Assembly (NCBI GenBank): GCA_025765615.1
Contig: JAIVFJ010000020.1
Coordinates: 62,001 to 126,000 of the forward strand
Length of the DNA: 64,000 bases
Direction: 5' to 3'
From: Zopfochytrium polystomum
Taxonomy: Eukaryota; Chytridiomycota; Chytridiomycetes; Chytridiales; Chytridiaceae
Position numbers and translations under genes: made by a program. Positions 1 to 64,000 of the stretch are shown here, piece by piece (the first letter of the stretch is position 1; every line of letters begins with the position of its first letter). The notes under the pieces are model-generated. The model was given only the letters and a program-made list of their open reading frames with translations, was not told the DNA's origin and searched no databases.

Positions 1-2021
1 CTCCGCCATCGCTTCGACCGAGATCTTATCCTTCCTCGCAAACAGCGTCACCCCAATCTCGCACGCCGCAAACGCCACCGCCGCGTAAAACATCAGCTGC
101 AGCGTCTGCACGTAACCATGGATCACCGGCCCTTGCTCCTCCAGCGGGATCGCAGTCCTGATAAACGACGCGCTCTGGAAAAACGTCTCGCGATCCACGT
201 ACGGCACGGTAAACGTCAGCGTCTGGTTCGCGGCCGCGAGGTTCGCAAACACGTTCTCTTGGAGCTTGCTGTTGAAAGTGACGGAGCAGATCGCGAGGCC
301 GAGGACGGCGCCGATTGTTTGGAAAAAGTTGACGTTTGCGGTGACAATGGCGAGCTGGTCGGGGCGGGCGGTGAACTGGGCGACGAGGATGACGGTTTGG
401 ATGGTGCAGCCGACGCCGGCGCCGGCGACGAGGGGGAAGAGGATTTCGGTCCAGAGCGGGCTGGTTTCGGAGAGGGTCGAGAGGAGGGCGGCGCCGAGGC
501 AGGTCGCGACGGCGCCGGTGGGGAGGAAGAAGTAGGCGTGGCCGGTCGTGCTGCTGACGAAGCCGGAGACGATCGAGAAGATGACGACGCCCATGATGAG
601 GGGGATTGTGCGGACGCCGGCTTGGGTTGCGGTGACTGTGAAGCAAACGCCGGGGGTTGGAGGTGGTGGTTTTTGCGCGTGAGCGTTTCGGTTTTTGCTG
701 CCGGAAGGAAGGGAGAGGTGTGTGGGGGGTGCGATGTTGAAATACATACCTCCGAGCACGACCTGGAACCACGACGGCAGATAAAACACCAGAGTGAAGA
801 AGGCGCAACCACCAAAGAATGACGTCAGCATGGCCGCCAGCAGTTTAATGTCCTTGAACATTGACAGCGGAATAACGGGATTCGCCGCCCATTTCGCCTC
901 GACGTACACGAACGCGATAGTCAGCACGCCGCCGACCACAAGCAGTGAAATAACAATGGGGTCCTTCCACGCGTACAAGGAGCCGACGCCCTGGAGGGGG
1001 ATGAGGATGCAAATAACGGCGCCAACCAGGAGGAATGTGCCGACCCAGTCGATGCGCGTCAGCGAGGACACAATATCCCCGTCGCGAGTCCGCGGCAGTT
1101 TCAGGAGCGCGACGACAGCGGCGACGGTGATGACGCCGAGGGGGAGGTTGATGTAGAACACCCAGCGCCAGCTGACTTTGTCGACAAAGGCGCCGCCGAC
1201 GAGCGGACCTGAGAGTGTGGGGGATGGGTAATGCAGGTTTCCAAGCGTGAGCAAAGGTAGGGAAAGTCGCAAAAGGTGAAAACTGTACCAGCGACCGACG
1301 CGATCCCAAAGCAGGCGCCGACGAGGCCGTTGTACTTTCCGCGCTCCTTGACTGGGACAATGTCTGCAATGATGATAACGACCAACGAGAAGATACCGCC
1401 GCCTCCGAGACCAGCGATCGCCCTCGAAGCAATCAGCATCTGTGTTGCATTCACCACACATCAGATTTACTAATCCCACAACGAAAAAAACGGTTCGTTT
1501 CTTCACGACTCACGTTCATGTTTACCGCTGCTCCGCACATTGCGCTGCCAACTTCAAAGATAATGATGGCGAACAGGAACACGCCCTTTCGTCCGAAAAT
1601 GTCAGCTAGCTGGCCGTAAGTTGGGATGAACGCAGTAGCCGTGAGAAAGTAGGCAGTCGCGATCCAAGTGATTTGGCCGAGGGCATTGAATTCTTGGGCG
1701 ATGGCGCCGAGCGCGACAGCGACGATGGTCTGCGAGCGAATCACTTAACATCAAAGAGAAAAGAATAAGTTCAATGACACAAACCTGGTCGAGTGCGGCG
1801 AGGAAGACGGCGAGCGCGAGGCCGACAAAGAGGAGGACGAACTCGGTGTTGGGGAGGACCGGGACGTCGGGTTGGTTCTGCTTGTCGGTAGCGTCGGTGA
1901 TCGGAATGTCGGTCAGGACGGCGGCTTTACTGTTGCTTGGTGTTGTTGCGAATGCAGCCTGGAGCGTGCCTTCCGAGTGTTGCCGCTTAAGGGATGGCGA
2001 GGAGGAGGAGGGGGATGCCAT
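1..2021 (-). CDS. MFS transporter, DHA2 (14-TM drug:H+ antiporter) type, 3' end outside window
   Basis: Five exons fit in frame: 2021-1785, 1729-1514, 1439-1289, 1208-750 and 635 to beyond base 1, with GT-AG introns of 55, 74, 80 and 114 bp. About 565 residues are visible, close to full length for a 14-TM DHA2 protein. A Ser-rich cytoplasmic N-terminus (about 50 aa) precedes the first membrane helix (FVLLFVGLALAVFLAALDQ). MFS motif A is seen as GQLADIFGRKG, motif B as SRAIAGLGGG, and antiporter motif C as GIASVAGPLVGG across an exon junction, which supports the splicing. By family the protein exports small molecules or drugs in exchange for protons at the plasma or vacuolar membrane; the substrate cannot be read from sequence. 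The start is the ATG at 2021, with a Ser-rich leader and no earlier in-frame ATG of similar quality. The C-terminus is lost at the window edge. Confidence 0.9.
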
Positions 2022-2371
2022 CGTGTTTGGTCGCGTGTGAGAGTGGCGGTGTGGGCGGCGAGCGAGGATGCGAAAGGCTGTGAAGTTTTTTTTTTTTGAG
2101 AAGATGAGGAGGGTTTTGTGTGTGAATAAGAAAGCGAACCGGTGTTGCGGGGCGTGTGGGTTGTTTTTACCTGCCAGGTAGCTATTTATAGCGCGAGGCC
2201 CTTTCGTTGCCTCGAAATGCGACAATTCCGCAAGGCTTGCCGACCCAGCGATTACTCCGCAAAGGTGTGGAGGTGGCTGGAAAGTCACCGAGGGAATCGC
2301 AAGCAAAAGACCAAAAAGACCAGATCGAGGCGCACGAGCGATCGGGGTGTGAGCGCAGAACTGACGGAGGT

Positions 2372-2381
2372 GGAGAGAGAC

Positions 2382-2476
<95 letters not shown>
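2372..2476. repeat. (GA)n microsatellite upstream of the MFS gene
   Basis: An almost pure GA tract of about 100 bp (CT on the MFS coding strand), 350-450 bp upstream of the MFS start. The stretch 2022-2665 holds no gene that I can support. Long ORFs here read as RE or LS repeats and are artefacts. Confidence 0.9.
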
Positions 2477-2479
<3 letters not shown>

Positions 2480-2665
2480 GATCGTACATCGGACACAAGC
2501 TGAAAATAGAGTTTGTTTTGTTTACACCCCCAATCCAAGGGAAGGTTCCACGAACCTTTGTTGAAGGGGCCTGTGACATGTCTTTCCTGCTTCCCCCTCC
2601 GCAGCCGTTTGGGCAGTAAGTAAATCTGGGTCCCTCGAATGGCTGTCTGCAGGACGAGACCAGAA

Positions 2666-3806
2666 TCAAAAATCATTGGGGAATCTTCGTAAAATGGTAG
2701 GGCCGATGCGCAACAAACTCCCAGTGGAGGTAAGCTGGGACAATGGACCAAAATGCGTAAAATCTACGCCCACGCTGGACACAACCTTCCCAGCAGGCTT
2801 GATCAGTGCTTGCTCCAGATTGAAAGCAACGCTACCATCCATATCGCACACAGGATCTCTGTATATTGATACTGATGTTATTGTGATTGACTGACGAACG
2901 TTTTGAAACAGATTGGAATCATTGTGGGGGAAGCACAACCAATTAGCAATTGCGGTCACAGATAGAAAGGCTGCTCAAGTGGAGAAAAGGGATGATTGAT
3001 GCAAACAGCTCACGAGCGAATGGGATCGTGCGAAGTGTGGTGAGAAGCAGTAGGCAAGCTGTTTTGTAGGAAGGCAACTGGAGAATCCTGCGTTGGGAAA
3101 GCGCACATGAACCAAAAGGGCCAATAGTGACTGACAGTCTGAACAGTAGGCCTCAGTCGACTCGACGGTCGCAGGAGGGCCAACTCTGTGGCGGCGTGCT
3201 GCGCGTTTTGTGCCATGCGGGGCCAGGTGTGGCGGACGTTGATGGAGTGGGTGTTGGCGGTGTGGTGTGGATGGAGGCGCACTTGGAGGAGATGGCGGCC
3301 TTCGAGGGTCAGGGACAGGTGACCGGCGTTCGAGTTCCTCGTCAATCGCCAGCTCGCGCAATGGAGCTTCTCTGCAAAAGTGGGACAGCCAGAACGTGTC
3401 GACCGTAGCCGGCTTCGATCCCAGCAAGCTCTGTCCTCGGCTTGCGGACTCTGCCGCGTGCGCTTGTAAATGCCAACGACGCGCCAGCGGCGGTGCTTAT
3501 CGTACCTGGTTCCGTCCGGCTGCCCTCTGGCCGCACAGTCAGCGCAGTCGTGTACGACCCGTTGACCGGCGCATTTGCGCCTTTTTTGCTGAGCTCGCTG
3601 TCGTTGGGGAAGCCCAGCAGCGTTGCAAGCGTGCTGGCCCTGAGCGACCCGACCACAGGCGACCATTCTCCCGTTGGGCATCGCAGTCGTCGTCGTGCTT
3701 GCCTGTTGGCCACATGTCGTGCTTGATCATCGCCAGCACGCTTGCGGTGGTGCCTACGAAACGACCCAGCCACACCGTCTTGCAGGCGAATAGAAATTCT
3801 CAGCAT
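2666..3806 (-). pseudogene. Coding-like remnant in several frames, unrecognised
   Basis: Minus-strand pieces look protein-coding but lie in different frames: 3775-3650 (VWLGRFVGTTASVLAMIKHD), 3660-3450 (GSLRASTLATLLGFPNDSEL), 3350-3150, and 2880-2666 (VSIYRDPVCDMDGSVAFNLE). I could not join them with convincing splice sites; one junction near 3660 would need a one-base shift. It may be a decayed gene, or a gene damaged by sequence indels. No family was recognised. Confidence 0.3.
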
Positions 3807-3896
3807 GTCGAAACCTTTGCAACAATGCAGATGTACTTCGAAGACTGGGACTGCGTAAAGTAAATATGCAGGAGCGAATTTGTCACACGCACGGAC

Positions 3897-5418
3897 TCAG
3901 GCATTCGTAGGCTCATCAAAATGATCATGGCTCGCTGCTTCTGCAGGGTCTTGGTCCATAATAGCGAAATCTAGCAGTGTCATTTCACTCTCACACTGGC
4001 TGATAAATTCAACTTGAGCTTCGCTATCATACAAATCAAATTCCATGAGTAGAGAGTTCACGACCTCCCACAAGCCGCAATTTGGAAATGTGAGCTTCAC
4101 TGAATGGCAGTAGTACGCATAGAGCTGAGACATTATTAGTGAGAAAGTGCAGGCAGCAAAGCGACACATTACGCAAAGGACTGCAAATGCCCGACGGCCC
4201 ATGCGAAGCTCTTCAGCTGAAATTGGAGGAAAATACGGAAATGGGGAGTCTTTCTTCATTGGCTCGAAGAACCTTGCAGCCAAAGTATCAGGACAAAGTT
4301 CGTCTTTCTTGAACTGTTTCGAAATCTTTTTGAAAGGAGATTCAGAAAGTCCGTGCTGCAGTGTGTCTGTTGCTCACTTACAATTTTTTTCCACTCAGAT
4401 TTTGTCGAGCTGAGAATGTCTGATACAGAGGTGCGGAGGTTGGATAAAGCCGCACCTTCAACTGGTGTGTATCCGCCGATGCTAGACATATTGGACTGCA
4501 GGGAGCAGTGAGCAACAAAGCTTCAGTTCAAGTTACTTACCACGACCCAGTTTGTGCAATCAATACTGCAGTCCACCGCGTTTTCAATTTTCAGACCAGC
4601 TGAGGCAAGAGTGGGTATCTTGCTTTCTTTTAAAGTGCCAACTTGAGGAAAGGGGTGGCATTTATGGAGGTAGCGCAGAACGAAGCGCCGGAGATCCCTC
4701 TGATTGGTGGCAAAACCGTTAATTACCCATTGCAACGTGTACACCACTCGTGACTGCTTGCAAACTCTTACCGCAACATCACGTGGAATTGCATCAGTTG
4801 TGCTCGTTGACTTTGTCGAGTGTAACACGTGCGCAAGTAGGTACATAGTAAGGTCATGCACTGGAGTTTCCTAACGTATGCAAAGAAAGGGTGAGAATGT
4901 GTCGTTAAATGGGGAATGGAACGCTCACAGCAAGAAGCCGTAGTTGAGGCATGGCGCTGCCTCGAATGCGACCGTTGTTAATCTCCCGTTCGACGAGGGA
5001 AACCCAGGGGGCAGCAGGAGGCTGAGTGGACAGCGGGCGAGCTGCTGCTGCAGTAGGCGGGGGAGGGGCTGGACGGGCACTGGCAGAGCGTCTGCAATAG
5101 GTTTCATCAATGCGCAGGAACAAGGGTAACCTGCAGTGAACTCACGATGCAGCAACCGCTGGCAGCGTTGCAAAAGCCGCTCCAGGGCGCGGTGGCTGAT
5201 TCTCATTCCGTTGGAACGGATGAAAGCGAGGGGGTGGTCTTGCTGAAGCACCTCGCTGGGAAGGCTGGAGATTCATGTTTTCATGAGCCACTGCACATGT
5301 CTCGTACCTTTTCAGAAAGCTGTTGCGATGTCAGGGGCGCATTCGGTGCGCTTGTTCGTGCAGTAGCTGGACTGTTTGCTTGTGCGCTTGACGTTGACAG
5401 AGGGTGAGGCCGGTCCAT
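3897..5418 (-). CDS. Hypothetical protein, seven exons, about 401 aa
   Basis: Seven exons join without breaking frame: 5418-5308, 5264-5146, 5091-4929, 4870-4541, 4495-4382, 4313-4173 and 4124-3897. The introns are 43, 54, 58, 45, 68 and 48 bp with GT-AG ends and matching phases (0, 2, 0, 0, 0, 0). An in-frame TGA directly precedes the ATG at 5418, so this is the first usable start in the exon. Residues 1-110 are Ser/Pro/Ala-rich and probably disordered. The rest is a compact, mostly helical-looking domain (for example VQ/REINNGRIRG, YTLQWVINGFATNQRDLRRF) ending in an acidic tail (MDQDPAEAASHDHFDEP). I recognise no domain. The last intron (48 bp) is a multiple of three and could be retained. 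It lies next to transposon-rich DNA, so it may be transposon-linked, but nothing in the protein shows this. Confidence 0.6.
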
Positions 5419-6078
5419 TCAGAGTTTTGTGGAGGATTTCTTGGTGCCACCTTTAAATTCTCCTGGTCTTCATTGTGGGATGCCTCGTGACGGTTGGTTC
5501 ACATGACCCTTGTTCAGCCACACTGTTGCGAGCTCTCCTTGCTCTCATCCACTTTATCGGACTTCTCAAAGAAAGGAAGGCGAGAATTCTGTGTGGCTTC
5601 GTGAGTCTGTTCTGTTCACAGGTTTTTTCTTCGTGAATTCCAGGTCCTCGTCCCCATCTCCGCCCAACTGAACTGCCATTTACACCAGCAGCGGCAGCAT
5701 CGGCAGCAGCAGTTCCAACCATCGTAAGCGAGAGTCACCCTCGCCGCCGCCGTCGCTGCTTGTTACCATCACAGTCGCTGTGTTCTTTTCTTACTCGCTT
5801 AGAAACACACACACGCATGGCCAGAAGAAAGAAATTATCTGATCAATAAGGCATTGCCCATCTCACCACATTAATGCCACCCCCAATTCCCACTGCTTCG
5901 TTGAGGCGCGACTTTCGCTGCTATCCACGAGAGCAGCGGATTTGCCCCGCCCTTCTACACTTTTTCAGCGCGACCTCGCTTCCGTCACCTTCATTATTGT
6001 TCGTGCTACAGCTTGGCCGCCGCTTCTTTTCGCCGCAATCGCAGCCTTAGGCTGTGATACGCTCTAGCTGATAGAGGT
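5419..6078. other. Intergenic, nothing supported
   Basis: No ORF with coding character on either strand. Confidence 0.5.
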
Positions 6079-6480
6079 CTACGGGGATGTCTTAGGTGGA
6101 ACTCTCTCCACAACAGCAGTAAGTCCGGCCAATGCAGAGTTCTGAACGTGGCACTTGACTTTGGGGGTGTTCGAGTTAAGACAAAAAAGCCACGAACTTA
6201 AAAAAAAAAAAAAAAAAAAAGAGGAGAGCTTACACGGCACAGCGCTGTTCATCGCGACCTGGTACACCGCACCGTCGCAGAGGGTGTTGCTTGTTGGGAC
6301 GTTGAGGGCCGCAAGGAGGAGGACATCGTGGACTTGATGGTCTTTGAGGAGGGTTGCAAGGGCGCAGGCAAGGTGGTGAGCGTGGGCTGGGGTGAGGTGG
6401 GTGGTGAGGGAGAGGAGTGAGATCTGGTTTTGTTGGTTTAGTTGTGGTGGAGGGGACGGGGTTTTGTGGGGAGGTGATCT
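6079..6480 (-). CDS. 3' exons of a minus-strand gene, 5' end lost next to a transposon
   Basis: Reading from about 6480 down to 6230 gives a continuous coding-like exon (LACALATLLKDHQVHDVLLL, then AALNVPTSNTLCDGAVYQVA). It ends at a GTAAGC donor near 6233. A last exon near 6145-6083 (NSALAGLTAVVERVPPKTSP, stop) follows an intron containing an A20 run on the + strand. The family is not recognised. The Plavaka-like gene begins about 100 bp further on, and minus-strand coding sequence resumes beyond it at 10.5-11 kb, so this may be the 3' half of an interrupted gene. Confidence 0.35.
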   Translation of the reverse strand, partial: RSPPHKTPSPPPQLNQQNQISLLSLTTHLTPAHAHHLACALATLLKDHQVHDVLLLAALNVPTSNTLCDGAVYQVAMNSAVPCKLSSFFFFFFLSSWLFCLNSNTPKVKCHVQNSALAGLTAVVERVPPKTSP

Positions 6481-6600
6481 GTACGTCGGTTTAGTTTCTT
6501 CTATTTCCTCTGGATGTCTCCCTCTCGTGTTAGTTACCTCTTGTTGTCATGTGCAGATACGATGCACTTCAAGGAAATTGTATTGAGAAAGCAAGTCTTA

Positions 6601-9600
6601 TCAAAAATTTTCTTTGTGGAGAGGGTTCACACTATGGACAACACCGTCCCCATTATGGAGGTTGAAGAACAACTTCCCTTCCCCGGTTTCGATGGAACCA
6701 GCTGCGCACTTCAGCAACACTCCACAGCCGTTTGTCAGCTTCACACAGTTCAGCCGCTTCATACAGTTCAGCAATAACAGCACTAACAAAAGCAGCTTGT
6801 TCCTTGCCCTGCATTGAATGGAAGCTTGCCAGGTGGTTGCACAATATTCTCTTTTCATTGGGTTGAGTTGTTCGTCTCTGCTGTTTTGCTTTTTTTGATG
6901 CTCAGAATTAGTAGCATCTGTATCCTGTGTCTGGTCACTCCCGCACAAGGAAGTCATTTTGGCCTCAGAGTCAGCAAAGGTTGGCAAATTGGAGACTCGT
7001 TGCTTTGGTGGCCGTCCCCGCTTCTTCCGCAGCTTCCAAGTAGCCAAAGCAGATCTGACCAGATCCATGGACACCGTTGAACTTTGTGCACTTTGTACAA
7101 GATGAAGAAATTTCAAGAGGTCGTAGGTTGATGAGCAGAACGTGTTCAGCAGCCTTCGTGGGCTTGATACATAGTCATGGACAAATGCATGAAAGCTTCG
7201 CTGGGTCTCAAACTTCAGGCTTGTTGCTTTGATATGACACTCAGGACCACAGACGTGGGGTGCATTTACAATATAGATACTCTGCTCCTCGCTGCATAAC
7301 CAATGGCTGCGCTTTCCAGTGCTTTGCAATATCGGGCATTCCATAAGTGTCTCATCTTGCAAACAATAAGTGATTACAACCACTGTGCTTCCAGCTTGAA
7401 GGAATGAGTCATCCACTACTTCACCAAACTCAATGGACTGGTCAAAACCAACTCGCATAATCATGGTTTGACTGTGCACTTTCTGTTTTGCTTGTGTACC
7501 TCGCTCTTTTGTCAGCAGTTCTTTTGTGGTTTTAGTAAACATATTGATTTACAAGCGATTTCAAGCAGCAAACCTTCGTTGACTTGTGGGACTGAGAAGT
7601 CAGAAGGAGTAGGAATCCATCCACTTTGCAACTGACAATAGCCTCCCGACATAAGGTGGTGTCCTGCAGCTTCTACTGAAAAGTTGATAGCAACATCTCT
7701 AGAAGTATTGCGCCTATTTGTTGCAAGAATGTTGTAGCGAACCAATTTGTTTTGCGCCTCTTTTCCATGGGCAGCCGATCGTCGAAGAGGCCCAAAGCGT
7801 TGAGTGTAGAAGGGAGCGTGGGAAAGAATATGGAGCTTTGGTTTGATAAGATCCCATCGATATTCGCACTTCAGAATTGTGTTTGCCAAGTTGCTGTGCC
7901 GCATTGCGAGCTCCTCACAGTGGTCATCCATATCTCTGATTTCCTCAGCGTGCAGGAGTGCATCAAAAGCAGAAATGTTGATCCACATCTTCAAAACATC
8001 GTCAGAAACAAGGTCCTTCAGCGCAAAGGTGGCAATTTGCGAGAATGCATGGAGGTCTTTTCCATTTAATGAGTTGGTATAATGAACCTGTAAAGTTGGG
8101 AGCTGTTGTTTAAAGGAGGAAGAATGGATGTGGTATGGACAAACTCACCAGCTCATATCCATTAAACGGTTTTGGAAAGCCTGAATGGTCAATACCATTT
8201 AAAGTTGCCTGAAGCAATGCTCTTTGCGGCTTTTTCATTTTGTGAAGAGTGGCCCTCATTGCATACTTCACAATTCCAAGGCTTGTACAGTGAAGGATAT
8301 CGATTGGAGCATCAAATCCAAGATTGAAAAATGGATCCTCAGAGGGGTGACCTTTGTACGGTTCAGTGAAGAATCAACTATTGGGAAAAAAGGACAAACC
8401 AAGAAGAGGATTCATCTGTGGGAGATTTGACTTTTCCTCCATGCCCTTCTCAAAATACCAGTCTTTGACGCCATTTGCCGCAGCAATTGAAACTGCTTTT
8501 TGTCGAGTCATAGCTCCAAGCATGACTCTTTTATGCAAATCAGAGAGAAGGTTCTTCACTTCCTGTGCAGATAGACCAAGCTGGAAGTTGGGAGAGGAGT
8601 GTGGGTCCAAATAGGAGGCAAGCCGATTTGGTGCTTGCTCTGGAGTTGTCTCCAGTTGCCAGTCAGGAATCAGGCAAAAGCGGCAAGGATGCAAAGATGC
8701 CAGGCCAGTCCTTGAGCACATAACTGTATGCATAGGATTGTCACCAACTAGCTGAAGAATGCAGCCAATCAAGACTACATCTTTTTTGTGAATGGGGTCA
8801 GGCACATCAATTCCTTCATGTAGCTCTCGTATGTTTTTGGCTATAACCTCAGTTGACTCAATCCCTGTCGCTGTCTTTGAGGCAAGAATAAAATGATTGT
8901 GTTCACGAAGGCTTCGAAATGGCTCAGGGAGACCAGCAAATGTGAAGCTCCAAGACTCATACTTATTCCATTTTTTTGAGACATTTCCACTCAGATCATC
9001 CTCAGATAAAGTCAGAGGGGCCATGAGAACACTTTTGCCAGCTGCTTTTTGGCGGAGAGGATTGCTTTGGATTGGACTGGAAGGTTTGATAGTGCCTGCA
9101 GTGTCAACTTTCCAGAAGGTTTTATAGTTCTCAGATAGTAAGGGTGTCAAAGTGAAAGAAGAGTCATCAACAGGGAATTGCACTGCTGCTGTTTGGTCAA
9201 TGAGGAGAACATTGTCACTCAAGTCACATTGGTAGCCAAACCACACCATCTCTCTGTTGAGACAATCATATGCAAAGGTTGTAATGTAAAATGTTCCTGC
9301 ATGGGTACTACCATTTTGTAGAGAATAAACCTCTTCAGCAAAAATGTCTTCCCTCTCCCCACTTCCAGGCACCATTGGTGATGAGATTGAGTACAGCCAT
9401 TTGCTACATCCACTTAATTCACGGACACAATTGTCAAGTGTTGGATAAAAGTGGAGATAATTCCAGATCTCAGGCTTTGCAAGCTCTAATCGGATTGTGT
9501 CTGCAATAGAATTGTAATAGATCAATTTTCCAGTTGAAGTTTTGAACTTTCGAGTAGTAACTTGACATATGCCCACTGCAAGTTTCTGGATTTGTTTGAT

Positions 9601-10308
9601 TTTGTGCAAACTAGGAACATCATGGACTCCGAGATCTACAAGAAGTTGCAAATTGCTCTCTTCATTGGATTTGGAAATCGAAAAGGCTGCTGACTGAAGA
9701 ATAGTGCCAATTTCATATGCAGAGTTGGAATGTCAAAGTAGAATGGTAAATTTGGTGGAGATGGAGTTTCTGATGGATTACGTTGAATATTGGGGTGTGA
9801 AGTTTTATTTTCTAATGTTATGGCAAGGTTAGCAGTTAGATTGGGGCACGCACATTGACGGACCAGATTGGTCTTGATTTTCCGTATTTGGCTCTGGGCT
9901 GCTGTGCATTACGAAATCAATTTCATCATATTCACTTTCGTCTGATGGGTCTAAAGGCCCCAGCTCCTCATCCGATTCTGACATCTCGCTGCTGGATTCC
10001 GACTCCGAATGGGATGATTGACTTCCTGAAAAATACTGCTCGTTGCCACTGCAATTGTCTGGTGCTGAGGCAACATCACCTTCACTGGCACCAACACATG
10101 GATCGCTCGTTCCACCGCGTGGAGGGAAATCCCAAGCGCAGCTGTCTGATCGCCTGTCATTTGAAGGCCCAGCCAAGTGATCTGCATTCTCCAACTCGCC
10201 GAAAAGAGACGTAATAACTTGGTGCTTTTGCGTGCGTAAGTGCCGGTCCAGTTTGCTTTTGTATTCGAACTCGCAGTTGCATGGAAAGCAGCGCCACTCG
10301 GAGGACAT
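6601..10308 (-). CDS. Plavaka-like (CACTA/EnSpm-group) DNA transposase
   Basis: A C2H2-like finger starts the protein (CFPCNCEFEYKSKLDRHL, residues about 6-23), followed by an acidic Ser-rich linker and then a long transposase region. Exons: 10308-9854 (donor tentative), about 9720-8400, 8351-8149, 8087-7574 and 7520 to about 6601. The joins 8400/8351 (48-bp intron), 8149/8087 (61 bp) and 7574/7520 (53 bp) are in phase. Features I associate with Plavaka-type fungal transposases are GDNPMHTVMCSRTG followed by PCRFC, the block APIDILHCTSLGIVKYAM, KPKLHILSHAP, RFGPLRRSAAHGKEAQNKLV, and TSRDVAINF...HHLMSGG. An AT-hook-like KKRGRPPK lies in the last exon. No internal stops occur in the core, so the copy looks recent. 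The first intron acceptor and the exact 3' end are unresolved, and I found no terminal inverted repeats. Family assignment rests on remembered motifs, not on a search. Confidence 0.75.
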
Positions 10309-10499
10309 CGAGAACAATTGGTTGGTCAAATTGACAAGATCTTATTAAAGTGGCTCACACCAATTCCCATGTCTGTCTGTAAGTCGCATGACTGGCTAGG
10401 CTCAAGCCTGCCACCCCGACTTTGAGCAGTGTCAGCTCGCAACAGCCACTCGTTCTTCCTGGCTGCCATCTCTTGTCTGTGACTCACTCAGCCAGGATC

Positions 10500-11030
10500 T
10501 CAGACTATGCAATCGCAAAGATGCAAAGGAAGCGGTGCGCAACTACGGGGACGAGACACTGCTGACGGACGTTGGGGAAGGTGTTGCAGATGGACTGGGC
10601 ATTTGTAACTGTGAAAAACGAAATCAATGGGGGAGGGAAAAGGGGAAAGGCAAGGTAGCGACTGCAAGGTGAAAGGGTTGGGACGGGATCGATTACAATT
10701 GGGAGCCACCCTGACCTCATCGCGGTCGATCATCCATCCGGTGCTTGTGATTCCCTCTGCAGATGCCGAAAGACGACGCTGGGTAATATCAAGAGGATGT
10801 GCGGCGATGCCTGTGATGAGTTTTGTGAAGCTGCTCAGGGCAGGTTGTGTCTGAGTGTGAGGTGGAGCGGTGGAGTCTGTGCAATGGCAAAAGTCGAGCC
10901 GATGTCAACGATGTCATCTGAACTGAGTATGGTGGATATGATTAAGCCAGGGACGAAGGGGGTGTACGCGATCGAGTCGAGGGCAGCTTCAACAGCACAC
11001 AACAGGAACGGACCTCAGCGTGGGATCAGC
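10500..11030 (-). pseudogene. 5' part of a minus-strand gene possibly split by the Plavaka-like element
   Basis: Minus-strand reading gives coding-like pieces: 10990-10870 (AYTPFVPGLIISTILSSDDI, then VDIGSTFAIAQTPPLHLTL), 10840-10690 (LSSFTKLITGIAAHPLDITQ, then RRLSASAEGITSTGW), and 10605-10510 (SICNTFPNVRQQCLVPVVAH). Splice joins are only partly clear. Its orientation matches the orphan 3' exons at 6.08-6.48 kb, with the transposase gene between them. No family was recognised. The flank 11031-11528 shows no gene. Confidence 0.3.
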
Positions 11031-11528
11031 AGATGACGTGGTCGAGGGAAGGGCGCAGGCTTTTGGGGGATATTAAGTCGCACACGCACACCAAGCCCCA
11101 TTGGGTTTCGCTCTGTGCGTGTGTGCGTGTGTGTAACGAGGAAATATTCCCACAGCATCTGATTACCACGTCTGCGCCAGACATGACATGTCGGACCTTG
11201 GTTCAACATGAGTGCCCCCAACCTTCTCCAAGCTTTGTCACGAATACTTGTTGAACCCAGGCGGAGCCGGAATACCCTCCAACCTTCTGCCCGTTTTGGG
11301 GTGTACGGAATTGCTCGCGGATGGATATCATTTTTTGTTTGTTTCGTTGGATTCCTCCGGAAGACACAGCGGATCGTCAAAAGCGGCCGCCGCAGGATCG
11401 GAACGAAAGCTGCAGCGAGCGGGATTACGACGTTAATATTCAGTCCAGTTTTTGCATCAGCTTCTTTACGCACACGAACACAGAAGGAAACTAAAGAGCA
11501 ACGTCTCCATAAAAGTCCCTGAACCAAT

Positions 11529-11981
11529 TCAAGCCTCTTCGGCTCGCTTCTCCATCACAACGGGGAACTTATCCAGCCCCACCACGCTCGGCCTGTTCTC
11601 ATCCAGCCTCGGCCTCCCACGATACGCCGCGGCTCCGCCCGTGACCCTGGAATGAAACTTTGTCTCGTCCCTGTACTGATCCATTTGCACGTCCTTCCGC
11701 GCCTTTTTCCCGAGCTTGCGGATGTTTTCCCGGTGCGCAACCTTCATGTCTTCCTCCTCGTGCGAGTTGAAGGAGACGCGCAGGGTCGCGGTCGGCGCGA
11801 AGGAGACCATTTTTGTAGAGTTGGCAAAGCGCGGGGGTGGTTTCCACTTGCCCGGGGTGGGCGGTTTGCGGGAGGGCTTGAGGTTGTTGGCGAGGCCGTG
11901 GACTGAGAGGATGATTGGGAAGTCGAGTTTGCGGGGTAGGTTCTCGGACAGGGGAGGGAGGAAGGGTCCGGAATTTGCCAT
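11529..11981 (-). CDS. Hypothetical basic protein, about 150 aa
   Basis: An open frame from the ATG at 11981 (MANSGPFLPPLSENLPRKLD) to a stop at 11529. The C-terminal half is charged and helical-looking (HEEEDMKVAHRENIRKLGKK, then ARKDVQMDQYRDETKFHSRV) and ends VVMEKRAEEA. A second hydrophobic exon-like stretch lies upstream at 12154-12020 (MRGPLRPRDSS, then FNVAALLAVVLVA). It ends at a GCAAGT sequence that could be a rare GC donor, so the true N-terminus may include it. No domain was recognised. Confidence 0.45.
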   Translation of the reverse strand: MANSGPFLPPLSENLPRKLDFPIILSVHGLANNLKPSRKPPTPGKWKPPPRFANSTKMVSFAPTATLRVSFNSHEEEDMKVAHRENIRKLGKKARKDVQMDQYRDETKFHSRVTGGAAAYRGRPRLDENRPSVVGLDKFPVVMEKRAEEA

Positions 11982-12770
11982 CCGATGTGTCAGCAAAGTT
12001 ATTCACATCTCTGGCAACTTGCCTTGAGGGGCGAACAGCCCTTCGACGGGACCGGCGCGACTGCGGCATCGTTGTTGGTGGCGACGAGGACGACGGCAAG
12101 GAGTGCGGCGACGTTGAAGGGCGTGGAGCTGTCTCGCGGGCGCAGTGGGCCACGCATTGGGTGTTTCCTCCAGATTAATCGGATAAGCAGATTTCGACGC
12201 AAACGTACATGTGTTCTCCTGCTTCTTCTTTTTTTCTTGTTTTAAAATCCTAAACGCCCGGCCGCGGGGACTCGGGACATCAACGGTAAACCCAACAGCT
12301 CTGGTGGGGTTCCGGCACGCGCCGCGCTGATTAGCGCTCGTTATGAGAAGCCCGCTCATAACTGAACACCACTTGGGTCATGTTACACTCACGAGATGTT
12401 GGGATATCACCTTTACAGACAAAACTATGGCGAAGCTCTCGTTCGAAGAAAAGGGGGAATCAAATTTTCGATGAACACACTTTGGTTTGTCATTCTCTTT
12501 TACGTTCAATGAGGGATTATGAAAAGAAAAAAAAACAGAAACGAACTGCGTCACAAACAGTTGCACACCCGCAATTCTGAGGGTGCGCACTATCTTCCGA
12601 CGCGTAGCAACCGAGATTAAAAGAAAGTCAAAGGAAGAGGGGGACACATACACAAGAGACGCAAAAGCTGGTAAGGTGGGGGTTTGCAAGTAAGGGCAGG
12701 AGGCTCTTTTTTTTGCGGTGGTTCGTGAGGTTTTTTCGGTTTTTCTCTCTCAAGGGACTCGGGCGTCAGA
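11982..12770. other. Intergenic or possible upstream exon
   Basis: Apart from the possible signal-like exon at 12154-12020 on the minus strand, I see nothing supportable here. Confidence 0.4.
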
Positions 12771-13846
12771 TCAGCAGTGCGGGCCGATGGGAACAGCCGT
12801 CGCGGACGCGTCGTTGCGCCCGAGGTTGCCAAGGCCAAACAGGTTCTCGACCGACTTCAAGAAGCTGTAGTGGTTGTACGTGGCGGTGTCCGTCACGCCC
12901 TTCCCGTACGTTCCCGCGCCGACCAGGATAGTGTAAATAGGGCCAACAGCTCGCGAAGTCAGCAACCCGGCGGTCTCGTCAAACGTAATGTAAAACAGGG
13001 TATTCGCGTACACCGGGTTTGTCAGCTTCGGCTCCAAAAAGTTCTGCAGCCAGGTCGCGGCGGTGGGGATGTCCGTGTCGTGGGCGTCGTCGTCGAGGTT
13101 GGGCGTGAAGAACATGTACTGCGGGAGGTTCCCCGCGGCGGCGTCGGTGTCGAGCTGGGCGCTGTTGACGATGTGGGAGGTGCAGCGGGTGGTGTTTCCG
13201 CTGATGGAGGTGAAGGAGATGAACGGGTTGTGCTTGCGTGCGTAGCGGCCGATGGTCGCCGCGGTGTTGCAGCCGGAGGTGGAGTAGTCTTCTTGGTAGG
13301 CTTTCCAGGTGACGCCCTTTGCCTCCAGCAGGTCGGCGACGTTGGTCTGCGAGAGGTCGACGTTGCTGTCGCTGGTGACGCCGAGGGTGTCGCCGGCGAC
13401 CATGGCGATGTAGTTGGGCTGGGACGGGTGGGTTTCGCCGTTCATGTTGGTCAGGTAGTAGCCCTTGTTTGCGAGGGTGGTGCCAAAGTAGGCGTTGGAC
13501 TGCACGTCGGCTTCGTTCTGGTTCTCAAACACGATGTACATGACGTTCTTGATGCACCCCTGTGGTTGTTCGAGGCAGGTCAAAGGATGTGGTGAAGCGT
13601 GGGTTAGACCATCGTGAAGACCAGGACCACGCTGGATTAAAACGTCGTTGTCGACCCGCAGCGATCGGGCAGGCAGCTGTCCCGACTACTCACGGACGGC
13701 GTCGGGGCGGGGCCGGGCGCAGACGTCGTTGTGGTTGTGGAGGTGGCGCCGCCGCCCGGCACGGGAGCGGGGAAGGCGCCGACTCCGGAGGAGTGCGCGG
13801 CGAGGGCGACGGCGGCGGTGGCGGCGGCGAGGGTGAGCAGCTGCAT
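12771..13846 (-). CDS. Secreted phosphoesterase (fungal acid phosphatase, PF04185 type), 313 aa
   Basis: Two exons: 13846-13694 and 13559-12771, with one 134-bp GT-AG intron in phase 0. Exon 1 encodes a signal peptide (MQLLTLAAATAAVALAAHSS) and a Pro/Thr linker. Exon 2 encodes the catalytic domain. It begins with NVMYIVFENQNE, as in phosphate-repressible acid phosphatases, followed by GETHPSQPNYIAMVAGDTLG, TPNLDDDAHDTD and a late ITFDE motif; these carry the expected metal-ligand Glu, Asn, Asp and His positions. Family role: hydrolysis of phosphate monoesters outside the cell to scavenge phosphate. Length is somewhat short compared with fungal relatives of about 400 aa. A (GA)n tract lies about 260-340 bp upstream. 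Confidence in the family is good; the substrate is not determinable. Confidence 0.85.
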
Positions 13847-14110
13847 ATGGTTCGATTGGATTGACTGGAAAGAGGTCCTTGTGCGGTGATTATTTCTTGG
13901 CACTGCACAAAAGAAGAAAATGTTGACGCGGATCAGCAGCATTTCAATGCGATGTGTCGCGTCTGTCTCCAGGTCTTATGCGCACCCGTATATGGAAACG
14001 GGAAAAAATTCCAAACAAGCTTCATGCACGCGCTGGACGGTCGCCGGCGGTCACGCGCATTGGATGTGACCCCTTCGTACTGCGCACCAATAACGGAACA
14101 AGGGAGGGAG

Positions 14111-14124
14111 CGAGAGAGAAAGAG

Positions 14125-14181
<57 letters not shown>

Positions 14182-14191
14182 GAGAGAGAGT
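14111..14191. repeat. (GA)n microsatellite
   Basis: A GA tract with minor interruptions, upstream of the phosphatase gene on its promoter side. The rest of 13847-14943 has no supportable gene. Confidence 0.85.
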
Positions 14192-14943
14192 GATTCAAGC
14201 AAATGTGTCGTCACAGTGGATCTGATGGTCGATGCCGCGAAAGTGCCAAGCAAACGGTTGGACAAACCGAAAATTAAATTTACAATCCGCCGTCGACCGG
14301 GTGCAAGAGACAGAAAAAAAGAGAAAAAAAAAACAAAAAAACTAACCACCACAGCCAACCAAACACCTTTCCGATCCGCTTTCGGCGGGAAAGCGTTTAC
14401 CGAACGGGAAAGCGGTGGTTGTGGGCGTTATGGGACATTAGGGGAAGTCAGGTGAGCCCATGCGCAAGCCGGGGGCAGGCGATCACGCAGAGGTCCTCTT
14501 CTCGCCAAAGTTCATTGGAATGAACGGTAGGAGCTGTGCGCTTCGGCGGTCTCTGACGGTCGTGTCGCTGCCGGCGTGATATGAGTAAGGAACGTGACGG
14601 CTCCGCTACGGAGCTGCGGACAGGGCCGTTCAAGTTTTGATGCTTTATTGGTTGATGACTGTTTATCCAAGTATCTTCTTCGTGAGTCTTCAGTCAGCAC
14701 GCCAACCGCATTTTTTTCGAAATCACCTCCCATTATGATTATCAATGACGTCGCTTGCGTAGCGAATGACGGTTTTGAGAAGAAACCCCAGCTTAGTTGT
14801 TTGTGTGAATCCAAAGGCGAGTCTTAAATAAAGAAAGCAGGTATATTCGCATTTGTTTAGCAATATTGGTGCCTGTGGGAAAGAAAAAAATATGTATATG
14901 GTGGGCAGGAAAACACTTCCGCCACCCAGAATCTTAACTTGAT

Positions 14944-16172
14944 TCAGTGGCATTTCCGGTGCACAATACGCGGACCGCTCTCGTCGTACTCCTGCTTTGA
15001 CACCCACATTCGCTGAAACGTCGACAGCGACGCTAAAATCGACCCGCCGATCCAGACACTATATCTGCGCTCAGGCGGCGCAACCACCCTTACTCTCCAC
15101 GACGACCGTGCCAGCTGGATGAGCTCCCTGTGCATGCGGTCGCCGAGCCCGGGGTACAAGGTCGATCCGCCGGACAAGACCACGTTGTCGTAAAGCTCCT
15201 GTCGTAGGTCCACGTCGCACTTGAGGATCGCGTTTGTACGTCGTCTCGGCAATGCCGGGAGACTCCAGGTCGACCATTGATGGTTGGAAGAGCGCTTCGG
15301 GCGCCCGGAAGCGCTCGCTGCCGATGGTCATGATTTGGCCTTCGGGGAGCTCGTATGCTTTTTCGACGGAGGAGGTCATTTCTTGGTTGTAGTCAAGGGC
15401 GACATGGCATAGCTTCTCTTTGATATCGCGGACGATTTCGAGCCCGCCGTTGTTAGTGACCACGTAGCCGCTATCCATTAGGATACGCTTAAGGTACTCG
15501 GTAATGCCGCTGCCGGCGAGGTTGATGCGTTCGATTGCGTGGTGCAACTGTTTTGAATGAGAGTGAGAAAGACGAGCAAAACACGATTTAAATGGAGTAT
15601 CATCACGGACCGAGTATCCCTCATAAATTGGGACAACGTGTGAAACGCCATCGCCGGAGTCAATAACGATACCAGTCGTGCGACCGGCAGCGTACAACGA
15701 AAGCACGGCTTGGATGGAGACGTAGAAGGCGGGGACGTTGAAAGTTTCAAACATAATTTGGATCATCTTTTCGCGGTTGGCCTTGAAGTTAAGAGGAGCC
15801 TCCGTAAGTAGAACTGGGTGCTCTTCGGGGGGAGTGCGAAGCTCAATGTAGAAAGTGTGATGCCTTGTATAGCGGGTGCAAAGTTAATGAAAGAAAAGAA
15901 GGAAAGGAAAGCGGAATGTTCACCACATCTTCTCCATGTCGTCCCAGTTTGTAACGATACCGTTCTCAATTGGATAACGTAGCGAGAGAATACCACGATG
16001 CGCTTGGGTTAGGGTTATAGTCTTTCTCCGCCATACCGACCGTCGCTTTTTGGTAACGAGGACGACCTACAATGGCTGGAAGGATCGCTCGAGGATCATC
16101 GTCACCACCGAAGCCAGCCTTGCACATGTCAGAGCCATGGTCGATAACGAGCGCGGGAACGTCGTCGAGCAT
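14944..16172 (-). pseudogene. Actin-like gene, frameshifted
   Basis: The whole actin fold is present: [20 protein letters not shown] at the start, [83 protein letters not shown], and a C-terminus IVHRKCH in place of the usual IVHRKCF. Two introns are clear: 60 bp after MEKM-TG and 66 bp after EGYS. Two frame breaks occur. Near 16003-16018 the loop normally encoding about ten residues after KD(S)Y is replaced by a telomere-like tract, losing about 8 nt. Near 15240 one extra A lies between ETTY and NAILKCD. The phosphate loop also reads GSD where actins have GSG. Together these suggest a decayed extra actin copy, although one break could be an assembly indel. Confidence 0.85.
16006..16017 (+). 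repeat. Telomere-like tract inside the actin pseudogene
   Basis: GGGTTAGGGTTA, two TTAGGG-type units, sits exactly where the actin reading frame is broken. Confidence 0.7.
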
Positions 16173-17364
16173 CGGAACGATTTCCCCAAAGTGTGTGTTT
16201 CTCAATTGTTTGTGCAGGAATGAGATCGGAAGAGCTTCCGAGTCGAACGAGTTCTTCGCTATATACTACTGGTGAGCGTTCTTCGAAGCGACGGTGGATG
16301 TCTCAGCGATCGCTTTCGGAGTGAGTGGACGGTGGGTGGCTGTTTTTCCCTCTCCGATGTTTTCTTTCCCAATAAATTTTTTCCCCACCCTCCAACGCCC
16401 ACAACCGATCACTGTCAGTCAGATCCATGCACGTTGTGGAGGCCTGGTGGGACTACCTCCTCCTGGCAGACGAAGGGCGTGGCCACTCCAGGACAATCCG
16501 TGCGCGAAACAAGCCGGGTGCTGCTGCAGGCAGGGTGGATTCTGACAAGGGCGCTCTCTCTATTGCGAAAGTTTCTATCCTCGTTCCCAAACTATCCCTC
16601 CAGTCTTTTCGACATTGGGGACTGTGCGGTGCAGGCAGCATTATTTTTCAAGGTGGATCCCATTCTGATTGGAACCATCATCGTCTTGGTTCTGTCGACC
16701 GGAGAAACCTTGCTGGCCGACTGCAACCCAGTCCGGCGGAATTCAGTCGGCAGTGTGTTGTCGTTGACCTATTCGCCACACGAATCCGTGGTGCCTCCGT
16801 ACGGACGATTCAACCGCACTATCAAATTTTTAGATTTAACCAGCCTCCCAGCAAAATATAGGACCTTTAAAGCACTCTTTGAAAGAAAAATTGGGGATCG
16901 GGCATTAATCTCAAGAGTCGATTACTCGAAGACCTCGGAATATGAAAAGACCAACACCAAGACGAATTGCTCGAACTGACACAGTCCGCACTTGAGTTTC
17001 GCACTGGCTGGAGCTGTCTGGCTCGCGAGCCGGAGTCGCCGCAACCAGCACTGAAACTGATACGAGAATGTGTGTTGACAATGATCGAACTTTCAGCTTT
17101 ACAGCACACTCATCTCAGGGAAGCGCCTGAATTACATTTAATAACAACTGTCTGATGATTTGCAAATCGCTGACCCTCCTCGTCGAACATGCGCTCCAGG
17201 CTGAGTTAACAAAGTTGAGGCGAACACCGTCCAGCGTTGAGCACGATTTGAGCACAGGCAGAGCCCATCGGCCTGGTGGCGGGCCAGGCTGAAAGAAGGA
17301 GCATAAGCAGATGGAACAGAATATTATTTTTCTGCATTATCAGCGAATGCTGCAGCTTGTGGGG
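16173..17364. other. Intergenic with one doubtful ORF
   Basis: An ORF at 16272-16979 (+) of 235 codons is open and includes one hydrophobic stretch (PILIGTIIVLVLSTGETLLA). Composition and the lack of any known motif make it doubtful, so I do not call it a gene. Confidence 0.3.
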
Positions 17365-17438
17365 CGCTACCGGGTGGACTTGAACCACCAACCTTGCGGT
17401 TAACAGCCGCACGCGCTAACCAGTTGCGCCACGGCAGC
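17365..17438 (-). tRNA. tRNA-Asn (GTT)
   Basis: Reverse-strand cloverleaf: acceptor GCTGCCG pairs with CGGTAGC (one G-T wobble), D arm GCGC/GCGC, anticodon loop CTGTTAA giving GTT, T arm TGGTGGTTCAAGTCCACC, and discriminator G. No intron. Confidence 0.95.
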
Positions 17439-19149
17439 CGTTACTTCATTCATTCACCATTAAGATTATGATCACTAAGAATTCTTCCATACTCTCCCTT
17501 CTCTCGATGTTGATCAGATTTCGCCCGATTTGGTTTCATCATTGCCGATATTCTTGTCGGACACAGCTTGAGAAACCGGGATCGCATCCTTTCTTCTTCT
17601 CCCCTTGTGGTATTGGGGACATTTTTTCTTTCCTCCAACGACCATCTACCTCCCCCCTTTCTCGTCCCGTCATTGCTCTACTGTTCCAAATGGCACGAAG
17701 TAATGCAGATTCTTGTCATTCCTTTGTGGCATTGGCGTATCCCGTTCGGTGGCACAATTCGCCGGAGGTTCAGGAGGCGACGCCCAAAAAACAGCTGTAT
17801 CTGCAGACCTTATGCACCGGCTCGTTTAGCATTAACATTCTTCCCCACTGGAAAGCTTCTGTTGCTGTGCACTAGAACTCGTGCTATTGCTTAGGCGTGG
17901 CGGGTGAGATCTCGGCACGAGTTGTATCGGGTGAGCGACCATATGCATAACACAGAGCTTGAGGGAGAGTTAATGCGCAAGTGAGAGAAGGAGGAGCTTG
18001 AGGTGCGGGCCGTTTGCGCGTTTACGCTTCTTAACCGCACCTTGCGCGCCGGTGGCTAGCCCGCACTAACATTGTGATAGAGCGAAGGGAAAGGTCTGCA
18101 CACCCTAATTCTTCTCCTTGCACCTGGCGCGGTCTGCGATGGACGGGTGCCGTTGCGGAACGGCACGCAGGATTTATTTAGTGAGCCTCCGCCAAGTTTC
18201 TGATCACTCCATTCCGCACACTGGTCGTCCACGGCGTGAGGGAGCAATTGGCACCACGGTGCTGTTCGATAATTTGCACCCTGGCCGGTCGCGACTTCCA
18301 ATCGTGGAATAATGGAAAGAAGAGAAATTGTTGCCTTGGATCTTCAAACAGTGAAATGCTGAAACTGCCCTCGAGCACGTGATCGTGTACGCAACTTCCT
18401 TGATCGCGCTTTCGGTACGATCTTGTGCTCGTAATGAACGTTCAAAGTAGCTCATAAGCCGCCTAGTTTAAATTTCATATACCAAAAAGTGTGCGAATCT
18501 GAGAGATTGGCTGAGCTTTTTTTTTTTTCATTTCTGCCGTCTTTCACATCAGTTAGTGAAAGAGAGCTGATTTTGGTCATGCGGTTCCGCAGAGCTGTTA
18601 CTTCCGGCAATGCAATTCCGATTCATATGGAACTTCTCTGAGAGCTCAGCCTCTTTGTTACTCGCGCTCTTTCTCTTTCGGTACAGAGACGTATTTCGGT
18701 TGGTGGGGCGGCCAGCGTGGTGAGACGGTGAGAGACCGAAGGAGACACCAACCAAGTTCACGCGCCAAATTAAGAAGAAAAACGCACAAAAATTGTTAAG
18801 TGTACTCCGCCAATCGATTTGGCGCGAGGTCAGCGGCCACTCCAAACTCGAGTGCTGCTGGCTTTGGTGGCGCGGGCTCAGCCTTGTTGGTGGTTGGTCG
18901 TTTTTGTTTCCAGAAATGGAAATGGCCGCCTGAGCTCCAAATCCGGACTTGTTTGGGCTCAGCCCACTGAGATATGGGCCCGAGACAGGGTGCGTGACAC
19001 CGCACGGAAACCCATAGAATGGAGAGACTGAGGAAGACACAATCCGCCCAATTCCCACTCCACACCCAAAGCGTATAAAACCCGCCCGCGCTTCGAGCGA
19101 TCACAGAACTTACAATAACTTAGCCCACCAAACAAAGAAAGGACCTGCA
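17439..19149. other. Intergenic; promoter of secreted paralogue 1 at its end
   Basis: No convincing gene. A TATA-like TATAAAA lies near 19074, about 75 bp before the start codon of the secreted protein at 19150. Confidence 0.4.
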
Positions 19150-19947
19150 ATGCGCGCTCTCTCTCTCCTCCTTGCTCTATTGGCAACTGCGGCGTCCTTG
19201 GCCGCTTCGGCCCCTGTCGTCCAACAGTCGTCTTCGGACCTTGCCCAGCACTATGACGGTAGCTCCCCCGTCGTCGGTTTGAACAGACGTAAGCTCTCCC
19301 GCTACCTTGTCCTGACGATGTCCAAAACAAGGAGAACTGACTCAACCCCTTCCAAAAAAAACCTTCTTAGGTGCCCGCGGCCGGGGAGGCGGTGGCGGCG
19401 GCGGCGGTGGCCGGGGCGGCGGCGGAGGTGGTGGTGGCCGTCGTGCCGGTGGCGGCGGCGGCGGCGGCGGCGGCGGCTTCCGCAGCAGCTTCTCCCGCGG
19501 TTTGGGCCGCGGATTGGGCATTGGTGCCGGCTTAGTAGGCAGCGGCGTGCTTGGCGGCGGTGGCGGCGGCGGTGGTGGAGAAGGTAAGACAGGGACTTGT
19601 TCCTCCTCATCCCTCTTGTTCCGTGAATGCCGCTAATGTCGGTGTTTTTTTTCCTTTTTCCCTTCGCCATAGCTCAACTCGTCGACACAAGCGAGGCCGC
19701 GTACGAGCAAGACGAGTTTGACGACGACTCGGCATACGGCGTTGCGGCGTTTGACGACGAAGAGGCCTTCGATGAGGACGCCATGTACGACGACGATGCG
19801 GCTCTCGAAGACGAGGACGCATTCGATGATGACGATGCGTTGGACGAAGAAGAAATGTTGGATGACGAAGAAGTGTTGGACGACGACGAAGCCATCGACG
19901 AGGACGAGATGTACGAAGATGACGAGGTGGCCGAGGACGACGAGTGA
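19150..19947 (+). CDS. Secreted Gly-rich/acidic protein, paralogue 1, 208 aa
   Basis: Three exons: 19150-19288, 19371-19583 and 19673-19947 (introns 82 and 89 bp, both phase 1). Exon 1 encodes a signal peptide (MRALSLLLALLATAASLAAS) and a short Ser-rich stretch ending in the dibasic pair LNRR, a plausible Kex2-type cleavage site. Exon 2 is Gly/Arg-rich (runs of GGGGG with R, then FRSSFSRGLGRGLGIGAG) and strongly cationic. Exon 3 is almost entirely Asp/Glu with Ala and Tyr (DDEEAFDEDAMYDDD) to the stop. The same exon layout and phases recur at 24397 and 27131. Function is unknown; the charge split suggests a cationic peptide with a neutralising acidic tail, which is inference. Confidence 0.8.
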
Positions 19948-20476
19948 TGCAGTCCTACTTCCCCGTGCTCTCTTCGAAAAGTCTTCTTTCTCGGTCATAC
20001 GCATTTGCTGCTTTTCTTCTTGTTCCTTTAAGCTAGTACAATACATTTTGTGGTCATGAGCTGACTGCAGCTATCAAATTTTACCCTTTGAGGCCGGAAC
20101 CGTTCTGTAGTCCTCCGTGGGTGATGAGACCGCAAATACTGCTCAGCCACGCAATAAAATGAGGGCAGCCCAGACGTCAACGGCGCTTTTACCCTCCGAA
20201 CCACCCGTAGATATTATCGCCATCTTCCTAGCAAGGCGTAAGCAGCGAGGATGCCCTTGATGGTGACGCAGTGTGCGACAGGAACAGATTTGAAATAGGG
20301 AAGGCTTGTGGTGATGATTAGGGGAGAAAGAAAAAAACGCTGGATGAGAATTCTGCACTACGAGATTGCGGAAAAAGGCGATGGGTGAGCAAAATAAACC
20401 TTTCTTAGCACCTTATAATCTATTTTTTCGCGAATCGTCAGCCGCTACGGAAAGGTGCTGTGCAGGTTGGACCGCA

Positions 20477-20530
20477 TTGGCCGAGTGGGTAATTTTAAGA
20501 TGTTTCCCTCCGAGGGAACCCAGGCGTGAA
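20477..20530 (+). pseudogene. Degenerate tRNA-Gly-like fragment
   Basis: It shares TTGGCCGAGTGG and the anticodon-arm string TGTTTCCCTCCGA with the intact tRNA-Gly 330 bp downstream, but the D loop is altered and no T arm can be formed. Confidence 0.5.
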
Positions 20531-20810
20531 AATTACTGTAAAGTCACTTTCGAAGGTATCTGGTGGAATCTGTGAGGGAGGAACTTCTTCTTCTACGACG
20601 TTATTCACCTGTCGAATGTCCTTTCTGGTCAATGACTCAAGAACACCGTGGGTTTAGGAAAATGTCGGGTTGGTGCGATCGGAGCACCATGTCGACCACT
20701 CTCCCCTTTCCGTCAAAGCGCTTTGCGTCCCGCATCCCATCCCATTATGCCTTTCACCCTGGCGTCACATGCCATCTTCCGCAAGGTTGGAACAAACCTG
20801 AATTGCCTGT

Positions 20811-20884
20811 CGGCCGAGTGGTGTAGTGGTAACATGTTTCCCTCCGAAGGAAAAGAGCCTGGGTTCAAACCCCAGCTTGGTCGG
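20811..20884 (+). tRNA. tRNA-Gly (TCC)
   Basis: Acceptor CGGCCGA pairs with TTGGTCG (with wobbles), anticodon stem TTTCC/GGAAA with loop CTCCGAA gives TCC, and T arm CTGGG-TTCAAAC-CCCAG is perfect. Confidence 0.9.
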
Positions 20885-21980
20885 AACTTGATGATGCAGT
20901 TGTCGGATTTCCCAAGAAAGCTGTTGTTTAAGATTATGGGATGAGACTGAGGGAAACAGAAAGGATGCCGGCCTTTCTGGCTGCTCAGGGCTTTATCGCA
21001 TTGCACTCATACTCACACATCTCACTCACAGCAATAAAACTGAGGCAGGCGCTGGTAGATCGAACTCTCAGGTGTCAGGGGCCGCACAGAGTGTGGCCAC
21101 CAGAACCCTCTCAGGGACAGGAAGGCTGGGGACAACGACACCATCGTTGCAGCAGGCAAGCGCAGGGGATCCTCACTCCAACACAGAGCTGGCAATGTCA
21201 CACAGTCGCTGGTGGGACCAGCTGCATTCCCCACCCATGGCCCCTTAAGAGGAGCCCCACTAAGGGACCATGTACGCATCCAGGTGTGTACCATCTCTCA
21301 CTAACCCTCATCTCGTGAGCCAGATGGATTTGACAGGACTCTCTATTGGTGCCAAAGGACAGAAATCAGATTGAAGAAAAAAAGGGAAAAGAGAAATGGC
21401 CCAAAAACAGAGAGAGAGAAAATTGACAAGTCAATCCCCCTGACTTGGAGCATCCACCACAAATGTTCCAAGTCCCCCCAACCCTATGTGTGTATGTAAA
21501 AGTTCCTGAAATAAATAATAAATAAGGCAGGCTTGGGGTACAGCCTGTCAGGCACCCATCCCTAGGCAGTCAGGCAGCCTCTGTTAGTCACTGAAAAAGA
21601 AAATATGTTGAGAAAACCCTGGCGCAATGGAAACTGTTAAGACGAAAGACGTAAAAGCAGGCCCAAGAATAAAGACGGGTTAGCCACATATACACTTTGA
21701 TGACGCCTTGGAAACTAATGAACTGGGAAGAATAATAGGAGTCCCAATCCTTGCAGTTTTATGACAGGTACGCTTGTTTTTGCGAATAAAATCCAAAGAT
21801 GATGGCGATGGAGGAGGCAGAGGTTGTGGTGGAAGCAGGTAGCGTGGACTGGCGGAATATGAGCATTCATGAACAGATGGCAGCAGGGGGGTTTGCAGAG
21901 AGGCGGTTCGCTTCGGTCTTTTTCTTCTTTTTTCCGTCTCTCATTTACACCCTCTTCCCTCCCCACCAAAAAAAAACCCA
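20885..21980. other. Intergenic, transposon-like debris
   Basis: No supportable coding sequence. Composition changes from the GC-rich neighbours suggest old repeat DNA, but no element could be identified. Confidence 0.35.
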
Positions 21981-21991
21981 CTAGCTTTGGC

Positions 21992-22098
21992 GGCATCCAA
22001 GAAAAAGACAGCAAGGAGCTTACCTTCGCGGACCTCTGGACGCTGGACCTCGACAAGCTGACGCTGTACGAGGACCTGCGTGCGCAAGTTCGCAATGT
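21992..22098 (+). pseudogene. Fragment of a Kelch-repeat gene (KEL3/KLHDC4-like)
   Basis: After an acceptor-like CCCACTAG, a single exon-like stretch reads FGGIQEKDSKELTFADLWTL and then DLDKLTLYEDL. It has the GG-(x)n-DLWxLDL signature of a Kelch blade in KEL3/KLHDC4-type proteins. No neighbouring blades were found in any frame, so this looks like an orphan exon or gene remnant. Confidence 0.45.
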
Positions 22099-22370
22099 CA
22101 GTCATCATCACCACCTACGACCCGGTATGGAACACACAGTGGTGGTAGTCAAGGGTGTCAGGAACATGGCAGGACAGGGCAAGGCTGACAAGGAACTCAG
22201 AGGAGTGATGATTGTATTGGAAACAATAATTCACTGGAGGGATGGGACACGTCCCCCATTCCCCTTTTATACCTTTTGAGAGTCTTCATTGTCAAGACTC
22301 AATTCCAGAAAGAGCAATTAGTAATACATTGATACCAATGACAACAAGACAAGTCAGGAAAGCAAAGAAA

Positions 22371-22432
22371 GTTCCAGAAGGTTCCACAAGGTTCCATGAA
22401 GGAATGTTCTAGAAGCTTTCCAGAGGGTGATT
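22371..22432 (+). promoter_or_regulatory. Heat-shock-element-like array
   Basis: Alternating TTC and GAA blocks at 5-bp spacing (TTCCAGAAGGTTC, then TTCCATGAAGG, then TTCTAGAAGCTTTC) match the HSF consensus nTTCnnGAAnnTTCn. It lies in repeat-like DNA with no clear downstream gene. Confidence 0.5.
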
Positions 22433-23099
22433 CATAACAAAGGGAGAGGTGGAAGAAACAGGAAACTGAGGGTGCCGAGGGGCCAGTGGATGGCAATGGG
22501 CATGTTGACTCTGATACAGATAGTGAGACTGGTATTGGTTGAAGTTTGTGCAGTGATTCAGTTGCAGATTTCCGAACCTCATCTGTTCTCTATTTGTTTT
22601 CTTGTTGTTAATACCTTCCTTTGTGTTGGCGGAACTGACTGGTTAGCAGCAAGAGGCACAAGACAGACCCAAACCTATTGTGACTGTCAGTTATCGTTCT
22701 CACGATGCCCATGGGAGAGCGAGCCACTACCAATGCAGACCTGGGCGCTGGCTTGCACTGATGACCAATACTCCAAGTATTAAGTGGAACAGAAACCTGG
22801 TGTCAACAGTTTTCCTCCTCGTCTGCTCAAGCAGATAATATAGGAGAGATTTTTTACCCTGCGCCAGTCACGCTTGCCTAGCAACTATTACTGTGTGTTC
22901 TTTGCATTTCTTGTTTGTTGCTTCTCTCCTTGGCAACTCGTTCTTGCCTCTGGACATGTTTCTCTCATTTCATATGTGCGTACTTTTAACTTTCAAAGTT
23001 GCACATTCCTCACCTCTTCCCTTGGGGGAGCGGTTGGAGCAAATACATCCCAGTTGAAAAGTTCAGGTTATGGACCATGGACCAAGCCTACACTTTGCA

Positions 23100-23890
23100 T
23101 GAGCTTCAGCAGCTGAACCCAGACGCATGTGATGTACTTGGACATCAAGTCTGCATATGAGTTAAGTTCAGGCCTTTGAGCTCTTACAGGGTTTACATGT
23201 GTTTCCTGAGACCAATGATGGAGTATGGCTTTGCACTGTGCCATTTGACCCACACACAGCTGAAGGATGTGCAAAAATTGCAGGACAAGTGTTTGCAGCA
23301 GGTGCTATCACTGGGGAAGACCTCCTCCAGAGTGGCCCTCTGATGTTTGGAGTGGTTCCCGTGGCACAAAACACATGGGGCCTTGCCAAGCGATTTGATG
23401 CGGTGCAGCATTGCAGCATTCAACAGGAAGTGGCTTCGTCATTTGTTGGTGTGAATAGATGGGATGGTGGCTTTTCACCAAACGTGTGCAAAGCTGGACT
23501 GTGAGGAGAAATGTACGCGGCGCGACAGCAGCCAAGCAAGGATGAGGCATTCCAGGTTTCAAGAATGCTGCTTCTTTGGATCCCACTCTCTTGTGAGAAA
23601 CATCCTATCCTTTTTTTCGTTCCTCAGGTAGCGCCTTCGAGAAAAGCTGTCGGGCCTTGCCGTTTCGCACCTAATCGAAGAAACCTTGAAAGGAGTCGTT
23701 CTAGTACTTACGGGCCGGTCTTGACCCACTGGCTGTTTGAAAACTACAGAAGGAAAAGGCTTCTGGGTCGAATCAGTGAGAGTAAGGATGGGGAGTTGGG
23801 GGGAACTAACTGCGGTCAGGAGGGCATGCCGAAGCTGGCTGCTACCCCTCCGGTGAGGCTAGGAGAAACCCGCCGTGGAAGTTTGTGAGG
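23100..23890 (+). mobile_element. Degenerate non-LTR retrotransposon (LINE) fragment
   Basis: A reverse-transcriptase motif A-like string (YLDIKSAYE) near 23132-23158 is followed, after only about 40 bp and in another frame, by a thumb/connection-like block (FLRPMMEYGFALC, then THTQLKDVQKLQDKCLQQVL) near 23200-23312. The palm motifs that should lie between, including YxDD, are missing, so the copy carries an internal deletion and several frame breaks. The following bases to about 23890 read as further broken LINE-like coding sequence. Confidence 0.6.
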
Positions 23891-24396
23891 GTAAGACGGA
23901 AGCTTCTCGAGGGATTCCACCCGCCCCTCTACGGAGAAACCGCGTATGGATGCGGCGTGCATCTCATTCGTCGCATGATGTTTGGACTTCGGCTTGATTT
24001 GCGGAGGCGGAGGCGGCGTTTCTACCCTTGGTGCTTGTCTTTTTTTGTTCAGAATTTCTCTCTTTTTCTGAACGTTCCTCATGGCGCGCCGGAACGGAAA
24101 AGCTTCGCCCGCCTCCGCACCCGCACCGAAAGGAATGCACGCGATGCAACCAGCGGGCTGAGAACACTGCACTTGCAGATTTGGCAGTCTACAACTATGC
24201 GTGTTTTCTCGCACTCGAATGAGATGGCAGAGCGCTCAGCCCAATGCATAGAATTCCACGAAAGTTAACGAAAAAATGAAAGAAAAAATCTTGACCTGAG
24301 AAGTATACAAATACCCACCCCCCCCCCTCCGGGGTGTTTCTTATCCACCAAGAGAAAAGCTTCCGATCCCCCCCTAAGTCATCCACTCAGCAAACA

Positions 24397-25253
24397 ATGC
24401 GGGTCATCTCCCTCCTCGCCGTTCTGCTTTCGACCGTTGGCACCCTGGCAATCGCCGCACCAGCGTCCCATGCTGCTGCTGCCCCTGTCGTAGACTATGA
24501 TGCCGCTACCGGTGACGACGCGCCGGTCGTGTTGGCCCGCCGTGGTATGCGTTTTTCGGGTCGCGGAGAATAACGCAGTTCTGCAGCGCGCGAAACAAGC
24601 AATTTCTAAAGATTCACCTCTCGCCCCCTTCCTCCACCCCAGCCCGCGACGGCCCTCCTGACGGGTTCGGCAGGGGCATCAAGCCTCCCGGCGGCTTCAA
24701 GATGCCCAAATTCGGTGGCAAGATGCCCGATTTTGGTGGCATGGCCAAAAAGTTTGGCGGCAAGATGCCGAACCTTGGCGACATGGCAAAGAAGTTTGGC
24801 GGCGGCAAGGGGTTCCCGGGCGGCTTTGGCGGCGGCAGGAAAGGGTTTCCCGGCGGCGGTGCCGAAGGTGGCCCTGATGGTAAGATCGTCGAGCGTTTGG
24901 TGTGTCTGATTGGCTGGAGCTGCGCGTTGCCTGTTTCACGTCGGTTTGGCTGAATCCTTCATGTTCTGGTCCAACTTCCCGTCTCATACCCCATCGTAAA
25001 CGCCCTCCGCGATACTTTCCCTCGTCGCGCCTTCCGCGCAGGTCTCTCCGAAAACGACGGTGCAATGTACGACACCGACGCCGCCGACGCCTATTACAAC
25101 AACTACGGCTACTCATCAGCGAACGATGACGATGAGGTGGTCGATGAGGAGGAGTTTGAGGACGACGAGGCCGCGGATGGGGAGGAGCTGGACGAAGAGG
25201 AGGCTGTTGACGAGGAGGAGCTCGATGGGGAGGAGGTTGAGGACGACGAGTGA
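24397..25253 (+). CDS. Secreted Gly-rich/acidic protein, paralogue 2, 198 aa
   Basis: Three exons: 24397-24544, 24643-24879 and 25042-25253 (introns 98 and 162 bp, both phase 1). Exon 1 is a signal peptide (MRVISLLAVLLSTVGTLAIA) plus a short pro-region ending LARR. Exon 2 carries short imperfect repeats of the type KMPxFGG and MAKKFGG, then a Gly/Phe-rich end; it is strongly basic. Exon 3 starts GLSENDGAMYDTDAADAYY and turns into a Glu/Asp tail ending VEDDE. The architecture and exon-junction residues (RR-A, PDG-G/L) match paralogues 1 and 3. A TATA-like GTATACAAATA lies about 95 bp upstream of the start. Confidence 0.85.
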
Positions 25254-25437
25254 AAGTTGGTTGTAACGCAGCGCGCTTTAGGTCGCAGGTCCTTGTAATA
25301 TTCAACTTTGTTCATTTCTTTTACTTTTTCTTTGGGGGGTCTTTTTTGAACAAAGGAGTCGTTTTTCTTCAAACTCGGTTGCAACCAAATGTTACATCAA
25401 ATCTCACTTTTGGCGGAGAAAGCCGCAACATATTTCC

Positions 25438-26519
25438 AGCGCAGAAGTCGCCGTGGTCTCAGAAGTGAAATCTTTGACTTTCGCTGTTCGTGTGATTCTG
25501 GGGATGCGCACACCGGCCAAACCAAGTGGTCTCAGCAATGGGAAGTCCACCAACGGATTTAGCCACAAAAACCCGATGCGTGCAATGACACTCGAATTGA
25601 GTTCGGGCCATGAGCTGCCGCAATGTGATACGTTTTCGTCACTTAGGGAGGATGGTCCACGTTTCAGGGTGCTTTTAGAAAAGAGATTCACTTCTCTTCT
25701 TCGCAACGCCCATGTGCAAATTACAGCGAATCTAAAGCCGTGGACAGAGATAGGAAAAAAGGCAAACAAAACTCCGGGCGTTCGAATCGAAAAGCGAAAG
25801 TCAGCGAGTAGGGAGGCGAGGCAGGTCACCGCATAAATCCAAGCGACGTCAACAGCGGTTTTCGCAGACGCTTGGAGAACACTGTGGTTGCACGGCACAG
25901 CACTATAGTAAGAAGCTGCAAAACGTGCGCATTTTGTAGATCGCGGGATTGGTCCGAACCTTCGCTGACGCATCCAGAGCAAGTACAACAGCCAGCCCGA
26001 CAATGGTCTCGGAAATTTGCCAGCGGAAAGAAACTCCACGTGTGAGACCAAGCAACATTTCCAAATTCTCGAGACGTAACGGCGAAGTAATATTTTGGGC
26101 GCTTCGTTGCTCTCATGGCTGCGGTTGATTTCGGCTTCTCCTCGTCGCTAGATTGGAAAATGCTGATCGTCGCCTTCACATCTTTGAACGCGATTGTCGT
26201 CCTCGCTGCCACTAACTAAAGCTAAAGACCCCGAGGCGACGGCCTGACCGATGCTGGAGTCAGGGCGGCGGCGCGATGTCGGCATAGAACCTCCAAACGA
26301 GGAGAGAGCAAGAGAATTGGGGGAGGATGGAACTGACATCGGCGACACTTCTTCCGAGTTGGCGACCGCCTCGTAACGCGATGCACTGGGTTTCGTTTGG
26401 AGAAATGCAACGCCGCAAACCGCAACTGCGAAGGGTAGGATCCAGACGATCGAGCTGGAGGTGTCGAACGTCAGTAACGATGTGACAGCGGCTGCGGCTG
26501 GTTCATTCCTCGTTCTCAT
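25438..26519 (-). pseudogene. N-terminal fragment of an ABCC-type ABC transporter
   Basis: Minus-strand pieces in order: a membrane helix (SIVWILPFAVAVCGVAFL, about 26460-26400), a second helix block ETIVGLAVVLALDASAKVRT (about 26010), then AVDVAWIYAVTCLASLLADF with FPISVHGFRFAVICTWALRR (about 25850-25720), and finally SSVIARIGFLWLNPLVDFPL followed by LRPL (about 25590-25510). The last string resembles the start of TMD1 in ABCC/MRP proteins (SRxxFxWxxPLxxxGxxRPL). Coding sequence then ends; no further TMD1 helices or nucleotide-binding domain follow. It therefore looks like a truncated TMD0-L0 remnant. Exon joins were not fully resolved. Confidence 0.5.
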
Positions 26520-26742
26520 TTTCTTTTATCTTTTCTTTCATTTGTTCTTCTTTTCTTTTCTTTTCTTTTCTCTTTTTTTTCTTTTTTTATCTTTTCTTTT
26601 CTTTTCTTATCTTTTCTTTTCTTTTTTTCCTCTTCTTTTGTTGTTGTTTCTAGTTGACGTGGTTCTCGTTCTCGTTTTCCAATACGTAAGCCCCAAGTTT
26701 TTTTTCCCCATGGGTGGTGCATCCGCCCGACGCAACTGATGG

Positions 26743-26778
<36 letters not shown>
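26516..26778. repeat. Polypyrimidine tract and (GT)n microsatellite
   Basis: A TTTTC-rich tract from about 26519 to 26645, then a (GT)n run near 26745-26776. No gene. Confidence 0.8.
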
Positions 26779-26780
<2 letters not shown>

Positions 26781-27130
26781 CTTTGCTTTTTTTGTTGGTT
26801 TGCTCACGGCAGCACTTCTTGCTTGCCGCCCGTTTCCGCCATTCGCCGGCACGATCACTTCTCGACAATCGCAGTCTGCCGCGTGCGCACACGGGCTGAG
26901 AACACTGCGTCAGCAGATTTGGCCGTGAGACATCGGACGCGTCGCGAGGGCGCTCAGTCCCGATTCAAATTCCAACATGCTGAGATAAAAACCAAAATCA
27001 AACCTCCCCCTGCAACAAGAGAGCGACGAAAAAGTACCACCCAAATTCTCCTCCGTACTACAATACCCACCCCCAACTCTCCGTGGCGTTCCTTTCATTG
27101 CGATCCTCCAAGTCATCCACTCGACAATCC

Positions 27131-27988
27131 ATGCGAGTTATCTCCCTCCTCGCCGTCATCGTTGCGACCGCCGGCACCGTCGCCGTCGCCGCACCCACGC
27201 CCCACGCTGTCGTACCTTCTGCCAAAGAGTATGCTTCCACTATCGGCGCTAAGGCCCCGGTCGAGTTGACCCGACGTGGTGAGCTCTCTGCTTGTCGCGT
27301 ATAATGACGCAGAACATTGTTCGTGAAGAAGCAATGTTCAAAGATTTCGCCCCTTCCCCCTACCCTTTCCTCAGCCGGCAGCGGCGTCGGCGACGCCAAG
27401 CCCCCCAAAGTATCCGGTCCGATCGGTGGCCTCAAGATGCCGAAGATACCCAACTTTGGTGAAACGAAGCGCAAATTAGTCGCCAAGGCCAAAGAGTACG
27501 GCAAGGCCAAGATAAACGGCCTGTCATACACATCGGGAGTGCCCTTCATGATGAAGATGGGCTCGCCTAACTTCCCGTACGGGAATCGCGGCAGAAAAGC
27601 TCGAGGGTCCCCCAGCGGCAACGGCGGCGGCGGTGGTCCTGACGGTAAGATTTTCTGGTTTTTGTCGGCTGGAAGCTACGATTTGCTCGTTCCGGGCAGC
27701 TTGGTGAACTGATCTTCTGGCCTGACAACCCTTTTTTTCCGCCCCTCGTTGCATCTTCCCCGTGGCTTGGGCCTCTCCGAAAATAACGCCGCCATGTACG
27801 ACACCGACTCTGCCGATGCGTACTCGACAGCGAACAACGACGAAGAGGCAGTTGACGAGGAGGAGTTTGCCGCTGTCGAGGCGGACGAGTTTGAGGACGA
27901 CGAGGCCGCGGATGAGGAGGCAGTGGACGAGTCGGAGGCGGTCAACGAGGATAAGGTCGACGGGGAGGGGGTTGAGGACGATGAGTAA
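27131..27988 (+). CDS. Secreted Gly-rich/acidic protein, paralogue 3, last splice acceptor abnormal
   Basis: Exon 1, 27131-27278, encodes a signal peptide (MRVISLLAVIVATAGTVAVA) and ends LTRR. Exon 2, 27375-27644, is basic (GGLKMPKIPNFGETKRKLVA, then KAKEYGKAKI) and ends in a Gly-rich PDG. Exon 3 by homology would be 27771-27988, starting GLSENNAAMYDTDSADAY and ending in the acidic tail VEDDE; total 211 aa. The intron before exon 3 has a normal donor (GTAAGATT), but the bases just before the homologous exon start are GG, not AG. The gene may be mis-spliced, use another acceptor, or carry a sequence error. The frame of the acidic exon is still open. Confidence 0.65.
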
Positions 27989-28093
27989 ATATTAGTCACA
28001 GTTTCTTGTAATATTCAACTTTGGTCATTTTCTTTTTCTAGACCCACTTCACAAGAGGCGGGCCATCGGAGCTCCTGACATTTTTTTTTTCTT

Positions 28094-29050
28094 ACAGTGC
28101 GGGACAAGAAGAATATACAAACGCGCAATTAGTAGCACTCACAAACGAACTACTCCGCCAAAAGTGCATCCCCCGACAAATGGAGAACGTTACCATCTTC
28201 TCCTCATCAAGAAGAATACAATGACGTTGAGCTTTTTGCAATTTGACTGATTCCACTAGAGTAGTTCACACAGTAAGTCTGTTAGTGAGGTGACTTGTCA
28301 CACTAATTGGCCTGAGAAAAATTGGCGCTCCCCCAATTAGTAAAAAAAACAATACAGGCATGATTAGAATGCCAGGAATGAGTAGCACACATACGTGGAA
28401 AGAGGGGATAACGGATGCTTAATAGCAGAAGGAGGAAGGGCACAGTGGCGGCAGGGCAGTGGACAAGCTCCCAAAAGTAATGACCAAAAACGAAAAAAAA
28501 TTTTGGACAATGCCTGCAACAAGAAGAGCAAAGCGAACAGCAGCGGTGATGGAGTCGCAGCAGGCTGCGAGGGAAGCTCTCTTAGAATTATGCAGATACC
28601 CTGGCACTTCTGAGGATGGTGACTCAAGCTCAGATCTGTTTGAGAACGCTCCCTTCCCAGCTCAGATGAGGACCCATCATACACCGATGGACTTTCAGAC
28701 GACAACGAAACGGATTTCAAATGCGATAGCAACGAGGATGGGTCAAGAAAATTGGCGCACTTGATCGATGGTTTTTTTTTTTTTGTTCGGAATCATGCAC
28801 AACCCGCAACAACGATGACATCCCGCTTTGGAAGTGGGGGGTGTTGACTTGGCAAACAAAAAGATTTCATGGGTGGGAAGGTTTTGTGCCATTTGTATAT
28901 TCTTGTTGTCCCGCACTGTACCAACAAAACTATCCCCATTCTTCCACTTTTGGCGAACACATCTGGCAGAAGCGATCTCATTCAACGAGAAAGACAAACT
29001 GGCACCCTCACACAGAAATCTGACACTGCACCAATGCTGGTTCATGCCAT
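28094..29050. other. Transposon-like remnant with a 28-bp inverted copy
   Basis: The 28-bp segment at 28094-28121 reappears inverted at 28892-28919 with one mismatch. The right copy lies in a minus-strand coding-like stretch (VRQKWKNGDSFVGTVRDNKN, then KAGCHRCCGLCMIP) at 29045-28760 with a Cys-rich end. A + strand coding-like piece (RAKRTAAVMESQQAAREALL) lies at 28530-28700. This suggests a decayed DNA transposon; the family is unknown. Confidence 0.35.
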
Positions 29051-29139
29051 TCCAATTTTCAGGACAGTGGCAATCCCAAGTGTGACCCTCTACTTGCTAA
29101 GTACTTATCAATTCTTACTATCTTGCATCGAGAAACATA

Positions 29140-29213
29140 GCTCTGTTAACTCAGTTGGTTAGAGTGTAGTGCTAATAACGCTAAAGTCACAGGTTCGATC
29201 CCTGTACAGAGCA
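29140..29213 (+). tRNA. tRNA-Ile (AAT)
   Basis: Acceptor GCTCTGT/ACAGAGC is perfect, anticodon loop CTAATAA gives AAT, T arm is CAGGTTCGATCCCTG, and discriminator A. No intron. Confidence 0.95.
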
Positions 29214-29582
29214 TTCTTTCGCTTCTTTCCGTCGTTGTTTCACCCTCGTGTATCTTTCAGAGTGTTTGCAAATCAAACAATTTCAAATTTTCTGTGCGGT
29301 GAGCGACCACTGTGCTGAACCACACGCCCCATCGTGAAAAATGACGTTGGAGTTGTGCAGTAGCTCACAGCGAGGTTGATTCACAACAAACCACAGGTGG
29401 GGAAGAAAAAAAAGAAAAAAGTCAGCATGCTTCTGGTTCCCACAGTCAAAAGCATTTTTTCTTTTTGCAATACAACACAGTAGTCGTGAAAAATACAATC
29501 CCCACCATCAGTAAAATCTGTTGTCCTCTCTATTGTGCAGGTGTGCAAGGCATGCAAAGGCGACAATTGCTAATTGGCAAAA

Positions 29583-29654
29583 AGGCCGCACCCGGAATCG
29601 AACCGGGGTCCCCAGAATCAGAATCTGATGTGATAACCCCTACACTATGCAGCC
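29583..29654 (-). tRNA. tRNA-Gln (CTG)
   Basis: Acceptor GGCTGCA/TGCGGCC (one wobble), D stem GTG/CAC, anticodon stem TCAGA/TCTGG with loop TTCTGAT giving CTG, and T arm CCCGGTTCGATTCCGGG. A T run follows directly and could end Pol III transcription. Confidence 0.95.
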
Positions 29655-30010
29655 GATGAACTACGGTTGATGTATTTTAAAGTTATTTCGAACAGTTGCA
29701 GCCTCGGGGATTTTCTCTTTCATTCTTAAAACTTGCCTTTTTTGGGAAAAGCGTGCGACGCGAACTGCGACATGTCAAGAGGCAGCACCTATAAAAACGG
29801 CCCTCTCCCCTCGACGCTCTTCACATCCCACAGCCCAACCTTCTTTCCCAGGTCGCTCGACCTCGGCTGTCTCTTGTTTCAAAGACGTCGCTGAGGCCGA
29901 CAACCGTTCATTGGCACCGCACTTTATTTCCTGATTGCTTGGAATCCCTCCTCTGATCACGATCTCCAGCCCGTATTTCCCCTTCCATCCAACCCGTCCA
30001 CCTTACACCC

Positions 30011-32667
30011 TATGAGGTCGAAAAACAAGTCCTATCCATGGCTATCGTTCGCAAATCCAAGACATTGATGGCTCGTTGTCGATAACCTCACTGGCGCTTC
30101 TTTTCCGTTCGTCTCGTTTAAGCGTCGCCCATATGAGGACGAAAAACAAGTCCCAGCCGCCTTTATCTCAATCAGCCGCTGGGACTTGGTTTACTGAACT
30201 CAGCTGGAGCGGTTTTTTTCCAACTGTATTATCGCCTACTTTGAGCGATTGCCCATCGGTAAAACGACCTTTTCAGCTCCTGCATATCGCGACCGCTATG
30301 AGATCGAAATCAAATCCTAGTCGTGGAACTGAATAGTTCCACCGTTCGGATTTGCTCACCGACCCTCACTGCGCAGTTTTTCAGTATTCCCACTATTCCC
30401 TTCGTGATGAACGCCCCTTTGCCAACCCTTTCTGCCTCCCTTCTTCGTCTTTTTGACTCGCCCATATGAGGTTGAAAACAAGTCCAAGCCGCGATGCTGT
30501 ATAATCGTCCACTGGCCGCTTGGACTTGTTTGCTTCTCTCGCTTGGAAAGATCGCTCAGATGCTGTCCAACTCTCCGTACATAGGGATATAAATTCTATG
30601 AGGTCGAAAACAAGTCCTAGCCGAGGAGCTTATCGCACCACTGCTCGGGTTTTGTTTTCTTCCCTCACCGACTTTACCTCTCCTCTTCCCCCACCCAACC
30701 TATCTTTTTGCATTAATGTACGCTGAATCTATGAGGTCGAAAACAAGTCCTAGCCGTCTTGTCCTAGACAATCCTGCTCGGACTTGCCACCTCCTCTCAC
30801 TGGTTGATTAGCTTGGGGCCTTCGACTCCTATGCTGTCCTATGAGGTCGAAAACAAGTCCTAGTCGTAGTGGTTCAAACCACTACTGCCCAGGCTGGTTA
30901 TTCTTCCTTCACTGGATCATCTCAGCCACCACCTCGTATCTGAGCGACGCCGTTGAATGAAGCAAACCGCTCGCGATTGCTCCTCGCCATCAAGTGACGC
31001 GCACATCACGCTATTTGTTTTCTTCGTTTATGAGGTCGAAAACAAGTCCTAGCCGCTGAGCAATCGCTCTACCGCTGGGATTTGCCTCCGATCCTCATTA
31101 ATGGACTCATCCTTTGTTGCCGCACTCTATAATTCCACGACCTATGAGGTCGAAAACAAGTCCTAGCCGAAAAGCGCAGCTAGCGTGGGACCGCTGGAAC
31201 GTGTTTTCACTCTCACTGGTCACGCACAGTGAAACGTTAGTGCGATCCATTCCATGAGTTCGAAAACAAGTGTCGCGGACCCAAAAAGTTCCATCGTTAG
31301 GATTTGCTCATCAACCTTCAATGGGTTAGTGACCCCGCCGTTACCGGAGTGATGAGAACTCTTTCCTTTGTTCTGCCTCCTAACACACCAATATGAGGTC
31401 AAAAACAAGTCCTAGCCGCGGTGCCGGACAATCGGCCATCTCTCCGCTCGGACTTGTTTTGCTTTTCTCACTTTGAGGGATAGCTTATATCCCGTCCAAC
31501 TCTCCGCACCTGCGAATACAACCTCTATGAGGTCGAAAACAAGTCCTAGCCGAGGAGCTGATCGCACCACTGCTCGGGTTTTGTTTTCGATCCTCACTGA
31601 GTGTCTTCTCCCGCTCGATCTATCATTTCATTTATGAGATCGAAAACAGGTGCCAGTCGAAGCTGCCTACGCGCTGCCGTTGCCGTAGGGATTCTGTCCT
31701 TCTTCCTCATGCCATTAGAATAATCGCTTCGCTCCGCTTTCATCACCTCCCCTGATGTATCTCCATTATCGCACATTGTTGAAGCATAAACGGTCACACT
31801 TACAGTTCGCTCATCAGTATCCCTCACTTCGATTGACGGCGTTGCCCTGTCGAAAACAAGTCCCAGTTGGGCTGCGTGCTGTGCCACAAGGGCTGGTTGA
31901 TCTTCACTCATTGGATGCGCTTCGAGTTCTGAGCGATGCCGTTGAATAGAAACTACAGCAAGCGGCTTGCGTTTGCTCTTCCGCCTTCAATTGACGTGCA
32001 CAGCTTGTTGTCGCATCATTTTTGAGGTGGGGAACCAGTTGGAGCCGCTGATCTTTGCCTCCGATGCTCACTTGCATGCCCTCAGCCCAAACACCGTCTT
32101 TCCACGACCTATGAGTTCGAAAACAAATCCTAGCAGAAAAGCGCAACTCTTGTAGAACCGCTGGAACCTGTTCTCGCTCTCACTGGTCTCGTAAAGTGAA
32201 ATTTTTGGTGGAATTCATTCTGCGAGGTCGAAAACACGTCCAACCGGAATTCTTGGTGCCTTCTGGTCGGGCTTGCTTCTCGCTCTCACCGAATTACGGC
32301 ACCCTTGAACTGAGCATTAATGATCAAACTGAGGTCGAAATCTGCAGCAACGACGTCAAATCGTTAGCACTAACGAGAGCTTCTTCGGAGGACCGTCCTC
32401 CGGTTTCATTCTTTTCTGCATTGCGTGCCCTATCAGGTCGAAAACAAGTCTTGGCCGCGTGCGCTCTTTTTACTCCCGCTGCTCGGACTGCTCTCTTCTC
32501 TCATTGATCAATCACACGCCACTCTGCGCCACACTTTGATTCCAGTTTTGTTTGTCATTGCATCCCTCCCTAATTTTACGTGTTTGCTTACAATCCTATG
32601 AGGTCGAAAACAAGTCCTAGCCGTGCGTCTTTCGCGGCACCGCTCGGGCCTGTTTAAATCCTCACTG
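30011..32667 (+). repeat. Array of about 20 hairpin-forming elements, seven-unit higher-order repeat
   Basis: Units begin near 30011, 30132, 30297, 30465, 30597, 30730, 30840, 31029, 31143, 31253, 31392, 31526, 31633, 31849, 32031, 32110, 32221, 32329, 32431 and 32597. Those at 31849, 32031 and 32329 are degenerate. The typical unit has TATGAGGTCGAAAAC, then CAAGTCCTAGCCG, a variable 15-30 nt insert, ACCGCTCGGACTTG, a short spacer and CCTCACTG. CAAGTCC.AGC pairs with GCT.GGACTTG. The base between is T opposite C in most units, but C-G at 30132, A-T at 30465 and T-G at 31029, as expected for a conserved stem. TGAGG can pair with CCTCA to close the unit. Many inserts form their own hairpin (TGGAAC/GTTCCA at 30297; GTAGTGGTT/AACCACTAC at 30840). 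The strand shown is arbitrary. No protein is encoded; the product or role is unknown. Confidence 0.85.
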
Positions 32668-33157
32668 CATCGTTTTCTAAACCTTGACGCAGCTTGGGAT
32701 CATGTCAATCCAATACTATGAATCGGGCAGAAATAAATGGGGTTTCGTCAATAAACTGTTTTTGCTTTTATAGATCTTCTTGGTGAATGCTATCTCATAT
32801 TATGGGACGGATGCGATATGTGGCCGACGTTGAAAGTCGCTCGTCTGACGATGCCAGACTCCCGGCAGGCATCGCCAAAAACCGGATGCGGCACTCGTCA
32901 ATTATTACGCGTACCCAGCACTCGCCGCCGCATCCCACAGTTCGTACCATCCTCGAATTATCTTCCACTGCCTCTCCTACAACTTCGGCAAAGCTTCCTT
33001 GCACGCCCAACTAGGTACACATCAAGACTAACAAACAGGGATTGGAATTTTTGAGAAGCCGAAACTAGACCAAAAAAAAGGGTGGCTCATCCAGCAGTTC
33101 AAAAGAAACTACTGGCAGAATGGAAACTCCCAAACCCTGCATTGGCCGTCCTAAAAT

Positions 33158-34190
33158 TTAGGATGCACTCAACAAAATTAGTCCAAGGTCGACACCCAAT
33201 TTCTCGAACTGTCGAACCTTCGTGAACGCGAAGATCTCGGAATTGTCCATTATCAGGACGAGAAGCGTTCCCGGAAGAGTTTCGCTTATATGCCAATCCC
33301 ATACTTCGATGGAGTCATCCCCGAGCAAGGCAAGCCGCTTGTAGTTGAAAGACATGGCTCGAATCGTCTTGAGACCAGTGTTTATAAAAGAATGCCCAGA
33401 ATCAGACGTCTTTACGAGCACCTGTTGCCTAAAGCGAAACTAAACGAAGGTGGACGAACAGAGGCAGAGGTTTGCTGGGTCCGGATGGGCCAATAGAAAT
33501 TGTGCGTAGACCACGACGACACCAATTCGCCTGTTTCCAGAGTGCGCAGGAAAACAGAACTGTTACCGACAAGACATGTATAGCGATCGCCGTGCGCGAC
33601 GAGCGCCTCTACCTTCAAAATTCCACAGCAATTCCCCGTGCCCCGCCGCCACAGCAGAGCCACGTAGACGACAAAGCGGTCAGTCACGTGCACAGACTTG
33701 ACCGCGCCCTGGTGGGCGCTGAGGACCGCCTCGCAGCCTGCACCGTCGACGTTCCACAGCCGCACGATGCGGTCCGCGGAGGCGGTCGCGACGCAGCTGC
33801 CGTCGGGCGAAAAGGCGGCGCACAAGTCGGCGAGCGTGTGGCCGGACAGCGAGCGCACGCGCGGCCAATCGGGCGCCGAGGAAGTTGACGCCGCCTCCGG
33901 GGCGCGACGCGGTGAGGATCCAGTCGGGCGAGACGGCGACGACCGTCTGCGTCGCTGATCGTGTGCATCGTAACTGCGGGGCGGCCGTCCTTCCAGCGCT
34001 TCTCCAGCTTCACCCAGTGCTCGTACATCAGGCGCCAGTTGCGGTCGAAATGGCTGGCCGCGGCTGGCCGGCGGCTGAGGAAGATCGGGTGCCACAGCAC
34101 GGGGTATGCGGCGCGGACGAACCAGAAGCGCGATGTGCACGCGACGCGCGATTTTTCCAACACCTGCGCCCGCAGCCGCAAGAATTTTTT
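33158..34190 (-). CDS. F-box/WD40-like protein with frame breaks
   Basis: Minus-strand order: an F-box-C-terminus-like stretch (SRFWFVRAAYPVLWHPIFL, then NWRLMYEHWVKLEKRWKDGR, about 34130-33970), a first blade in another frame (TVVAVSPDWILTASRPGG, about 33950-33890), then a clear WD repeat in a third frame (LCAAFSPDGSCVATASADRI, then VRLWNVDG) and HQGAVKSVHVTDRFVV. A downstream exon, 33421-33158, carries IRAMSFNYKRLALLGDDSIE followed by VWDWH. The architecture fits an F-box/WD40 SCF adaptor, which would select ubiquitination substrates. The two frame changes in the GC-rich part have no splice sites and look like indels or decay. The F-box N-terminus was not found. Splicing between 33590 and 33421 is tentative. 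Confidence 0.5.
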
Positions 34191-34500
34191 TCTCCTTTCG
34201 TTTCTGTCCTCTTGTTTTCACTTCCATTTTTTTCGACGATGGTCGGGCGACGACGTGTCTTGCCGAGTGGCGAGATTACGATTGGCAATTGTATTCTTAA
34301 TCTTCTTAAATACAATTTTGCCTACATACACAGTTTGAAGCGACTTTGTGGCAGACTCATCAAAACGACGAGACAGGCCCAGGCCTGCACGAGGGGTCCT
34401 TCATTTAAATAGAACAAACGCTGCGGTCCCTTGGCGTCTCAGCCGCCGCGCAGTGCGCAAAGTGTTGACCGATCGGAGCTGCTCGGCGGACGGATCGTCG

Positions 34501-34513
34501 TAGGGTTAGGGTT
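34501..34513 (+). repeat. Telomere-like tract
   Basis: TAGGGTTAGGGTT, two TTAGGG-type units in a non-coding stretch beside the frame-broken F-box/WD40 gene. Confidence 0.6.
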
Positions 34514-34833
34514 GCGTGTACGCGACGCTCTCGTCGTTTGCCTTTTTGCCACGGCCCGCTCGCGTCGTTTGCCTGCACCTCCAACTTAACTTGGGCACGT
34601 CGTGCGGGTGCTCCGCCGTGCGCCCGCGCTGGTTGTTGCTTCTCACTGCCTGCAAGAAACAACAAAAACGTGTCTTCTTTTCTTTGGACTTTCACAAGCT
34701 ACTTATTCATTGAAATTGATGTGGTGAGGCCTGGAGTGATTGATACGAAAAAAAAGAACAAAACCCTTCCAAATAAAATAAAAAATAAATGAAGCCCGGC
34801 GAAAACGCTCGAAAAACCCTCCACAAAAAAAGA

Positions 34834-36270
34834 TCACGCGTCGACATCATACGCCCTCTCCCTCTCCCTCACAATCAGCTCCACAACCCTCTCAACCCTG
34901 CCCCCATACCTCCTCACCAACTCCCTGACCTCCTCCGTCGCCTCAAACCCCATCCCCACCAGCGCCGCCACCGCCTCGTTCTCGACCCGATCCGCCGGGT
35001 GCACCATCGTCACAAACCTCTCCGCGTGAGAACCGCCCCCGGCCCCGCGCAGCCCGCCGTGGACCCGCTCGACGTCGGCGAAACAGGTCGCGCAGAGGTC
35101 GTAGTCGCGGCAGTCGGCGCAGCGGTGGCGAGGGCCGGTGAAGGCGCGGGCGCCGCAGCCGTCGCAGGTGACGCGGTGCCAGCGGCGGTCGGAGAGGGCC
35201 GGGAGAGAGTCGGTAGTGGCGGTCGCGGTGGTGGGAGGGTGCGATGGGAAGGGATGGTGATGGCCGGCGGCGAAGGGGTGGTGGGCGCCGGCGCCGCGGA
35301 AGCCAAAGTCGCGGGAGCCGCAGCGGCCGGCAAAGCCCGGGTGGCCCCAGGCGCGGGGCCCGCCCCGCTGGTGGTGGTGGTGGCGGGCGCGGAACATTTC
35401 TTCAAAGGCCGGGGTGAAGGCTGTTTGTGCTTCTTCGGCGATCTGCGCAGTGTTTAGGAAATGGAAAACGGTGTGCGTGAGCCTTTCAAAGCACAAGAAA
35501 GAAAAAGACAAAACAAGGAGGATAAAAAAAAAAAAAAAATTGCTGACCTTCTCGAGGATGGGACCCATGTTGCTCTTTTCGTACTCTTCCTGCAGCGCCT
35601 TCAAGTGCGGCTCCAGGTTTTGAAACATTTTCTCGAACGGGTTCTCTGGCTCTCGCTCGGCGCTGGGTTCTGCTGCGGGCGGCGCTTCGGCGGACTTTCC
35701 CTTGTCTGCCGAGGATGAGTTGGATGAAGACGAAGGTGCCGACGAGGACGACGAGGACGACGAGGAAGTTGACGATGCAGAGGAGGCAGAGGTTGATGAG
35801 GCGGGCTGGGCAGAGGGTGCACTCGCGGCATCAGCAGCGGGCAAAACGACCGGCACCGACGGCGCTTCAGTAGTCTCTTCCGCGACGACCGCTGGCTGCT
35901 CAACGACGCTCGCAGACGGCGACGAACTGCTTCGGCTGGCAGTGCTTGCACGGTCTCCTCCGGTGCCGCCAACGACGACGTACTCGTCGCCGCCGTTCAG
36001 CGCACGGACGTCAAACCTGACGGAGCGGCCGCCGGCGGCGCCGCCAAACAGGGCGAGCAGCTCCGCGAGCTCCTCGTCCGAGTCGATTGCTATCTGGTCG
36101 CCGTCCGCGTCGACGTAGGTGACGGCTATGAGAGTGTCGGCGGGAATGGAGAAGGCCTTGCGAATGCGGGCTTCGAAGGCGGTCCAGGAGGTTGCTGCGG
36201 CTGCTGGGTCGGGGGCGGTGAGGATGGAGCGGAGGGTTCCGCGGTAGGAGACTTTGAGCGAGAGAGCCAT
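34834..36270 (-). CDS. PB1-ZZ-UBA protein, SQSTM1/p62- or NBR1-like autophagy receptor, 443 aa
   Basis: Two exons, 36270-35548 and 35442-34834, flank a 105-bp intron (donor GTCAGC, acceptor GCGCAG, phase 0). Residues 1-95 form a PB1 domain with the acidic OPCA-type core (VTYVDADGDQIAIDSDEELA). A Ser-rich disordered linker follows. Near residues 330-375 a ZZ zinc finger shows CDGCGARAF, RHRCADCRDYDLCATC and a His-rich end. The last 45 residues read as a UBA domain (VAALVGMGFEATEEVRELVR). This domain order is typical of ubiquitin-binding selective-autophagy receptors. A possible Atg8-binding LIR is DEYVVV just after PB1, which is unproven. A (GTGA)n tract lies in the presumed 5' UTR at 36367-36402. 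Confidence 0.9.
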   Translation of the reverse strand: MALSLKVSYRGTLRSILTAPDPAAAATSWTAFEARIRKAFSIPADTLIAVTYVDADGDQIAIDSDEELAELLALFGGAAGGRSVRFDVRALNGGDEYVVVGGTGGDRASTASRSSSSPSASVVEQPAVVAEETTEAPSVPVVLPAADAASAPSAQPASSTSASSASSTSSSSSSSSSAPSSSSNSSSADKGKSAEAPPAAEPSAEREPENPFEKMFQNLEPHLKALQEEYEKSNMGPILEKVSNFFFFFILLVLSFSFLCFERLTHTVFHFLNTAQIAEEAQTAFTPAFEEMFRARHHHHQRGGPRAWGHPGFAGRCGSRDFGFRGAGAHHPFAAGHHHPFPSHPPTTATATTDSLPALSDRRWHRVTCDGCGARAFTGPRHRCADCRDYDLCATCFADVERVHGGLRGAGGGSHAERFVTMVHPADRVENEAVAALVGMGFEATEEVRELVRRYGGRVERVVELIVRERERAYDVDA

Positions 36271-36808
36271 GGTTTGCAGTTGTAGTGCGAAAGTGTTTTT
36301 TTTTTTTTTTTTCTCTTTGTCAGGTGGGGATTGAGCGAGGCGAAGTTCTCGGTGGGAAGGTAAGTCGAGTGAGTGAGTGAGTGAGTGAGTGAGTGAGCGA
36401 GAAGTGGAGTGGGAGGAGAAACAGTTGACTTGGAGAGCAGCATTTATACCTGTGCCGTCCAACACTTTTCGAAATCCACGAACAAGAAAAGCTAGCAAAA
36501 CGAGAAAAAAGAACAACACCGCAAGTCTGAAAAAGCACAAGAAGCAGACAGACAGACAGATAGAGAGACAGACTGACTGACAGACAGACCAAGACGAACG
36601 CGCGTCCACCGCGCCCCACGGCGCGCGAGCGAGCGAGCGAGAGGGCCGCGCGGCCCCCTTTGCAGGCGAATGTTCGAGAGAGGGTTTTCATTCCGCCCGC
36701 CAGCCAGTCGAGCCCCATCATTGATTGGCGAAAAGACGGGGGGTTTGCTTCGCGACCACGTCACCGGCGGGGCGGCGCATCCCGACCACGACGATCTGCG
36801 ACAGAAGA

Positions 36809-37023
36809 TGTTGAGGGTCTGGTCTCTGTTTGGTTCTTGCTGTCGGAGACCGTTGAGAGGGAGAATGTGGAAGCAGCGACTGCTGAATCTTGCGCGACTT
36901 TGTGGGCTGTTGCTTTCGGTCCGATTTATTTAAGAAACGCAAAAAACGAGAGAAAAATGCGCGATGTCGCGCCCGTTCGAGTGGTAGACACTGCCAGGGC
37001 AAACGCCCTTCGAAGTTCTTTTG
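36809..37023. repeat. Dispersed 215-bp repeat, copy A
   Basis: About 88% identical by eye to 45591-45807, same orientation, and followed on its right by a CT microsatellite in both places. Copy B directly abuts the start codon of a minus-strand gene, so the unit may be a mobile or duplicated promoter; on the minus strand it has a TATA-like CTTAAATAAA. Confidence 0.8.
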
Positions 37024-37027
37024 TTTG

Positions 37028-37213
<186 letters not shown>

Positions 37214-37322
37214 GCACGCTCGCTTACTTTTTGAAACTTAAAACGCAAAAGACCACAAACACACACTCACATCTCACACACACACACACACACACTTGCT
37301 CTGTTTCTTTCTTTTTCTTTTT

Positions 37323-38313
37323 TCACGAGGCCTCCTTCTCCTCCGCTTTCCTCTCGAGGCGACGAATGAGCCTCGCGGGGTTTCCGGCGACGACGGTGTA
37401 TGGCTCGACGTTCTTTGTGACGACAGAGCCCGCGCCCACGACGGCGGCGTCGCCGATGGCGACCCCGGGGCAGATGGTGACGTTGCCGCCGACCCACACG
37501 TCGCGGCCGATGGACACGGGCTTGCCAAACTCGACGCCGGTCGCGCGCTCGACCGGGTCGAGCGGGTGGCAGGCCGTGTAGATTTGCACGTTGGGCCCAA
37601 AGAGCGTGCGATCGCCGATCGTGACGGGGCAAATGTCTGTGGTGTGCGTTGCGTGCGTGAGTGTGAGTGTGAGTGTGTGTGTGTGTGTGAGAGAGAGAGT
37701 GTGTGTGTGTTTTTGTGTGAGTGTGTGTGCGTGTGTGTGTGAGTGTGTGCGCGTGAGGAGTTTGACGTTGCGCAAAGAACCGTGTGGGGTGAGACAACGC
37801 GCAAGCCCAAAGGCCAACCAAAAACCTCCAACGTGCAAATAAAAAAACAAAACAAAACAAAAAAAAGCACAAAAAAATCACTGTTAACATAAAAAAAAAC
37901 ACAGCACTAACGAACCCACCGAGCACAACGCAGTTAAAGTTAAAGTACACGCCCTTGCCGAGGCGAATGTTCCTTCCGTAGTCGCAGTAGAACGGCGGCT
38001 CGATGTACGGCGGGGCTTCGGCGGCGTGCTCGCCGAGCAGGCGCGCCAGCACCTGGGTGCGGTCGGCCAGCGTCGACGGCGTGTCGGGCGCGATGCTGGC
38101 GTTGTAGACGCGCAGCAGGGTGCGGCAGCGCACAAACAGCGCGCGCAGGTCCGCGTCGAGCGGGTTGTAGCGCGCGCCCGACGACATTTTGTGGAACTCG
38201 GGCGGCAGCGGCAGTTGTTCTTGCTGTAGCAGGAGCTCCTGCTGCTGCAGGTCGGTGCCGCCGGCGGCGGCGGCATAGGAGTCGTTGGGCTGCTGCTGCT
38301 GCTGTTGCTGCAT
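37323..38313 (-). CDS. Maltose/galactoside O-acetyltransferase-type enzyme (Mac + left-handed beta-helix), 235 aa
   Basis: Two exons, 38313-37920 and 37636-37323, with a 283-bp phase-1 intron rich in CA/GT repeats. A poly-Gln N-terminus (about 40 aa, extra to the family) is followed by a Mac domain (MSSGARYNPLDADLRALFVR, then CRTLLRVYNAS). Next come hexapeptide-repeat turns of an LbH fold: YGRNIRLGKGVYFNFNCVVL, the catalytic-His region TACHPLDPVERATG, and VWVGGNVTICPGVAIGDAAV followed by VGAGSVVTKNV and AGNPARLI. The intron splits the fold exactly where the hexapeptide pattern continues in phase. Family role: acetyl-CoA-dependent O-acetylation of sugars in the cytosol; the acceptor is unknown. 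Full length relative to bacterial homologues apart from the poly-Gln leader. Confidence 0.92.
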
Positions 38314-38701
38314 ATCTGGCTGGAAGATGCACAAAACTTGAAAAATTGGTAAAAAACGAGAAGTTTTGTGTGAAAAAAGAAACAGATTGATTCCCGTTTT
38401 TATAATGAAAAAAATGACACTCAAAAAAACCGAGCAGCGCACAAAAAAGGAGACAGCACGTGCTGAAACAAAGACCGCATTTGCTCAAAAAGAAATTTAA
38501 GAACGACAGCACATACGACCAAAAGAAACAGAGGTATTAGTAAGAGGGTGTTTCAAGTGGCGATCCCAGTAAATTCTTTTTTTCAGGATCAAAAAATGAT
38601 TGGTTGAAAATCTTATCCTGGAAAATGTTTCCGGGATTTCTCAAATCCACCTCCCGCAGGTGGATTTTTCAAATCCCAGGAAAAGAAAGCAGGAAATCGC
38701 A

Positions 38702-39928
38702 ATGAATTTGCGAACAATCGCTGCCGTTGTTGCTGCTACTTCAGGCGCTGCACTACTCGGACTCAGCGCCACAGCCGCAGCCTTGGCCGATGGTCGATCA
38801 CATCGAGCACCTCGCACCAACAAGTGGTCCAGTCGATGTACGGCGTGGTTTGATGTTGAATCTGATGCTCGGTACGACAATGGCTGGTATTACGACCAAT
38901 TCCGCTGCAGCCGCGCCTCCTTTGACCAGATCGCAGCTGCAATCGAACAGAACTGGACACGTTGTCACCCATTGCCTGAATTAAATGCAGAGTTTGACAT
39001 CCGTCATCGAACGGCAGTAACGATGCACTATCTATGCCATTCTGGATCGCTAGTAGAGTCCGCAAGCGCCTTCGGGATGTGTAAAGCGTCGGCGTCTCGC
39101 TACCTGTGGGAGGTGATTGATGTAATCACCTCATCGTTCTCCCAGATTGCTCTACCCAAAACCCCAGAAGAGTGGCGCAAAACAAGGGATGGTTTCCAAG
39201 CGATCTGTGGGTTTCCAAATGCCTACCTTGCAATCGATGGTTCCTTGTTTGAGATTGAGCGGCCTCACGTAAGGTGCAACCAACTCCTTCTTTTTTATCA
39301 ACTTCTGATGGATGCCCTTCTCCAGGATTTTGAGGGTTGGTACTGCCGCAAGTCGTACCCTGCGTTCAACGTGCAGTTTGTCGTGGATCATCGCAAGCGC
39401 ATTCGGGACTACGACATCCGAGCAGGGTCTGCAAACGACAAGCAGATTTTCAACAACTCCATCTTCGGGCAGACAATCCATCAACTCCTCCCTCAAGGTG
39501 GGCACATCCTGGCTGATGCTGGTTATGCTCTGATGTACCATGTTATGACCCCATACTCGATTGAGGAGCACATGAGCCGTGATCACCGGCACTACAATTA
39601 TTTGCATTCAAAGACGAGAATCACCATTGAGGGGGCTATCGGTATTCTCAAAGGTCGTTTTCGGATTTTCCAGCGCCCACTGAACATGCACAGCCATGTC
39701 GTTGACAATGTACAATATTCCGCAACGCAAAATATGGCGAAGTTGATGGAGGCCTGCTTCCAACTGCATAATATCCTTATTGACCTCCGCGACGATTACC
39801 CTATCATCCCTTTTCAAGAGAATGTTGAAAGGGAGGAGGAAGAGGTTGCTGTTGAGCGAAACAACGTCGTTGTTGGGCGGGTGGCCATTCTGAAACGAGA
39901 TGCTATCAAAGATTATTTGGCCCAGTAA
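38702..39928 (+). CDS. Harbinger transposase (HARBI1-type DDE nuclease), 408 aa
   Basis: An intronless frame. I prefer the ATG at 38702 (MNLRTIAAVVAATSG) over an upstream start that reads through TIR-proximal sequence. The DDE triad is visible in the usual contexts: YLAIDGSLFEIERP (first Asp), GGHILADAGYAL (second Asp) and ITIEGAIGILKGRFRIF (Glu). The characteristic YDIRAGSANDKQIFNNS lies between, and NMAKLMEACFQLHNIL near the end. The N-terminus has a helical, HTH-like domain (TVTMHYLCHSG...GMCKASASRYLWEV). The family cuts and pastes the element with the help of a Myb/SANT partner encoded next to it. The tail is acidic and no defects are seen, so the element may be active. Confidence 0.93.
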   Translation: MNLRTIAAVVAATSGAALLGLSATAAALADGRSHRAPRTNKWSSRCTAWFDVESDARYDNGWYYDQFRCSRASFDQIAAAIEQNWTRCHPLPELNAEFDIRHRTAVTMHYLCHSGSLVESASAFGMCKASASRYLWEVIDVITSSFSQIALPKTPEEWRKTRDGFQAICGFPNAYLAIDGSLFEIERPHVRCNQLLLFYQLLMDALLQDFEGWYCRKSYPAFNVQFVVDHRKRIRDYDIRAGSANDKQIFNNSIFGQTIHQLLPQGGHILADAGYALMYHVMTPYSIEEHMSRDHRHYNYLHSKTRITIEGAIGILKGRFRIFQRPLNMHSHVVDNVQYSATQNMAKLMEACFQLHNILIDLRDDYPIIPFQENVEREEEEVAVERNNVVVGRVAILKRDAIKDYLAQ

Positions 39929-39934
39929 ACGCGT

Positions 39935-41021
39935 TTATTGTTTCATTTCTCGGACTGCCTGTAGGAACATCTGTCCGAGGCGATTCAAAGAATCGTCCTG
40001 CTTGTCTGCCATCCTCTTAAGCGCAGTTTCTTGCCTCACTGCCAACTGCTCAATTGCATTGCTGACGCTCAATGAGCCCCCGCCAGCATCAGCAGCGACT
40101 TTTATAGCTTCGCCAAGTTGGGTCATTCCCTTTTCAAAACCGGCACCAATGTCTGACAGAGCTGACGGGAGGTCGAGCTTTTCCGACTTTCCAGCTGGTG
40201 TGCGGCGCCCTCGGCCACCTGTCGATGTTGTCGACGACACAGCAGTAGACACCACTGTTGGCGATGGTGAGAGTGACAGGAACGGTGAGTTCGATGCTGT
40301 GCCAGGAGGGTCCGATGTTGTGCCAGGAGGGTCCGCTTCCCCGACTCGAAGGCGTTTGAGGTCGGGGTTGTCAGCAAGCATTTCATCATCTCCAACTGCG
40401 CTGTGTAAGTTATGGTCAGGGACATCACCATCTCCGTCTTCATTCTGAAGAAAAGGGTCATTTGTTCCCGTTGCAGTCGCAGCCATCTTCGCGGTCTTGG
40501 CTGAAACAAAGTTCTGGGCTGCTGTGGAGGATCCAAATGACTGGCCATTTAAGCCTTCTCGACTGCTGAAGAAGTTGACCATGAGCGGCCAGCACGCCGG
40601 CAATCGTGGCTTCTTGGCATTTCCGGTTGCCTGTTGGGCAGCAGCCAATGTGGTGTACTGCTTCTTCAGCGCCTTAAACTTTGCTTTGACCTAAAACACC
40701 AAGAGCAGTCAGATCTAGAATCAAGCTAGCACCAGTTGTAGGTACCTGCGTCACCGACAAGATCACTCCATTCTCTGCGTTCACATCCTTGACGACGTTG
40801 ATCCACGCCGCAGCAACGCCATTCTTGTCCTTGCAATTCAGGTATGTGTCCTTGTTTGTTTCGAGCCGACTCTTCAAAAGGGACTCAATCATGTTGTCGT
40901 TCCAGCTGGCATCGTCAAATCCACCTTCAGGAACCTCCTCCTTCTCCTTCTTTGGGCGTCCCCGCTTCTTCGGGCCTGGTGTCATGAGAACTGAAGAGGC
41001 GGTGCTGCTGGTGGCTGACAT
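39935..41021 (-). CDS. AT-hook/SANT-like DNA-binding partner of the Harbinger element, 343 aa
   Basis: Two exons, 41021-40746 and 40690-39935, with a 55-bp intron (GTACCT...TTTTAG, phase 0). Residues 14-26 form an AT-hook (PKKRGRPKKEK). Residues 35-120 form a Myb/SANT-like trihelix (WNDNMIESLLKSRLETNKDT, then KAKFKALKKQY across the intron). The rest is a low-complexity Pro/Ser/Thr region, then a helical C-terminus (GLGQMFLQAVREMKQ type) that could oligomerise. It is convergent with the transposase with 6 bp between the stop codons. In PIF/Harbinger elements such a protein carries the transposase to the ends and into the nucleus; that role here is by family inference. Confidence 0.85.
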
Positions 41022-41135
41022 GTCTGTTTTGCGGGTTTAAAATGTATTTCGGCTTTCCCACTTTGAACAGGATATTCTTTATCCCAGGAAATTCGTTGGC
41101 AGGAGTTTCCCGGGATTTCCACTTGAAACAGCCTC

Positions 41136-41370
41136 TAAGTGAAAAAGGAAATGTTTTTGTGCAGCGGCGTGGTCGCCTTGTGCGTCTGTCTTGTCCTCCG
41201 CTTGTCGGTCTTGTGTGCGATTTGTTAGCGTTTTCCTTTCTTTCTTTCTTCCACAAAAAGAGAGAAGGATTTTTTGTCAGGTTTTCTTCTTTTGTGTCCT
41301 TCCGTTTGGGTCCGATTGTTTTTGTTTTTTTTAAATTTGTGTGTGTGTGCTCAGTTTCTGTCTCTCTATG

Positions 41371-41434
<64 letters not shown>

Positions 41435-41796
41435 TCTCATGTTTGTTGTAGTGCTTCGCCCACTTCTATATATTGGGTGTCGCCCTCGCGCGGTAGAGGT
41501 GCCGTTGTGGTGAGAACGTCAGCCTATGCCAAGGCGAGAGTTATCATCATACTACTCCCATATGTCAATATATTTTCAGGCAGGTGGGCATGAAGCTTTG
41601 GTGAGTTCTCCCGGGATTGGGAGACATTTTTTGTTTGTTGCCTGTGCACCACGCTGAGAGAAACTGAAGCCCACACACACCATACGCGTGGATGAGAGAG
41701 CGGAAGTCCAGACAAGAAACAATTCAAGAGAGAAGAGGGAGGGGTATGACACGGCACAGGTCAACCTAAAGCCTCCTTCACATACCAGGCCCGTTC

Positions 41797-41850
<54 letters not shown>

Positions 41851-42753
41851 CACACAACACACTACACACACCCCAAAGAACTCAACTCCTCCTCCTCCGC
41901 CCTTGCTTCATATCCGAGCCGCTTGGGGCGGGTCAGAGTAAGATGCCACGCAGACTGAAGAGAAGGCAGGGATGGTTTTTTTTTTTTTGAACTCACATTG
42001 GTGGCGGTGGCTTTGTGCTCTTGTTCTTGTCGTTACCAGCAAAGCATGGGTTCACGCTGGATAACAAGACCAGGAGGAGGATTGCTCCGAAGTGAGAATG
42101 GAAGAAGCATACCGCGAGTTGCGTTTGAGAACTGCGCCAGAAGTCGGTGGCGGGCCGGGGAAGGAGCTGAGAGTGGTGAGAGAAGGGTGTAGGATGGTGG
42201 TTTGGGATTGGGAGGAACGGACTCGTTAAGCTTTTACAGCAGAGCTGGCGTGGCGTGAGGCTGAGGGGGGAGGACCACAGCCTGGATCGCAGTGGGTTTT
42301 CACCGGAGCCACAAAACATGGCGAGCCTGTTGGAACAAAAAGACAATTCGCATGGTCTTTTTGGACAAACTCGATGCATCTGGTGCGGTTGCCTCCCGAT
42401 GGCACCAGCTGGCCAGGTAGCGGTTACGCGTCCCAAATTCGTTTCGGACGACAAAGTCCTTCGAGGAAAGCGAGAAAAAAAAAAAAAAAAAAAAAAAAAA
42501 ATGGAGACCACTGCCCTTTGTGGAGAGCGCGACTGCCCTTGACTTTTGGAAAAACCGTGGGGCGCCCCTTTGGTCGTGCTTATTAGTATTTGTTTGTTAT
42601 TACCACATCATCGGACGTCGGAAATCGACTTGTCCGCAACATTGAACAACAAATACGCCCATATAAAAGGGCCGGGTGTGTGGACCCGCCGATCCAGACA
42701 CATTCGCTTGCGGAATCGAACCACCTTCTCCCCCCCCCCCCCCCAAAGAAAAA
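41136..42753. other. Intergenic with (CT)n and (CA)n microsatellites
   Basis: A (CT)n tract at about 41373-41428 and a (CA)n tract at about 41800-41856. A hydrophobic signal-like stretch (FGAILLLVLLSSVNPCFAGN) reads on the minus strand near 42100-42040 and ends at a GTGAGT donor, but no start or second exon could be found. A TATA-like CATATAAAA near 42660 precedes the oxidoreductase gene. Confidence 0.5.
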
Positions 42754-44301
42754 ATGAGCAGGAAAAACGTTGTGGTGGTCGGCGGCAGCTTTGTCGGGAT
42801 GAAAGCCGCACAGTACCTCGCCGCGAGCCTTCCGTCCTCGCATCATGTCGGTGAGTCCAAGCGGGGCGTTCTACTCTTCTGAGCCACAGGCTTTGCTTAC
42901 TCTTGCACCCCTCCCCCCTGGCCACACCCATCGCGACAGTTCTCGTCGAAGCAAACAGCCACTTCAACTTCCTCTTCGGCTTCACGCGCTTCTCGGTGCT
43001 CCGCGACCACCACGAGGAAAAGTGCTTCGTCCCTTACACGCACGTGTTTGCGCAGCACCCGGACATGGGCGTCGTGGTCCAGGCGTCGGCCGTGAGCGTG
43101 CATCCCTCCAGCGGCTCCTCCCCCCTCGGCGAGTTCGGCGGTAGGGTACGTGAAGCTGGACCGCACGGTGGACGCCGGGGACGGACCGACGGACGAGGTT
43201 CCGTTCGCGCATCTGGTGGTGGCGACGGGGACGCGGCTGCAGACGCCGTGGACGATGCCTGGGACGGAGAAGACGGAAGGGGTCGAGACGCTGCGCGGGA
43301 TGCAAGGCAGGGTGTGGGAAGCGAGTAGGGTTGTGTTGGTCGGAGGGGGTGCGGTCGGCGTGCAGCTCGCGTTCGATATTAAGCAGCTGTACCCGGAGAA
43401 GTCGGTCACGCTCGTGCACTCGCGGACGCAGCTGCTGAATCACAGTGAGTTGAAGAACTGTTTGTGCTTGTTCTTGTGTTGTTACCGTATGATCGACGAC
43501 TAACCCCCCTCTCGGTTCGTCCCCGGCCCTTCCCCTCCGTAAAACAAAAACCAGTTCACAAGGATCTCTCGGACCTCGTTCTCCAGCGTTTCGAGAACGA
43601 AGGCATCGAGACCAGGCTGGGTTTGCGAGTCAAGATCCCGGATGGCGGGTTCCCAGAATTCACACCCGGCAAATACTACGGCGTTGAACTCTCGAATGTA
43701 GAGACAATCGAAGCCGATTTGACGGTAAGCTCGAGGGACATGTTTTCCCCTGCGCTAATCGTCCCGTTTTTGACACACCCTAACTTAACCAAAAAAAAAA
43801 AACCCCCCACCAGATGCTGTGCACAGGCCAAACCCCGCGATCCTCCCTCCTAGCCTCCCTCTCCCCCTCCTCCCTCACCCCAACAGGCTTCATCCGCGTC
43901 CGCCCAACCCTCCAAGTCCAAAGCCCGCTCCCCGACGCGCCCCCTCTCCTCTCCCGCATCTACGCGATCGGCGACGTGGCCGACTCGGGCGCGATGAAGA
44001 CGATGCGGTCGGGGTTAGCGCACATACCGGTCATGGTCGCCAACGTGCTCGCGCAGATCGCGCACGACGAGACGGACGGCGACGGCGAAGTCCGGCGGAG
44101 AGGATGAGGGCGTTTGTGCCCGCGCCGGGGGGGATCCACCTGTCGCTGGGGTTGCGGGAGTCGGTCAAGTTTGGGAACCCGGCGGAGGATGGGGCAGCGC
44201 CGGTGTCGATTGTGGATGCGGATGGGGCGCCGGATATGGAGGTTGAGACGGTGTGGGATAGGGTCGGCGTGCCGACGGAGCAGAGGGATTATCGGTTGTG
44301 A
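42754..44301 (+). CDS. AIFM2/FSP1-like FAD-dependent NAD(P)H oxidoreductase, two frame breaks
   Basis: Exons 42754-42850, 42940-43444, 43555-43724 and 43814-44301, with introns of 89, 110 and 89 bp. The FAD-binding Rossmann motif is VVVVGGSFVGMKAA. The FAD/NAD ATG motif is LVVATGTRL. The second Rossmann motif for NAD(P)H is VVLVGGGAVGVQLAFDI. The GD motif is IYAIGDVADSG. The C-terminal tail RAFVPAPGGIHLSLGLRES resembles AIFM2-like proteins. Exon 2 contains one base too many, best explained at the C6 run near 43130. The last exon changes frame near 44104, where the uncorrected frame would stop at 44107. Both changes have no splice sites. Family role: NAD(P)H-dependent reduction of quinones, often membrane-associated. 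It is either a gene with assembly indels or a young pseudogene. Confidence 0.8.
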
Positions 44302-44663
44302 GGGCGGAGATTGGCTGGGCTCGGATCTGCTGTGATTGCGACAGATGGGGGAGGTTGGGGGTGGGGAGGGGGGGCGGAGGTGTTGCTTGCTCTTCATTGC
44401 TTGCTTTTTTGTTTGGTTGTTCCTACATCTTCGGGTGTCAAATCTTTCTACATTTTTGCGTGTGAAATCAGTAGTCCTCTCCATTACTTTCAAAGCTTAC
44501 ACGGTCTATTCGCCACTGTAATGGCTGTTTCCGGTTGGAGGAAAGAATCTTTGTAAGCCGCGAAGGGCCAGAAAGGAACGAGCTGGGGCGAAAGAAAAAG
44601 AAAGAAAACGCAAGCAGGCCAAACAAAACTGAGCACACGTATTTTCAACCAAGAGAAACCCTC

Positions 44664-45580
44664 TTAAGCGTCCGCGGGCGTCGGGCTCGGCTCCACCGGC
44701 GTGTAACTGTACGAGTAAGACGGCGGGGGCGGAAGCGTCTTCGGGACGCCCGTCTCGGAGCTGAGCGACGTCGGCTTGGGCGGCTTGCTGCTCAATGGCG
44801 TAGTCGACGGCGGAGTCCAAGTCGGTGTGGGGCGGGACGACGCGGGTTTGGACGGGGTCAGGGTCGCGGTGGTTATGGGGGGCGGCTTGCTGGTGTAGGT
44901 AAAAGGGGGCACGGTGGGGAAGGTGGAGGTCGAGGCGGGCGGGGGTGAAGGAGGGGTAGGGCGGGGTTGGGGTCGGGGTGTAGCCGGGTGGGGTGTAGGG
45001 TGTGAGGGTATTTGAGGCGGTGGGGGTGAAGGTGGTGGTGACCGGGGGTGGGGCGTACGCGGACGAGGCGGGGCCGGGGATGTACGAGGAGGCGGGGGCG
45101 AATGCCGGGGTGGGGGTCCAAGGAGTGGTGGGCGGGACGGTTGGGGTGGCGGTTGACTTGGGTCGGGTGTTTGTGCCGGGCGTGACGATCGGCGTCGTGT
45201 CGGAATGTGTTGCGGGTGGGAGGGTGTTGGGCGTGCCGGTGGGCGAGGCAAAGGTGTAGGTCGTCGGCGGTGGGGCTGGGCGAATCGTGGCAGCGGTTTG
45301 TTGAGGCAGTGGTGTCGACAGCGTAAAATTTAACAACCACCCCTTCGATCGCACAGCCGGGATGATTGATACCCTCATATTCTCTCTAGATGAATAACCA
45401 GTGTTTCCTCCCACCTTGCGCGGACGAAGCGGCGTCCAACTCGCCCGGGGCAGCCTTATGGCCGACTCCGTTGGATCCAGCGCTTGCGACTGTCGCCGAG
45501 GCAGCCAGGAGGAAGAGCGCGACCGTCACAGCGCGGACGAGTCTATTGGCGCCGCTTTTAAGAATTCGAAGGACGCGCAT
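44664..45580 (-). CDS. Secreted Pro/Thr-rich mucin-like protein, one frame break
   Basis: Exon 1, 45580-45415, encodes a signal peptide (RAVTVALFLLAASATVASAG) and a short linker. A 139-bp phase-1 intron is followed by exon 2, 45275-44664, almost entirely Pro, Thr, Ser, Ala and Tyr (TTTFTPTASNTLTPYTPPGY). This suggests a heavily O-glycosylated wall or secreted protein. Near 44945 the frame must shift by one base at a C5 run to reach the Pro/Thr-rich end (SYSYSYTPVEPSPTPADA, stop at 44664); without it the frame reads into non-Pro/Thr sequence. Its promoter is copy B of a dispersed repeat. Function is unknown. Confidence 0.6.
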
Positions 45581-45590
45581 GGAGGAAAGC

Positions 45591-45807
45591 TGTTGAGGGT
45601 CTGGTCTCTGTTTGGTTCTTGCTGTCGGAGACCGTTGAGTGGGAGAATGTGGAAGCAGCGACTGCTGAACCTCGCGCGACTTTATGGGCTGTTGCTTTCG
45701 GTCCAATATATTTAAGTAACGCTAAAAACGAGAGAAAAATTCGCGATGTCTCGCCCGTTTGTGTGGTGGAGCAGACACTGCCAGGACCGACTTTCGAAGC
45801 TCTTTTG
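45591..45807. repeat. Dispersed 215-bp repeat, copy B
   Basis: The copy of 36809-37023 that lies immediately upstream of the start codon at 45580 of the mucin-like gene. Its right side also runs into CT-rich microsatellite sequence. Confidence 0.8.
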
Positions 45808-46910
45808 GGGTTGCCCGTCTCCCTCTCTCTCTCCCTACCTCTCTCTCTGTGTGTGGCTCTCTCTCTCGCCTGTTGTGTTACAAAGCAGCCATGCGGCGGC
45901 CTTCTTTGGCGGCTTGCTTGGAAACGACTTCCTTCTTTAATTTGATTGGCCAGTTGGAGGCGGCACAACCCCCCCCCCCCAACCCATGTCCGTATGTGTT
46001 TAACTCTCGCCTGGATGGGGTTTTTTTCCGCCAGCGCCTGTCTTTAGCTTTGTTTATTTTGTTTTCTTTTCCCACAGGGGAGGCTGTCTTGCCGTCGTAC
46101 GCGCGCGCCAGCTGAGAGACAACAGAGATCTTTGTCGATGACGCCTCTTGGTTGTGTTTATTCATGCGTACAAAGATCGCACGTCATTTCTCCTCTCTCG
46201 AGATCGTCATTTGCCGCCACAGTGCGCCGCTGGGACAGAAGACAGTCCAGACCATCTGCAAAAGTCCGACTGGCGACGCCTGAGCGCCGACGGAAAACCC
46301 CACTGTAGCTGTCCTTGGTCAGCGGGTCGCGGTCGTGGCGCGCGTCGTCCACTTTGCGCATGTTACTTCTTTCTCTGTTTCAGCAAGCGAACCTAACTTA
46401 TATGTCAAATGGAAAGGAGAAGGAAACTCGGGCCATCATAAATATAATATCAAATCTCATCATGCTGAACGGTTGGTTCAGTACAACTGGCCCAGATGCA
46501 CGTCCTGTTGTTCCGCTTCGTTCGTCCTTCCTTGTAGGTCCGCTTGACCAACCCTCTTCCCCCTTCCCCCCGAAAAACACCCTTGGTCTGGTTACCAGAG
46601 GAATATGAAAGCGGCAAGACTTCGAAGTTCGGGTTTATTCGATTCGGGACGTTGTGTTTGGTACTGGTTGGGGTTGGCATACGGAACCGCGATTTACCCA
46701 AAAGCAGAATGAAAAACAAAAGCAAAGAAAAAAACCAAATACAAAGTGCATCCAAAAACGGATAAGCGATGCACCCCGCTGCTTCAGCCGGATACGAATG
46801 AGGCCCTGACCCCCCTCTTCCTCTACCCGATCCCACTCTCCGCACCCGCAACAACTTTCTCCAACCTCCCTTGGCCCCCCATTGCACCTACGGCACCTCT
46901 CTCTGCCAAA
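45808..46910. other. Intergenic
   Basis: No ORF with coding character; includes a C12 run near 45970. Confidence 0.4.
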
Positions 46911-47493
46911 TCAACCACCACTGTGCGGGTGCATCATCTCAGAGAACGCGCCAACGGCAAACCCAAGCCGGTACGCCTCGTCCCGGCGGGCCTCGAGGGC
47001 GAGCTGCTCGGGGGAGGGCGGATGTGCCTTGTCGACGGGAGTTTCGGCGGCGCAGTCGTGGCACTTTACTTCCTGGGAAAACGGGTTCGAGTAGGTAAGA
47101 GGGAGGAAGGCGGGATTTGGCTGCATTTGTGATGGATTGGGGCTCAGGTACCTTCATCTTGAGGCAACAGAGGATCCCGCAGCTGTTTTGGTGTGTGTGG
47201 CGCTGGGGGTCAGCGATGTGGCGGACCCGAAAAAAATAAAAATAAAAAAAGTGAAAGAAAGAAAGAAAGAAAGAAAGGCTTCCAGGACTGCAGGAGGGGA
47301 CGCACGGGAAGCAGATCAGCGCTACGATGTAGGCGGCAGGTGGGTAGTACTCGTCGTGCGACCAGTTGTGGAAGCCCCTGTCGGCGCAGGATCGCGGGGC
47401 GTAGGCGGGCGGCGGCGGCATCGACGGCGACGGCGGCGGCGGGTCGGCGGGCTCTCCCGGCGCCGTGGTTGTGGCGGGTGTCTCCTTTGTCAT
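46911..47493 (-). CDS. BRI3-like small membrane protein, 126 aa
   Basis: Three exons: 47493-47306, 47182-47152 (31 bp) and 47072-46911, with introns of 123 and 79 bp; phases 2 and 0 fit. A Pro-rich N-terminus (PPPPSPSMPPPPAYAPRSC) precedes a single hydrophobic segment (AAYIVALICFPCGILCCL). This is followed by KMKEVKCHDC, matching the Cys-rich membrane hairpin and CxxC end of the BRI3/LITAF-like group. A polar C-terminal tail (SPEQLALEARRDEAYRLGFA) ends at the stop. BRI3-type proteins sit in endosome/lysosome membranes with poorly known function. The micro-exon encodes exactly the CGILCCLKMK centre of the motif, which supports the splicing. Confidence 0.8.
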
Positions 47494-48616
47494 CTTTTAT
47501 TTTCTTCCATTTTGATTGATTGGTGGAAGGCGCTTTCGTTTCCTTCCCACCTGACACAAAAAGGGAAATGAGTGAAACCAAACGTGAATCGATTCAGGGA
47601 CTAAGCCTCTGAATTGGGGTGGACACCAGTGCGACGACCCATGGCTGCCTCCCAGGTGAGGAGATGAAACTACCCCATGTGGGTACGGTGCAACGCTGAG
47701 CCCATTGGAAGAGGAAACCAGCTGAGCAAACATGACTGTTTGTTGAAGACGGTAAGTCTTCCATCAGGCCAAACACCCAAAATCCACAAAAGCTGACTGC
47801 GGGTTTTTTGGCTCAAGATTTTGATCAGTCGCCGTTTCCTTTCTTTTGCATATTTTCTCTTTTTTTTGGGTGTTTCTTTTTATCCGCCTTGCTGGTTGTT
47901 CCCAACGAACAACTAATATTATCAAAAACACACCAAGATACACAGAAATAGGGAACAGGACCAGTGCCCGCCCGTCCTCCACCCGCGCCACTCTGGTCTA
48001 GAGACCAAGCAGCGCTATAAAACTACGCGATTGTCGCAAAGCCGTGAGCAAAGAAATCTTGGCGGTGTAAATCAATGGGGCCATTTGTTTGCCGAGACGC
48101 AAAAAGGGAAGGGGCGGCGCCCACCGATTACATAAACCAAAGAGATCCTCCATCCCCCCGTGGATTCGAAGGTGCAAGGGGAAAGGAAGGCTTGGCGTCG
48201 GTTTCCTGGCACCCGCAATTCTTGCACTTTCGCTCCATTCCCACTCACTCTGCTTAGTGTAACTTCTTGGCTCTCTCGTCCTTTAATTTTTTTTTTTTTT
48301 TTTTTTTTTTTTTGCAGTGTGCCCACACTCGTGAATGCTTTCTTGTCTGAGATTTTCGGGAGTTGCGAAAAAAAAGGTTGTGTCTGTCTCCAACCGCACG
48401 GCCAGCGACCTACCGAATCTTATCTTGGCAGATCGCCGAAAACGGAAAGTCTGGGCGCGGCACTTGCATCCACTCCTCGCTCACAACTCTCAGCGGCTAT
48501 AAGTACTTCCTCTCCGCTCCGCCAGCATTGCTCCCTATCACATACAAAGATTTCCTACACTCTATAGACGATAAAGAACCCCTCCTCGCCCCACTCAAAA
48601 AAAAAAAAAAAGAAAA
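47494..48616. other. Intergenic; promoter of the GPI-type gene at its end
   Basis: No gene is supported. A TATA-like GCTATAAGTA lies near 48496, about 120 bp before the start at 48617, and an A-rich tract directly precedes the start codon. Confidence 0.4.
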
Positions 48617-49114
48617 ATGCGCTTCACCCACCTCGCCGCGGCCGCCCTCGCCGCCCTCGCCCTCCTCGCCCCGACCCCAGCCACCGCCGCCTACTACGGC
48701 GCCGAGGTCCCCGAGTCCTCCTCCTCCTCCTCTTCCTCGTCCTCGTCCTCCACGACGACGGCGACCTCCACAAGCTCCAAAGCCGCCGCCACCACGTCGT
48801 CGACCACCTCGACTTCGACCACCTCCGGGGCCGGGTACTACGTGACCCCGTCCTCGTCGTCCTCGGCCGCCGCGACCAGCAGCAAAGCCGCGGCGTCGGC
48901 GTCGTCAGAGTACACGCCGGCTTGCGGCGACACGACGACGGCCGCCTCGACCAGCAGTAAGGCCGCCGCGTCGTCGTCGTCGGTGGCCGCAAAGTCGACG
49001 TACTCGGCGAACGCGTCGAACATCGTGTACTCGGGGTCGAACAAGGGGGTCGAGGGCGTAGCGGCGGCCGCGGCGGTCGCAGCCGCGGCGGGTGTTGCGG
49101 CGTTGTTTTTGTAA
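48617..49114 (+). CDS. Ser/Thr/Ala-rich GPI-anchored-type surface protein, 165 aa
   Basis: A single exon. Signal peptide RFTHLAAAALAALALLAPTP is followed by a mature start at AAYYGAEVPE. The middle is Ser/Thr/Ala-rich with repeats of the type TSSKAAA (at least four) and serine runs, typical of O-glycosylated fungal wall proteins. The C-terminus has a small-residue site (SNIVYSGSNKG) and a hydrophobic tail (VAAAAAVAAAAGVAALFL), as in a GPI attachment signal. One Cys only. By composition it is a wall or plasma-membrane protein; the role is unknown. Confidence 0.8.
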   Translation: MRFTHLAAAALAALALLAPTPATAAYYGAEVPESSSSSSSSSSSSTTTATSTSSKAAATTSSTTSTSTTSGAGYYVTPSSSSSAAATSSKAAASASSEYTPACGDTTTAASTSSKAAASSSSVAAKSTYSANASNIVYSGSNKGVEGVAAAAAVAAAAGVAALFL

Positions 49115-51059
49115 ATGGTGGACGCCCTTTTCTTTCGTTCCCCCGCCTCCCCGAAGCTCCTTGCCCCACATTGTTCTTGCTCGTTTCTCGGTGACAAACG
49201 AAAACCACTCCCTTCTTCAGTTCTCTTGGGTTTTTCTTTCGACCCTTCACTCGCTTGTTCTCAATTCCCCCCCCTGCCCGGCCTGGACCTTTCCCTCATT
49301 TCCCGTCGGGGGCGGCCCGCTCTCGCAGAGCGCTAGAGCGCCCATCGCCTTCAATCCCCACACCAAACCCCTCACTTCCCCCTTGGCCCCGCTTCTCGCG
49401 GGAACGCTTCCCTCCCCTTTACTCACGTCCCATCCCCTTAAATACCGCCACTCCAACCCCCCCTCCTCCCAGGAGTATGGGGGTCGCCTCTCTCGGCCTT
49501 TCCCCTTTTACTTCATTACACCCCGTGGGACGTACTCCTTTCTCGTCCCAACGGCTGTCCCCCCCGGGGGGCTGTTTTCCCCTTCCCCAAAACCGAGACC
49601 TGGCTGGCGTCCTCAAACTCCCCTCCTTCCCTCTCAACATTCCCAAAAAGCTATTTTCTTTCTACTAGATTGCTTTAAGATCAATAGCAATGTAAGAAAC
49701 TGTTAGACAGTAGAACGGAAGGGTAAAAAGTAAAAATGAGAGTGTAAAATTTGCTGGAAGCAAGCAAGAGAGACAGAGGGTTAGAAAGTGCACTCGTAGA
49801 TCCCACCTTCTTTGAAGTAGAGTATGAACCGACTGAACCCTAGTGTCTTGTTTGAGGATTGAAGTTTTTGTTGGTGTATGCCTTTCTGGGGAAGCGTTCC
49901 ACTTACAGAAGGCGATCCCTCATGGTATTTCGTTTTTCTTTGGGGGGGAGGGAGAGGACCAAAAGATGGTATTTGCAAGTGTTCAGCATAGTGTATTCCG
50001 TCGCAAGCGGGATTTTTTTTTCTTTTCTTTTTTAGCCTCGTTCCGCCAGTTGCCGAAGTCAAATGACCACAAAAGAGCCTCGTGGTAACAAGTGAAAAAA
50101 CGAAGAGAATTCCTCTTCTCGCTGAATAAGGCGTGTGTTGTTTGAGCGAGTTAGTGAGTGAGTGCCTTTTCCCGGCAGATGACGTGAGCCAAACAGCACT
50201 TGCAACACATTTCGATTTGCCTCGCGGGTGTCCAGTGGAAAAGAGCAAACGGGGGAGTATCAGCGGGGTGCAGTTCAGGTTTGTTTCGCTTTGTGGCGTT
50301 TGCTTTGTTCCTGTTTTTTGTGGAAGGGGCGAGACGTGTCGGTTTTTTTTTTTATTTATTTTTTTTTTTTTGAGCTGCCCGTCCCTGTCTGCTGTCCCTG
50401 ACTGCCAACCTTATGCACTGCGAGACATTAATAGCAAGCAAAAATTTGAGGCCGCGTTCGGCGACAAAATGTGGGCAAATTTCCAAAATGAGAGAAGGTA
50501 AATTTTGGATCAAAATACGGGCATGGTTCATTTTGCGAAATGTTGCAATGGAGATGCACCTCATTGCCGCCAAAACGAGAGCCCGCCATTGTCCAAAATT
50601 TTGGTGGTTGGTTTCCATCGAAACGGTGGCCATAGCCGTCAAGAAAGAACGAAGAAAAAAAGATGACCCAGGACAAAAGAACAATAAGTAAAATGCGGCC
50701 CAAATTTTGTTGCCGAACAGGGCCTGAAGTATTGATGCTTCTTCAGCAAACTGGACCCGTCAAAAATCCATCCACAGGACCACAGGCAAAATATTCCGTC
50801 AGTGCCGCACTCACTGATGGCAAATGCCATGCCTGGAAGTTGGGAGGGGTGGGAAATCAGACATTCCAAAATTTGCTTGTTTTCCGTGTCCCTTGGTTTC
50901 TTCGGTTTCGAACTACACAAAGTGTTCGCCATATTCGTATTTTTTTCCGTTGGGGCGGGAATTTTTTTTTTTTTTTTGTAGCATGGGGACCAAACAATAC
51001 AAGAAACGAAAACATCTCGCTTTGTGCGAGAGAGAGAGAGAGAGTGTGTGTGTGTGTGT

Positions 51060-51100
<41 letters not shown>

Positions 51101-53408
51101 TATGTGTGAATTATGCTTGATAAGCTTAAATAGTCAGATCTGTGATCTCACAATTAGTTAACAAATTGAATTAAGCGGGCGTTGTGTGCCTGTGTGTGTT
51201 TCCGTCCCGATATTTAGCTCAGATCATGCTGAAACATGGGCATGATCAACGAGTCACCCGTCGGCGGATAAAGTAATCACCCGTTGGCTTCCCAGAAAAT
51301 TGCTGGAATGAATTGAAAAATGGATACGGGGAAAAAAAATTTCCGGCGCTCGATCTGTCTTTCTCTCTCCATCTCTCTATCTCACTCGTGGCTCCCTTCA
51401 CGGGATATTGCTGTTTTTGGTGGGGACGGCCATCAACTAGGGCTCCACAAGGGGGCTGGGCACAGGCGGCTGGGCACGGCACAGGGGGCCGCTTGCTGAT
51501 TGGTTCTTTCTTGGTTCACTCCACCCAAACGTCCACACACCTGCTCGCATTCACTACCCAGCGTCGAGGCGGGGCCAGGCCGCACTCAAACGGAAGCTCT
51601 TCGCTTCCCTGCTGCGTGCTGCGGTTGGTTTTTCGCGCCTCCAATTTCAGATTCTTCGAAAGACCTAAAGTGTCTACAGCAACAAAAGCAACAGCAAAAC
51701 GATGACGTATCCTTATGCAGCATTACTTGGGGGGAATGAATAAATCTGATCAGAGTCGGCATGCTACTTTTCGCCGAAGGAACGATCGGCTTTCTTTTCT
51801 TTGCGTGGGCGTCCTCCGTCTGTGGCTGGCGCTGGCGCAGCCAGAAGCGGTGCAAGAGACCACAACAACAACACTCAACCAACGCATCGAATGCTTGGAC
51901 CAGATGATGATCCTTGTAGACAGACGGACAGACCGAGAGACAGACAGATGAACTGGGCAGATAGGCAGACAGAATCGGACTAATTGGAAGAATTCTTAGG
52001 GGCGGCATGGTATCCGCGGGCCGCAAGAATCAAAATCGAGCAAAAAAAAACATTTTTTTTGAGCTTGGTTGACCGATATTTTGATTTCTGACATGCAAAT
52101 CGAGAAGAAAAGGCAATGACTTTTTTGTTTTCACCCATGGTGCACGAGGCAAAAACGGAACGAGCCGGCGGAAAACGCGCAAGGCGAGAAGGCGAGGAGC
52201 GGAAAGTTCTGTGTCACGTTGTGACGTGTGTGCGGGTCGGAATGAAAGGACTCTTTCTCTCTGCTTGCAGTCAGGGACAAGGGCAGATGACAGGCAGACA
52301 GACAGGCGGGCGGAGAACGGCATCGTATTTGTGGGGGTGGGGGGGGGCTCCTGTGCAACAACAACGTTCTCATAATGCCCAATTGGAGGAATAATGAAAA
52401 AGAAAAAAATTGTGTGTTGGTTGGTGGGTTTGGATAAAATTTGGAACGAAGAAGAAAGAGAAAATTCTTCCCTTTCGATCAACCTTCAATCACTGTGAGG
52501 CAAAACTGGCCGATTGATGGAGCGAGGACAAGTCCGTCGTCACAGACAGACAGACAGGCCCTTGTGCGACTATTTTCTTTTCCGCCAGAATTTCTTTTTT
52601 TTTGCCTTCGTGCCTACATTTGGATTTTTTTGATTTTCCTTCACTCATTTTTTTATTTTGTCTCCACTATTTGTTGTTTTTGTTGTTTTTTCGCTTTCCC
52701 TTTGCATCGACGGACTGGGATTGGGCAATGGGAACGAAGAAGGATTTGCACGCAGTCCTCCTCCCCCGGCCTGTCTCCCGCTCTGTCCGGCAGAAATCCC
52801 TTCTCTCTCACTGTCTGCAACACACACACACACACACACACACAACCCTCACTCACTCACTCACTTTGTGTCTCTGTCTGTCTGTCTCCTCCAACCAAGA
52901 ACCAAGGAGCCAAACCAAACCAAACCCAACCCTTCTTTGCGTCAGTTTGTGGGTCTGCCCCGTGTCCCTGCCCAATCAATCCATCATCCTCTGGCTTTCT
53001 TTGGCTGGCTCCATTCTCTGTCTCTGTCCCGTCCACACTACAATTCTTTCTCTTCCTCTCTCTCTGTCTCTCCCTCTGTCTCTCTCTCTCTGTCTCTCTC
53101 CTTCCCTCCCTCTTTCTCTCCTTCAGAGAGAGTAAAGCAGCTACCACGTATCCATCAATCCTCGCCCGCTCGCTATTCTTACACTCGAACCAGTTTTCAG
53201 AATACGACAGACCCAACAGCCCTGCCTGCGGCCTAAGTTCTCCTCCTGGAACGGCCTTCTGCCCCTTCATCCTCTCACTCCTCCCCCTTAATCTACCCAC
53301 CCGTTCCCGCACGTGCCGTACCTGCCTTCTTCGCCTGCTATCGATCACTGGAGGGGAAGCCGGATCTGGCGGACCCGCGCATTCCCTTTCCCACAAAAAT
53401 AATATAAT
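49115..53408. other. Long intergenic stretch
   Basis: 4.3 kb without a supportable gene. It contains a MITE (50449-50725), a (GT)n tract at about 51043-51097, a (CA)n tract near 52820-52842 and a CT-rich tract at about 53050-53130 upstream of the next gene. A short AAATTT-rich, lower-GC zone surrounds the MITE. Confidence 0.6.
50449..50725. mobile_element. MITE with about 35-bp terminal inverted repeats
   Basis: The left end AGGCCGCGTTCGGCGACAAA matches the inverted right end AGGCCCTGTTCGGCAACAAA, and both continue into (A)ATxTGGGC. The length is 277 bp and nothing is coded. The ends recall Tourist/hAT-type MITEs, but no clear target duplication is seen, so the superfamily is open. Confidence 0.7.
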
Positions 53409-53591
53409 ATGGCGTTCGTCATGCAGTCGACTCCACAAATGCTCCCGCCCCCTGCGGCGGTGTACTCGACCGCACCCTCCTCCACGTCGTCATCGTCGTC
53501 GTCGTCGTCTTCTTCGTCATCGTCTGCTTCTTCGTCGGGGAAGCGGCGACACCCGTCTAATGGCAGCAACATCCACCACCACCATTCGCTA

Positions 53592-53644
<53 letters not shown>

Positions 53645-56531
53645 GCTGTATCGACCTTCGCCCGGCCCGCAGTATCAGCAAATGATGCAGCCCACGACCC
53701 AGCAGCAGTCGCAGCAGCAGCCGCTGCAGCAACCTTACCATCCTCATCATCATCACTGGCAGCAGCAGTCGCAAAAGACAGTCCCGCCCTCGAAAAACCT
53801 TCTGCTGTCGCAGCCACAATCCGCAACAATGCAGCAGCAGATGCAGCCACTCCAGCCCTCCTACCCCACACCCCCCCGCCTCATCATCCTACTCCTCCTC
53901 CTACTCTTCGATCTCCTCATCCCTCCTCTCGACATCCCCATCCACCACCTTTGGCGTCCTCATCCCGTCCTCCTCGGCCCCGCCGCCGTCCACGCCGTCC
54001 CTCGCCGCCGCCCTCCTCCCGATCGCATCAGAACCGACCCCCGGCCAGATCCACCTCGAGCTGCTGGCGCCCGCGGGGTCCATCCGCATCAACAACCCTC
54101 CCCCGGCGCCGTCCTCGGTGCGATCGGCCTCTCCCTCGGCGCAATCCAACGCCTCGAGCGTCTCTGCGTCCGGCACGTGGACGCTGGAGGACCTGACCTC
54201 GTTCGACGACGCCCCGCGGATCAAGACGATCGACCACCTGGTGCACCAGCCCGACTGCCGGTGGGGCTTTGTCGACAAGATCACACAGATCCCAAACGCC
54301 CGCGGCCACGGCGCCCCAAGCGTGCGGTGGGTGCCGCACCTGCTCATCCTCCTTGACATCTACCTGTACCTCTTCTCCATCAACCACGACCCGTTCAACG
54401 AGCAGCCGCTCGAGGAGCTGGTGCTGGGCCAGGGGACCACCATCCGCCTCAGCGCAGAGGCCGGCGTGCCCGGGTCCGTCATCATCACCGTCAGCTCGAC
54501 GTTTGCGGCCAAGGAGTGGGACTTTCGCTGCACCCCGAACCCGGACGGGTCCGGCGGGGACGCGCAGGCCGCTGAGGCCGCCGTGTCGTCCGCGGACGGA
54601 GGAGGCGGTGGAGGTGGGGAGGCGGTGGTGACGGGCGAGTCGGCGGTGTGGGTTGAGAGCATCCGCGCCGGGATCCAGCGCGGCAAGGCGAGGGCAAAGT
54701 CGCGAGTGATCCAGCGGGCGAATTTGGAGCACCAGCTGCGGATCAGCCAGAAGCCACTCGTCGAGCGCGACCACCCGGTCGTGCCGACAGTGGTGCTCGA
54801 CGCGCACGGCGGGCGCAGGTTGTCGACCGACAGCAGCGCTAGCGGCGCTTCGGGGAGCAGCGCGCCGCCGCGGGTTGTGGGCGTCGCCGCGCCAGGGCTG
54901 CCGACGGCGCCGGGGGCGGCGACGGCGGCGGCGGCGAGCGCGGCCGCTGCGCCGGCTCCGCCCGCGGGCGGAGGTCCAGACGGCGGCAGCGGCGGTGGAG
55001 GCACTCAGTCGTTCATGCTTCTGTCTGCCGGGCCGGCGGTGCCGCCGTCGGTCGGCGGCAGTGGAGGAGGCGGCGGCATCGGGACGAGCGGACGCTCCCG
55101 CAGCGCGGGGGGCGACCGCAAGCCGTGGCCGTGGTCGTCCGCGAACGACCTGCTTCCACCCCCTCAGGGGCGCGGGTTCGTGCCTCCGCCGTCGCCGACG
55201 CTGTCGCAGGCGTCGTCAGCGGCCACGTCAACGTCCGTGCCGCTCTCCCCATACGTGTCCCCTGGTTTCATGCAAGCACCGCTGTCAAAGTACCAGCGTG
55301 CGCCCGGGTCGACGGCGTCGTCGTCCTCGTCGTCGTCTTCATCGTCATGGGGCGGCGGTGGCGGTGTCCACTCCACCGGGAACGGTCCGTCGGCGTCCTC
55401 GCTGCACTTTTCCGCGCAGCAGCTGGAACTCATGTACGGCACGTCATCGTTCATGCTCCCGGCGCTCGCACAGCAACAGCAGCAGCAACCGCAGCAGCAC
55501 CAGCAGCAACAACAACAACAACAACAACCGCAACAGCACATCCAGCCGTACCAGCCTGCGCCGCCGCCAGCCTCCGCCCTGGCTCTGCAGCAGCCGCTCC
55601 AGCTGCCGCCGCAGCTCAAGCCAAACCTGCGCAACAAGACGTCGAAATCGTCCCTGACGTCCTCGAACGGCTCATCCGCCTCTGCTTCGTCCACCGTCGC
55701 GACCGTCCACCGCAACCCCAACCCCAACCCCACCTCCACGACAACCACCACCGCCGCCTCCACAACAACATCAACGCAACCCCCGCCGACGCCGATCCTC
55801 AAGACCCGCGCGCACTCGCCAAGCAGCGAGTTCGCGTCCATGGGTGGGACGACGCTGGTCTCGTCCTCGTCCTCCTCCTCCACGGCCTCCACCTCCGCAC
55901 CGTCCTCCGCACTACACGCGACCACCTCTACCGCCAGCAAGGACACCACCACCGCAGGCGCAGCTACAGCAGACGCCCCGCGCGGCCGCAAGAAGCTGCA
56001 GCCGCCCCGCGAGCGCGTCTACCCGGCGCTACTGCCACCCACCTCGTTCGCGTCCGATACCATATACGCCCCGGCTCCGTCCGTCACGCCGCGCAGCCGG
56101 TCCCTGACCGCCGACGCGCAGCCTATCGGCCTTGCCGTCGCCGCCGCGCCCATGCCCGCAGCCCCGTCCCCGGCCGTCGCCGCTACCTCCGCCCCCGGCA
56201 CGGGGTGGCTCGGCGGCGGCGGCTCCAGCTCCGGCAGCGGCAACGGCGGCAACGGCGGCGGTAGCAGCAGCAGCGGCAGTAGCAGCGGCGGCAGCAGCGG
56301 CGGCGGCTTCGGCCCATGCAAGAGCGACGGCGGTCGATGACCGAGTCGTCGCGGCGCGCTGAGGTCCTGCGCGGCGGCGGCGCCAGCGCCGGCGCCGCGG
56401 CGATGCTTGCGGCCGTTGCGTCCGTGGGCGCGTCGGCGCCCGACGAGTTCGTCGCCGCCATGGCCGGAGGCGACGAGCAGCAGCGAAAGGAGCGGAGCCG
56501 GTCCAAGTCGGGCAAGGCGCGGAAAAAGTGA
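53409..56531 (+). CDS. PH-domain-like protein with poly-Ser/poly-Gln regions, two frame breaks
   Basis: The start ATG at 53409 is followed by a poly-Ser run and a long poly-Gln block (CAG/CAA, about 53591-53648). The frame must shift by one at a C7 run near 53872 to enter the long frame that covers about 53880-56300. There, residues near 54177-54760 form a compact domain: VHQPDCRWGFVDKITQIPNA, PHLLILLDIYLYLF, TIRLSAEAGVPGSVIITVSS and WVESIRAGIQRGKAR. The strand-strand-helix order ending in a WVESIR-type helix fits a PH-like domain. The rest is disordered Ser/Gln/Pro/Gly. A second shift near 56305 gives a conserved-looking basic tail (RRRSMTESSRRAEVLRGGG) with stop at 56531; without it the frame stops at 56340. 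Likely a phosphoinositide or membrane-binding regulator, by inference. Confidence 0.65.
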
Positions 56532-57820
56532 GGCCGAGGAGGGGCTTGCTGCTCCCAACACTGCTTTATTTTTTGTTGGTTTTGGCCTGCCCCCCCGCCA
56601 CGCGCCGGCCCTCGCCTAATCGGTTCTAATGAGGCGCTTTTTTTGTTGTTGGAGGGGACGGAGGGGGCGAAAGTGTGGCTGCTGAGAGTTGTCGGGGGAT
56701 GTAGTCTTTTGCTGTTGTAATCTTCGTGCATGAAGGGACTTACAGTTTTTTCTTTTATTTTTTTTTCTTTACTTCGTTCGTATGGACACGGGGCAATGCT
56801 TTTTCGGTTATCTTTCCTTCTTGTTCCTTTTCCGTTTCTCGTTTATGGGAAATTTATTCGGCCGGGTGTGTGATTCAGGGGGGGCTTCCTCTCTTTTTTT
56901 CTCTTCCCTCCCCTCCGTCCCCTCTCCGTTCTTCTTTCCGTCTTCTTCGTCACGCCCGCACGCCCCGCCGCCGCCGCCTCTTCCTCGTTCTATCTTTATA
57001 TCAGAAAAAAAACCTCGGCCCCGCTCCCCCCAACCCACGCTCCTCCCTCTTCTCCTTCCCCCGCCCACCCCCCAACCTCCAGGGGGATTCCCACCCTGGA
57101 GGGGCCGGCCCACTTTTTTTTTTCTTTGCTAGTGTTCTTCGCGCACCCTGCCTCTTCTATATTTTACCCCTCCCTTGGTTATATGACTGCCTTGCTTCCT
57201 AACCTCTTGCTGCCGCCCCTCGTTCCAAGTTAACACTGTTTTTTTCCTTTTTCCTTTGCCTTCCCTTCGCTTTTTTTGTTCCCTTTTCTTGCTCTTGTCT
57301 TGAGGCCCTTTGGAGCCCCCCGGGTTCCTTTTTTTTTTTCTCCCCTCTCCTCCTTTTTTTTTGAAAGAGCCAGGAGAAAAAAAGAAGAAAGCAAAAATAC
57401 AGTGTCTGATCTATAAAAACTTGAGGGAATATCGCGGTCCCGCGTAGAATGTTTCACAGCGGCTGGTGAAGGGAGTGTGAGAGAGGAGAGATAGTTGTTT
57501 CGTAGCACAATAAAAACTTGCACACCTCTCGCAAGTCATCAATGCTGAAGGTATTTTTTTTTTCCGTTGACAGTCAATCATGTAATGAGCGAGTATGAAA
57601 TCAGTCGTTTTTCTGGTTGATTGTGGATCGGACGGGGGGCTTTTTTTTTATTTCTTGGTGGCGACGGAATTATGGTGATGCGCTGGAGAGGAGAGAGGTT
57701 TTGCAAAAAGCCACAAAACAAAGTACTGTCGAGGAAGCCCAGTACTGTAGAGGAAGCCGACCACTCCCGACTGAGAGACAGAAAAATCACTCAGATCCGC
57801 CCCGCGGAGAGAGAGAGAGA

Positions 57821-57860
<40 letters not shown>

Positions 57861-58260
57861 TTTTTTTCAGAAGCGCAACACCCAACCAACCAACCAACCA
57901 ACCAGCGAACGCACTACCTGCCACCAATAGCCAGTCGTCTTCTACCCCGCCCTCCTCGTCGGCGTCGTCGTCCTCGTCGTCGCATCCCTCCATCCATCCA
58001 TCCCATCATCCATTATTCATCTCGTCCTCTTCCTCGCCGGGGTCGAAAAATTGCACAAACATCTCACTCTGCTGCAGGAGCAACTGCACGCACCAAGGAT
58101 TCCATCCGTCGATCGCGCCCAGTCCCCCAGTCTAGTCCACCCAAGCCACACGCACACACACAAACAGCCACCAGCTCCCTCGCACTCCTCCAATCCCTCC
58201 TCTCCCTCCACTCCCGTACTTGCACCACAGCTTAGCAGCAGCAGCAGGGGGGAAAAAAAA
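56532..58260. other. Intergenic with (GA)n microsatellite
   Basis: A GA-rich tract at about 57809-57852 lies about 410 bp upstream of the next start. A CCAA tetranucleotide run lies near 57882-57903. No gene is supported. Confidence 0.5.
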
Positions 58261-60714
58261 ATGTTCATCCGCCGCAAAAAGTCGCAGCAGCTGCGCGCAA
58301 CCGACGACGGGGGCGGCGGCCCCAACGAGTTTGACGGCGGTGGAGAGCTCGCTTCCGTCGGCGTCGCGCCGCCACCGCCCACCGGCACCGGCAGCAGCCG
58401 CGCCGCGCTCGCCCGGGCCCGCTCGCTGTCGCGCATGCGCGCTACCAGCAACCCGTCGTCTCCCGCTGCCGCCGCACCGATAGATCACCCGATACCGCCT
58501 CCGCCGCCGCCACTCGCCTCGGCACTCAAGGGGAAACGCACAATGACCCCAGCCGTGGCGGCGGCAGGCGTCTTTGCCGCGTCGTCGACCCCCGCCCCGC
58601 GCACCTCGTCGTCGTCGTCGTCGTCGTCCTCGTCGTCGCCATTGCCATCGTCGCTTGCATCGCCGACCAACGCACTCTTCTCCTCCGCCACCACCCCGTC
58701 CTCCCCTCTGTCCGGCATGTCCCGCAGCAAAAGCCTCTCGGCGACCACCTCCGCCGCCGCATCGTCGTGGCTTCGCAGGCCGTCCCTCGGCCAGTCCACC
58801 GACCCCTCCTCTTCCTCCTACTCTTCCTCCTCCGCCACCGCCGCCGCGCGCGGGGTCAAGCGGCCGCAGCCACCACCGTTCCTCTCGCGTATCCCGGCGC
58901 CGACGCGTGTTTCGTCGGATGGAAGGAAACCGCAGATGCAGCAGCAGCAGCAGCTTCATTCGTCGCCCGTTCGGACACGATCGACGTCGTCGTCGTCGTC
59001 ATCGTCAGCGGCTGCCGCGGCGGCTGGGATGTTTGCGGGGAGAGGCCGTCGGGACTCGGACTCGGACGACGGCAGCGACGTCTTTGTCAAGGCGTCGTCG
59101 CGGTCGGGAAGCCCGGCGTCTCCAGGCACGCCTGTTCGAACCAAGGCCGCCGCGACAACGGCAGCGACGACGTCGGCGCCGCTGACGCCGCTGTCGCCGT
59201 TGTCGCCCACCCGGCTGGTGCGCAGGAACTCGACCAAGGTGTCGCTGGACCTGCTGATGGAGGACCTGCTGCGCCTGTCGGTGGACGATGGCCCGCACCG
59301 CACAAGCGGCGGCGCTGGTGGTACGGGTGGGTGGAATGCGAACGGTACAGTCACTGGACCCGTCAACCGGCAGCACTTCCAGCCGTCACAGCAGCCGCAG
59401 CCGTCGTACGCGCAGTACCATCCTTCCCCGCCACCTCCCTTTGCCAGCACCGCAAACCACGCCACCACTGCTCCCACAACACCTCCCCACACCCCCCCAC
59501 ACCACCACCGCCCGTCGCAGACCCCCACAAACTCCGCCACCGCGCAGCAAGCCCGCTCCCCACCCTCCTCCCACTCCCCGCAGCCCGGCGGCCCCCCGCC
59601 ACCCGCGGCGCCAACGTCATCGCCGCCGCCGCTGCCGACCTACAACCAGCTGATGACGCGACCGGGCGTCGCCTCCTTCTTCGTGGACGCCTGGATCCCG
59701 CACCCCAACGCCCACGGCCACCGAACAAGCCTCACCTCAACCTCCGCCGCCGCCGCCGCCGCCGCGCGGCTCTCCTTCGCCAGCACCCGCTCCTCAGGCT
59801 CCTTTGCGCCGCCGCCGAACCCCACCTCCACCGCCGCCACCGCCTCCGCCACAGCGCTGTCCCCGTCCCCGTCGCCCACACCGACCGTCGTCGCCGCCAA
59901 CCCACCACGGACGACGACCCCTGGCGCACCAGGCCGGCCGCTGCCGCGCGGCTCGCCGACCCCAGCCATCGCGGGCCCGCCGCCGCCGCCGCCGCCGTTC
60001 GCTCCGACGCTGGTCGTCCTCGACACGCACCACCCACACGCGACCCGCCACGCGCTGTACGCCTTTGCGCTGCCGCTGCTCGGATCCGAGCGGCCGTGCG
60101 CGTGGGCCGCGCTATCGCCTTCCGACGGCGGTGGGAGCGCGCGGTGGGACGGCGAGCGCGGGTGGCTTGGGGTCGGTGGCGGCGCGGCGGAGGAGGGCGG
60201 CAGCGGCGGGTGGGCGATGGTTGTGCGGGACCCGCCGACCGCGTCGGGGACGGGGGCCGTGCGTGCCGCCTCGTCGGCGGTGGAGGCGCTGGCGGCGGCG
60301 GTGCGGCGGTCGGGAGGGGTTGTTGAGCGCGGGGCGGTGTGGGGGGCGGTTGGTGCTGCTGGTGGTGGTGGTGGTGCTGGTGTTGTTGGCCCGGGCGGCG
60401 GCGGGACGGCGGGGCCGGGGGCGCTGCCGCGCACGGCGTCGATGCAGAGCGCGGTGAGCGCCGCGTCGACGCTGGTCGCGCGGCCGGGAGGCGGCTTTGG
60501 CGGCGGGTTCGACGCGGTGTTTGGCTCAGGCGCGTCGTCCCTTGGCGGCGACGCAAAGAAGCGGTGGACGCCGCCGGCGGCCGTGGTCGGCTCGTTGCCA
60601 TCGGCGCCGCCACCGTCGTCGACCTCGCCCCCGCCGCCGCCGTCGGCGCCGTCGCTGTGGAAGCGGCGGCCGAGCTTGAAGGCCGTGTTTGGCGGGGTGT
60701 CGCGGGGACGATGA
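58261..60714 (+). CDS. Large low-complexity hypothetical protein, 817 aa
   Basis: A single uninterrupted frame from MFIRRKKSQQLRATDD. The protein is Ser/Pro/Ala-rich with runs of S, P, A and G. Islands of order include SLDLLMEDLLRLSVDDG (about residue 325, an amphipathic helix), YNQLMTRPGVASFFVDAWIP (about 460), a more globular stretch APTLVVLDTHHPHATRHALY followed by AFALPLLGSERPCAWAAL (about 580-620), and a basic end LWKRRPSLKAVFGGVSRGR. The Arg-Ser-x-Ser patterns (RARSLSRMR) look like kinase sites. No known domain was recognised. Long ORFs on other frames here are GC-rich shadows. Confidence 0.65.
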   Translation: MFIRRKKSQQLRATDDGGGGPNEFDGGGELASVGVAPPPPTGTGSSRAALARARSLSRMRATSNPSSPAAAAPIDHPIPPPPPPLASALKGKRTMTPAVAAAGVFAASSTPAPRTSSSSSSSSSSSPLPSSLASPTNALFSSATTPSSPLSGMSRSKSLSATTSAAASSWLRRPSLGQSTDPSSSSYSSSSATAAARGVKRPQPPPFLSRIPAPTRVSSDGRKPQMQQQQQLHSSPVRTRSTSSSSSSSAAAAAAGMFAGRGRRDSDSDDGSDVFVKASSRSGSPASPGTPVRTKAAATTAATTSAPLTPLSPLSPTRLVRRNSTKVSLDLLMEDLLRLSVDDGPHRTSGGAGGTGGWNANGTVTGPVNRQHFQPSQQPQPSYAQYHPSPPPPFASTANHATTAPTTPPHTPPHHHRPSQTPTNSATAQQARSPPSSHSPQPGGPPPPAAPTSSPPPLPTYNQLMTRPGVASFFVDAWIPHPNAHGHRTSLTSTSAAAAAAARLSFASTRSSGSFAPPPNPTSTAATASATALSPSPSPTPTVVAANPPRTTTPGAPGRPLPRGSPTPAIAGPPPPPPPFAPTLVVLDTHHPHATRHALYAFALPLLGSERPCAWAALSPSDGGGSARWDGERGWLGVGGGAAEEGGSGGWAMVVRDPPTASGTGAVRAASSAVEALAAAVRRSGGVVERGAVWGAVGAAGGGGGAGVVGPGGGGTAGPGALPRTASMQSAVSAASTLVARPGGGFGGGFDAVFGSGASSLGGDAKKRWTPPAAVVGSLPSAPPPSSTSPPPPPSAPSLWKRRPSLKAVFGGVSRGR

Positions 60715-61706
60715 ACCTGTTGCAACTCCTCCTCCTTCCGCACCCCCCAACCTCCACCACCCGCGCCTTACCCAACAAACACCACCCGACTATGTTCCCC
60801 CTTTCCTTCTATTGGGCTCACGTTTGTTTCCTGTTGCGGCTCTGTACATGTTTTTACTTTAACCCCCACCCCCAGTTCGCGCGCCCCTTTGCCCTCCATT
60901 CTTTTCCACGGTCGTCGTTCTCACCACTACCACGGGTCAATTCGTTCGCAAAAAAGGAAGAAGCCAGAAGAAGAAGAAGAAAATGAATAACAATAAACGA
61001 ATAGTATTATTAAGGAAGTGAGAGGCTGCAGCCCAAAGCGGCGTCATGAGAAAGGTAAAGAATCAAATGAACCCAAAGCAACGACAACAACATAAAAAAA
61101 AAAAAGAAAAGAAAGAAAAAAGAAAAGGATGGTTTTGAGAGCCGAAAGCGTGACAAGTGCGACTTTTTCCCGTTGGTTTTTGGGACGATTTTTCTCTCTC
61201 TCGGCTGGTTGAACCGATTCTCACGAATGAACCAAAAAAAATAGAAAGTAAAAAACAATAATTAAAACGAAAGAAAAAAACTCCGATTGATGAAAAAGAG
61301 AAGAAAAATAACAAAAGGCAGTAAACAAACAATACCAAGAAACAAACAAAAAGGATTGTGAGGTGAGTTTGAGCAACAAAACAAGCGCCCGCCGACTCCT
61401 TCCCCCGCCTTGCGCCGCACGAACGCACGCACATGTCCACCCCACCCCCAGACGTTCTCACGCCCAGGCGCGCCGCCCCCCCCCCCAGACGAGCCAACCT
61501 CTCAAAACCTGCGAGGACAGGCGTGGCGTGCAACAAACTTGGATCCTTGCAGATCGCAGCAACCAAGATCTCCACTGACGTCTTACCCCATCCCCACCCG
61601 CCCCCGCCCCCCCAATCCGACATCAGATCCCAATCCTTCACAACGACCCCACACTCCACCGCCAGCCCTCCCCAACCGTCACCAAAAAAAAGTGGCCGCC
61701 CCAGCA
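60715..61706. other. Intergenic
   Basis: An A/T-rich tail region follows the previous gene, then a Pro/Thr-rich open stretch upstream of 61707 that has no start codon context. Nothing is supported. Confidence 0.4.
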
Positions 61707-64000
61707 ATGCCCTGGTCATCGCCTGACGTCCGCCGCGCCGCGCAATCCCCCATCTCCATCCACAGCGAACCTCTGGAGAGCAGCAGCCGCAGCCGCAGCG
61801 GCCGTGGCACCACGCTCTACCTGGATCTGATCCCGCACTCACCGAGCCCAGACTACCTCGCATTGCGCAGCCAGGGCAGCAGCATTGCCAGTTCCACAGA
61901 GGGCGGTGGCCACGCAGGCGACGGAAACAGGAGATCGGAGAGTCTTGCCAGTTCCGCAGAGGACAGTGGCCGCGCAGGCGACGGAAACAGGACATCGGAG
62001 AGTGGGAATGGGATTGAAGTGGTGTTTGATGAGGAGGATGATGACGAGGAGGGCCAGAGCGATGGGATGTGGGGGAGCGGAGGGGTTGTGGTGGATCTGT
62101 GTGGTGTTGGGGTTGGCAGTGGCAGCAGCAGGGGTCGTGGGCAGAGTCGAGGTAGGGGTCGTGGGGGCCGGGGGAGGGGCAGAGCAAAGAGGAAGAGGGG
62201 AGAGGAGCAGCAGCGTCATACCCCTGCACAGAGGCCAGGTGTGGGCCCAGGAAAGCAGAGACAGCAGGCAAACAGCGGCGTGAAGCGTCAGATTCAGTTG
62301 CCTGTCACAAAGCGTGGTTTTGGAGCAGCAGCTGTTGTCAGGACGTCGCAAACTGCATCCACTGACGATGTCATTGAGGTTGTTTCCCCAACGTCGGAAT
62401 TGGGAGCTACGCAGATTCTCCAAGCATCTGTTTATCGGACAGATGTTCTGAAAAGGAGTGTTGCAGATTCCCCCGCAGCTTCAGGAGCCTCAGCAGCCCC
62501 AAGCCAACCCCTTGTTGACCCCAAACTTATTGGAGTTGCAGCTATAACGAGCAGTGAGCGTTTCTTCGTTTTATCCGATTTTCCCCCATAGAATCCTCAC
62601 TCTACAATTTTGTAAACTTTATTCTGGCTTCTCTTGCACATTCCTTGACACTATTTTCCCCTCCTGACTAATTTTTTTTTTCCCTTGCCCACCCTTCCCA
62701 CCCTACTTTCAATTTCTGTCTCCCACTTCCACTGAACCAGACATCATAGGACCTGATTGGTCACTCTTTAGAGCATCATCCCTGACCAACTTTCACGCTG
62801 CCCCAACGTTCCTGAGACAGTATGAATTACTGCTCAAGAATACTCTCATCACCAAGTTGGACAAAGCACCCACACCACAAATACCCTCAACTCCTGCCTC
62901 TGCATTTCCCTTCACCACCAGCAACCCATTACAACTCGACCAACCACCTCAAGCACCAGCACTTCAGCCCAGCCTCTCTGTCAGCGTTCAACTGAGGGTG
63001 CTGGGAGTTCCTGTGCCCTCAATCACCCCAGCTGGCTCACCCAGCCTTCTTGCATCCCGCAGGCTCCGCAGTGCAGTCACCAGTGGACGTGTGCAGAGTA
63101 TCGAGTCTGCCCAGCCAGTTTCAGTGTGGGGGTCCAAGGAGGAGGTGGATGGCAGAGGCGTTACAGAGACTGCTGCTGGGATCTCTGGGGAGGATAAGTA
63201 CACTGAGGCTGTGGTGGAGGCGTTGGGGAAGGGACGGCTGGTTGGGGTTGAAGTGAAAGTGCATGTGGTGAAAACTTCGAGCGCTGCATGGAAGAAGGTC
63301 GTTGAGGAGGAGAGGTTTCGTTTGATTTTGCTGGGTTCAGGTGACAATGCAGTGGACAGCAGCCATAGTGAAGGTAACACTGCAATCGTTTGCAAAGGTT
63401 CCCACTAAAACTTTATTCGTGGTTTTCACTACTTTCCTTTTCTCTTGCCTAATTTCATTTCCCCACAATTCCCCCACTGCCTGCAAAATAATTTCTCAGA
63501 TTCTATCCACTTTCCCCTGGCTATGCTGACTGGCTCACCAAAATTAGCGCAGATCTGTGCTGAGTGGATGGGACAGCAGTTCAGCTGCAACATGACCTCA
63601 TTCAGGCTTTATTCATCAGACATGGAGTGCCTGTTCAACGCTTGGCTGATATCTTCTGGATCACGAATGTCATTTTACCAAGATAGTGAGTTTATTACCC
63701 TCATCCTCTTGGTGCTTACTTTGTGCATTGTTTCAATCTCTGAACATCCTGCGTCTGAAAACAAAACTAACTTGTTTTTTGTTTTTCTTAAAAGCGTCAA
63801 TCCAGCTTCATCCATCCACCCTTGCATTTTGGAAAACCTCAGCCTGGCTGGATCTCGCATTTTCCCACTCTGCAGACAGCGCAAAGCTTCAGAGCGATCC
63901 ATTTTCTCTGTGGCTGGTGGACAGCAGCAGCGACGAGGAAAGCCGCAGAAGCGTGACCAGCAGCCCTGTTGTGCCACCTGCGCCCTTTGCAGTGGAAATT
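61707..64000 (+). CDS. Unrecognised multi-exon gene, 3' end outside window
   Basis: Four exons join in phase 1 throughout: 61707-62553, 62741-63373, 63548-63685 and 63795 to beyond 64000 (introns 187, 174 and 109 bp). The N-terminal 280 residues are disordered, with two near-identical repeats (SSTEGGGHAGDGNRRSES and SSAEDSGRAGDGNRTSES), an acidic block (VVFDEEDDDEEG) and an RGG-like basic block (SRGRGRGGRGRGRAKRKRG). The following exons look ordered: NIIGPDWSLFRASSLTNFHA, FLRQYELLLKNTLITKLDKA, KKVVEEERFRLILLGSGDNA, ICAEWMGQQFSCNMTSFRLY and LAFWKTSAWLDLAFSHSADS. I do not recognise the family. The RGG/acidic N-terminus suggests a nuclear, nucleic-acid-binding protein, and a transposon origin is possible. 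Confidence 0.6.

Follow-up and report, generated by a model that had tools for sequence, protein, structure and literature searches.

Large clusters of hairpins that belong to one microRNA family are known from animals, such as miR-430 of zebrafish and C19MC of primates. In the primary microRNAs of animals and plants the lower stem is longer than 4 bp. A microRNA precursor is expected to pair about 15 to 16 or more bases of its mature arm with the opposite arm, and a 5′ U and a loosely paired 5′ end govern which strand becomes the guide. Papers on microRNAs reportedly also exist for Amoebozoa and Sphaeroforma.

In fungi, a re-analysis of mi/milRNA hairpin loci covered 41 species, which, in the accessible part of the article, almost all belong to Ascomycota or Basidiomycota and otherwise include some Glomeromycota and Microsporidia (PMC9757828). 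The top loci in that part have fewer than 20 nt between the two duplex strands, and a search of its text for the terms chytrid, cluster, polycistron and tandem gave no occurrence. As far as the accessible parts of two further articles go, fungal Dicers have been surveyed with 19 Chytridiomycota proteomes included (PMC12663654), and double-stranded RNA was purified from Zopfochytrium polystomum WB228 in a mycovirus survey (PMC7482067). Among the matches listed from the open-licence literature, no title dealt with microRNAs of Chytridiomycota or with the array described here.

The array lies in a 64,000-nucleotide stretch of the Z. polystomum genome, referred to here as the window. We put the probability at roughly two in three that its primary transcript is a polycistronic precursor in a microRNA-like (mi/milRNA) chytrid gene family.

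Results

An array of 18 structured units. A covariance model run with filters off over positions 29000 to 33500 of the window gave 32 matches, of which 18 were in the sense orientation (E ≤ 0.0017) and 14 were weaker antisense matches to the same hairpins. The sense units are about 85 nt long (Table 1), and the original prediction of about 20 copies in 2.65 kb was thus close. A conserved 20-mer matched 15 times in the window with up to three mismatches, compared to 0.00 matches expected from shuffles. The spacing from arm to arm ranges from 107 to 267 bases, and the linkers between units are pyrimidine-rich (30% C, 31% T). The exact 21-mer of the conserved arm (see below) is present in 7 of 15 scored units, and the array in the window is partly decayed. 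Coding capacity, which had been predicted to be lacking, is slight: the spacings of the units are not multiples of three, and only three ATG-initiated open reading frames of at least 60 amino acids overlap the array, the longest (105 amino acids) on the opposite strand.

Table 1. Features of the hairpin array and its surroundings (positions in the window)
Feature	Position	Strand	Evidence
tRNA-Gln gene on the opposite strand, 68 bases before the promoter element of the array	29583..29654	-	
Promoter element CTCTTAAAACYTGCCNTTTTNGG, one mismatch here	29723..29745 (C20:91723-91745)	+	genome motif search
TATA box TATAAAA, 221 bp before first unit	29790..29796	+	sequence
Presumed pyrimidine-rich 5′ leader, 39% C, 29% T	29820..30004	+	start inferred from TATA box
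Hairpin array, 18 units	30005..32672	+	covariance model
Unit 1, first-unit type with inner arm TATCCAYGGC; start of conserved arm at 30011	30005..30098	+	E 2e-8
Unit 2; conserved arm from 30132	30126..30210	+	E 3.2e-14
Unit 3; arm from 30297, compensated G:C to A:T	30291..30376	+	E 2.2e-16
Unit 4; arm from 30465	30459..30549	+	E 1e-16
Unit 5; exact 21-mer 30597-30617	30591..30675	+	E 3.1e-19
Unit 6; exact 21-mer 30730-30750	30724..30807	+	E 1.2e-18
Unit 7; exact 21-mer 30840-30860	30834..30919	+	E 2.9e-16
Unit 8; exact 21-mer 31029-31049	31023..31105	+	E 8.2e-19
Unit 9; exact 21-mer 31143-31163	31137..31223	+	E 1.1e-16
Unit 10, decayed	31247..31328	+	E 6.9e-6
Unit 11; arm from 31392	31386..31478	+	E 5.9e-17
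Unit 12; exact 21-mer 31526-31546	31520..31604	+	E 3.8e-19
Unit 13, decayed	31627..31717	+	E 0.0017
Unit 14, decayed	31842..31918	+	E 1e-4
Unit 15; arm from 32110	32104..32190	+	E 4.8e-13
Unit 16	32215..32296	+	E 7.3e-11
Unit 17	32425..32511	+	E 5.6e-10
Unit 18, last-unit type (by eye also in other arrays); exact 21-mer 32597-32617	32591..32672	+	E 9.7e-18
Internal higher-order duplication, ~930-970 bp, 75-85% identity	30437..30671 / 31364..31600; 31133..31234 / 32100..32201		
Two AATAAA, possible polyadenylation signals (weak)	32732..32755	+	motif scan
Open frame of 442 aa with DDE_Tnp_4, DDE_Tnp_1 and Plant_tran transposase domains, which we take to be Harbinger-like	38600..39928	+	

Structure and covariation of the hairpins. 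From the outside inwards, each unit consists of a variable, covarying 4-bp closing stem, a UA/CU internal loop, the pairing UGAGG/CCUCA, an asymmetric loop, the stem CAAGUCC-U-AGC with GCU-C-GGRYUUG, and a variable, covarying inner hairpin. Reading of the sequence confirmed what had been claimed for individual copies, namely that the usual mismatch within the stem is replaced by C:G at 30132, A:T at 30465 and T:G at 31029, that the fourth stem pair changes from G:C to A:T at 30297, and that TGAGG can pair with a distal CCTCA. A covariation test on 48 aligned units gave 150 double-change cells, compared to 66.2 (standard deviation, 7.7) in shuffles. The covariation score in these units was 0.293 versus 0.149 (standard deviation, 0.008) when shuffled, and at most 0.092 when the partners were slid; by a weaker measure, 13 pairs showed a double change versus 10.6 in shuffles, a level that was reached in 28 of 500 shuffles.

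This alignment (A1) was derived from 162 units, of which 158 had a usable length, 69 passed filters on arm mismatches, stem pairs and likeness, and 48 of the 69 were aligned; the filters favor the closing stem and the arm. Because the 48 rows had been pre-filtered for closing-stem pairs, the closing stem was retested without a stem filter in 52 units of 126, which were chosen by an 18-nt core and a 3′ motif, with look-alikes removed. Positions 1 to 4 of the closing stem were paired in 92, 71, 58 and 63% of the 52 units versus 60, 59, 38 and 40% in shuffles (z, 3.2 to 6.9), and position 5 had no excess of pairing (40 versus 40%; z, 0.0). Among the same number of units, the minimum free energy of the hairpin had a mean z score of −4.4 and fell below −2 in 49 of 52. 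On average 16.3 of the 21 arm bases were paired, and at least 15 were paired in 47 of 52 units, which is the extent of arm pairing expected of microRNA precursors.

One strand is constant and its partner drifts. Located between the closing stem and the inner hairpin, the 21-nt 5′ arm UAUGAGGUCGAAAACAAGUCC has a mean variability of 0.125 bits per site and no site above 0.28 bits in 81 units. This absolute conservation is flattered by the training of the model and the alignments, for which the units used had few arm mismatches. Specifically, the model (R1) was built from A1, and alignment A2 therefore leans towards R1. The 81 units were drawn from 121 model matches in 11 sources after 2 antisense and 38 near-identical rows had been dropped. 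In this set the six columns before the arm vary by 1.30 to 1.98 bits, with 1.35 bits at the base directly before it; the four columns after it vary by 0.70, 0.19, 0.73 and 1.01 bits, and weaker conservation extends beyond the 21 nt to about base 27.

On the 3′ side, the 15 paired partners of the arm vary by 0.81 bits on average and retain pairing, with G:U pairs and mismatches. The comparison of one strand with the other should be less affected by the training bias than is absolute conservation. If structure alone were preserved, both strands would be expected to vary alike; this is the case in the closing and inner stems, the two sides of which vary about equally, but not in the middle of the hairpin. 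A constant 21-nt strand with a partner that is free within the limits of pairing, and a free loop, is characteristic of a microRNA gene family, in which the mature arm is more conserved than the opposite arm and the loop, as found here (inner-stem columns 35 to 39 vary by 1.46 to 1.93 bits). The conserved block is 21 nt long and its 5′ edge is sharp; a product of 20 to 24 nt with a precise 5′ end is a prediction from the DNA. The first base of the arm is U. Of 52 units, 43 had fewer paired bases at arm positions 1 to 4 than at positions 16 to 19, 9 had the same number and none had more. A 5′ U and such a loosely paired 5′ end are the features of a guide strand. About 32 nt separate the two strands of the duplex.

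Covariation, the retest of the closing stem and the difference in variability between arm and partner support the earlier view that selection acts on a structured RNA rather than on plain satellite DNA. The original prediction described the array correctly, and it missed the extension of the closing stem by 4 bp further out, the constant sequence of the 5′ arm and the existence of many arrays.

Other classes of structured RNA. An Rfam scan of the window returned only tRNAs at the gathering score, none of them inside the array. In a permissive scan of the array all matches were far below the cut-off; the best of them, at 27.7 bits versus a cut-off of 57, was to mir-1788 on the opposite strand, and the snoRNA Afu_304 matched with 19 bits versus 35. 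The earlier statement that no tRNA, snoRNA or hammerhead rule fits is in line with these scans, in which the array resembles no other described structural RNA. C/D and H/ACA snoRNAs were rejected, as no Rfam snoRNA reached the gathering score and no such boxes were seen in the consensus, and the hammerhead and other described self-cleaving ribozymes were rejected for want of any Rfam match.

Units might instead be excised as stable structured RNAs of about 85 nt, an undescribed guide or regulatory class that forms without Dicer processing. Discrete domains with a 4-bp closing stem would suit such RNAs, and the polycistronic layout resembles that of fungal snoRNA clusters. However, no Rfam family except tRNA was found at the gathering score, and hundreds of copies of one sequence are unlike guide RNAs, whose guides differ. 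We regard this explanation as quite improbable. Self-cleaving ribozyme repeats, one of the options originally proposed, are without support and can be set aside almost entirely: although the units are repeated and structured and contain GAAA within the conserved arm, no hammerhead core was seen in them by eye, and a catalytic core would be expected to fix both strands, which leaves the constant arm with its drifting partner unexplained.

A genome-wide family of arrays. In the 80.16-Mb assembly there are at least 26 arrays with 225 units, haplotype copies included, when a unit is defined as a sequence within four mismatches of the 21-mer on the 26 arrays that were fetched; the array of the window is on contig C20. 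The exact 21-mer is present in 152 of the 225 units and in the 26 arrays, which have from 2 to 22 hairpins each. The 20-mer TATGAGGTCGAAAACAAGTC had 207 matches in the genome at up to two mismatches, compared to 2 for its reversed control. The search for the family among eukaryotes covered this genome, and the exact 21-mer gave no stretch in viral contigs or prokaryote genomes.

When arrays at least 85% alike over half their length were merged, the 26 arrays collapsed to nine groups, with the array of the window standing alone. Several pairs of arrays are 96 to 99% identical and may be haplotypes. Near-identical pairs on different contigs comprise many arrays and a Dicer gene; the assembly may partly contain both haplotypes. 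Alignable stretches between groups are mostly 65 to 80% identical, yet the 21-mer is constant. As judged by eye, the types of first and last unit recur across diverged arrays, and because these types are shared the arrays probably descend from one ancestral array. The array at C145:108600-110600 is decayed and has two sense matches to the model and a stretch that resembles a leader.

Promoter element. A genome search with the element CTCTTAAAACYTGCCNTTTTNGG that allowed up to two mismatches gave 18 matches, compared to 1 for the reversed control. All 18 are on the strand of an array and lie about 200 to 613 bases before it, so that 18 of the 26 arrays are served. The eight arrays without a match are on C36, C115, C154, C298, C340, C341, C419 and C642; three of them, on C298, C340 and C419, start where the contig does. 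A strict pattern placed a TATA box before the first listed unit in 13 of 25 entries, and at least 6 more were recognized by eye; the boxes mostly lie about 150 to 380 bases before that unit. In 18 of 25 entries an AATAAA or ATTAAA lies no more than 900 bases beyond the last listed unit, and in 13 of 25 no more than 255 bases beyond it, which is only modestly above chance, as about one-third of 900-base stretches are estimated to contain such a hexamer by chance. We infer that the arrays are transcribed by RNA polymerase II.

The arrays could also be considered a functionless satellite or a mobile hairpin repeat that spread by duplication. Arrays do duplicate as blocks, as in the internal duplication of about 930 bp in the window; many are near-identical, some of them probably as haplotype copies, and the one on C145 has decayed. 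This view leaves unexplained the covariation, the recurrence of first-unit and last-unit types between arrays (by eye), and a 21-mer that stays constant in arrays that otherwise differ. The promoter element, matched at arrays only, and the TATA boxes further disfavor the structured satellite that had been put forward as an option. Satellite DNA was also rejected as a class on the irregular spacing of 107 to 267 bases, uneven conservation and absence from the output of Tandem Repeats Finder. Thus, we consider a functionless repeat very improbable.

A second subfamily. A search with partial complements brought to light a second arm, UAUGAGGUCAAAACAAAUCUU, on an array on C38 and C480. The second subfamily comprises seven sense matches to the model on the C38 stretch that was fetched and one hairpin on C2. 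Its arm has nucleotides 1 to 9 in common with the main-family arm and is exact in seven of the eight units, with an extra A in the other; the inner hairpins differ. By eye, the 3′ arms read AGATTTG or AGGTTTG in six of the eight units versus GGRYTTG in the main family. This change is compensatory, in a stem that keeps its 5′ strand almost constant within the main family. A version of UAUGAGGUCAAAACAAAUCUU with one mismatch is present on C29, C148, C155 and C193, and a search with the arm of the second subfamily also gave matches on C104, C179 and C273. At C29:104950-105180 the one-mismatch arm lies in a similar hairpin and is followed shortly by AATAAA.

A family of long noncoding RNAs, in which the repeated hairpins are protein-binding sites of a multivalent scaffold or decoy and a protein reads the constant strand, would account for the layout of the arrays, in which pyrimidine-rich linkers connect domains that are each self-contained, and for copy numbers of 2 to 22 per array. 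The UA/CU loop and the adjoining UGAGG/CCUCA are fairly conserved on both strands, and such an RNA could also fix one strand. However, three features are not predicted by it: a 21-nt block whose edge separates a paired but variable base from a constant one, a stem in which one strand stays constant and the other drifts, and a second subfamily with a different constant 21-mer. In addition, C2 and C29 have one hairpin each, within only the 251 and 231 bases fetched. Protein binding is the main rival explanation of the arrays, and it seems unlikely.

Small-RNA machinery and a possible mechanism. Five matches to the Piwi domain were found on four contigs, with two of the matches spanning a stop that an intron might explain, and neighboring frames on C107 encode the PAZ, linker 2, Mid and Piwi domains of an Argonaute. 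Two distinct genes encode a double RNase III. The first is on C1 and recurs almost unchanged on C615; the second, on C30, includes a Dicer dimerization domain. The genome thus encodes Argonautes and Dicers, whose role in the arrays is predicted from the presence of the genes.

Among the three options originally offered, a cluster of small RNAs from one precursor fits best and is favored. In the microRNA-like reading, RNA polymerase II would produce one long RNA per array, which would fold into hairpins, and Dicer-type cuts would release the 21-nt 5p strand from them. This strand, with its 5′ U and loosely paired 5′ end, beginning UAUGAGGUC, would be loaded into Argonaute, and the many hairpin copies would provide dose. 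The closing stem of only 4 bp and the long span between the duplex strands count against this reading, as do the weaker conservation out to about base 27, the partial decay of units in the window and the eight arrays that lack a match to the promoter element.

Near-perfect targets were not found above chance outside the arrays with two strict anchored and two wobble complement patterns. Two examined off-array sites were left, on C54 and C221, which is about the chance level (by our estimates, up to ∼0.9 sites for the first strict pattern and ∼0.45 for the second wobble pattern). The first wobble pattern had 22 matches versus 9 for its reversed control, and the match on C38, once followed, led to the second subfamily. 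As candidate targets, the complement matches on C38 and C480 were accordingly rejected, as was the one on C145, which turned out to be the decayed array. The C54 site is inside an open reading frame with LisH/CTLH domains. Located downstream of an ATG101-like gene and with an AATAAA about 200 bases further on, the site at C221:18603 pairs with arm bases 3 to 20, with two G:U pairs.

Discussion

The array appears to work like a polycistronic microRNA family, with membership in that class putative. The evidence is evolutionary, in that many natural variants of the hairpin reveal the strand that selection has preserved, and it points to a single 21-nt sequence, in a single species, that can be tested. 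We lean slightly towards the broader proposal that Chytridiomycota possess a true microRNA system, with a promoter-bearing gene family, one 21-nt seed family, polycistronic arrays with more than 200 hairpins, and subfamilies that have the first nine bases in common. If true, this would add another branch to the independent origins of microRNAs, provide an example among fungi of a high-dose cluster made up of one family, and place microRNA-like evolution, with constraint on the mature arm and radiation of the family, in an early-branching fungus.

The tandem structured repeats, pyrimidine- or U-rich linkers and long RNA are also features of the repeats of roX and Xist. In those RNAs the repeat is a protein site, whereas here one 21-nt strand is constant and its partner drifts.

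The arrays are like miR-430 and C19MC in having many tandem hairpins of related seed, with putative long transcripts and a presumed high dose. They differ in kingdom, in forming many dispersed arrays and in their 4-bp closing stem. That the subfamilies share their first nine bases is as in animal microRNA families.

As in the fungal mi/milRNA loci described in the accessible part of PMC9757828, there is a hairpin precursor in an intergenic location, a presumed product of common size, and Dicer and Argonaute genes. Unlike those loci, the family in Z. polystomum forms long arrays with more than 200 hairpins of one family, with subfamilies that share a 5′ end and a promoter element specific to the arrays, and its duplex strands are about 32 nt apart, compared to fewer than 20 nt in the top loci of that study.
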